Below are positions 1 to 29,596 of a DNA stretch of 29,596 nucleotides, one piece after another. The stretch covers positions 1-29,596 of IMG/VR virus record IMGVR_UViG_3300025141_000517, one strand, 5' to 3'. Below the pieces are notes generated by a model, which saw only the letters and a list, made by a program, of their open reading frames with translations, was not told the DNA's origin and searched no databases. How positions within the stretch are numbered: the stretch's first letter is position 1; every line of letters starts with the position of its first letter. The stretch is from a virus. A program made the position numbers and the translations under genes.

Positions 1-89
1 ATTGTGTGCTTTAAACTACTGCTAACAACGTGTATATCACATTGCTTAGTTTCTGCTTTTTTACTAAATAATTTCTTAATCCAATTCAT
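1..89 (-). CDS. Partial small protein, runs off the left edge
   Basis: A minus-strand reading frame opens with ATG at 89 and stays open to position 1, so only about 29 residues are visible. It begins MNWIKKLFSKKAE, a basic, lysine-rich start common in small phage proteins. It lies downstream of and in the same direction as the 67-residue gene at 144-347, so it is probably the next gene of that operon. If the molecule is circular and was opened at position 1, the frame would continue from 29596 downward and stop at a TAG at 29577-29575, giving about 36 residues. I do not recognise the family. The call rests only on the open frame, a natural-looking start and its position. Confidence 0.45.
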   Translation of the reverse strand, partial: MNWIKKLFSKKAETKQCDIHVVSSSLKHT

Positions 90-143
90 ATCTTTATCTG
101 TTTTATTTCGTTTAATTTTTCGCAACGCACCTTATACAATGCG

Positions 144-347
144 TTATTCTTCAACAGATTTAATTCGCTTGTACTCGCTTACGATAGCAATTAACTCTGT
201 CGCATTTATCTCTTTAGCATCTATCATAGATTCAACTTTATCTAGTAGGTGAGAGAGTTCCTCCCACTTACTTTTGATATTTCTAATCTTAGTTGCTTTT
301 TCCAAATCGCTTAATACATCTCCGAAAATGTGGTCTAGTTCATTCAT
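144..347 (-). CDS. Hypothetical 67-residue helical protein
   Basis: Starts MNELDHIFGDVLSDLEKATK and ends in TAA. The composition is acidic, rich in Glu, Lys, Leu and Ile with no cysteine, and looks almost entirely alpha-helical, possibly a short coiled coil or helical hairpin. It follows the tRNA on the same strand and seems to belong to the leftward operon driven from about 1100. No catalytic motif, signal peptide or membrane segment is visible. Function unknown; small acidic phage proteins of this kind are often host-takeover or inhibitor proteins, but that is only a general expectation. Confidence 0.55.
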   Translation of the reverse strand: MNELDHIFGDVLSDLEKATKIRNIKSKWEELSHLLDKVESMIDAKEINATELIAIVSEYKRIKSVEE

Positions 348-368
348 CTTACTCTTGTTTTTAGTTAG

Positions 369-441
369 TCAGAAGGACAGGATTCGAACCCGTACTTACG
401 GAGAGTGAATCCCCTGCGTTTACCAATTTCGCCACCTTCTG
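369..441 (-). tRNA. tRNA-like gene with an irregular anticodon loop
   Basis: The minus strand folds as a 73-nt cloverleaf. It has a perfect 7-bp acceptor stem (CAGAAGG/CCTTCTG), TG at 8-9, a 3-bp D stem (GCG/CGC) around a loop with TTGG, a 5-bp T stem with the loop TTCGAAT, and A as discriminator; CCA is not encoded. The D-arm resembles tRNA-Leu, but the variable loop is short (4-5 nt), as in class I. The anticodon arm is ambiguous. One pairing gives anticodon UCA with an A-G mismatch; a shift by one gives CAC with a G-G mismatch; the best-paired stem leaves only a 5-nt loop. Every reading puts a pyrimidine at position 37, which is abnormal. It may be a decayed or specialised tRNA; identity is left open. 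Confidence 0.75.
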
Positions 442-447
442 AAATGC

Positions 448-599
448 AGCATTCACGCAGCTTGCTCACGTACTAAACTAGGTAATAGAAATTGATGCCT
501 AAAAAGTTAAGCTTACCTAGTTATACTTGCCTACCGATTGAAATTAAACCCTTGTATTGGTTTGCGGTAGGACTTCGATGCAGCGTTGTATGTAATGCT
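448..599. ncRNA. Possible structured RNA with a three-way fold
   Basis: Three nested inverted repeats lie in a 250-nt gap with no gene. The outer helix pairs AGCATT (448-453) with AATGCT (594-599) and extends through AC/GT and GCAGC (457-461) with GTTGT (585-589). Inside, AACTAGGTAA (476-485) pairs perfectly with TTACCTAGTT (513-522). A second arm pairs CCTACCG (530-536) with CGGTAGG (565-571), continued by AAACC (546-550) with GGTTT (559-563). The outer extension has G-U pairs only if the plus strand is transcribed, yet the flanking genes and tRNA are on the minus strand and I see no plus-strand promoter. Neither arm ends in a U tract. No known RNA family recognised. Confidence 0.4.
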
Positions 600-780
600 A
601 AAGTACTCTACTAATAAGATAAACTTCTTTAGTATCTATGCAGATAGCTGCTTGAAAGTTCTCACATTTTATGTGCTTACACAATAGATAAGTACCTGTT
701 AATTCTCCACTTGACACTAAATCATTTTCATCTTGGCGGTAAGTGAAGTACTCTTCGCCTTGTAATTCTATTTTTTTCAT
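598..780 (-). CDS. Hypothetical 60-residue protein
   Basis: Begins MKKIELQGEEYFTYRQDEND and ends in TAG. It looks like a small alternating beta protein with two cysteines (in LLCKHIKCENF), too few and too closely placed for a clear zinc site. The upstream leader is A/T-rich with no Shine-Dalgarno site. It lies 55 nt downstream of the 76-residue gene on the same strand and probably shares its promoter near 1100. Its stop codon touches the proposed RNA fold at 448-599. Function unknown. Confidence 0.55.
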   Translation of the reverse strand: MKKIELQGEEYFTYRQDENDLVSSGELTGTYLLCKHIKCENFQAAICIDTKEVYLISRVL

Positions 781-835
781 TTCAATTAAATTTTATCTGT
801 TAATAATCCACCAAGTGGCTTGCTCTCTTAAAAAG

Positions 836-1066
836 TTAAATAGTTTTAATTTTAAAATAATTACAAATAAAATTGTATTGGCTTAAAGATTCTTTATACA
901 TTTTAGAATTTTTATTGCAATTATCAGTTAGTAACCTTAAATACATACTTTGAATAATATTATACCAATTTTCTTTAGTACTTGATATAAGAGTAGAATT
1001 ACCTTGATTAAGAGTAAAAAACTCTTTATTACTATAAATCTCTTTTGTCATTTTAAATGTTCTCAT
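836..1066 (-). CDS. Hypothetical 76-residue protein, first gene of the leftward operon
   Basis: Starts MRTFKMTKEIYSNKEFF; an internal ATG six codons in is an alternative start. The protein is rich in Asn, Tyr, Lys and Ser, with no recognised motif. It is the promoter-proximal gene: a consensus Bacteroidota promoter lies at 1098-1128, giving a leader of about 25-30 nt. That leader contains AACCTAAACCTA (1084-1073), a motif that recurs before several other starts in this window. The gene body is more A+T rich than the late genes, as usual for accessory early phage genes. Function unknown. Confidence 0.55.
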   Translation of the reverse strand: MRTFKMTKEIYSNKEFFTLNQGNSTLISSTKENWYNIIQSMYLRLLTDNCNKNSKMYKESLSQYNFICNYFKIKTI

Positions 1067-1097
1067 AATTTCTAGGTTTAGGTTCTTAATTCTGATA

Positions 1098-1128
1098 CAA
1101 ATATATTAAACATTTGTTAATAACCAAA
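1098..1128 (-). promoter_or_regulatory. Bacteroidota-type promoter for the left-end operon
   Basis: Reading the minus strand, TTTG (1128-1125) is followed after 19 nt by TATATTTG (1105-1098), an exact match to the -33 TTG / -7 TAnnTTTG pattern of Bacteroidota sigma factors. The expected start falls near 1091-1093, some 25-30 nt before the ATG at 1066. The -33 side overlaps an imperfect dyad (ATTTGTT, AAT, AACCAAA, 1112-1128) that resembles the palindrome over the promoter at 27755. Confidence 0.75.
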
Positions 1129-1256
1129 AGATTTATGCTTTTTTTTTTGTTTTTAAGGGATAAAGTTAATTCTATAGGTAATATCACCTAATATTATATT
1201 ATGCAATGCATACTATATCACGTAACTCGCTGATACTCAGACGATATGGCTTTAGA
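1129..1256. other. Non-coding control region with two small dyads
   Basis: This is the left part of the 349-nt gap between the leftward operon and TerS. It contains a long T tract (about 1139-1150), a dyad TAGGT-aatatc-ACCTA, and a perfect 13-nt palindrome TATGCA-A-TGCATA (1200-1212). Either dyad could be a protein-binding site. No gene is visible on either strand. The repeat arrays and the late promoter follow to the right. Confidence 0.4.
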
Positions 1257-1311
1257 GGTCTAAATGGGGTCTAATTGAGGTCTAAATGGGGTCAAGATGG
1301 GGTCTACTAGG
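1257..1311. repeat. Five 11-bp tandem iterons beside TerS
   Basis: GGTC recurs at 1257, 1268, 1279, 1290 and 1301, exactly every 11 bp. The units are GGTCTAAATGG, GGTCTAATTGA, GGTCTAAATGG, GGTCAAGATGG and GGTCTACTAGG. The period is close to one helical turn, so each unit presents the same face to a bound protein. Lying about 100 bp before the small-terminase gene, the array is a natural candidate for the packaging recognition site (cosB/pac-like) bound by TerS. A regulator-binding or replication iteron array is the alternative. Confidence 0.75.
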
Positions 1312-1340
1312 ATAAAGATAAGGATAAGGATAAAGAGTAG
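1311..1340. repeat. 6-bp tandem repeat (GATAAR)
   Basis: GATAAA, GATAAG, GATAAG, GATAAA and the diverged GAGTAG sit end to end directly after the 11-bp array. The run is purine-rich on the plus strand. It may be a spacer of flexible or easily melted DNA, or a second binding array; there is no direct evidence for either. Confidence 0.7.
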
Positions 1341-1346
1341 TATATT

Positions 1347-1380
1347 CTTTCTTTCTTTATGTTACTTTCTTTCTTTCTTT
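1347..1380. repeat. CTTT tetranucleotide tract
   Basis: Three CTTT units (1347-1358) and, after ATGTTA, four more (1365-1380) form a pyrimidine-only strand just upstream of the late promoter; the last unit supplies the TTTG of the -33 element. Such tracts are slippage-prone, so copy number may vary between isolates and shift upstream promoter spacing. Confidence 0.65.
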
Positions 1381-1408
1381 GTTTATTAAATATTTTTTTG
1401 TATATTTG
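1378..1408 (+). promoter_or_regulatory. Late-operon promoter ending just before the TerS start
   Basis: TTTG (1378-1381), 19 nt, then TATATTTG (1401-1408) is an exact Bacteroidota consensus with the same 19-nt spacing as the promoter at 1098-1128. The expected transcription start (about 1413-1416) nearly coincides with the ATG at 1416, so the message would be leaderless or nearly so. This rules out the longer frame beginning at 1359, which would start upstream of the promoter. Confidence 0.7.
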
Positions 1409-1415
1409 GAAAGTT

Positions 1416-1892
1416 ATGACTAAACGATTACCAACAGAAATAAAAAAGCAGCGAGGAACATTGAGGGCTGATAGGACTAATCCTAATGAACCTCAACTAC
1501 CTTCCCTTATTCCTCCTACACCAACTTGGCTGAGTGAAACGGGGCAAAAGGCTTTTGTTGAATTAGGTGAGTTGCTACACGATATGTCTGTATTGACTCA
1601 AGCTGATTCTATGGCACTAGAATTGCTGTGTGATGCTTACAGCGAATATAAACAAGCTAAAGAGGTTGTGAATACCTTAGGTCCAACTCAAGATGTAACA
1701 TCAAGAGAGGGTCACACTAAGTCTATTCTACGCCCTGAAGTACAGATAGCTAATCAATCTTTCGTTAGAGTCTTTCAATTACTAAAAGAATTTGGTCTAA
1801 CACCATCGAGTCGAGCTAAAGTAAATGCAATAGAGAACCACGCTAATACTCCTGATATTAAAATAGAGAATTTCTTTAACAACGATGAATAA
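1416..1892 (+). CDS. terS: Terminase small subunit (P27 family)
   Basis: TerS recognises phage DNA and hands it to the large subunit for packaging. This 158-residue protein has the P27-family pattern: a basic N-terminus (MTKRLPTEIKKQRGTLRAD), a proline-rich stretch, a helical core with WLSETGQKAFVELGELL and an AxxYxxYKQA-like helix, and the family hallmark FGLTPSSRAKV near the C-terminus. The start is placed at 1416, not at the in-frame ATG at 1359, because a consensus promoter lies at 1378-1408 and the upstream residues are a translated CTTT/T-rich tract. The gene overlaps terL by 8 nt. The 11-bp array upstream may be its binding site (inference). Confidence 0.9.
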   Translation: MTKRLPTEIKKQRGTLRADRTNPNEPQLPSLIPPTPTWLSETGQKAFVELGELLHDMSVLTQADSMALELLCDAYSEYKQAKEVVNTLGPTQDVTSREGHTKSILRPEVQIANQSFVRVFQLLKEFGLTPSSRAKVNAIENHANTPDIKIENFFNNDE

Positions 1893-3468
1893 TCTTAAAA
1901 ACATAAATACCGATATTTGGTATTACGATGAAAAGTCAGCTAATAGGGCTGTGGATTTTATCGAGATGTTTTGTCAGCACGTAAAGGGAGATTTAGCTGG
2001 TCAAAGGTTTATCCTTGAGGATTGGCAAAAGGATGACATCATTAAACCTCTTTTTGGTTGGAAGTCAAAGAAAACTAATTTAAGAAAGTTTAGACAATGT
2101 TTCGTTTTTATCCCTCGTAAGAACGGAAAGACTAATTTGATGGTAGGTGTGGCTCTCTATATGCTTTTCTCTGATGGAGAGAAAGGAGCTGAGATTGTTT
2201 CGGCAGCAGCAGATAAAGAACAAGCCCGATTAAGTTTCAGTATAGCCAAGCAAATGGTACTACAAGAACCTGAACTTATCAAACGAGGGAACACTTATCG
2301 TGACTCAATCACTTACGATAAAAATGGTTCGTACTACAAAGTTATTTCGGCTGATGCTGACACTAAGCACGGTCTAAACCTCTCTTGTTGTTTGTTGGAT
2401 GAAATTCACTCTCACAAGAATCGTGACCTCTACGATGTGTTACTCACGAGTATGGGAGCTAGGAAAGAACCGCTGATGCTCGGGATTACGACAGCTGGGG
2501 CTGGTCATCAAAAAGACCACATTTGTAAAGAACTTTACGATTATGCTAAACGACTTATTGATGGTAGTATCGAAGATGATTCATTCTTAGGCGTTGTTTA
2601 CGAGGCTGATAAAGATGATGATATTTTCGATGAAGAGGTTTGGAGGAAAGCGAATCCAGGCTATGGTACTATCATCACCGAAGAGTATATGAAGCAACAA
2701 GCAGTAAAGGCAAAAAACGAGCCTTCATACGAAAACACCTTCCGTAGACTCCACCTTAATCAATGGGTGGCCAACGAATCTAGGTGGATTAGTGACGAAA
2801 AGTGGATGGAGTGTGATGGTCTAGTGAATGAGCGATATTTAAAAGGGAAAACTTGTTACGCTGGATTAGATTTAGCTTCAACTAGAGATGTTACTTCACT
2901 TTCATTAATGTTCCCTGATGAAGATGGTGGTTACGATATTATTTCATATAACTTTATACCTGAAGAGAACGCTCACAAACGCTCAGAGCGAGATAAGGTA
3001 AATTATTCAAAGTGGGCTAGAGAGGGTCACGTTATCCTAACTCCTGGCGATGTTTGTGATTACAATTACATTAAGCAAAAGATTAGAGATTTAAGCGAGA
3101 TATACGATATTCAAATGATAGCTTACGATAGGTGGAACGCTTCACAGATTGTAATCGACCTTACAGAAGAAGGTTGTCCGATGATTCCCGTAGGACAAGG
3201 TTACAAGACTATGAGTCCAGCTACAAAAGAATTTGAATCACTTATACTTAGCGGTAAATTAAGACACGGAGGTAATCCCGTACTCAGGTGGATGATGTCT
3301 AATATCGTGCTAACTTATGATGCTGCTGGAAATATTAAGCCCGATAAATCTAAATCGAATGAAAAGATTGATGGTGTAATTTCGTGTATAATGGGATTAA
3401 GCGAGGCTATGCAAAACAAGAATGGTGGAAACTCAGGTTATGACTCAAAAGAAATATTCTTTATCTAA
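1885..3468 (+). CDS. terL: Terminase large subunit
   Basis: This is the packaging motor ATPase and nuclease, acting at the portal vertex. The 527 residues contain a Walker A-like PRKNGKT at 77-83, hydrophobic Walker B plus catalytic Glu in CCLLDEIH (about 168-175), and nuclease-domain aspartates in GLDLAS (D329), AYDRWNAS (D415) and EKIDGV (D496). These are the landmarks of the Terminase_1 (HK97/P27-linked) family, and the length is normal for it. It overlaps the TerS gene by 8 nt, and its end overlaps the sigma-like gene by 47 nt, so the three are tightly coupled in translation. Confidence 0.96.
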   Translation: MNNLKNINTDIWYYDEKSANRAVDFIEMFCQHVKGDLAGQRFILEDWQKDDIIKPLFGWKSKKTNLRKFRQCFVFIPRKNGKTNLMVGVALYMLFSDGEKGAEIVSAAADKEQARLSFSIAKQMVLQEPELIKRGNTYRDSITYDKNGSYYKVISADADTKHGLNLSCCLLDEIHSHKNRDLYDVLLTSMGARKEPLMLGITTAGAGHQKDHICKELYDYAKRLIDGSIEDDSFLGVVYEADKDDDIFDEEVWRKANPGYGTIITEEYMKQQAVKAKNEPSYENTFRRLHLNQWVANESRWISDEKWMECDGLVNERYLKGKTCYAGLDLASTRDVTSLSLMFPDEDGGYDIISYNFIPEENAHKRSERDKVNYSKWAREGHVILTPGDVCDYNYIKQKIRDLSEIYDIQMIAYDRWNASQIVIDLTEEGCPMIPVGQGYKTMSPATKEFESLILSGKLRHGGNPVLRWMMSNIVLTYDAAGNIKPDKSKSNEKIDGVISCIMGLSEAMQNKNGGNSGYDSKEIFFI

Positions 3469-3931
3469 GAACGAAATAATAGTCCAAGAACAAGGCACGA
3501 TAAGAGATATTTGTGCTAGTGTTCTAGCTAATAATAAAGATTTACATCTTATTGATGATTTAATTCAAGATGTTTCTCTTATTCTCCTATCTCAAATGGA
3601 GGAAACTATACAATCTTTATACGAAACAAATCAATTATGTTATTTCGTGGCTCGTATCGTCACGAATCAAGTTTTAAGTACTACGAGTCCATTTCATAAT
3701 ACTTATCGCCTTAGAGAGCCTAAAACACCGTTTATTTCGGATGATTACGATAAACTTCCTGATGAATTATGGGATAACTTGCTTAAAATAGATGACAACA
3801 TACCATATCTCAGATTTGAATATGGATTAAAAATACAAGAAATAGCAACAATTAATGGTGTTAGCACTCGTTATGTGTACAAGAAATTAGCTAAATATTT
3901 AAAAAATATTAAAAAAAGTGTTGAAAAGTAG
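3422..3931 (+). CDS. Sigma-70-like transcription factor
   Basis: 169 residues. An N-terminal segment (DDLIQDVSLILL, about 45-56, then YFVARIVTNQVLSTTSPFH) resembles sigma region 2, where an acidic DLxQDVxLxLL helix begins the core-binding part. The C-terminal 35 residues (GLKIQEIATINGVSTRYVYKKLAKYL) read as a region 4-like helix-turn-helix. Short proteins of this kind between terminase and portal are familiar to me from Bacteroidota phages. The start at 3422 lies inside terL; a second ATG at 3440 is possible. A role as a late-gene activator is inferred from the fold and from the single late promoter upstream. The gene is more A+T rich than its neighbours. Confidence 0.7.
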   Translation: MVETQVMTQKKYSLSKNEIIVQEQGTIRDICASVLANNKDLHLIDDLIQDVSLILLSQMEETIQSLYETNQLCYFVARIVTNQVLSTTSPFHNTYRLREPKTPFISDDYDKLPDELWDNLLKIDDNIPYLRFEYGLKIQEIATINGVSTRYVYKKLAKYLKNIKKSVEK

Positions 3932-3990
3932 TTCACACTTCGGTTGTTTTTACTATTTACTAATGTAATACTATTTACAAAAACACAGAT

Positions 3991-5265
3991 TTGGGTATAT
4001 TTGATTTTTTAAGAAGAAAAGACAAATCCTCTGATACAGAGAAGCGAAGCATATATGGTCAGACCATTATAGGAAGTGCTTTTGGTAACGCTTCAGGTGA
4101 GGTAGTGTCTAAAGAACAAGCTCTTAGAGTAGCTGCTGTATGGTCTTGCGTTAGAGTTTTGTCTGAAACTATAGCTTCCCTTCCTATTTCGCTTTATGAA
4201 AAAGATGAAAATAATCAAAAGAAGGTTAAGTCTGACAACCCTTTAAACGCTCTTATAAGCCAACAACCATCTCCGCTATTCAACTCGTTTATGTTTTTTG
4301 AACGGATAATGGTAGATTTAAGTTTAGATGGTAATTTTTATGCTTATATTGAACGTAACAACGGAGGTTTCCCTGTAGGACTTCACCCAATCAAATGTAA
4401 TGATGTAGATGTTTTTATATCTCCGAAGGGAAGGGGAGTTTATTACGAAATAAAAGAAAGTGATTCTAGTAATTCTTATCCAAAAACGGGTAGAGTAGCT
4501 GGAATAGATATGATTCACGTTAAAGGTTTATCAACTAATGGTATTCAAGGTAAATCACCTATCCAAGTGGCTGCTGAAACTTTAGGTATAGCCTTAGCTT
4601 TAGATAAACACGCTGGTGCTTACTTTAAAAATGGCTCACAACTAGGAGGAATCCTTAAACACCCAGGTACGCTTAAACCTGAAACAGCTAAACGACTTAG
4701 GGAATCTTGGTCTAATAACTACTCAGGAACAAGTAACACGGGTAAAACAGCTATCCTTGAAGAAGGAATGGATTTCCAAGCTAGAACTATTCCAAATAAT
4801 CAAGCTCAATTTATTGAGAGTAGACAGTATCAAATATCTGATATTTGTCGTTTATTTAGAGTACCGAACCATTTAGTAAACGACCTTTCAAACGCCACAT
4901 ACTCGAATATTGAAGCACAGCAGATAGATTTTGTGGTTCATACCATTACTCCTTGGATTAAGCGTATTGAATCTGAATTAAACGCTAAACTCGTTCCATT
5001 TAAGAAGAGAGGTACGGAATACTTTAAATTTAATTTAACAGCTATCCTTAGAGGTGACTCTAAAGCGAGGGCTGACTACTATAGAACTTTAGTTAATATT
5101 GGTGTTATGTCCCCTGACGAAGTTAGAAAACTTGAGGACTTAAATAGTGTAGGTGGTGCTTCTGAGGATTACTATATGCAATCTAATATGCTACCTATAA
5201 ACCGATTAGGAGAATCTACATCAAGAGAGGAACTTAACGAAAACATTAATGAAGATGAAAAATAA
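3991..5265 (+). CDS. Portal protein (HK97 family)
   Basis: The portal ring at one capsid vertex is the DNA entry and exit channel. The 424-residue protein begins like many portals (GIFDFLRRKDK) and has the family core: LRVAAVWSCVRVLSETIASLP near residues 45-65, DGNFYAYIERN, DMIHVKGLSTNGIQGKSPI, and the GGILKHPGTL region. The start codon is TTG at 3991: the frame has a stop at 3961 and no ATG or GTG before 3991, and the next in-frame ATG would remove conserved sequence. It overlaps the protease gene by 17 nt. The 59-nt gap upstream holds a direct repeat of ACTATTTAC (9 nt, 18 nt apart). Confidence 0.95.
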   Translation: MGIFDFLRRKDKSSDTEKRSIYGQTIIGSAFGNASGEVVSKEQALRVAAVWSCVRVLSETIASLPISLYEKDENNQKKVKSDNPLNALISQQPSPLFNSFMFFERIMVDLSLDGNFYAYIERNNGGFPVGLHPIKCNDVDVFISPKGRGVYYEIKESDSSNSYPKTGRVAGIDMIHVKGLSTNGIQGKSPIQVAAETLGIALALDKHAGAYFKNGSQLGGILKHPGTLKPETAKRLRESWSNNYSGTSNTGKTAILEEGMDFQARTIPNNQAQFIESRQYQISDICRLFRVPNHLVNDLSNATYSNIEAQQIDFVVHTITPWIKRIESELNAKLVPFKKRGTEYFKFNLTAILRGDSKARADYYRTLVNIGVMSPDEVRKLEDLNSVGGASEDYYMQSNMLPINRLGESTSREELNENINEDEK

Positions 5266-5866
5266 CAAAGAAATTAGAGTTTACTCTACCGACTGCGAAG
5301 TACGAATGGATGAAAGTTCAGACGTAATCAATGTTAGTGGGTACGCTTCATTATTTGAACACGAAAGTAGAGATTTAGGTTTTTACGAAACTATTTCTCG
5401 TGGTGCTTTTGATGGTCGATTAGATGACAATGTAATCTTAACTTACAACCACGATATGAACGCTATCTTAGATAGAAATCAAGGTGGTACATTAAAACTT
5501 TCACTTGATGAAAGAGGTTTAAGATACGATGGAACATTACCAAACACTTCTACGGGTAGAGATGTCGCAGAACTAATGCGTAGAGGCTTACTTTATGAAT
5601 CATCATTTGCCTTTACGGTAGAGGAAGATGAATGGAAGGAAGAGGGTGATGTATATAAGAGGAACATAACTAAAATCGGAAGATTGTTTGATGTTTCTAT
5701 TGTTGGTGTTGGTGCTTACGCTAATACTGATGTAGCTTTACGTTCTTTAGAGCAAATTAAAACAGATGCTAAAGAATTAGAGGCTAAAATTAATAGCGAT
5801 AGTGAAGAAACACTTAGGAAAATCAATCAATTACAAAACGAATTAAAATTAAAAAGCAAATTTTAA
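5249..5866 (+). CDS. Prohead maturation protease (HK97 family)
   Basis: A serine protease packaged in the prohead that trims the capsid N-terminus. The 205 residues show the family pattern: VINVSGYASLF, FYETISRGAFDG, the histidine in LTYNHD (H68), GLRYDGTLPNT and the serine in LLYESSFAF (S118 or S119), then IGRLFDVSIVGVGAY. The order of His and Ser segments fits the HK97 protease. A charged C-terminal tail (about 175-205) looks helical and may act as a scaffold or targeting segment. ATG at 5255 is an alternative start two codons in. It ends 2 nt before the capsid gene. Confidence 0.93.
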   Translation: MKMKNNKEIRVYSTDCEVRMDESSDVINVSGYASLFEHESRDLGFYETISRGAFDGRLDDNVILTYNHDMNAILDRNQGGTLKLSLDERGLRYDGTLPNTSTGRDVAELMRRGLLYESSFAFTVEEDEWKEEGDVYKRNITKIGRLFDVSIVGVGAYANTDVALRSLEQIKTDAKELEAKINSDSEETLRKINQLQNELKLKSKF

Positions 5867-5868
5867 AG

Positions 5869-7122
5869 ATGGAAAACTCTGTAGAATTACGTCAAGAACG
5901 TGCTGGTTTAATTCAAGAAGCTAATGTTATGTTAGAGGCTTGTAAAACTGAGGCTCGTGACTTTACTGAAGATGAACAATCTTCTTACGATAAGAAAATG
6001 AATCTTATCGATAAATTAAAAAAAGACATCGAAACGGTTGAACGCCAAGAGTCTTTAAATGCGGAAATCGCAACAAAAACCCCTAAAGTAGAAATTATGG
6101 AAAACAAAGATAAGTCATCTGAAGTAAGAGGCTATTCATTATTCAAAGCCTTATCAGGTTTTATGAACAACACACTAGATGGTGTTGAAAAAGAATTACA
6201 CGATGAAGCTGTAGCAGAAGCTAGAGCAGCTGGTCGTACAATCAACGGATTAGGTATTCCTTCTCGTTTATTAGAGCAACGTGCCGCAGAAGTAACACAA
6301 ACTGCTTCAGGTATTGCTCCAACAGTAGTAATGGGCTACCAAGAGGCTTTACGTGAGGCTTCTGTATTCAATCAAGTAGGTGCAAATATCCTTACTGGAC
6401 TTTCTGCTAACACTCGTTTACCAATTACAGGGAAACAATCTGTAGCTTGGGCTGATGAAGTTGCTTCTGCTGCCGAAGGTGGAGAGAACTTCGGTAAGTT
6501 AGATTTATCTCCAGTTAGATTATCTTCTTATGTTGATATTTCTAAGCAACTTTTATTGCAAAACGGAATGGGCGCACAACAAGCAATCGTAGCTGATTTA
6601 GGTCGTGCTGCTGGTGCAAAGATTGATGCTGCTATGTTTGCTGCTTCAGGTACCGATGGTGGTGGAGCTATTGCTGCTGCTTCAGGTGTAGGAACAATTA
6701 CTGAAGCTGCTTACTCTGCAAACGCTTCTATTATGAGCGATTTTGTTAATGCTGAATCTGAATTAGCAGTTAATGAAGGTTTACAAGGAAGTTTAGCTTA
6801 TGTAGCTAACCCTGTACTTATGAAAGACTTGAAGCAATCAGCTCAAGTAGCAGCAGTATCAGCTGGTGTACAAGGAAACTTAGTAAACGGATACCCAACT
6901 TACTACACTAACGGTTGTACAAAATCAGCTGGTGTATCAGGTGATTTCTTGTTTGGCGATTTCTCTAAGTTATACATTGGATTATTTGGTGGTTTAGATA
7001 TTACTGTAGACCCTTACAGTAGAGCTGTCAACGGAGAGGTTAGATTAATCGTAAACCAATACATTGATTGGGGTGTAACTCACGGGGCTTCATTCGTTAA
7101 AGCAACTTCTTTAACAGCGTAA
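5869..7122 (+). CDS. Major capsid protein (HK97 fold)
   Basis: 417 residues forming the icosahedral shell. Residues 1-70 are highly charged and helical (coiled coil), matching the delta/scaffolding domain of HK97-type capsids; the protease next door probably cleaves around residues 75-105, before the mature domain. The mature part carries GIPSRLLEQRAAEVTQTASGI, SKQLLLQNGMGAQQ and a C-terminal DWGVTHGASF, typical of the fold. Codon use is noticeably cleaner than elsewhere (GCT, GGT, TTA repeated), consistent with high expression. A strong hairpin terminator follows at 7140-7166. Confidence 0.94.
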   Translation: MENSVELRQERAGLIQEANVMLEACKTEARDFTEDEQSSYDKKMNLIDKLKKDIETVERQESLNAEIATKTPKVEIMENKDKSSEVRGYSLFKALSGFMNNTLDGVEKELHDEAVAEARAAGRTINGLGIPSRLLEQRAAEVTQTASGIAPTVVMGYQEALREASVFNQVGANILTGLSANTRLPITGKQSVAWADEVASAAEGGENFGKLDLSPVRLSSYVDISKQLLLQNGMGAQQAIVADLGRAAGAKIDAAMFAASGTDGGGAIAAASGVGTITEAAYSANASIMSDFVNAESELAVNEGLQGSLAYVANPVLMKDLKQSAQVAAVSAGVQGNLVNGYPTYYTNGCTKSAGVSGDFLFGDFSKLYIGLFGGLDITVDPYSRAVNGEVRLIVNQYIDWGVTHGASFVKATSLTA

Positions 7123-7139
7123 TAATTACTTAATATATC

Positions 7140-7166
7140 GGAAGGCTCTTCGGGGCTTTCCTTTTA
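7140..7166 (+). terminator. Terminator with UUCG loop after the capsid gene
   Basis: GGAAGGCTC pairs with GGGCTTTCC (two G-U pairs) around a TTCG tetraloop closed by C-G, an exceptionally stable cap, followed by CTTTTATT. The U run is short, so it probably attenuates rather than stops transcription, leaving the capsid as the most abundant message while tail genes downstream are still read. No promoter consensus is seen between it and the next gene at 7189. Confidence 0.75.
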
Positions 7167-7188
7167 TTACTCTTTTATAACTCAATAT

Positions 7189-7785
7189 ATGTATCTTAAC
7201 CCGAACACAAACATACAAGGCGATTTAGTTTTAGTCGATAACCCATCTACTAAGGTAGTATCGGTTGCTGATATTAAACGTCACCTTAGAATTGACACCT
7301 CGGATGAAGATGATTTATTAGGGGTGTATATAGATGCTGCAACAGAGATGGCTGAACACTTTTGTAATCGCCACTTTATTACACACGAATATAGTTTATA
7401 CTTTAATAGTGTGACAAGTGTAGCTTCTTTAATTTACCCTGATTGTGTTTTAAAGACTCAAGGCTCAAATAATCCTATACATTGGATTGATTCGGCTGGA
7501 GTTGAGCAAGAGTCAGCGGATGCGTATATAGACGCTTATTCTAACCCATCTATAGTTTATTTGAATAGTGACTTTACGAGTCCTACATTAAAAGACGATT
7601 TAGCTAATTCATTTTGGTTTGAATTTAAGACAGGGTTTGGAGATGCAGATACAGATGTACCTGAAGCTATTAAGCAAGCGATTAAATTAATTGTAAGCGA
7701 TATGTACTATTTCAGAGAGGATAGGAAGCGAAGATTTCCAATGGCTTCTGAGATATTACTTCAACCTTATAAATGTTATCACTAG
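7189..7785 (+). CDS. Head-tail connector, gp6-like adaptor
   Basis: 198 residues. The N-terminal half has the gp6-type connector signature VADIKRHLRIDTSDEDDLLGVYIDAA followed by EMAEHFCNRHF, and the C-terminal part has the helix PEAIKQAIKLIVSDMYYFRED. Such proteins form the ring beneath the portal that starts the neck. The middle (about 75-150) is a beta-rich insertion, so the protein is longer than the roughly 100-residue HK97 gp6. It abuts the next gene directly. Its place, right after the capsid, is the usual one. Confidence 0.83.
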   Translation: MYLNPNTNIQGDLVLVDNPSTKVVSVADIKRHLRIDTSDEDDLLGVYIDAATEMAEHFCNRHFITHEYSLYFNSVTSVASLIYPDCVLKTQGSNNPIHWIDSAGVEQESADAYIDAYSNPSIVYLNSDFTSPTLKDDLANSFWFEFKTGFGDADTDVPEAIKQAIKLIVSDMYYFREDRKRRFPMASEILLQPYKCYH

Positions 7786-8160
7786 ATGGCTTTCATAAGT
7801 AAAATACAAGCTGGTGAGTTTAACAAACGCATCATCCTTAAATCAAAAACAGCATCTCAAGATGCTTTTGGTGGTATTACAAGTACTTACTCCACTCAGA
7901 CAACTGTATGGGCTAATAAGAACGTAAAGTCGCTTAGAGATGTTAAGGAGAAGTTTGAGGGTAACGAGTTGCAATCTTATTCGAGATTTATTTATACGAT
8001 TAGATACTCTTCAGAAACAAAGACTATGAAGTCTGATTGGATTATAGAGGAAGTAGATTCGGGAAACAAGTTTGATATACTAGGATTCGTTGTAGACCCT
8101 AGGAAAGAGTTTATTGAGGTTTTTGTAAAGCAAGATTTACCAACCGATTCACCTGTATAA
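7786..8160 (+). CDS. Head closure / head-tail joining protein
   Basis: 124 residues, beta-rich, with the pattern of the Phage_H_T_join (SPP1 gp16-like) family: AGEFNKRIILKSKT near the N-terminus, an acidic/aromatic middle (DAFGGITSTY...TVWANKNVKSLRD), FIYTIRYS, and a C-terminal segment with NKFDILGFVVDPRKEFIEVFVKQ split over two strands. It would plug or close the head after packaging and receive the tail. It starts immediately after the stop codon of the connector gene. Confidence 0.8.
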   Translation: MAFISKIQAGEFNKRIILKSKTASQDAFGGITSTYSTQTTVWANKNVKSLRDVKEKFEGNELQSYSRFIYTIRYSSETKTMKSDWIIEEVDSGNKFDILGFVVDPRKEFIEVFVKQDLPTDSPV

Positions 8161-8172
8161 AAAACTTTAATT

Positions 8173-8718
8173 ATGCCAAAATCTAATCCTAACAGAATAA
8201 AGGTAGAAGGCTTAAATGAAGTTAAACGTGCTTTAAAGAAGCTAGGTTATTCGGCAAAAGAGTCAAGGTCGTTAGTTAATAAATCTCTAAGACCAGCAGC
8301 CCAGAAGGCTAAAAAGGCTTTAAAAGGTAAATATAAGTACAGAACAAAGAATAAAGTACCAGGTCAAAGATATGATGCTTCGACTAAAACTAAAATAGTA
8401 GGGAAATCAATAGCAGACTCGATTGGTTTAAAGACAGCTAAAAAGTCTAAATTCCCAAGTATATATGTAGGTACTATAACAAAAAGACTTAATCCTACTT
8501 GGGTTAAAGGGAAGCAAAGTAAAAACCTTCCAGCAATGTTAATTGAGGGAACTAAAGAGAGGTTTCACAAAAGCGGAAAGTCAGTAGGTAGAATAAGACC
8601 TATGCACGATTTCCCAAAAGAGGTTGTAGAACAAAAAGGTTCTGATATAGCAAAAACAGCACAAAGAGATGTGATGAAGATGCTAGACAAAATGATTAAA
8701 CAAGCTGGATTTAAGTAA
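8173..8718 (+). CDS. Neck/tail completion protein, HK97 gp10-like
   Basis: 181 residues, strongly basic. The N-terminus has GLNEVKRALKKLGYSAKES then a helix (LRPAAQKAKKALKGK), as in the HK97 gp10 family of neck proteins, followed by a beta region with a repeated GTITKRLNPTWV / PAMLIEGTKERFHK pattern and a helical tail. The gene is one of the usual four between capsid and tail tube. It is 12 nt after the closure gene and 3 nt before the next gene. Confidence 0.8.
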   Translation: MPKSNPNRIKVEGLNEVKRALKKLGYSAKESRSLVNKSLRPAAQKAKKALKGKYKYRTKNKVPGQRYDASTKTKIVGKSIADSIGLKTAKKSKFPSIYVGTITKRLNPTWVKGKQSKNLPAMLIEGTKERFHKSGKSVGRIRPMHDFPKEVVEQKGSDIAKTAQRDVMKMLDKMIKQAGFK

Positions 8719-8721
8719 GAT

Positions 8722-9132
8722 ATGTTCGCAGTAATAGGAAAGGAAATAGTAACTAAGTTAGAAGGCACAACAGCTTTTACAACCGCTAACGGAAGAGATA
8801 AGGTATTTCCTGTTATTATACCTCAAGGGGTGTTATATCCAGCAACTACATTCGAGATAATGAATGTAAGTAATTTTATTTCAAAAGGTAACTCATTAAA
8901 TTCTTGCGATGTTTCGATAAGACTAGCTTGTTTCTCTGATGACTACCTAACAACATACAATCAAGCTAAAGCTGCTGTAGACGCTTTAGATTTGTTTGAG
9001 GTGACTTACACCGAAGATGGCATATCTTATACTGCAAAGTTTAGGTTTGAAACCTTAGACGATGAATATTTTAAGGGTGCTGAAAAGTTCTACAAAAACA
9101 TAATTTTTAACTGTCTAATAATTAAAAACTAA
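8722..9132 (+). CDS. Tail terminator / completion protein (DUF3168-like)
   Basis: 136 residues. Order and pattern (VIGKEIVTKLEGTTAFT, VFPVIIPQGVLYPATTFEI, SCDVSIRLACFSDDY followed by a helix AKAAVDALDLF, and a closing strand KNIIFNCLI) match the alpha/beta fold of DUF3168-type tail terminators, which cap the tail tube and bind the neck. It sits immediately before the tail tube gene, the standard place. Sequence similarity is by pattern only, so the family name is moderately sure. Confidence 0.75.
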   Translation: MFAVIGKEIVTKLEGTTAFTTANGRDKVFPVIIPQGVLYPATTFEIMNVSNFISKGNSLNSCDVSIRLACFSDDYLTTYNQAKAAVDALDLFEVTYTEDGISYTAKFRFETLDDEYFKGAEKFYKNIIFNCLIIKN

Positions 9133-9137
9133 ATAAA

Positions 9138-9542
9138 ATGGCAATTCAAAACGCAACAGGAGTAGTTTTATCTTTAGCTGGTACAGCTATAGCTCATTGT
9201 ACATCTGCTTCTTTATCAATAAGTAGAGATTTAAGAGATTCAACAACAAAATCAAGCGGTGGTTGGTCAGAATCACTTGGAGGATTAATGTCTTGGGAAA
9301 TGAGTGGTGACGCTTTTGTAGATATAACTGAAGGCGATGCAATAGATAGTATAGCATCATTAATTACAGGTGCAGCAATAGAATGTACTTTTGTATTAGA
9401 TGATGCAGATTCATCAACTCCAGCCCCAGTTACATATACAGGCGATGCTTTTATTACAAGTATATCTATGGATGCTGGAGTTGAGGAAAATTCAACTTGG
9501 TCTATTTCATTAACAGGAACAGCTGATTTAGGTGTATCGTAA
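9138..9542 (+). CDS. Major tail tube protein
   Basis: 134 residues, Ser/Thr/Ala-rich and nearly all beta, typical of siphophage tube subunits of the TP901-1/Phage_tail_2 kind. Landmarks are GVVLSLAGTAIAHCTSASLSIS at the start (split strands), a SGGWSESLGGLMSWEMSGDAFVD centre, and GDAFITSISMDAGVEENSTWSISLTG at the end (three strands). It lies between the tail terminator and the frameshifted chaperone pair, exactly where the tube gene is expected. The gene ends TAATAA. Confidence 0.87.
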   Translation: MAIQNATGVVLSLAGTAIAHCTSASLSISRDLRDSTTKSSGGWSESLGGLMSWEMSGDAFVDITEGDAIDSIASLITGAAIECTFVLDDADSSTPAPVTYTGDAFITSISMDAGVEENSTWSISLTGTADLGVS

Positions 9543-9567
9543 TAATTATTAATAAAAGGTAGAAAAT

Positions 9568-9867
9568 ATGAAAAAGGTAGAGTTAGGTGGTAAAAACCGA
9601 CCAATTAGGTTTAGTTATTTATGTTTAAAGGAGATTTGCGGAAAGTGTAAATTAAAGCTAAACCAATTAAACTTACTAGGTACGGAGATAGACCACATAG
9701 GGATTATAGCTTATTACGGTTTAAAATACGGGGCTAAAAGTATTGGTGAGAAGTTTAATTATAAAATATCTGACATTGAAGAGTGGATAGATAATGAAGA
9801 TTTCTCTAAGATAAACGAAATATTTGAAGCGTTCCAATTAGACCAACCTCAAGACGAGGGAAAGTAG
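9568..9867 (+). CDS. Tail assembly chaperone, short form (gpG-like)
   Basis: 99 residues, KKVELGGKNRPIRFSY at the start and an acidic, helical end (DIEEWIDNEDFSKINEIFEAF). In siphophages the gene between tube and tape measure encodes a chaperone that coats the tape measure during assembly. The last two codons are GGA AAG before TAG and contain a lambda-type slippery site (9858-9864), so a fraction of ribosomes shift back one base and make the longer form. Sequence similarity to lambda gpG is not visible; the call rests on position, size and the slippery site. Confidence 0.8.
   Translation: MKKVELGGKNRPIRFSYLCLKEICGKCKLKLNQLNLLGTEIDHIGIIAYYGLKYGAKSIGEKFNYKISDIEEWIDNEDFSKINEIFEAFQLDQPQDEGK
9858..9864 (+). 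promoter_or_regulatory. -1 programmed ribosomal frameshift site G GGA AAG
   Basis: In the gene 9568-9867 the heptamer is phased G GGA AAG, directly before TAG. This is the X XXY YYZ form and the same heptamer as used by lambda G/GT. After a -1 slip the codons become GGG AAA and the frame stays open to 10235. No convincing downstream pseudoknot was found by eye. Confidence 0.85.
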
Positions 9868-10235
9868 TAAAGGGTGAGGAAATTGATGACGATGGCGAGG
9901 ATATTGATTGGGATAAACTCGAAGAGATAGGTTTAGGAATGATGGGGTTATCGTATGAAGGATTATATGAATTGACCCCTCGTTCTTTTAACAATAAGAT
10001 AAAAGGATTCTCTGAGCATCACACTAAATCAAATCAAGATTCTTGGGAGCGAACAAGAACAATTATGCTTGCTTGCTTAATGCCTCACTCTAAAAAGAAA
10101 CTAAGACCTACTGATGTACTACCTTTTCCTTGGGATAATCAAAGGGCTAAAAAGAATATTAGAATAGCTACCCCTGAAGAAATAAAAAGGGACGTAGCTA
10201 GGCATAAGAAAATACTACTCAAAAAACAAAAGTAA
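9864..10235 (+). CDS. Frameshift extension of the tail chaperone (gpGT T-domain)
   Basis: Reading resumes in the -1 frame at 9864 and gives 123 residues, making a 222-residue fusion with the gene at 9568. The extension begins VVKGEEIDDDGEDIDW, an acidic linker, then EGLYELTPRSFNNKIKGF, LACLMPHSKKKLRPTDVLPFPWD and a basic end. The T-domain of such fusions recruits the tape measure. An ATG at 9939 exists in this frame, but the open frame reaches back exactly to the slippery site, so fusion is the more natural reading. Its stop overlaps the ATG of the tape measure (TAATG). Confidence 0.82.
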   Translation, partial: VVKGEEIDDDGEDIDWDKLEEIGLGMMGLSYEGLYELTPRSFNNKIKGFSEHHTKSNQDSWERTRTIMLACLMPHSKKKLRPTDVLPFPWDNQRAKKNIRIATPEEIKRDVARHKKILLKKQK

Positions 10236-12703
10236 TGGGTTCGATTAAAACCATCTCGATAATTGTAGCAGCCAATATTAAGGGGCTAGAAGTTGGATTA
10301 GGTAAAGCTAATAAATCGTTAGCTAAATTCGCTTCAGGAGCAGCTCGTATGGGTTCGCTATTATCGTTTGGTGTTACAGCACCTTTAACTGCTTTAGGTA
10401 AATCAGCCTTTGATACCTTCTCTAAGTTTGAGAATGGTATGATGAAGGTTAATACGGTTACTGGGGCTACGGTAGGCGAGTTTAAAATGCTTACAGACGA
10501 AGCTAAACGACTCGGTGCGACTACACAATTTACAGCCATACAAGTCGCTGACCTTCAATTAGTATTAGGTCGTAAAGGTTTCGACCCTACTGCTATTAAA
10601 AATATGGAGAAATCTATATTAGACTTAGCCTTAGCAACGGGAGAAGATTTATCTCTTGCAGCCGAAACTGTATCAGCGTCAATAAATGCTTTCGGTTTAG
10701 AGTCAGACCAAGCAGCTAGAGTTTCAAACACTTTAGCTTCCGCAGCCGCCAATTCATCAATTCAACTTAGTACATTCTCTACCGCCTTCGGACACGCTGG
10801 GGCTTCAGCAAACGCTGTAGGTGTAGATTTAGAAGAACTCTCAGCAATGATGGGTATTCTAATGGATAATGGTATTAAAGCATCAAAGGCTGGTACGGGG
10901 CTTAGAACAGCTTTCTCTAAATTAAATGAAGAGGGAATACCTTTTTCTCTAACTTTAGAAAAATTAGCTTCAGGTCAAATGACCTTAAATCAAGCTACAA
11001 AATTAGTTGGTAGAACGGGAGCTAACCAATTACTTATACTTGCTAATAATAAAGATAAGGTAAAAGAATTAACTAAAGAGTACCAAACAAATACAGGTAG
11101 ACTGAGAGAAATGGCTGATATGATGAGCCGAACTACTCACGCTAGAGTGAAGAAAATGCAATCTGCTATCGAATCTATGAAGATAGAGATGGGTGCTTTA
11201 ATTTCTGATGCTATAACACCTATTATAGCAAAGGTAACTGATTTAGCTAGTGGATTTTCTAATTTAGATGAAGGTACTAAAAAATTAATATTAAAAGTAG
11301 GTGGATTCCTTACGGTATTAGGTCCATTATTATTATCTTTTGGAGCTATAGTATCGTTATTAAACCCTTTTACTGTGGGGTTATTAGCATTGGGAGGTGC
11401 ATTTGTAGCTTTAAATTCAACAGGTTCTAAACAACTTACTTTCTTAGAGAAAGAAAAATCAGAACTAAACGCTTTAGTTGGTGTATTAAAAACTACTGGT
11501 GATGGAACTGAAAAAAGAAAAAGATTAATTGGGGAAATTAATGAAAAATATCCAACATTTTTAGAGAATTTAGACCAAGAAAAAATAACCAACGACCAAC
11601 TTACAACAGCACTTGATTCTGCTAATAAAGAATATATTAAAAAAATAGAATTAAAAGCTAGAGAAGTAGAATTAACTAATGCAGTTAATAAAAAGTTAAA
11701 AACTCAACGAGATTTAGAGTCTAAAGAGAAAAAAGGATTATTAGAATTAAACGACCTTAGAGAAAAACAAGGAATAGGTTATGTGACAAACATAAGTGTA
11801 TTAGATAATTTAAGTGGAATTTTAGGTGGAGCGATTGTAAGGAGTAGTTCTGAAGCTGGTAAATCTATGGGTGCTGCCTTTGTAGAGTTAGCTAATGGGT
11901 CTATTATTTCAGAAAGATTATTTAATAAACTATCAACTTTAAAAGGAGAATTAAGTAAATCTAATTCAGAATTTGAAGATGCGTCTAAAGTTGTAAATGA
12001 TTACGCTAGTGAAATAACTGAGTTGGGAATAGCTCTTGATGGAGGAGTAACTTCAACAAGCACATCAACTAACGGTGGAGTTGATGGAGGTACTACAGGT
12101 ACTAATGATGACTCAACAAGTACTTTATTCTCTTGGATGGAGGGTGATAATTTAGCTAATTACGTTAGAGATTACGCAGCTGCTATGACCCAAATGGAAG
12201 CTGACACCCAAAGGTTAAAGAATAGTGTAAAAGAAATGGGGCTTGCTATGGCACAACAATTCGCTGGGTCTGTTGCTAATATTATAGTTAGTGGAGGTAA
12301 TTTATTACAAGGTTTAGGTCAGATATTTAAAGACTTAGCAAAACAAATAATGGCGATGGTAATTAAAGCAGCATTATTAGCAGCAATTTTAAGTCTTACA
12401 GGTTTAGGACCTACAGCTCAAGCAGCTGGTGGAATATTTAAAGGTGGAACGGGGTTCAAAGATATACTAGGTGGAATGATGGGTGGAGCTTTCGCAAGCG
12501 GAGGTAATCCACCTGTAGGTAAAGTTAGTTTAGTAGGGGAACAAGGTCCTGAATTATTCGTTCCAAACTCAAGCGGAACGATTATACCTAACCACGCTTT
12601 AAGCGGAGGTAGCTCCAACACGGTTATACCTGATGTAAGGATAACGGGTGATGACTTATTGATTGTATTCGATAGAGCAAATCGTAGAAAAAATAGAAGG
12701 TAG
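10235..12703 (+). CDS. Tail tape measure protein
   Basis: 822 residues; sets tail length and is ejected with the DNA. The first 300 residues match the TP901-type tape measure core (FENGMMKVNTVTGATVGEF, LAAETVSASINAFGL, SAMMGILMDNGIKASKAGTGLR, split by linkers). A hydrophobic region follows at about 350-395 (VGGFLTVLGPLLLSFGAIVS) and another near 705-730, with coiled-coil stretches between. The C-terminus carries the common closing motif VGEQGPELFVPNSSGTIIPN at about 767-786. Using the usual 1.5 angstrom per residue rule, the tail would be roughly 120 nm. Confidence 0.93.
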   Translation: MGSIKTISIIVAANIKGLEVGLGKANKSLAKFASGAARMGSLLSFGVTAPLTALGKSAFDTFSKFENGMMKVNTVTGATVGEFKMLTDEAKRLGATTQFTAIQVADLQLVLGRKGFDPTAIKNMEKSILDLALATGEDLSLAAETVSASINAFGLESDQAARVSNTLASAAANSSIQLSTFSTAFGHAGASANAVGVDLEELSAMMGILMDNGIKASKAGTGLRTAFSKLNEEGIPFSLTLEKLASGQMTLNQATKLVGRTGANQLLILANNKDKVKELTKEYQTNTGRLREMADMMSRTTHARVKKMQSAIESMKIEMGALISDAITPIIAKVTDLASGFSNLDEGTKKLILKVGGFLTVLGPLLLSFGAIVSLLNPFTVGLLALGGAFVALNSTGSKQLTFLEKEKSELNALVGVLKTTGDGTEKRKRLIGEINEKYPTFLENLDQEKITNDQLTTALDSANKEYIKKIELKAREVELTNAVNKKLKTQRDLESKEKKGLLELNDLREKQGIGYVTNISVLDNLSGILGGAIVRSSSEAGKSMGAAFVELANGSIISERLFNKLSTLKGELSKSNSEFEDASKVVNDYASEITELGIALDGGVTSTSTSTNGGVDGGTTGTNDDSTSTLFSWMEGDNLANYVRDYAAAMTQMEADTQRLKNSVKEMGLAMAQQFAGSVANIIVSGGNLLQGLGQIFKDLAKQIMAMVIKAALLAAILSLTGLGPTAQAAGGIFKGGTGFKDILGGMMGGAFASGGNPPVGKVSLVGEQGPELFVPNSSGTIIPNHALSGGSSNTVIPDVRITGDDLLIVFDRANRRKNRR

Positions 12704-12709
12704 ATATAG

Positions 12710-15646
12710 ATGGCATACGGTAAATATAGACATAGTACGATAAAGGGTCAAGCTGGTACTGATTGGTATGTAGAGGTTTGGAAGAAGGATTTTACAGGTT
12801 CATCAATAGAGATGAATTTATCAGGAGAGGGATTCCAAGTTAAATGGACTGGTGAAGGTGGTACTAGGGATAAGCAATTTATCGCTTCTGAGTGCGTTTT
12901 AAATATGTTTGTTGAAGACCAAGATGATGAAGATTGGCTTTATGACGATGTATTTCAAAAAGGAGATAATTACCACTACATAAGAATATATAAAGACTCC
13001 GTATCAGATACTAATCTATGGTGGTACGGATGGATTCAACCTGGGTTTGATGTTATAGAAAACGCACCATTTCCGTATGAATTTAAACTTACAGCAACCG
13101 ATTCTTATGGTTATTTTGGGAAGAAAAAGCCAAGTGAATTTACTAGCCAAGAAGAAAAAGTAGAGGCACATAAAATAAAAGATTTACTTATAAGTGATTT
13201 TGGAGTAGATATGAATCTTGTGTCTATGGCTTCAGGCGATTTAGCACCTAACCCACATAATAGAAATAGTTTTAGAACATCTGTAGATTGGTGGCGACCT
13301 GAAACTACTTATCAATCAAGTGACCCATTTGCTATACATTACGCTGCTAGAGGTGCTTTTGTAGATAAACAAGATGAAGATGCTGAAGGTATATCAGAAG
13401 GGAATCCTTTAGAATATAAACCTATAGATGTTGTTAATGGTGTTTTAAAAACTTTTAACACAGTAGGGTTCTTAGCGGAAGGGTTTTATAATTTCATTCA
13501 ACCTAATAGTTTAGCAGATAATAACACGGGTGAAATTAGGGTTTATGATTACGCAAGTACAATATCATCACCAACCCCTTACGATTTAGATACTTTACTT
13601 ACAATAGACCAATCTAATAATGTAGTTTTGGGTGGCTCTACTATTACCTACGAACCATCATTGGAAGGGGTTAAACTTACTTATAAGCAAGGTGCTAATT
13701 CTTTTAATGTAGCAACAGGACAAGATTTAACATCATCAACAATAGTTGGGATGATTCAAGATGTAGATGGTGGTTCTATGACTTTAGATTTTTTTGCCAA
13801 ACATATAGAAAATATTGATAGAACTGCATTTTCAGGGTTAAACCCAGCATCTTATCCTCATTGGCACATACTTGACAACTCTTTCTTAAATGCAGCTACA
13901 TTAACTATTTCTATAACAGATGGCTCGACAACTAAATATTTAAAAGAAGGTGATGGAGGTTTATTAACTTGGAGTAGTTCATCTCAAACAATAACTATCC
14001 TTCGTGGTTATAGTGTTTCGGCAGCAGTCGGTCTACTTCAAATAAATTCAACATCAGGTACAGCAGTTGGTAACGTATCTAATAGTACAACTTTAAATAT
14101 TGGTAGTACAGCAACATCATATCCTCAATCTGCTATGTCGGGTGGACCTTGTTATTCATCATATAATAGCACTACAGATAAGTATAAGTTTACAACTAAT
14201 ATAAAATTCTTAGCAGAGGTAGAAAATCCTGGGATAACTGGAGATATTAATATAGAACTAGATGCTACAAATATTTATAAAGAGGCTCATTCAGGTTCTT
14301 TAAGTTTTGGGACTTATTTAACGGTATTTGGGGATACTAACGTACCAACATCTATAGAATCTAGTTCAACGGAGTGTATTAATATAGCTTTAACACCAAC
14401 AGGTTCAGATTCTTGGGCTGAACAAGGAGAGTCGATAGTTTATTCTTCTGAGCAAACAGAGAACACTTCTTATGAAAGTTTTGATTTAGGTGATTATAAT
14501 TTAGGTCAAACTGGTATAGGTGCTGAGTATTCAGTTCAATATTTAAGTTCAGGGATTACAACACCTGTTACTACAGGGTTTCAAAGAGGTAATCCTACGC
14601 CTGATGAACCTAGAAATATATTACAATTAGTAACTAAAGAGTTTTTAGAGTTACAAGTCGAGCCTTTAGAAATATTACAAGCCTCTATATTTAGTAGTGA
14701 TATTTCACCTTTAAAGACAATTAAATACTCTATAAATGATGACTCTAATTATAAATATTACCAATTCTTAGGAGGTTCATTTAAGGCTCAAAGTGAAACG
14801 ATGGATGGTGAGTGGTATAGTATAAACTCTAAAACAGATTATATAACTGAGCCAGAGCCTAACCCTATATTCCCTAATAAATTAGCACCACCACCTGATA
14901 GTAGTGTTGAGGGAAGAATGGGTTCGCTAGATTCAGACGCTCAAATAGATTTAATAAATAAAAGCCTTGGTGTTACTGATTCAGATATTGACTTAGGAAC
15001 TACTTATAATAAAGTTGAGTTAGACGCTAACTCAAAAGCTAAGGTTTATGATAACCAAAAGATAATACTATCGTATGCAGATGGGTCGAATCAATTAATA
15101 TTAACTGCTAGTGGTGATAATTTAACATCTTCAGACCAAATTAATGTAGATAATTTTGTTCCTACTATAGATTACCCTTCAGGGTGTGTAGTATCAATAT
15201 CACCTTACGACTTATCTAACGTGATAAGTTCTAATATTTCTTATCCAGCAACAGAATTTACTTCAGGAGGAACAACAGCAAATTACATAAATATAACTCC
15301 TAATGAATTTAGCTTAACAAATAGAGCTGGAACTGATGTTAATACAAATGATAATGGCGGTAGTGTTAGATTAAGTGATTCATCGCAATTAATGTATGCT
15401 ATTAAAATAATTCCACAAGGTACTACTGCAACAAAGGTAAATATATTTGGCTCATCGGGGTTCTCTTTTAGGGTTTATAGTGGGGAGATTACAACTGATA
15501 CTACTACTCTTTTAGGTACGGGTTCTGTAAATACAGAATTAGACATTACCGATTTAGTAGGTACGAGTAGAAACTATTTAGCAATAGAAATAAATACAAC
15601 AAGTACGAGTGATGAAGTTTACGGAGGTTATATAACAATAGAATAA
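12710..15646 (+). CDS. Large tail protein, probable hub/baseplate component
   Basis: 978 residues following the tape measure, the place of distal tail and hub proteins. Residues 1-160 form a compact beta domain rich in Trp and acidic residues (DWYVEVWKKDFTG, EGFQVKWTGEGG, WWYGWIQPGF). A middle region includes DEPRNILQLVTKEFLELQ near 650 and the Trp/Tyr-rich YYQFLGGSFKAQSETMDGEW. The last 150 residues are Ser/Thr-rich beta sandwich and may bind a surface glycan. The overall plan is familiar from Bacteroidota phages, but the exact role (hub, Dit-Tal equivalent) is inferred from position. Its TAA overlaps the next ATG. Confidence 0.75.
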   Translation: MAYGKYRHSTIKGQAGTDWYVEVWKKDFTGSSIEMNLSGEGFQVKWTGEGGTRDKQFIASECVLNMFVEDQDDEDWLYDDVFQKGDNYHYIRIYKDSVSDTNLWWYGWIQPGFDVIENAPFPYEFKLTATDSYGYFGKKKPSEFTSQEEKVEAHKIKDLLISDFGVDMNLVSMASGDLAPNPHNRNSFRTSVDWWRPETTYQSSDPFAIHYAARGAFVDKQDEDAEGISEGNPLEYKPIDVVNGVLKTFNTVGFLAEGFYNFIQPNSLADNNTGEIRVYDYASTISSPTPYDLDTLLTIDQSNNVVLGGSTITYEPSLEGVKLTYKQGANSFNVATGQDLTSSTIVGMIQDVDGGSMTLDFFAKHIENIDRTAFSGLNPASYPHWHILDNSFLNAATLTISITDGSTTKYLKEGDGGLLTWSSSSQTITILRGYSVSAAVGLLQINSTSGTAVGNVSNSTTLNIGSTATSYPQSAMSGGPCYSSYNSTTDKYKFTTNIKFLAEVENPGITGDINIELDATNIYKEAHSGSLSFGTYLTVFGDTNVPTSIESSSTECINIALTPTGSDSWAEQGESIVYSSEQTENTSYESFDLGDYNLGQTGIGAEYSVQYLSSGITTPVTTGFQRGNPTPDEPRNILQLVTKEFLELQVEPLEILQASIFSSDISPLKTIKYSINDDSNYKYYQFLGGSFKAQSETMDGEWYSINSKTDYITEPEPNPIFPNKLAPPPDSSVEGRMGSLDSDAQIDLINKSLGVTDSDIDLGTTYNKVELDANSKAKVYDNQKIILSYADGSNQLILTASGDNLTSSDQINVDNFVPTIDYPSGCVVSISPYDLSNVISSNISYPATEFTSGGTTANYINITPNEFSLTNRAGTDVNTNDNGGSVRLSDSSQLMYAIKIIPQGTTATKVNIFGSSGFSFRVYSGEITTDTTTLLGTGSVNTELDITDLVGTSRNYLAIEINTTSTSDEVYGGYITIE

Positions 15647-15807
15647 TGGATAAAAATACAATAGAAATGGGATTCGCTCAAGTGATGGCAATCGGATTAA
15701 GTTTATCCGATGTAGAGCAATGGTTAAGAATATTATCTCTAGTACTGGCAATATCCTTCGGGGTTTACAAGTGGGTAGAGAAATTAAGAAATAAAGATAA
15801 TAAGTAG
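15646..15807 (+). CDS. 53-residue membrane protein, holin candidate
   Basis: A short gene starting at ATG 15646, overlapping the stop of the tail gene as TAATG, and ending TAG at 15805-15807. The product has a soluble N-terminus (MDKNTIEMGFAQVMAIG), one likely transmembrane helix (WLRILSLVLAISFGVYKW, about residues 28-45) and a basic tail (EKLRNKDNK). Size, single span and charged tail fit small holin-like or antiholin-like phage proteins. Two more small membrane proteins follow, so the lysis role is only a group inference. The coupled start and codon quality support it as real. Confidence 0.65.
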   Translation: MDKNTIEMGFAQVMAIGLSLSDVEQWLRILSLVLAISFGVYKWVEKLRNKDNK

Positions 15808-15863
15808 AGGTGTTGTGAGGTTCTAGTTTTTATGCTACCTTTTCTTCTAGATTTTCACCACCT
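15808..15863 (+). other. Long imperfect hairpin between two membrane-protein genes
   Basis: The arm 15808-15826 pairs with 15847-15863: AGGTG with CACCT, a 2-nt bulge, GTGA with TCAC, two G-U pairs, one mismatch, and TCTAG with CTAGA. The loop is 20 nt. G-U pairs occur only in the plus-strand RNA, fitting the late transcript. It has no U tract, so it is not a standard terminator; it could stabilise mRNA ends or control translation of the gene at 15899. A smaller CCTTT-act-AAAGG dyad follows. Confidence 0.55.
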
Positions 15864-15898
15864 TTACTAAAGGATTTATAAACAAGTAAAACACAAAA

Positions 15899-16090
15899 AT
15901 GATGCAACAACTATTAGATTTTTTATTAGCCAATGGAGCTGAGTTATTATTAGCAATTTTAGCAGTAGCTAGAATCGTAGTAAGATTAACTCCTTCGATT
16001 AAGGACAATAAAGTATTCGGATATTTAGATGATTTGATTGCGTTCTTCATAAAGAACAACGACCAATCAGATGATAATCCTAAAGAATAA
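15899..16090 (+). CDS. 63-residue membrane protein, holin candidate
   Basis: MMQQLLDFLLANGAELLLA leads into a hydrophobic segment (AELLLAILAVARIVVRL, about 14-30), then a basic/polar stretch and a second amphipathic helix (FGYLDDLIAFFIKN), ending in an acidic tail. One clear membrane span. It starts 91 nt after the previous gene, across a long hairpin; two adjacent ATGs (15899 and 15902) are possible. Small one-span proteins in the same place serve as holins or their partners in many phages. No family recognised. Confidence 0.6.
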   Translation: MMQQLLDFLLANGAELLLAILAVARIVVRLTPSIKDNKVFGYLDDLIAFFIKNNDQSDDNPKE

Positions 16091-16098
16091 TTAATATT

Positions 16099-16371
16099 AT
16101 GCCAGGATTCGGTTCAAAGTTAATAGCCAAAGGCATTATATCTATACTACCTGAGATGTTCAAAGACCACAAAGGAAAGTGGTCATCGAAACGAACAGTA
16201 TCGGGTGTATTAGCTATGGCTTCGGTTAGTCAGATAGATTCAAGTGGAATCACTTGGCAAGTACTCGTATTAGCTTTAATAGCTGTACTACCTCTGTGCT
16301 TTTTAGGAGGGGAAAAATGTAAAAAGTGTGACGAGAAAAACATAGTAATTAAAAACCCTTTTAAAAAGTAA
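16099..16371 (+). CDS. 90-residue membrane protein with a CxxC tail, holin-like
   Basis: An amphipathic basic N-terminus (KLIAKGIISILPEMFKDHKGKWSSKR) is followed by a first weak hydrophobic stretch (TVSGVLAMASVSQI) and a strong membrane span (WQVLVLALIAVLPLCFLGG, about 52-71). The C-terminus, KCKKCDEKN, holds a CxxC pair that could bind metal or form a disulfide, followed by lysines. The arrangement resembles small phage holins of Bacteroidota phages. It lies 8 nt after the previous gene and 6 nt before the next. Confidence 0.62.
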   Translation: MPGFGSKLIAKGIISILPEMFKDHKGKWSSKRTVSGVLAMASVSQIDSSGITWQVLVLALIAVLPLCFLGGEKCKKCDEKNIVIKNPFKK

Positions 16372-16377
16372 GAAATT

Positions 16378-16632
16378 ATGGGATTTGTACCAACTAATAA
16401 AGTAACACAGCAAGCAATTAAAGCTGTAGATGTAGACCCTTCTACGTTAGAAACATTAGCTATACCAGGGGCAGTATTATATATTGGAACTGGTGGTGAT
16501 GTAAAAGTAGACACAGTATCGGGTGATACGGTAACATTCAAAAACTTAGCAGATGGCTCGGTTTTAGCTGTTCAAGTTAAAAAAGTTTATAATACAGGAA
16601 CAGACGCAACTGACATTATCGCTTTATACTAA
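16378..16632 (+). CDS. Small beta-rich phage protein
   Basis: 84 residues. The C-terminal half has GAVLYIGTGGDVKVDT, VTFKNLADGS and LAVQVKKVYNTGTDATDIIALY split over strands. This pattern (a glycine-bearing strand pair followed by VQVKxV and a TGT-DI-AL ending) is widespread in small phage structural proteins of unassigned function. The context between holin-like genes and the tail fiber suggests a virion or fiber-associated part. It may instead be a head decoration protein; position alone cannot decide. Confidence 0.65.
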   Translation: MGFVPTNKVTQQAIKAVDVDPSTLETLAIPGAVLYIGTGGDVKVDTVSGDTVTFKNLADGSVLAVQVKKVYNTGTDATDIIALY

Positions 16633-16652
16633 CCTTTTAAACGACTTAGGTT

Positions 16653-18824
16653 ATGTTAATAAAACTAACAAATACAATTAACTCGATTGTCCGTAAAGGG
16701 TTAAGTGTAATTCGCAACGGACTAAAGATGTGGCTACCTTTCGAGAAGAGTGAGATTCTTGGGGAGAACTTAACTGAGGGTTATGACTTTGAGAGTGATT
16801 GGACTCCACTTTCAACAACTATTGATAACGCTAATACTTTCACAACATTAGGAAATGATGGTATTTACAGTAACCACTACGTTGAGAACGGTATCACTTA
16901 TACTGCAACCATTGAAGGTACTACAGACGCGGTAGGTTTCCAATTTAAGAATGCTTCAGATAGTGAAGTGTATTATAGTAATGCAGCGACGGGTGCTTTT
17001 TCATCTACATTCACTTTTGTTTCTACGGCTGGAAGTGTTTATTTAAGGAATACAAGCGCAGGAACAACTACGATAACAACGCTTAAAATCAAAGAAGTAA
17101 CTCAAATCGCACCTGATAAATCGAGCAACTCGAATAGTGCGAAGTTATTTACTGGAAAGGCACTTAGCTTTGATGGGGTGAATGATTATGTGGATTTGGG
17201 TAGTAATATTACTATTTCAACTGGAGCTTGGACTGTGGCTTGTTGGGTGAATACAACAACAACTCCTGATAATATTGCAGACAATATTCTTGGAGTATCT
17301 AGCAGCGTATCAGTAGCATACTTAGGGATAAGTGATAGTTTAAATTTAACTATATATGATTGGGGTGGTTCAAGTTGGCGAGAATCAAATACTAGTATGG
17401 AACTAAACACTTATTATAGAGTGGTATTTTCTTATGATGGGAGTGGAGTTCTTACTTTTTATTTAAACGGTGTAGCGGATGGAGAAGTAGCTATAGGTAC
17501 AAGTGGAAATGATGCTGATTTAATAGTAAGATATATTGGGTGTAAGCAAAATCAAAGTAGATTCTTTGATGGAAGGCTTTCTGATTTTCAGTTGTACGAC
17601 ACCGCTTGGACACAAGCCGATGTTACCTTTGACTACAACAATCCGCAGCACCTTGTTACGGATAACTCTGAATTGAGATATGGTAGTGAGGAAGTTGATA
17701 ATGGTGATTTTGAGCTAGGCGATAATGGTGATTGGAATAAAACACAAGCAACAATTAGTGGAGGGGAAGTTAGAATAATTACAACAGATGGTAGTTATGC
17801 TGCAATAGACCAATCTAATGTATTTGAAGTAGGTAAAACCTATTCGTACTCTATTGACGTTAAATCAATTAGTGGTACTATGCAATTAAGAGGTGGTAGT
17901 GGAACTGATGTAGATATAACAACAAGTGGCATTAAAACAGGTTATATAGTGCCAACCTCTACAGGTATTGAAATTAAAAGAAAAAGTAGTGCTGGTGCTT
18001 TAGATGTAACAATAGACAGCATCTCCGTAAAAGAAATAGTTTCACCAACCTTAAACAACCTCAAAGGCTATTGGCACTTGAGCGAGGGTGATGGTTCGAT
18101 TAACTACGATAGTTCGGGAGAGGGCAACGATGGTACTATAAACGGTGCGACTTGGGAAGACCAACAAGCTACAATACCTCAACTTGGTCTGATGGATTGG
18201 GCGAAGAGTACACCAGTAGCCGATGAGATTACTTTAATAGCAGACCCTAACAACCCATCAGACGACATCTTAGGCAACTCTGTTCGACTTAGAGAGCATA
18301 GTTTGAATTTAGATGGTATCGGTTATGCTGAAGTGCCTGATGCTGATAATTTAGATGTTACTAATTATTCTATTGATGGTTGGTTTTATAGCACAAATAA
18401 TTCAAGTGGTTGGGAGGCTATCCTTACCAAACTAACCCAAGATAATTTTGAGATATACATTAGAAATTCTCAGCTTAGATATTTTAATAGTACAGATTCA
18501 GAAAAACTATTAGCTAGTATTTCACTTAATGCTTGGACTTACTTTTGTATTACTGAGAGTGGAGGTACTTTAAAGTGCTACATTAATGATGATACAACAC
18601 CAAAATCATCTCAAACAGTAACGCAAAAATTTGCTAATACAGGAAGTGTGTATATTGGTTCACATCAATCAGGCGATTATTCAAATGCTCTTATAGACGA
18701 TGTACGAATCTACAACAGAGCATTATCATCAGACGAAGTAGAACAAAACTACAAAGCTGGGTTAAACAAACACAAAGCATCGAGTTCATTTAGCGATGAT
18801 TTCTCGAGTGATTACGGATTTTAA
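16653..18824 (+). CDS. Tail fiber / receptor-binding protein with LamG domains
   Basis: 723 residues. Two concanavalin-like LamG_3 domains are visible. The first starts near 170 (LSFDGVNDYVDLGSNITIS) and includes YYRVVFSYDGSGVLTFYLNG and DGRLSDFQLYDTAW. The second starts near 550 (SLNLDGIGYAEVPDADNLDV) and ends with ALIDDVRIYNRALSSDEV near 700. Between them and at the N-terminus are beta-sandwich segments of carbohydrate-binding type (DNGDFELGDNGDWNKTQA; IDVKSISGTMQLRGGSG). Such proteins bind host surface sugars. The first ~35 residues are basic and may attach to the tail. The start at 16653 follows a 20-nt gap; no internal frame problem. Confidence 0.88.
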   Translation: MLIKLTNTINSIVRKGLSVIRNGLKMWLPFEKSEILGENLTEGYDFESDWTPLSTTIDNANTFTTLGNDGIYSNHYVENGITYTATIEGTTDAVGFQFKNASDSEVYYSNAATGAFSSTFTFVSTAGSVYLRNTSAGTTTITTLKIKEVTQIAPDKSSNSNSAKLFTGKALSFDGVNDYVDLGSNITISTGAWTVACWVNTTTTPDNIADNILGVSSSVSVAYLGISDSLNLTIYDWGGSSWRESNTSMELNTYYRVVFSYDGSGVLTFYLNGVADGEVAIGTSGNDADLIVRYIGCKQNQSRFFDGRLSDFQLYDTAWTQADVTFDYNNPQHLVTDNSELRYGSEEVDNGDFELGDNGDWNKTQATISGGEVRIITTDGSYAAIDQSNVFEVGKTYSYSIDVKSISGTMQLRGGSGTDVDITTSGIKTGYIVPTSTGIEIKRKSSAGALDVTIDSISVKEIVSPTLNNLKGYWHLSEGDGSINYDSSGEGNDGTINGATWEDQQATIPQLGLMDWAKSTPVADEITLIADPNNPSDDILGNSVRLREHSLNLDGIGYAEVPDADNLDVTNYSIDGWFYSTNNSSGWEAILTKLTQDNFEIYIRNSQLRYFNSTDSEKLLASISLNAWTYFCITESGGTLKCYINDDTTPKSSQTVTQKFANTGSVYIGSHQSGDYSNALIDDVRIYNRALSSDEVEQNYKAGLNKHKASSSFSDDFSSDYGF

Positions 18825-18837
18825 ATAAAACAACAAG

Positions 18838-19230
18838 ATGAAAGGTAACTATAACTTATACTTTAGTATTACTAAAGAAGATTTCAAGAAGGTTATACCT
18901 GATGGTTTATTAGGGAAGTATTCAAAAGTATCAATGGATGAAGATGGAATGGTCACTATGGAAACACCTGAGTCTTGGGAAGAGGCTGAGGAAATAGGAG
19001 CGTTTTGTTGGGTACGAAAAAGCCTTAATTGGAACAAACCAGGCGTAGCTAACTCTGAAAAGGTTGCTATAATTAAAGATGAATTTTCTATATTAGAAGG
19101 AGAGGTTTCAGCTTTAATCGCTATGGGTGAAGGCAAGGAATATCCATTTAATTCGGTACTAACAAAACTAGAAGCTCAAGCTTTAGTTAAGACAAATCTA
19201 TTTTCAGATGCTGAAGGCGTATCTGAATAG
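18838..19230 (+). CDS. Hypothetical 130-residue protein after the fiber
   Basis: MKGNYNLYFSITKEDFKKVI opens an alpha/beta protein with an acidic middle (SMDEDGMVTMETPESWEEAEE) and an aromatic patch (FCWVRKSLNWN). No family recognised. Position 13 nt after the fiber gene suggests a fiber assembly chaperone or an accessory tip protein, as phages often place them there. Its last 23 nt overlap the start of the DUF5675 gene in another frame. Confidence 0.65.
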   Translation: MKGNYNLYFSITKEDFKKVIPDGLLGKYSKVSMDEDGMVTMETPESWEEAEEIGAFCWVRKSLNWNKPGVANSEKVAIIKDEFSILEGEVSALIAMGEGKEYPFNSVLTKLEAQALVKTNLFSDAEGVSE

Positions 19231-19615
19231 GCTTGATGAAGGAATAGACCAAACTCTAGGCTATCTCACTTTGTGGGATGGTTTAGAGAAGGTTTTTGAG
19301 TGTGTTACTTTAGAGTTACCTTACGAGGACAATATGACTAATATTAGTTGTGTACCTAAAGGTGTTTATAAAGTTTCACCAAGATATTCGGATAAGTACA
19401 AAAAACATTTTATATTAGATGATGTTCCCAATAGAAGATATATACTTATTCACCACGGAAACTATAACACCGACACAAGAGGGTGTATTCTTGTTGGCTC
19501 TAGGTTCGCACAAATCAACGGGGACTCTTTGCTGGATATTGCAGCATCACGAAGAACTCTCAATGAGTTATTGGAAACCACCAACGGAAAAGGATTTAAA
19601 CTAACTATAGTATAA
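19208..19615 (+). CDS. DUF5675-like protein, possible lytic enzyme
   Basis: 135 residues with the DUF5675 pattern: GYLTLWDG, FECVTLELPYEDN, SCVPKGVYKV, then YILIHHGN (82-85 HHGN) and DTRGCILVG (89-97). The His-Gly and Gly-Cys pair is reminiscent of the HG...GC(I/V) active site of L,D-transpeptidase (YkuD) folds, which act on peptidoglycan. No other endolysin is visible in the window, and three membrane proteins that could be holins precede it in the operon, so a cell-wall role is plausible but inferred. The start lies 23 nt inside the previous gene; there is no signal peptide. Confidence 0.75.
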   Translation: MLKAYLNRLDEGIDQTLGYLTLWDGLEKVFECVTLELPYEDNMTNISCVPKGVYKVSPRYSDKYKKHFILDDVPNRRYILIHHGNYNTDTRGCILVGSRFAQINGDSLLDIAASRRTLNELLETTNGKGFKLTIV

Positions 19616-19621
19616 TTTTAT

Positions 19622-19924
19622 ATGCCAAGATTACCTAAACCAAGAAGAACTACACCTAAGAATGAATCTTGGGGTGGTGATACTTCGTTTTATCGTAAAG
19701 CACCTTGGCGAAAGATGCGTGCTTATATTTTGTCATTAAATCCATTATGCGTACATTGTGAGAAGAAGGGCGAAACTACTCCAGCAGATGTAGTAGACCA
19801 TATTAAGCCAATAAAAATGGGTGGGGCTAAGTTAAAAGAATCTAACTTACAAGGGCTTTGCCACAAATGTCACAATAGAAAAACATATTATGAAAATAAC
19901 CCCAACGCTAAGGTTCAGGAGTAA
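19622..19924 (+). CDS. HNH endonuclease
   Basis: 100 residues. CVHC (43-46) and CHKC (80-83) form the zinc-ribbon cysteines. VVDHIKPI carries the first His (H60), ESNLQGLC the Asn (N75) and CHNRKT the last His (H84), the full H-N-H order. The basic N-terminus (MPRLPKPRRTTPK) fits DNA binding. HNH proteins assist terminase cleavage in HK97-like phages, though here the gene lies at the far end of the late operon rather than beside TerL. Its 3' end overlaps the resolvase gene by 35 nt. Confidence 0.9.
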   Translation: MPRLPKPRRTTPKNESWGGDTSFYRKAPWRKMRAYILSLNPLCVHCEKKGETTPADVVDHIKPIKMGGAKLKESNLQGLCHKCHNRKTYYENNPNAKVQE

Positions 19925-20288
19925 CTATGAAAAAGTTGTATGTGAAGAACTTGACAAACAAGACATACCTTTTGAGTACGAAACTATTAACTTATACTAC
20001 GAAGTTTCCGAGCAACGTAAATATACTCCTGATGTTATTTTACCGAATGGTATTATCTTGGAATTAAAGGGTCGATTCACATCTAACGATAGGAAGAAGA
20101 TGTTACTTGTTATATCTCAGCACCCTACTTTAGATATTAGAATGGTTTTTCAGAGGCACACAAACAAGTTATTTAAAGGAAGTAAAACGACCTACTCTGA
20201 ATGGTGTGAGAAACATAACATTAAGTGGGCAGATAAAACAATACCTATAGAATGGATAAAGGAGAAGATAAAACACCCGAAGAAATAG
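19890..20288 (+). CDS. T7 endonuclease I-like Holliday junction resolvase
   Basis: 132 residues with the PD-(D/E)XK pattern of T7 gp3: an acidic residue in the first helix (SNYEKVVCEEL, E19 or E20), PDVILPN (D48), ELKGRF (E58, K60), then a helix rich in basic residues and KGSKTTYSEWCEKHNIKWADK. The spacing closely follows the E-D-E-K set of the T7 enzyme. It would resolve branched DNA before packaging. The start at 19890 lies inside the HNH gene. Its own end overlaps a 30-residue frame by 37 nt. Confidence 0.9.
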   Translation: MKITPTLRFRSNYEKVVCEELDKQDIPFEYETINLYYEVSEQRKYTPDVILPNGIILELKGRFTSNDRKKMLLVISQHPTLDIRMVFQRHTNKLFKGSKTTYSEWCEKHNIKWADKTIPIEWIKEKIKHPKK

Positions 20289-20344
20289 AGCAAGCTAGAA
20301 AGGTTTGGGATGAATGGTTAAGCGATATGTCAGACCGAGAGTAA
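20252..20344 (+). CDS. Possible 30-residue protein at the end of the late operon
   Basis: ATG at 20252 inside the resolvase gene opens a frame of 30 codons to TAA at 20342-20344: MDKGEDKTPEEIEQARKVWD and a further ten residues. It is charged and helical (E, K, D-rich). Overlapping starts are the rule in this operon, and the frame extends 56 nt past the resolvase stop before the terminator at 20361. It could equally be chance; no family. Confidence 0.4.
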   Translation: MDKGEDKTPEEIEQARKVWDEWLSDMSDRE

Positions 20345-20360
20345 ATAAAGATATAAAAAT

Positions 20361-20380
20361 AGGGGCTAATTAAAGCCCCT
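20361..20380. terminator. Two-way terminator between converging operons
   Basis: AGGGGCT (20361-20367) and AGCCCCT (20374-20380) form a perfect 7-bp stem with a 6-nt loop. On the minus strand it is followed by ATTTTTATAT; on the plus strand by TTATCTATTT. It separates the plus-strand late operon (ending at 20344) from the minus-strand genes (ending at 20385), so it would stop both. Confidence 0.8.
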
Positions 20381-20384
20381 TTAT

Positions 20385-20603
20385 CTATTTAGTCATATTC
20401 CACTCGTACTTGAACGGTTTACTATTCTCTTCATTAATTAACTTCTCTAGGTACACGCACAAATCCATCGCTTCTTCCTGAGCGTGTTTAAGCCACTCTA
20501 AGCGACTTAAATCTTTTCGCTCCATCGTAGTGCCATATTTCTCTTTACCTACCTCAGCTCGTTTTAAAATCTTAAAACAAACCTCTTCTTCTACTTTACT
20601 CAT
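20385..20603 (-). CDS. MazG-like / NTP pyrophosphohydrolase-type protein
   Basis: 72 residues with ILKRAEVGKEKYGTTMERKD and SRLEWLKHAQEEAMDLCVYLEKLI. This GxxKYGxTxxRxDL...WLxHAxEExxDxxVYLxK pattern is common in phage proteins related to all-alpha (MazG-like) pyrophosphatases; the EExxD helix would be the metal-binding part. At 72 residues it is a minimal version, with only about one half of a four-helix unit, so it may act as a dimer or have lost catalysis. It starts at the ATGA overlap with the upstream membrane gene. Confidence 0.65.
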   Translation of the reverse strand: MSKVEEEVCFKILKRAEVGKEKYGTTMERKDLSRLEWLKHAQEEAMDLCVYLEKLINEENSKPFKYEWNMTK

Positions 20604-20839
20604 AGTAAGTTTACTTTAATTATTAAAACTACTAAAGCTGCTACACCACCTAAGAAGGTCGCTAACGAATCCCAGTAACCAAACCCTCCATAACTATACT
20701 CGTCATAAAGTTCTTTTATAGTGGCAACTACAAGCACCGCCCACAAACTTTCAAATACATCGTAAACAACCCAACCTCCTAAAAAGTGAATTATCTTATC
20801 TAACCCGATTCGGTTTGCAAATTTGTCTATACATCTCAT
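20600..20839 (-). CDS. 79-residue membrane protein
   Basis: Has DKIIHFLGGWVVYDVF, then a hydrophobic segment (LWAVLVVATIKELYDEY), YSYGGFGYWDSLATFLGG and a last span (GGVAALVVLIIKVNLL). The H-F-x-G-G ... K-E-x-x-D-x ... G-x-x-D-x-x-A-x-x-x-G-G spacing resembles a small family of phage and bacterial inner-membrane proteins (DUF2279/YfiM-like). It is the first gene of a two-gene operon with its own promoter at 20861-20892. A lysis or superinfection role is possible. The stop TGA overlaps the next ATG. Confidence 0.65.
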   Translation of the reverse strand: MRCIDKFANRIGLDKIIHFLGGWVVYDVFESLWAVLVVATIKELYDEYSYGGFGYWDSLATFLGGVAALVVLIIKVNLL

Positions 20840-20860
20840 ATCTATCTTGTTTTAGTTTCT

Positions 20861-20892
20861 CAAATATACATAAAAAAAAGAGAGAATCCAAA
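20861..20892 (-). promoter_or_regulatory. Promoter for the 20839-20385 operon, nested in a terminator
   Basis: On the minus strand TTTG (20892-20889), 20 nt, then TATATTTG (20868-20861) is a consensus Bacteroidota promoter with a leader of about 15 nt to the ATG at 20839. The -33 element lies in the loop and the spacer in the U tract of the upstream operon's terminator. Confidence 0.72.
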
Positions 20893-20906
20893 CGACCCTC
20901 TCTCTT
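20872..20906 (-). terminator. Terminator of the leftward DNA-metabolism operon
   Basis: Minus-strand AAGAGAG (20906-20900) pairs with CTCTCTT (20884-20878) around a 15-nt loop and is followed by a run of eight T (20879-20872). It lies 47 nt after the stop of the gene at 20953. It should end the transcript while leaving the promoter nested in it free to act. Confidence 0.72.
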
Positions 20907-20907
20907 T

Positions 20908-20952
20908 AACCTAAAAACCTAAAACAAAGTTATGAATCCCTCACAACAATAA
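20908..20952 (+). other. Orphan leader motif with a six-codon frame
   Basis: On the plus strand AACCTAAAAACCTAAAACAA, then AGTTATG, is nearly the same as the junctions that precede genes in the right-end cluster (28231-28271). Here the ATG (20932) opens only MNPSQQ and stops at TAA 20950-20952, against the convergent gene at 20953. No plus-strand promoter is visible. It may be an empty cassette junction or a relic of a lost gene. Confidence 0.4.
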
Positions 20953-21387
20953 TCAAATATAAAACAATTTTCCTTTACTATAATCTAAAAACGTGACATA
21001 CTTATAAACAAATTTCTTTTTATTGAACTCTGTCGTTTCAGGCATCGTTCTCCATTGCCACTTATCTATCTTCATCTTGTTAAGATTAAAGACTAACGCT
21101 TTATTATCGCTGAAGAAATTGAAATATAAACCTTGGGCTGCTTTTTCATTCTTAGTCCTCCTTAATATCCTTTCGTACTTGTGCATCTCTAGGAGTAAGC
21201 CCTCAGCGTAATTCTCAATCGCATAATCTAAAGTGAAGTTGCGTTGCTTCATCTCGCAATAGAACTTTCTATTATCCCACTCGTAAGTGAAATCCCAAAA
21301 AGCTGTTTCGCTCTTAGTCGGTTTACATTCAACATTATGCTTTGAAGCAAATTTTTCCAATAACTCAAGTTCCTTTTTATTCATCAT
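20953..21387 (-). CDS. Likely PD-(D/E)XK-type nuclease
   Basis: 144 residues. ETAFWDFTYEWDNRKFYCEMKQRN gives a D then an E-x-K about ten residues later (WDF...EMK), the core of the PD-(D/E)XK fold, followed by a long helix (YAEGLLLEMHKYERIL) and a strand (AQGLYFNFFSDNKALVFNL), the expected order after the catalytic strand. Family not assigned; catalytic identity is inferred from the motif. It is the last gene of the leftward operon before its terminator, ends in TGA, and its start overlaps the previous gene by 11 nt. Confidence 0.62.
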   Translation of the reverse strand: MMNKKELELLEKFASKHNVECKPTKSETAFWDFTYEWDNRKFYCEMKQRNFTLDYAIENYAEGLLLEMHKYERILRRTKNEKAAQGLYFNFFSDNKALVFNLNKMKIDKWQWRTMPETTEFNKKKFVYKYVTFLDYSKGKLFYI

Positions 21388-21721
21388 TATTTAATTTAGT
21401 TAATAAATCCAACTCGTACTTCAACTCTATAACCGCATTAGCCATCTCTAATTCATTCGCTTGGGCTAACACCTTTTCTCGCTTAAATTGCATCATCATA
21501 AAGTAAACCCAAGTAAACGCTTGGCTACTCTCTTCAAATACCTCTAATCGCTTCTTCATCTTATCAGCTTGTGGGTGGTTAGAATAACTCACGTACTGGT
21601 CACGCATCTTCGCTAACTCTAACTGATGCGATATAAACTTATCCATACTACCCATCTCGTCTAGGTTCGGGTCGCAATCTCTTAATAATTGGATTGACTT
21701 CATTGTAATTTCATCAGACAT
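21377..21721 (-). CDS. Hypothetical 114-residue helical protein
   Basis: MSDEITMKSIQLLRDCDPN begins an almost wholly helical, charged protein with a methionine/phenylalanine-rich centre (FTWVYFMMMQFKREK) and a C-terminal coiled-coil-like stretch (NELEMANAVIELKYELDLL). No motif recognised. It lies between the GNAT-like gene and the PD-(D/E)XK gene and overlaps the latter, so it may be a partner of either. Function unknown. Confidence 0.65.
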   Translation of the reverse strand: MSDEITMKSIQLLRDCDPNLDEMGSMDKFISHQLELAKMRDQYVSYSNHPQADKMKKRLEVFEESSQAFTWVYFMMMQFKREKVLAQANELEMANAVIELKYELDLLTKLNNDE

Positions 21722-21731
21722 AATTTGTATT

Positions 21732-22274
21732 CTAAGGTTGTTTAAAAAGTGAATTTACATATTTTATATAATAATGAAGAGGTCTTTTTGATTTACTTTC
21801 CTTTTGATTTAACCAAGTGCTTGTAGTTGTAGCTGCTATATTATAACCACACCCTTTCCAAAATAAGTTACTCTCTAAGTCTACAGCTACTCTCGCTGTA
21901 ACAGCAGTTTTACCTAAATCTTTACATATATTTTCAGCATAATCCAGCATCATTTTTGCTCTATGCCATCGCCTTGCATCGTTTTGTATTACTATTTGTT
22001 GAATGTGTAAATCTTGTTTTGCGTATGTTACATAACAAAAACCTGTTCGTTCACCATTATCAATAGTTATAAGTATTTTTGAATATTTCCATCTATCCCT
22101 ATTAGCTACCCTTCGCTTTTCTATAACACTTTCATAAACAGCTTTAGGTATAAACCCTAGTGCTTTTCCTTCCTTTTTTCTTAAAGAGTCAATAAATAAA
22201 AAATCACCTTCTTTAGCTTCTACTAAGTAAGTCATAGTCCCATCAATCATTTTAAAGTCTAATACCTTATCCAT
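21732..22274 (-). CDS. GNAT-fold acyltransferase-like protein
   Basis: 180 residues. The C-terminal 110 follow the GNAT order: strand ILITIDNGERTGFCYVTYA, strand LHIQQIVIQ, helix RRWHRAKMMLDYAENICKDLG, strand TAVTARVAVDLESNLFWKGCGY. In the acetyl-CoA loop the usual R/Q-x-x-G-x-G/A is RRWHRA, with His in place of the first Gly, so the donor may be unusual. ESNLFWKGCGY is the typical late GNAT segment. The gene starts 2 nt after the Mom-family gene; the two probably act together in DNA modification. Acceptor substrate cannot be seen. Confidence 0.8.
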   Translation of the reverse strand: MDKVLDFKMIDGTMTYLVEAKEGDFLFIDSLRKKEGKALGFIPKAVYESVIEKRRVANRDRWKYSKILITIDNGERTGFCYVTYAKQDLHIQQIVIQNDARRWHRAKMMLDYAENICKDLGKTAVTARVAVDLESNLFWKGCGYNIAATTTSTWLNQKESKSKRPLHYYIKYVNSLFKQP

Positions 22275-22276
22275 AA

Positions 22277-22924
22277 TTAAATATTTTTAGGATATGGCTT
22301 TAATTCGTATTTAAGCTTACTTAATAACTCTTTTTTTCTTCTTCTATTTGCGTTTATAAATAAATATCTATGTTTTCTAGGTCTATCAACAGATTTAAAT
22401 TTATCACCATACTTAGCTTTTAATTCCTTAGAGGTGTATTTATCAGCAATAGTTTGACAATGCTTATCTACGCCCTCAATAACCCAATTAGTTCTTTTAG
22501 CACTTAATCCTGTATATAACCAGTTAGTGGCTTGGTAAACCACACCTAAATGACCTTGTTGAATTTCAGCGTAACTTACAATTATCTCCTTACTAACTAA
22601 CTTTAAAGTATTACCTATAAGGTAGCTCTCTGTATTTTTAGGAGTATCATCTTCAATCCACAACCTATTTAACTCAATTACATTAAAAGACTCTTCAATT
22701 CCGCATATACCTTTTCTTAAACTACTACTACTAGGAGTCCCATATATAACACAACCTACTATTCTTTCTTTACTAAATAAATCTGAATTAATTTCAGTTT
22801 TTTCAAAAAGACCAAACGCTTGAGAGCAGGGACATTTCCTGTGTAGGTAGTGATTATTTACAACTAAATCCATAGCATCCTTATAGCTTATAGGTTTTAT
22901 AGTGTATTTATCTTTTAAACCCAT
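22277..22924 (-). CDS. Mom-family DNA modification protein
   Basis: 215 residues. Landmarks are VVNNHYLHRKCP near 21-32, IVGCVIYGTPSS, the block VIELNRLWIEDDTPKNTESY (82-101), IVSYAE (115-120) and GHLGVVYQATNW (124-135). These match the GNAT-like Mom family, whose Mu member converts adenine in DNA to a carbamoylmethyl form that blocks restriction enzymes. A basic tail (RRRKKELLSKLKYELK) fits DNA binding. Its neighbour at 21732 is a second GNAT-fold protein. No separate com-type translational activator was recognised. Confidence 0.85.
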   Translation of the reverse strand: MGLKDKYTIKPISYKDAMDLVVNNHYLHRKCPCSQAFGLFEKTEINSDLFSKERIVGCVIYGTPSSSSLRKGICGIEESFNVIELNRLWIEDDTPKNTESYLIGNTLKLVSKEIIVSYAEIQQGHLGVVYQATNWLYTGLSAKRTNWVIEGVDKHCQTIADKYTSKELKAKYGDKFKSVDRPRKHRYLFINANRRRKKELLSKLKYELKPYPKNI

Positions 22925-22926
22925 AT

Positions 22927-23859
22927 CTAAAATACATTACTAGGTTTAACTCTATTATCGGCAACTTGAATCGGGTCTACTAGACTACCGTTCTCGTTAA
23001 GGTATTGGAATCTTCTCTTTTGGTACGAGTAGAATAGACAAATCGGGTCTAATTCAGGTGTAGGTACTCCGACTAACTTTTGAAATTTCACCTTCTGAAT
23101 ATGTATCTCAGTCACGTTCCACTTCTCACTCTGAGGATTACGATGGAACACGATAAAGTTGTCTGCTCTGTTACCGAACATAGCCCCGTACTCTACATCA
23201 GACATATTAGGTGCTGGTCTAGTACCATCATCGTTTCGCCTTCTGTTAGCTGCTGTTCCTGGGTGGACCACAAGATAGAATGATACTTTATGTCTTTTAA
23301 TAAATCTCCTTATGTTACTTAAAGCATCGTAATAGTAATCATACTTAGATTGCTTCTCTTGCGCTCTTAAATCATTTAAAGGGTCTACAGATACTCCATC
23401 TACCTTTACCACTTGCATATACTCTTCAAACGCCCCTAAGACATCTTCTACAGTTGGAGTTTCGTCAAACGTAAGTACGGTAAAGTGTTCGTAAGCCCAA
23501 TCTATCGCTCTAAGATATTCTTGTTGGTCGATTCTATCCGAGAAATCTTTATCGGCTGTTTTACCGCAATACATCTCAGCAATATCTATCATCAAGTCAC
23601 CTACAGGTTCGTTCTCAGGACAGTACATAAGCCACTTCCAATCGTACAACTTAGCCGACATTATCATTAGAAAAAGTTGAGAAGTTGTTTTACCGATATT
23701 AGCAAAACCAGTCATTATAGTAAGCTCACCTTTACGAAACGTATAGTGAGGGTCTAAGGGAGATATTCCCGATGTTTGACCTTTAGTGTACCCTTTAGTA
23801 TAAACCTTCTTACAATAGTCGTTTACCTCTTGTTTTGAGGTGATTCTATAGTTAGCCAT
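22927..23859 (-). CDS. Replicative DNA helicase, DnaB/RecA-like core only
   Basis: 310 residues. Walker A is GFANIGKT (51-58), preceded by the DnaB-type GELTIMTG. YCPENEP, a Walker B-like segment (VVKVDGVSVDPLNDL), a YLVVHPG strand with the sensor His, and FGNRADNFIVFHRNP follow in helicase order. There is no N-terminal primase or DnaB interaction domain, so loading must come from a partner, presumably the winged-helix protein encoded immediately upstream. No primase is recognisable in the window. The gene ends 2 nt before the Mom-family gene. Confidence 0.88.
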   Translation of the reverse strand: MANYRITSKQEVNDYCKKVYTKGYTKGQTSGISPLDPHYTFRKGELTIMTGFANIGKTTSQLFLMIMSAKLYDWKWLMYCPENEPVGDLMIDIAEMYCGKTADKDFSDRIDQQEYLRAIDWAYEHFTVLTFDETPTVEDVLGAFEEYMQVVKVDGVSVDPLNDLRAQEKQSKYDYYYDALSNIRRFIKRHKVSFYLVVHPGTAANRRRNDDGTRPAPNMSDVEYGAMFGNRADNFIVFHRNPQSEKWNVTEIHIQKVKFQKLVGVPTPELDPICLFYSYQKRRFQYLNENGSLVDPIQVADNRVKPSNVF

Positions 23860-23865
23860 ATCTCC

Positions 23866-24510
23866 TTAACTTTTCATTGCGTTAAGCTGACCACCTAAGT
23901 AATCCGAATCAGGCTTATTTGTTTTATTCCTAGAAATCCATCCCGAAGCCGACATCTTCCAGTTTTTCATCTTCGTTTTACCAACTTTCCATCCTTTAGA
24001 TTCATAGAAGTAGTAAAACTTTTCACCTTCATTCTTATTGCTACCTTTCTCTTTGAAGTAGTCTATAGCTTCGGTGATGGTTCTAGGTTTACCAATAGAG
24101 GTATCATCTTTTTGCTCTTGAGTATCTTCTAGTAGTTCAAGCTGTGGCTTCACATCATCTACCCAAGTAATATTGTTTTTAGTTAGTACAGATAGTATAG
24201 ATTTATGGACTCTGTTATTTACGTTTAACTTTCCTCCGTACTGAAACGAAATGAATCCAGTTAAATACCATCTACCGTTCTCTAACTCTATTATACGAAT
24301 CTTATCTCCATTAACTATAGATAAGAAGTCTGTAATATCAATTCTATCACCTACAATAAGTTCAAACATTCTCTTATTAGGCTTGAATATACCAGCGTGG
24401 TCACAATTATCACAAATGTATATCCAAAATAATTTATGGGAATTAGTTAGGTCTAAAAACCAATCTTCATTCCACTTAGCTGTGTCGGTAAATCTCTTTG
24501 CCATCGTCAT
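23866..24510 (-). CDS. Phage replication protein with N-terminal winged helix
   Basis: 214 residues. The N-terminus (MAKRFTDTAKWNEDWFLDL, then SHKLFWIYICDNCDHAGIF and RMFELIVGDRID) is the conserved start of phage replisome-organiser / O-like proteins with a winged helix, ending near residue 110. The linker is acidic (LELLEDTQEQKDDTS) and a C-terminal block (FYYFYESKGWKVGKTKMKNW, SASGWISRNK) resembles the region that binds the helicase. It would recognise the origin and load the helicase encoded next. ATG at 24504 is a possible start two codons in. A leader with (AACCT)-type repeats precedes it. Confidence 0.82.
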   Translation of the reverse strand: MTMAKRFTDTAKWNEDWFLDLTNSHKLFWIYICDNCDHAGIFKPNKRMFELIVGDRIDITDFLSIVNGDKIRIIELENGRWYLTGFISFQYGGKLNVNNRVHKSILSVLTKNNITWVDDVKPQLELLEDTQEQKDDTSIGKPRTITEAIDYFKEKGSNKNEGEKFYYFYESKGWKVGKTKMKNWKMSASGWISRNKTNKPDSDYLGGQLNAMKS

Positions 24511-24539
24511 ATTATTATTTTAGGTTAGGTTAGGTTTGG

Positions 24540-24563
24540 AAAAAAGGTGGGGAGTTACCCCCA
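24540..24563 (-). terminator. Internal terminator after the SSB gene
   Basis: On the minus strand TGGGG-gtaact-CCCCA is followed by CC and six T (24545-24540), 6 nt after the SSB stop. It probably limits read-through into the helicase/modification half of the operon. No promoter consensus is seen between it and the ATG at 24510, so read-through or anti-termination would be needed. Confidence 0.72.
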
Positions 24564-24568
24564 TCTAA

Positions 24569-24931
24569 TTAGAATGGTAAATCGCTTGCTTTATGGAATC
24601 CATCATCAGGTTTATCTGAAGTTGTTTCCGCTTTCTTTTCACCACCACTTGTAAAAATCTTCCAAGCTTGAAGGTCGGTATAGTACTTCCCATTATACTC
24701 TCTTGATTCTACATTAAAGCTAACATCAACGTCTTGACCGACCTTGTTAAACTTTAATAGGTTGTCTACCTTTTCTTCTCCGAATACGGTGAAGTAAACA
24801 CTCTTAGGGTACTCCCCTTTAGTTTCTACTACAAATCCACACTTCTTCCAAGTGTTACCTGTACTCTTTGCTGTTCCAGTTTGTACATCACTAATTACCG
24901 TGATAGTACCATTTAATTCTAAGTTACTCAT
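24569..24931 (-). CDS. ssb: Single-stranded DNA-binding protein (DUF3127-like)
   Basis: 120 residues. GTITVISDVQTGTAKSTGNTW begins an OB-fold region; KKCGFVVETKGEYPKSVYFTV, DVSFNVESREYNGKYYTDLQAW are the DUF3127 landmarks (split over strands). The C-terminus DDGFHKASDLPF mimics the acidic DxPF tail of bacterial SSBs that recruits repair and replication partners. It lies after an unknown 79-residue gene and before an internal terminator, which would let it be made in excess over the genes downstream. Confidence 0.87.
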   Translation of the reverse strand: MSNLELNGTITVISDVQTGTAKSTGNTWKKCGFVVETKGEYPKSVYFTVFGEEKVDNLLKFNKVGQDVDVSFNVESREYNGKYYTDLQAWKIFTSGGEKKAETTSDKPDDGFHKASDLPF

Positions 24932-25167
24932 ATTTCTCGTTTTTGTTTATTATACTCTTTTACAATGTCTTTAACAAATTTAGCAAATTTTTCCGTACTA
25001 AACATCTCATTTACAATTATTTCTTTTAAAATGTCTCCTTCGGTCTTTACATTTGCCCTACTCACGTAGTTATCACTAAGACCTTTAAACTCAGCAGAAA
25101 TAACAATATACTCGTCACAACTCTCAGCTATCTCTTCGTGTGCTACATCTATTCTATCTATTTTCAT
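24928..25167 (-). CDS. Hypothetical 79-residue protein
   Basis: MKIDRIDVAHEEIAESCDEY begins a small acidic alpha/beta protein ending in a helix (FAKFVKDIVKEYNKQKREI). No motif recognised. It overlaps its neighbours on both sides: its start lies inside the DnaA-like gene (14 nt) and its TGA stop forms ATGA with the SSB start, so it is translationally coupled to SSB. Probably a small replication or recombination accessory protein by context only. Confidence 0.62.
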   Translation of the reverse strand: MKIDRIDVAHEEIAESCDEYIVISAEFKGLSDNYVSRANVKTEGDILKEIIVNEMFSTEKFAKFVKDIVKEYNKQKREI

Positions 25168-25588
25168 AAGCCTGATTGATTTTAATTAGTTCGTAAATTA
25201 AGTCAATTTGTTTTGCTGGAATCATCTCTGAGCAAATGATGTTACTAATATTAGAACGTAAAGCTTCGCTCTTATCTATTTTCTCAGAGCCTAATATAAT
25301 TCTATTCATAGCAGCAAAATCTACATCTACATCCGCCATATTCATAAATGTTTTCTTAGAGTGTAGCACGTTAGAGTGGTCGCAATTAGTTAAACCACCT
25401 ATCTGAGCTAAGGTTAATTCCTTGTCTAAAGATAACATATATCGTATAGAGTGTTTAGCGTTCATTCTCTCTCGCTTTCTATTCTTATCGAAAACAGTAT
25501 CTTGGTCTACTCCCCAAAAATCACAACAAATCTTCTTAGCGTTGTCTAACTTCTTCTTGGCAAAAAAACTTCTAGTAACTTGTCTCAT
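25154..25588 (-). CDS. Stand-alone DnaA domain IV-like DNA-binding protein
   Basis: 144 residues without an ATPase domain. Residues about 44-80 (AKHSIRYMLSLDKELTLAQIGG, then TNCDHSNVLHSKK) follow the DnaA C-terminal helix-turn-helix: the RxxxMYLxR helix, LTxxxIGxxxG and the box-reading DHSTVLHAxxK, here CDHSNVLHSKK at 69-79. DnaA uses this segment to bind DnaA boxes. The rest of the protein is helical and unassigned. A DnaA-like box reader without ATPase could mark the phage origin or compete with host DnaA. No clear TTATCCACA boxes were found in the window. Confidence 0.75.
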   Translation of the reverse strand: MRQVTRSFFAKKKLDNAKKICCDFWGVDQDTVFDKNRKRERMNAKHSIRYMLSLDKELTLAQIGGLTNCDHSNVLHSKKTFMNMADVDVDFAAMNRIILGSEKIDKSEALRSNISNIICSEMIPAKQIDLIYELIKINQAYENR

Positions 25589-26361
25589 AATTCTTCGTGT
25601 ATTACGTGATTATTAGCTTCAATAGCCGACTCACAATATTTCTTTTTATTTTCTAATAATTCAATATACTCTTGTCTACCTTGGTCGATGAAATTCTCTG
25701 AACATCGGAAGATACCTATCTGATGCGGTGCGTTAGATTCTATTACAATAAACACAAACTCTTTCGCATTAAACCCATCAAGATAAAACGCTGCTTGGCG
25801 ATGATAAGCGTACCTGTAAGCACTCTTCTTAAAATCTACTACATCTTTACCAGTAGTTTTAATATCGACTAGCATATCGCCTCCATCAATAACTATATCC
25901 GCTTTACCTTTACACTTACTCATTGTGTTAAAGTCTATCCAAGTCTTAGGAACTTCCGTTTCGCAATTATCTAGTATCGCTTTAACTTCAGGACAATCGT
26001 TTAACTTTCTCTTTAACTTTAAAGCTAACTCGTATTGCTCCATTGTCATAAGGTACTTTCTACCTTCTTTACAATCTAAGTCTAATCGCTTCTTCCACTC
26101 CTTATTCATCTTGGATGTCATTCCTTTTTCCTTTTCAGGTCTATCTTCAGGATTAAACACCACAAAGTTTTCAGAATACTTCTCAGGCTCTAATATCAAA
26201 GTGTGGACTAAAGCACCAAACCTTAAAGCTGGACCATCTATCTTCCCTCCGTTACGCATCTTCCAATAGTATGAAGGAGAACGCTTAACGTACCCTAACT
26301 GAGAATTGGTCGTGTACTCCCAATCTCCGTAGTAGTCGCTGTCATTGTTAAAATTCTTCAT
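25585..26361 (-). CDS. RecE-like PD-(D/E)XK exonuclease
   Basis: 258 residues. The N-terminal SPSYYWKM and ALRFGALVHTLILEPE (GxxxH, about 46-60) match the RecE/exonuclease VIII family, where His and nearby residues begin the active site. The core is KGKADIVIDGGDMLVDIKTT (D155, D166-x-K168), followed by YAYHRQAAFYLDGF with the Q-x-x-x-Y motif. It would resect double-stranded ends for recombination together with SSB; no single-strand annealing protein is recognisable in the window, but the 162-residue gene upstream is in the place where one is often found. Its TGA stop overlaps the next ATG. Confidence 0.86.
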   Translation of the reverse strand: MKNFNNDSDYYGDWEYTTNSQLGYVKRSPSYYWKMRNGGKIDGPALRFGALVHTLILEPEKYSENFVVFNPEDRPEKEKGMTSKMNKEWKKRLDLDCKEGRKYLMTMEQYELALKLKRKLNDCPEVKAILDNCETEVPKTWIDFNTMSKCKGKADIVIDGGDMLVDIKTTGKDVVDFKKSAYRYAYHRQAAFYLDGFNAKEFVFIVIESNAPHQIGIFRCSENFIDQGRQEYIELLENKKKYCESAIEANNHVIHEEL

Positions 26362-26518
26362 CTTTTCCTATGTCTTTTAAATCTATTTGAGCGATTGATT
26401 TTAAAGCCCAACCAAATCCTTTTAAAACTAATGCTAGTATGTGAAACCAATAAACAAACCATATAAAGTTAGGCGTGTTAGCATTAGATAATATCCAATA
26501 TAAGATAATCTCTATCAT
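26348..26518 (-). CDS. 56-residue membrane protein within the recombination operon
   Basis: ATG at 26518 overlaps the TGA stop of the upstream gene (ATGA), and the frame runs to TAA at 26348, overlapping the exonuclease start by 14 nt. The product has two hydrophobic stretches (IIEI-like LYWILS near the start and FIWFVYWFHILALVLKGFGW at about 18-37) and a charged tail (QIDLKDIGKDEEF). The coupled ends at both sides argue that it is a real gene. Function unknown; possibly membrane-anchored, single span. Confidence 0.68.
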   Translation of the reverse strand: MIEIILYWILSNANTPNFIWFVYWFHILALVLKGFGWALKSIAQIDLKDIGKDEEF

Positions 26519-27003
26519 CCCTTAGCTTCTTTAAGTGCGTTCATAATAGCCATCTCCTGAGTGTTATTCATAGTGTACTTAGATACAGCTAATTCAACCT
26601 TCCCTACTTGACCTTGCTTAATAGCATCTAGCATAGCAGTTTCAACTTCCTTAGTCATCTTACTTTGGCTAGGCTTTTTATCTCTAATGCGGAGAGCATC
26701 GACTGTTTCACCAAAGGCTTTAACACCCTTCTCCACATATAAGGTAACTCTAACTCCTACCCAATCCTCTACTAATCCACTACCAGCAACCTTCTCGATT
26801 GCCTTAGCGTTAGTTCGATTGAGTATCATCGGCTTATCCATCTCGTTGTAGTACACAACAAAACAATCTTCCTTTCTTCCGTTCTGACCAGTTACCTTAG
26901 CCGAACCTACTCCTTTAATACTAACTACTACCTCTCGCTTTCCATCTAAGGAGTACGACCCTAGGTAATCGTAGTTAAACTGTTTCTTCCAATGTCCGTT
27001 CAT
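26515..27003 (-). CDS. Phage protein of the recombination region, beta-rich
   Basis: 162 residues. The pattern LGSYSLDGKREVVVSIKGVG, CFVVYYNEMDKPMILNRTNAK, GLVEDWVGVRVTLYVEKGVKA and FGETVDALRIRDKKP occurs in many phage genomes next to exonuclease and SSB genes, usually without an assigned function. The C-terminal 50 residues are helical. The context suggests a role in DNA recombination or replication. The leader ATTAAAACAAGTAAAGATTA before ATG is A-rich with no Shine-Dalgarno site. A 100-nt gap upstream has no visible promoter. Confidence 0.7.
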   Translation of the reverse strand: MNGHWKKQFNYDYLGSYSLDGKREVVVSIKGVGSAKVTGQNGRKEDCFVVYYNEMDKPMILNRTNAKAIEKVAGSGLVEDWVGVRVTLYVEKGVKAFGETVDALRIRDKKPSQSKMTKEVETAMLDAIKQGQVGKVELAVSKYTMNNTQEMAIMNALKEAKG

Positions 27004-27103
27004 AATCTTTACTTGTTTTAATTGTTAATAGGGTGGGGTGGTCTAATTTCTTGCGCACTCCCTCTCCCAAAATGGAACTTTCACTATTCACGCTCACTAT
27101 ATA

Positions 27104-27379
27104 CTAAGCTAATCCCACCATACGCTCATATAGGCTAGTGGTAATACAATCTATCATTTCTACAAAAGGTTTTGAACAATGAAACCTATCAGTAGTTTGA
27201 CCGTTTTGAAGAATTATATCATATCTAATTCTAGGTGGATTTTCCCCATCATACTCTTTTGGGAAATAAGCAAAATATATCTTTACATCGTATATCTTCT
27301 GCTCGTTATTCAAATTCCAACCTTTAATAAACATAGGTCGAATTGCTTTTCCTAATTGCTTTTCTGTTAGATTCATCAT
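27104..27379 (-). CDS. Hypothetical 91-residue protein, first gene of the leftward operon
   Basis: MMNLTEKQLGKAIRPMFIKG begins a small alpha/beta protein with a Tyr/Pro/Asp-rich centre (IYFAYFPKEYDGENPPRIRYD) and a C-terminal helix (FVEMIDCITTSLYERMVG). No motif recognised. It is directly after the promoter at 27403-27433 and so should be among the first genes expressed. ATG at 27376 is an equal alternative start. A 100-nt gap separates it from the next gene. Confidence 0.62.
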   Translation of the reverse strand: MMNLTEKQLGKAIRPMFIKGWNLNNEQKIYDVKIYFAYFPKEYDGENPPRIRYDIILQNGQTTDRFHCSKPFVEMIDCITTSLYERMVGLA

Positions 27380-27402
27380 AATAGTTTCGTTTTAGATTTC
27401 AA

Positions 27403-27433
27403 CAAATGTATAAAACTTATTTCAATTAAACAA
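27403..27433 (-). promoter_or_regulatory. Leftward early promoter
   Basis: On the minus strand TTG (27433-27431), 20 nt, then TACATTTG (27410-27403) fits the Bacteroidota consensus. The expected start is about 20 nt before the ATG at 27379, and the leader contains ATCTAAAACGAAACT, close to the leader motif seen elsewhere. It would drive the replication and modification genes. Confidence 0.68.
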
Positions 27434-27678
27434 GAACTAATTTGATTTTATTTAATTCGGATTGATTTATATAGCCCTAGATTTTTAAATATTTTAAGTA
27501 ATCCTTAAAAAAAGTACTAGCCACTCTCGATAAAAAAACCAAAAAAAACGTATATAGAAAAGTGTATATTTATTCAATAGGGGAGGGGTTTGAGTATGTC
27601 ATATTGACAATTCCTAATTTATTTTATACTTTTTTATTTTTATTTTCAAATTATTTTATTAGTCTGTGAGTGTGTTTG
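27434..27678. other. Divergent intergenic region, A+T rich
   Basis: Left part of the 457-nt gap between the leftward early operon and the rightward small-gene cluster. It holds A/T-rich DNA with runs such as GATAAAAAAACC and AAAAAAAACG, a GGGGAGGGG stretch near 27582, and a T-rich block (about 27619-27660) that should melt easily. No gene is visible. With the promoters and the repeat to its right it is the best place in the window for a replication origin, though no iterons or DnaA boxes are evident. Confidence 0.4.
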
Positions 27679-27719
27679 TACGCGTGTGCGCGTGTGCGCG
27701 TGTGCGCGTGTGTGTGTGT
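27679..27719. repeat. 41-nt alternating purine/pyrimidine (Z-DNA-prone) tract
   Basis: From 27679 every base alternates pyrimidine and purine: TACGCGTGTGCG, then an 8-bp unit (CGTGTGCG) repeated, ending in a run of TG. It is G+C rich in one of the most A+T-rich parts of the window. Such sequence readily adopts the Z form under negative supercoiling. It lies between the two divergent promoters. Confidence 0.8.
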
Positions 27720-27753
27720 TTGTATTACCTAGTATCAAATAAAACTTATTTAC

Positions 27754-27770
27754 ATTTGTTAAAAACAAAT
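27754..27770. promoter_or_regulatory. Operator-like palindrome over the rightward promoter
   Basis: ATTTGTT-AAA-AACAAAT is a perfect 7-bp dyad with a 3-nt centre and covers the -33 TTTG at 27755-27758. A related, imperfect dyad overlaps the -33 side of the promoter at 1098-1128. A repressor or activator site is inferred; no regulator gene is recognised. Confidence 0.55.
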
Positions 27771-27786
27771 AAATAATATATATTTA
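27755..27786 (+). promoter_or_regulatory. Probable rightward promoter for the small-gene cluster
   Basis: TTTG (27755-27758), 20 nt, TATATTTA (27779-27786), one base off TAnnTTTG. The leader to the ATG at 27837 is about 43 nt and ends with AACCTAAATACTTGATT. Weaker match than the other promoters. Confidence 0.55.
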
Positions 27787-27836
27787 CACCAGTGAAAACG
27801 GCAATATAGCTACAAAATAAACCTAAATACTTGATT

Positions 27837-28022
27837 ATGAGCAATTTAACTACACAGACTACCGAAAATTTACCAAATATTAATCATTGGATAAATTTGA
27901 AATCTCATCTATTCAAAGCTTTAATGAATGGTAGCAATAAAAATAAAGTGAATGAAAATTGGAAATACCCTTTAATCAAATCTATTGCTTTAGATGTGTA
28001 TTTTAATATTAAAAAAAACTAA
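27837..28022 (+). CDS. Hypothetical 61-residue protein
   Basis: MSNLTTQTTENLPNINHWIN, Asn/Lys/Thr-rich, with a C-terminal KSIALDVYFNIKKN. A TTG two codons upstream is in frame, but ATG at 27837 is preferred because it follows the AACCTAAA leader. No motif. First gene of the right-end cluster; its last codons fall in the direct repeat 28012-28052. Function unknown. Confidence 0.52.
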   Translation: MSNLTTQTTENLPNINHWINLKSHLFKALMNGSNKNKVNENWKYPLIKSIALDVYFNIKKN

Positions 28023-28052
28023 TTAACCAGAACCAAAAAAAACAAGTTATGA
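28012..28052 (+). repeat. Junction repeat 1, left copy
   Basis: 41 nt, 39 of them identical to 28231-28271. It covers the last codons and stop of the gene at 27837, the spacer ACTAATTAACCAGAACC with an A-rich run, and the start codon ATGA of the gene at 28049. With its partner it exactly brackets that one gene (period 219 nt). Confidence 0.85.
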
Positions 28053-28231
28053 GTTATACAAAGTATTTTAATCTAAAAACAAACTACGGAATTGAAACTG
28101 TGGACCATTTAGAGAGAAAAAATTTTAATTCTTATAAGGATTTTAAAAAAGAGCTTGTAAGATTAAAAAAAGAATATATTCTAGCTGGAATAGCTGTTTA
28201 TATTTCTCAAAAACCTTGCAAAGATTACTAA
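28049..28231 (+). CDS. Hypothetical 60-residue protein, cassette gene
   Basis: MSYTKYFNLKTNYGIETVDH, basic (many Lys) with a helix KDFKKELVRLKKEYILAG and a terminal KPCKDY. No family recognised. It is bounded on both sides by the same 41-nt repeat, so a recombination between the copies would remove it cleanly and join the preceding gene to the next leader. Function unknown. Confidence 0.58.
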   Translation: MSYTKYFNLKTNYGIETVDHLERKNFNSYKDFKKELVRLKKEYILAGIAVYISQKPCKDY

Positions 28232-28271
28232 AAAAAACTAATTAACCAGAACCTAAAAAAAAAAGTTATGA
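28231..28271 (+). repeat. Junction repeat 1, right copy
   Basis: Matches 28012-28052 except for two bases (T for A after AACC, and A for C in the A-run). The spacing between AACC and GTTATGA is the same, 11 nt, in both copies. It supplies the leader and ATG of the gene at 28268. Confidence 0.85.
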
Positions 28272-28582
28272 AAACAAGTAAAACAGTAAAACAAGCCTTT
28301 GAGCTTACTAACCTTAGGCAAATTAAAGTGACTTATCACGGAGCAACAAATTCAAGAGGGTCTAGGGTTTGCATCTCAGAACCAACAAGAGCAAACAACG
28401 AACCAACACAAAAGAAATATTTTAGCTATTCTTATAAGTATGGCGATATTATGGAACAAGCTTTTCAGACTTTGCGCTCAAACGGTTGGAATATTATTTG
28501 CCGTGCTTCAGATATAAAAGGCTATATATTCCTTTGTGATAATTGGGCAAGTGAATATTTAGAAATTAAGAACCTAAAATAA
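28268..28582 (+). CDS. Hypothetical 104-residue protein
   Basis: MKTSKTVKQAFELTNLRQIK, then VTYHGATNSRGSRVCISEP and YSYKYGDIMEQAFQTLRSNGW, RASDIKGYIFLCDNW. A small alpha/beta protein with a resemblance by pattern to antirestriction- or RHH-type accessory phage proteins that is too weak to name. Better codon balance than its neighbours. Its 3' end (EIKNLK) lies in junction repeat 2. Function unknown. Confidence 0.6.
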   Translation: MKTSKTVKQAFELTNLRQIKVTYHGATNSRGSRVCISEPTRANNEPTQKKYFSYSYKYGDIMEQAFQTLRSNGWNIICRASDIKGYIFLCDNWASEYLEIKNLK

Positions 28583-28596
28583 TAAAGCTATGTATA
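28560..28596 (+). repeat. Junction repeat 2, left copy
   Basis: Covers the C-terminal codons (EIKNLK) and stop of the gene at 28268, AACCTAAAATAA, and AGCTATGTATA at the next start. It matches 28759-28796 with three substitutions, one further mismatch in the A-run and one single-base indel. The pair brackets only the gene at 28590. Confidence 0.78.
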
Positions 28597-28781
28597 CTAT
28601 AAAAGTTCAATACGACCACCAAAAATACAGACCTCATACTTATAAAGAGTTAATAAGACAAAAGGAATGGAGGCTTATTATTAAAGCTATTTCTGTTGAT
28701 GAAGCTAAAAGGATTCTAAAAGAAGAACACAATTTGAATCCATTCTATTTTAAATTCATAGAAATAATTAACCTAAAATAA
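28590..28781 (+). CDS. Hypothetical 63-residue protein, cassette gene
   Basis: MYTIKVQYDHQKYRPHTYKE is basic and Tyr-rich, followed by a helix VDEAKRILKEEHNLNP and a C-terminal EIINLK. The end resembles that of the preceding gene product (EIKNLK), because both lie in the same repeat. No motif. Bracketed by junction repeat 2. Function unknown. Confidence 0.55.
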   Translation: MYTIKVQYDHQKYRPHTYKELIRQKEWRLIIKAISVDEAKRILKEEHNLNPFYFKFIEIINLK

Positions 28782-28796
28782 AAAAAGCTATGTATA
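28759..28796 (+). repeat. Junction repeat 2, right copy
   Basis: Covers the C-terminal codons (EIINLK) and stop of the gene at 28590, the AACCTAAAATAA leader with one extra A, and the ATGTATA start of the next gene, which also begins MY. Pairs with 28560-28596. Confidence 0.78.
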
Positions 28797-29122
28797 AAAT
28801 AACACAGAAAGAAACCTATAAAACCTGGCTAGGGTTTACCAAAATTAAAACAAAGATATATACCTTTGAAAATTACGCCGATGCGCTAAGATTTGCCCTA
28901 AATGAGCAAATTAGGTATTTTAGTCATTGTATTAATGGTGTGCATTGTTCAACCCGTGACGCATATAAACAATTTCACACCGTGAAAAACTGGGTAAAGT
29001 TAGCCGCTAAGAATCCTTTGCATTATATCGGACTTAGTAGTTCAAAAGGCGTGAATCTTGAAAGGTTGTATTTTTATTACCTGAATAGCGAGAATTTACA
29101 CCGATTAAAAAAATATATATAA
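28790..29122 (+). CDS. Hypothetical 110-residue protein
   Basis: MYKITQKETYKTWLGFTKIK, then YTFENYADALRFALNEQIRYF, a Cys/His-rich CINGVHCSTRDAYKQFH and VKLAAKNPLHYIGLSSSKG. The His/Cys cluster (about 47-61) could bind metal, but the spacing matches no family I know. Alpha/beta, basic. The stop lies in junction repeat 3. Function unknown. Confidence 0.58.
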   Translation: MYKITQKETYKTWLGFTKIKTKIYTFENYADALRFALNEQIRYFSHCINGVHCSTRDAYKQFHTVKNWVKLAAKNPLHYIGLSSSKGVNLERLYFYYLNSENLHRLKKYI

Positions 29123-29136
29123 ACCGCTTAAATTTA
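29120..29136 (+). repeat. Junction repeat 3, left copy
   Basis: TAAACCGCTTAAATTTA, starting at the stop codon of the gene at 28790; 16 of 17 bases match 29266-29282. With its partner it brackets the 41-codon gene at 29143. Confidence 0.75.
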
Positions 29137-29142
29137 GAACTT

Positions 29143-29268
29143 ATGACTATCAAAGATATTTATTCGCAATTAGATTATTTGTACAATATGCAGCTTAAAA
29201 GATGCAATCCGATTGTACAAAAGAGAATTAGTAATGAAATAGACAAACTTATTAAGATGCTAATTTAA
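29143..29268 (+). CDS. Hypothetical 41-residue protein, cassette gene
   Basis: MTIKDIYSQLDYLYNMQLKR and on to NEIDKLIKMLI: a short, entirely helical protein, perhaps a two-helix hairpin. It lies in line with the cluster, starts 20 nt after the previous stop and is bracketed by junction repeat 3. Last gene before the tandem terminators. Function unknown. Confidence 0.55.
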   Translation: MTIKDIYSQLDYLYNMQLKRCNPIVQKRISNEIDKLIKMLI

Positions 29269-29282
29269 ACAGCTTAAATTTA
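29266..29282 (+). repeat. Junction repeat 3, right copy
   Basis: TAAACAGCTTAAATTTA, beginning at the stop codon of the gene at 29143. Here it leads into a terminator instead of another gene. Confidence 0.75.
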
Positions 29283-29290
29283 TATCAAAG

Positions 29291-29319
29291 CTCTTACATT
29301 AATTTGTAAGAGTTTTTTT
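29291..29319 (+). terminator. Strong terminator after the right-end cluster
   Basis: CTCTTACA pairs perfectly with TGTAAGAG around a 6-nt loop (TTAATT) and is followed by seven T (29313-29319). Classical rho-independent form. Confidence 0.88.
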
Positions 29320-29345
29320 ATGTCTTATTAATACTATTCTATTTG

Positions 29346-29370
29346 CCTGGCTTTATTGCTGGGTTTTTTT
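29346..29370 (+). terminator. Second, tandem terminator
   Basis: CCTGGC pairs with GCTGGG (two wobble pairs) around TTTATT and is followed by seven T. It is 26 nt after the first and would catch read-through from it. Confidence 0.75.
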
Positions 29371-29372
29371 AT

Positions 29373-29401
29373 GCCTTATATATTAATAACTTATATAAGG
29401 C
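29373..29401. repeat. Perfect 10-bp inverted repeat
   Basis: GCCTTATATA (29373-29382) and TATATAAGGC (29392-29401) flank a 9-nt loop, followed by TTTCT. A weak third terminator or a protein-binding dyad. Confidence 0.6.
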
Positions 29402-29596
29402 TTTCTAATACCATTAAATTAGTGTTGGTATATTAGAGTATACTTAATGTATTAATGTAGCTTAAAACTATCTTATAACGCCTTAAATTGTATTGTGTTG
29501 TATTGTATTGTAATTGCATAGCTTAACACTAATAAAATAAAGGCAAGTATAAGCCTATAGGGGTCTATTTATCACTACCGATAAAATGCCAGAAAC
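29402..29596. other. Non-coding right end with hairpins and TTGTA repeats
   Basis: No gene is visible on either strand. The region contains another imperfect dyad (TAATACCA ... TGGTATATTA, about 29408-29436), five 5-bp repeats at 29488-29512, and a lone GGGGTCTA near 29559 that matches the core of the 11-bp array at 1257. It may be a continuation of the control region if the molecule is circular. Confidence 0.4.
29488..29512. repeat. Five tandem TTGTA units
   Basis: TTGTA, TTGTG, TTGTA, TTGTA, TTGTA end to end. Five-base microsatellite in non-coding DNA; its role is unknown and copy number may vary. Confidence 0.65.

Follow-up and report, generated by a model that had tools for sequence, protein, structure and literature searches.

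Integron cassettes are units of one gene each, separated by repeats, and they vary in content and order. In T4-type phages, promoter early stem-loops (PeSLs; Arbiol 2010, Comeau 2014), as described in PMC4503421, are repeats of regulatory DNA at gene borders that are tied to the shuffling of small early genes in close relatives. Lambdoid mosaic phages undergo homologous recombination at short conserved sequences between modules (PMC3029335), and phage recombinases are relaxed, with a minimal pairing length of 23-27 bp for Red-beta (PMC3945230). In cluster K mycobacteriophages, the SAS element, GGGATAGGAGCCC, lies directly upstream of the starts of different gene families, and the ESAS is a SAS plus 17-bp inverted repeats (PMC3203893). 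Whether phages swap single genes by illegitimate recombination or by homology at boundary sequences has been debated, and the array of small genes described here belongs to a family of phages that provides, for the homology model, a construct to test and a compact set of natural data.

The window and its array operon

The window is a whole IMG/VR virus record of 29,596 bases. It encodes a small and a large terminase, portal, head protease, major head protein and tape measure protein, and the structural genes are followed by a leftward replication operon with an exonuclease-VIII-like nuclease, a DUF3127 SSB, a DnaB-like helicase and a Mom-like protein. The virus is a marine siphophage, probably with a Bacteroidota host, the host assignment following from the promoter type, the A-rich starts and DUF3127. 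A megablast search of annotated phages returned no match, and distant comparison gave just a trivial 37-nt match. A 162-aa OB-fold protein encoded next to the array was found in no bacterial or archaeal genome and thus provides no link to a prophage or host.

The array is a rightward operon that runs from promoter to terminator (about 27750-29318) with one -7 element at its head, which can be aligned in relatives L007 and L009. In relative L054 the array stands directly upstream of the terminase genes, which places it between replication and packaging on the genome map. All six array ORFs have their best codon-usage score in their own frame; the start of the first is ambiguous between 27837 (ATG) and 27831 (TTG). 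We use seam for the unit that separates neighboring genes, taken to run from the stop codon of one gene through an A-rich translation-start region to the ATG of the next. In map order, the features are as follows.

27751-27758, + strand, putative Bacteroidota-type -7 promoter element TACATTTG at the array head (TAHHTTTG consensus match only)
27837-28022, + strand, array gene 1, 61 aa, ORFan; an unrelated 48-aa gene is there in L007
28007-28052, + strand, R1 copy a, stop-spacer-start seam between genes 1 and 2; 43/46 identical to copy b
28049-28231, + strand, array gene 2, 60 aa, ORFan, flanked by the R1 copies; missing in L007
28226-28271, + strand, R1 copy b, seam between genes 2 and 3
28268-28582, + strand, array gene 3, 104 aa, family F6
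28560-28602, + strand, R2 copy a, seam between genes 3 and 4
28590-28781, + strand, array gene 4, 63 aa, ORFan, bracketed by R2
28759-28802, + strand, R2 copy b, seam before the anchor gene
28790-29122, + strand, anchor gene, 110 aa, family F0; in 25/28 arrays
29117-29136, + strand, R3 copy a, after the anchor stop
29143-29268, + strand, array gene 6, 41 aa, family F3; L013 has an empty slot here
29263-29282, + strand, R3 copy b, directly ahead of the terminator; L013 has kept this copy alone
29287-29318, + strand, strong intrinsic terminator that closes the array operon (-15.6 kcal/mol, z -7.9)

The original prediction, that three direct repeats each enclose one small gene, proved correct. 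When junction pairs were scored by gapped local alignment against 200 dinucleotide shuffles of the array, R1 scored 41 and R2 29, above the shuffle maximum of 22; R3 is weaker, a 16/17 match occurring in 3/2000 random 41-nt pairs from the same array. The copies also span a gene end and spacer as described, with the start codon included in R1 and R2 and not in R3. Copy a of R1 runs from the final codons of 27837-28022 through the stop and spacer to the ATG at 28049, and copy b from the final codon of 28049-28231, again through stop and spacer, to the ATG at 28268. The R2 copies, about 43 nt and offset by one indel, extend from the gene end through the spacer and ATG to about four codons of the next gene, and the R3 copies are 18/20 identical with a core of 16/17. 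We rejected the seams as promoters or stem-loops because no TAHHTTTG match was found inside R1, R2 or R3 and RNA folding gave 0 kcal/mol for all three; R1 and R2 were likewise unstructured as ssDNA on both strands.

No array protein had a PADLOC hit, and the sole significant match in Pfam scans was GP88, for family F1. Genes 28049 and 28590 have no relatives in IMG/VR. The AlphaFold model of the anchor (pLDDT 91) has a beta-beta-alpha-beta-beta arrangement plus helices, and this predicted fold has no match in the PDB.

Several features near the array, or elsewhere on the genome, are recorded as observations in their own right. An alternating TG/CG tract, GTGTGCGCGTGTGCGCG, lies at 27665-27722, just upstream of the array promoter, and is possibly a Z-DNA-type or fragile site; L009 and L012 have similar tracts of other length where homology turns patchy. 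Past the terminator, noncoding DNA at 29380-29530 is largely conserved in L007 and L009 despite adjoining the variable array, and it ends with TATTGTGTTGTATTGTATTGT repeats. The protein encoded at 3422-3931, between terminase and portal, weakly resembles an RNA polymerase sigma factor (phrog_1740, E=4e-8). The replication operon encodes a Mom-like DNA modification protein at 22277-22924 (Pfam Mom E=4e-41), near the position of which relatives carry other genes (R12, R14, R25 and others); this position is a second variable slot within an otherwise conserved operon.

Turnover of array genes among relatives

Relatives were fetched with the neighboring 162-aa protein, giving 42 contigs, and 28 genomes, window included, had usable array sequence. 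These relatives are metagenomic contigs, partly related to each other, and their genes were called mechanically (ATG, at least 30 aa). The 28 arrays contain 146 genes that fall into 29 families and 36 singletons, and the anchor family F0 is the only near-universal one; the next, the GP88 family F1, has 13 occurrences. The replication operon of the same genomes keeps its order and is up to 99% identical. Across 4.7 kb of replication genes, L010, L011 and L012 have identities of 98.7-99.0%, but they have 14-77% of array genes in common, the lowest value being that of L010 and L012 (98.7% replication identity, 14% shared); L020 and L021, at 99.3% replication identity, share 55%. On these comparisons, the array is hypervariable beside a conserved replication operon, and its turnover is fast. 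In many of the contigs L007-L042, the sequence breaks off in the array or close to it, some hundreds to some thousands of bases beyond the 162-aa gene, and these ends may reflect assembly breaks caused by population-level variation.

Variation is organized in slots around the anchor. The interval between F1 and F0 is empty in L024, L025, L037, L043 and L046, and elsewhere holds F3 (L010, L011, L013), F23 (L019, L031), a singleton (L009, L033) or three genes (L054). The anchor is followed by F3, F15, F17, F9, F2, F11, F4, F21 or, in L013, by nothing. Families also change sides: F3 follows the anchor in the window and L007 and precedes it, as a longer homologue, in L010, L011 and L013, and F9 precedes the anchor in L012 and follows it in L011 and L032. 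The slot bracketed by R2 is occupied by the 63-aa gene in the window, by one of 46 aa in L007 and by yet another in L015. Homologues of gene 28268 occur in L007 and L015 and also in L003 and L004, which are phages of a different type with their own arrays of tiny genes upstream of terminase (L003 4139-6200, L004 4700-6530). The L003 and L004 arrays differ in genes, and in L003 a junction, AACAACTAAAATAATAATATTATG, is present twice, flanking one 119-aa gene.

Relatives had been expected to show gene gains and losses with breakpoints inside the repeats, and the alignments agree: the six genes are not always kept in order, and in 13 close pairs, not all independent, 39 of the 50 homology-block edges inside arrays fell in junctions (from 15 nt ahead of the stop to 15 nt beyond the ATG), where 9.6 would be expected. 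Comparison of the window with L007, about 92% identical in the replication region, illustrates the pattern. Homology stops in the leader and returns at 28233, in R1 copy b; it continues through gene 28268, is lost at 28596 in R2 copy a, and is back at 28757, at R2 copy b. With L009, homology returns at 28768, again in R2 copy b. L007 has one R1 copy, lacks gene 28049 and carries an unrelated gene in the R2 slot; the alignment fails over 27837 as well, so that 27837 and 28049 may have been replaced together in one event in L007. L020 and L021 differ in the last gene: the replaced segment begins at the ATG, homology being lost after the first 4 nt of the gene, and extends 10 nt beyond the stop codon.

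The proposal that recombination between repeat copies removes a single gene fared unevenly. L013 is an empty form of the third slot, with the anchor stop, one R3-like sequence and the terminator; the exact R1 x R1 deletion product, in which 27837 would be joined to 28268, was not seen among the relatives. Nor did the relatives include a trio of donor, recipient and product.

Shared seam DNA and the proposed mechanism of exchange

Seam DNA is common to different gene neighborhoods. R1 lies between different left and right gene sets in the window (twice), L007, L009 and L013, so that the same junction is found with different genes, as had been predicted; the R1 pattern, searched elsewhere, matched only contigs of L007 and L009. 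Between unrelated genes, L010 and L012 have an isolated island of 36 nt in common (97% identity), which includes codons for a shared C-terminus, YFNSKN, plus the stop. In L023, the first ~12 codons of the anchor also form the start of the gene that precedes it. Nonhomologous array junctions are more similar within a genome than between genomes (11.97 versus 11.16, p=0.0005), and the same test in the replication operon gave a small effect (7.92 versus 7.81, p=0.013). Moreover, junctions that bracket one gene resemble each other more than they resemble other junctions of the same genome (13.0 versus 11.3, p=0.0006), also when the window is removed (12.6 versus 11.2, p=0.0056; thinned set, p=0.006). 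In the other genomes, the effect lies mostly in the 20 nt that precede the ATG (p=0.0095); the distal part of the seam (-45 to -16) has no significant bracketing effect without the window (p=0.33), which makes R1 an extreme and exceptionally long example of a general pattern that is otherwise shorter. The DNA shared by most seams amounts to no more than 10-25 nt, and the two-copy form of R3 is specific to the window. Taken together, the alignments establish gene-by-gene turnover, with edges in seams and seam DNA common to different neighborhoods.

The alternative that best withstands these data is illegitimate recombination followed by selection, in which breaks occur anywhere, only products whose genes and starts are intact survive, and seams are alike owing to a common A-rich Bacteroidota start signal. 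Edges at gene ends are expected under that process too, and PMC3029335 takes illegitimate recombination as the likelier origin of most mosaic boundaries, since boundary sequences are seldom found there. Flavobacterium starts favor A at -3, -6 and -12/-13 (PMC6847099), so some likeness of seams is expected; the seam similarity of the relatives is concentrated at -20 to -1, and translation signals could contribute to their bracketing similarity. A start signal accounts poorly, however, for the extent of R1, which reaches -42 and whose first 16 nt are protein-coding in copy a and mostly noncoding in copy b, or for C-terminal codons in the island between unrelated genes of L010 and L012. The seams are also genome-specific, and the replication operon, with the same translation needs, showed no significant bracketing effect (p=0.09). 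We accordingly regard this explanation as a serious but rather unlikely one.

It is much harder to credit that a gene and its seam were duplicated in tandem and that the coding part then diverged quickly while function held the seam. Such an event would likewise leave two like seams around one gene, L023 has a pair of F4 paralogues whose seams resemble each other, and the products of 28590 and 28790 each start with MY-I. Clustering by blastp nevertheless puts 28049 and 28590 in no family with their neighbors, within a sensitivity that leaves room for distant homology, and divergence in place cannot yield unrelated genes in one slot of close phages or families that change slot. Mobility by a recombinase or homing endonuclease that recognizes each gene or seam is highly improbable, since, an HNH endonuclease at 19622-19924 notwithstanding, the scanned window proteins (not every ORF, on a contig that is maybe incomplete) include no integrase, transposase, site-specific recombinase or reverse transcriptase, and the seams are unstructured, differ between lineages and have no common core site.

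We favor, as probable though well short of certain, recombination at seams: the locus is a single operon of small accessory genes that behaves like a cassette array, and its exchanges are most likely guided by the seams. Comparison of the relatives shows genes around the anchor at 28790-29122 being gained, lost, swapped and moved between slots, the edges of exchange falling in seams. Since the seams of one genome or lineage have DNA in common by descent, general recombination between them is the most likely guide, with seam homology directing the exchange. The window encodes candidate proteins for such a process.

19890-20288, + strand, endonuclease (phrog_945 E=3e-47) with a weaker Holliday-junction-resolvase match (phrog_9019 E=6e-9)
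24569-24931, - strand, DUF3127 single-strand DNA-binding protein
25585-26361, - strand, exonuclease VIII/RecE-like nuclease (phrog_412 E=2.7e-47; Pfam DUF3799), candidate recombination enzyme
26515-27003, - strand, OB-fold protein of 162 aa (AlphaFold model; best fold match PrgE, E=1.5e-3)

One route would be single-strand annealing after resection by the phage exonuclease-VIII-like nuclease, together with SSBs; the other would use host RecA. From its modeled fold, the 162-aa protein probably binds ssDNA. We considered it as a Rad52/RecT-like annealing recombinase and rejected this assignment, given its OB fold and its nearest match to the SSB-like PrgE; no canonical annealing recombinase was recognized. 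The longest exact run shared by the R1 copies, 25 nt, is within the minimal pairing range of Red-beta (PMC3945230), and most other seams are shorter. Every product of exchange between seams would keep the promoter, reading frame, translation start and terminator.

The original prediction went further, describing a cassette array built for gene turnover without an integrase. Turnover and the lack of an integrase among the scanned proteins both stand; that the array is built for this purpose is unsupported. In a stronger version of the seam model, the seams would constitute a shared exchange format, integrase-free and integron-like, in which a stop-plus-start sequence is homogenized per lineage so that any gene can be docked, swapped or moved. 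We consider this format improbable on present evidence, and it is just as doubtful that seams are kept because they permit docking, swapping and change of slot in one step by general recombination. The slots mark places of fast-changing accessory genes, perhaps for counter-defense, and under seam-guided exchange the virus could change such genes quickly without a dedicated insertion enzyme.

Comparison with described systems

The array resembles integron cassettes in having single-gene units between repeats, with variable content and order, and departs from them in that no integrase was found among the scanned proteins, no folded attC-like site is present, and each seam has a translation start. 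As with SAS and ESAS, the repeated sequence lies immediately 5' of start codons; unlike those elements, the seams have nothing like GGGATAGGAGCCC and no inverted repeats, being A-rich and unstructured and including the upstream stop. With lambdoid boundary sequences the array has in common a short conserved border with unrelated DNA beyond (R1 in four phages, the L010/L012 island, L013), whereas its seams occur at many gene borders within a single operon, flank individual small genes and differ between lineages. According to PMC3029335, a boundary sequence is seldom found at a mosaic border; in this operon many borders have one. The T4 PeSLs, which with the lambdoid boundary sequences are the closest known kinds, are like the seams in that repeated DNA stands at the borders of genes exchanged among close relatives, as at the junction edges counted above; the PeSLs combine a promoter and a stem-loop, and the seams have neither, consisting of a stop and a translation start inside one operon. 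The array thus falls outside the definitions of PeSL, SAS and integron, yet it works like T4 PeSL and lambdoid shuffling.
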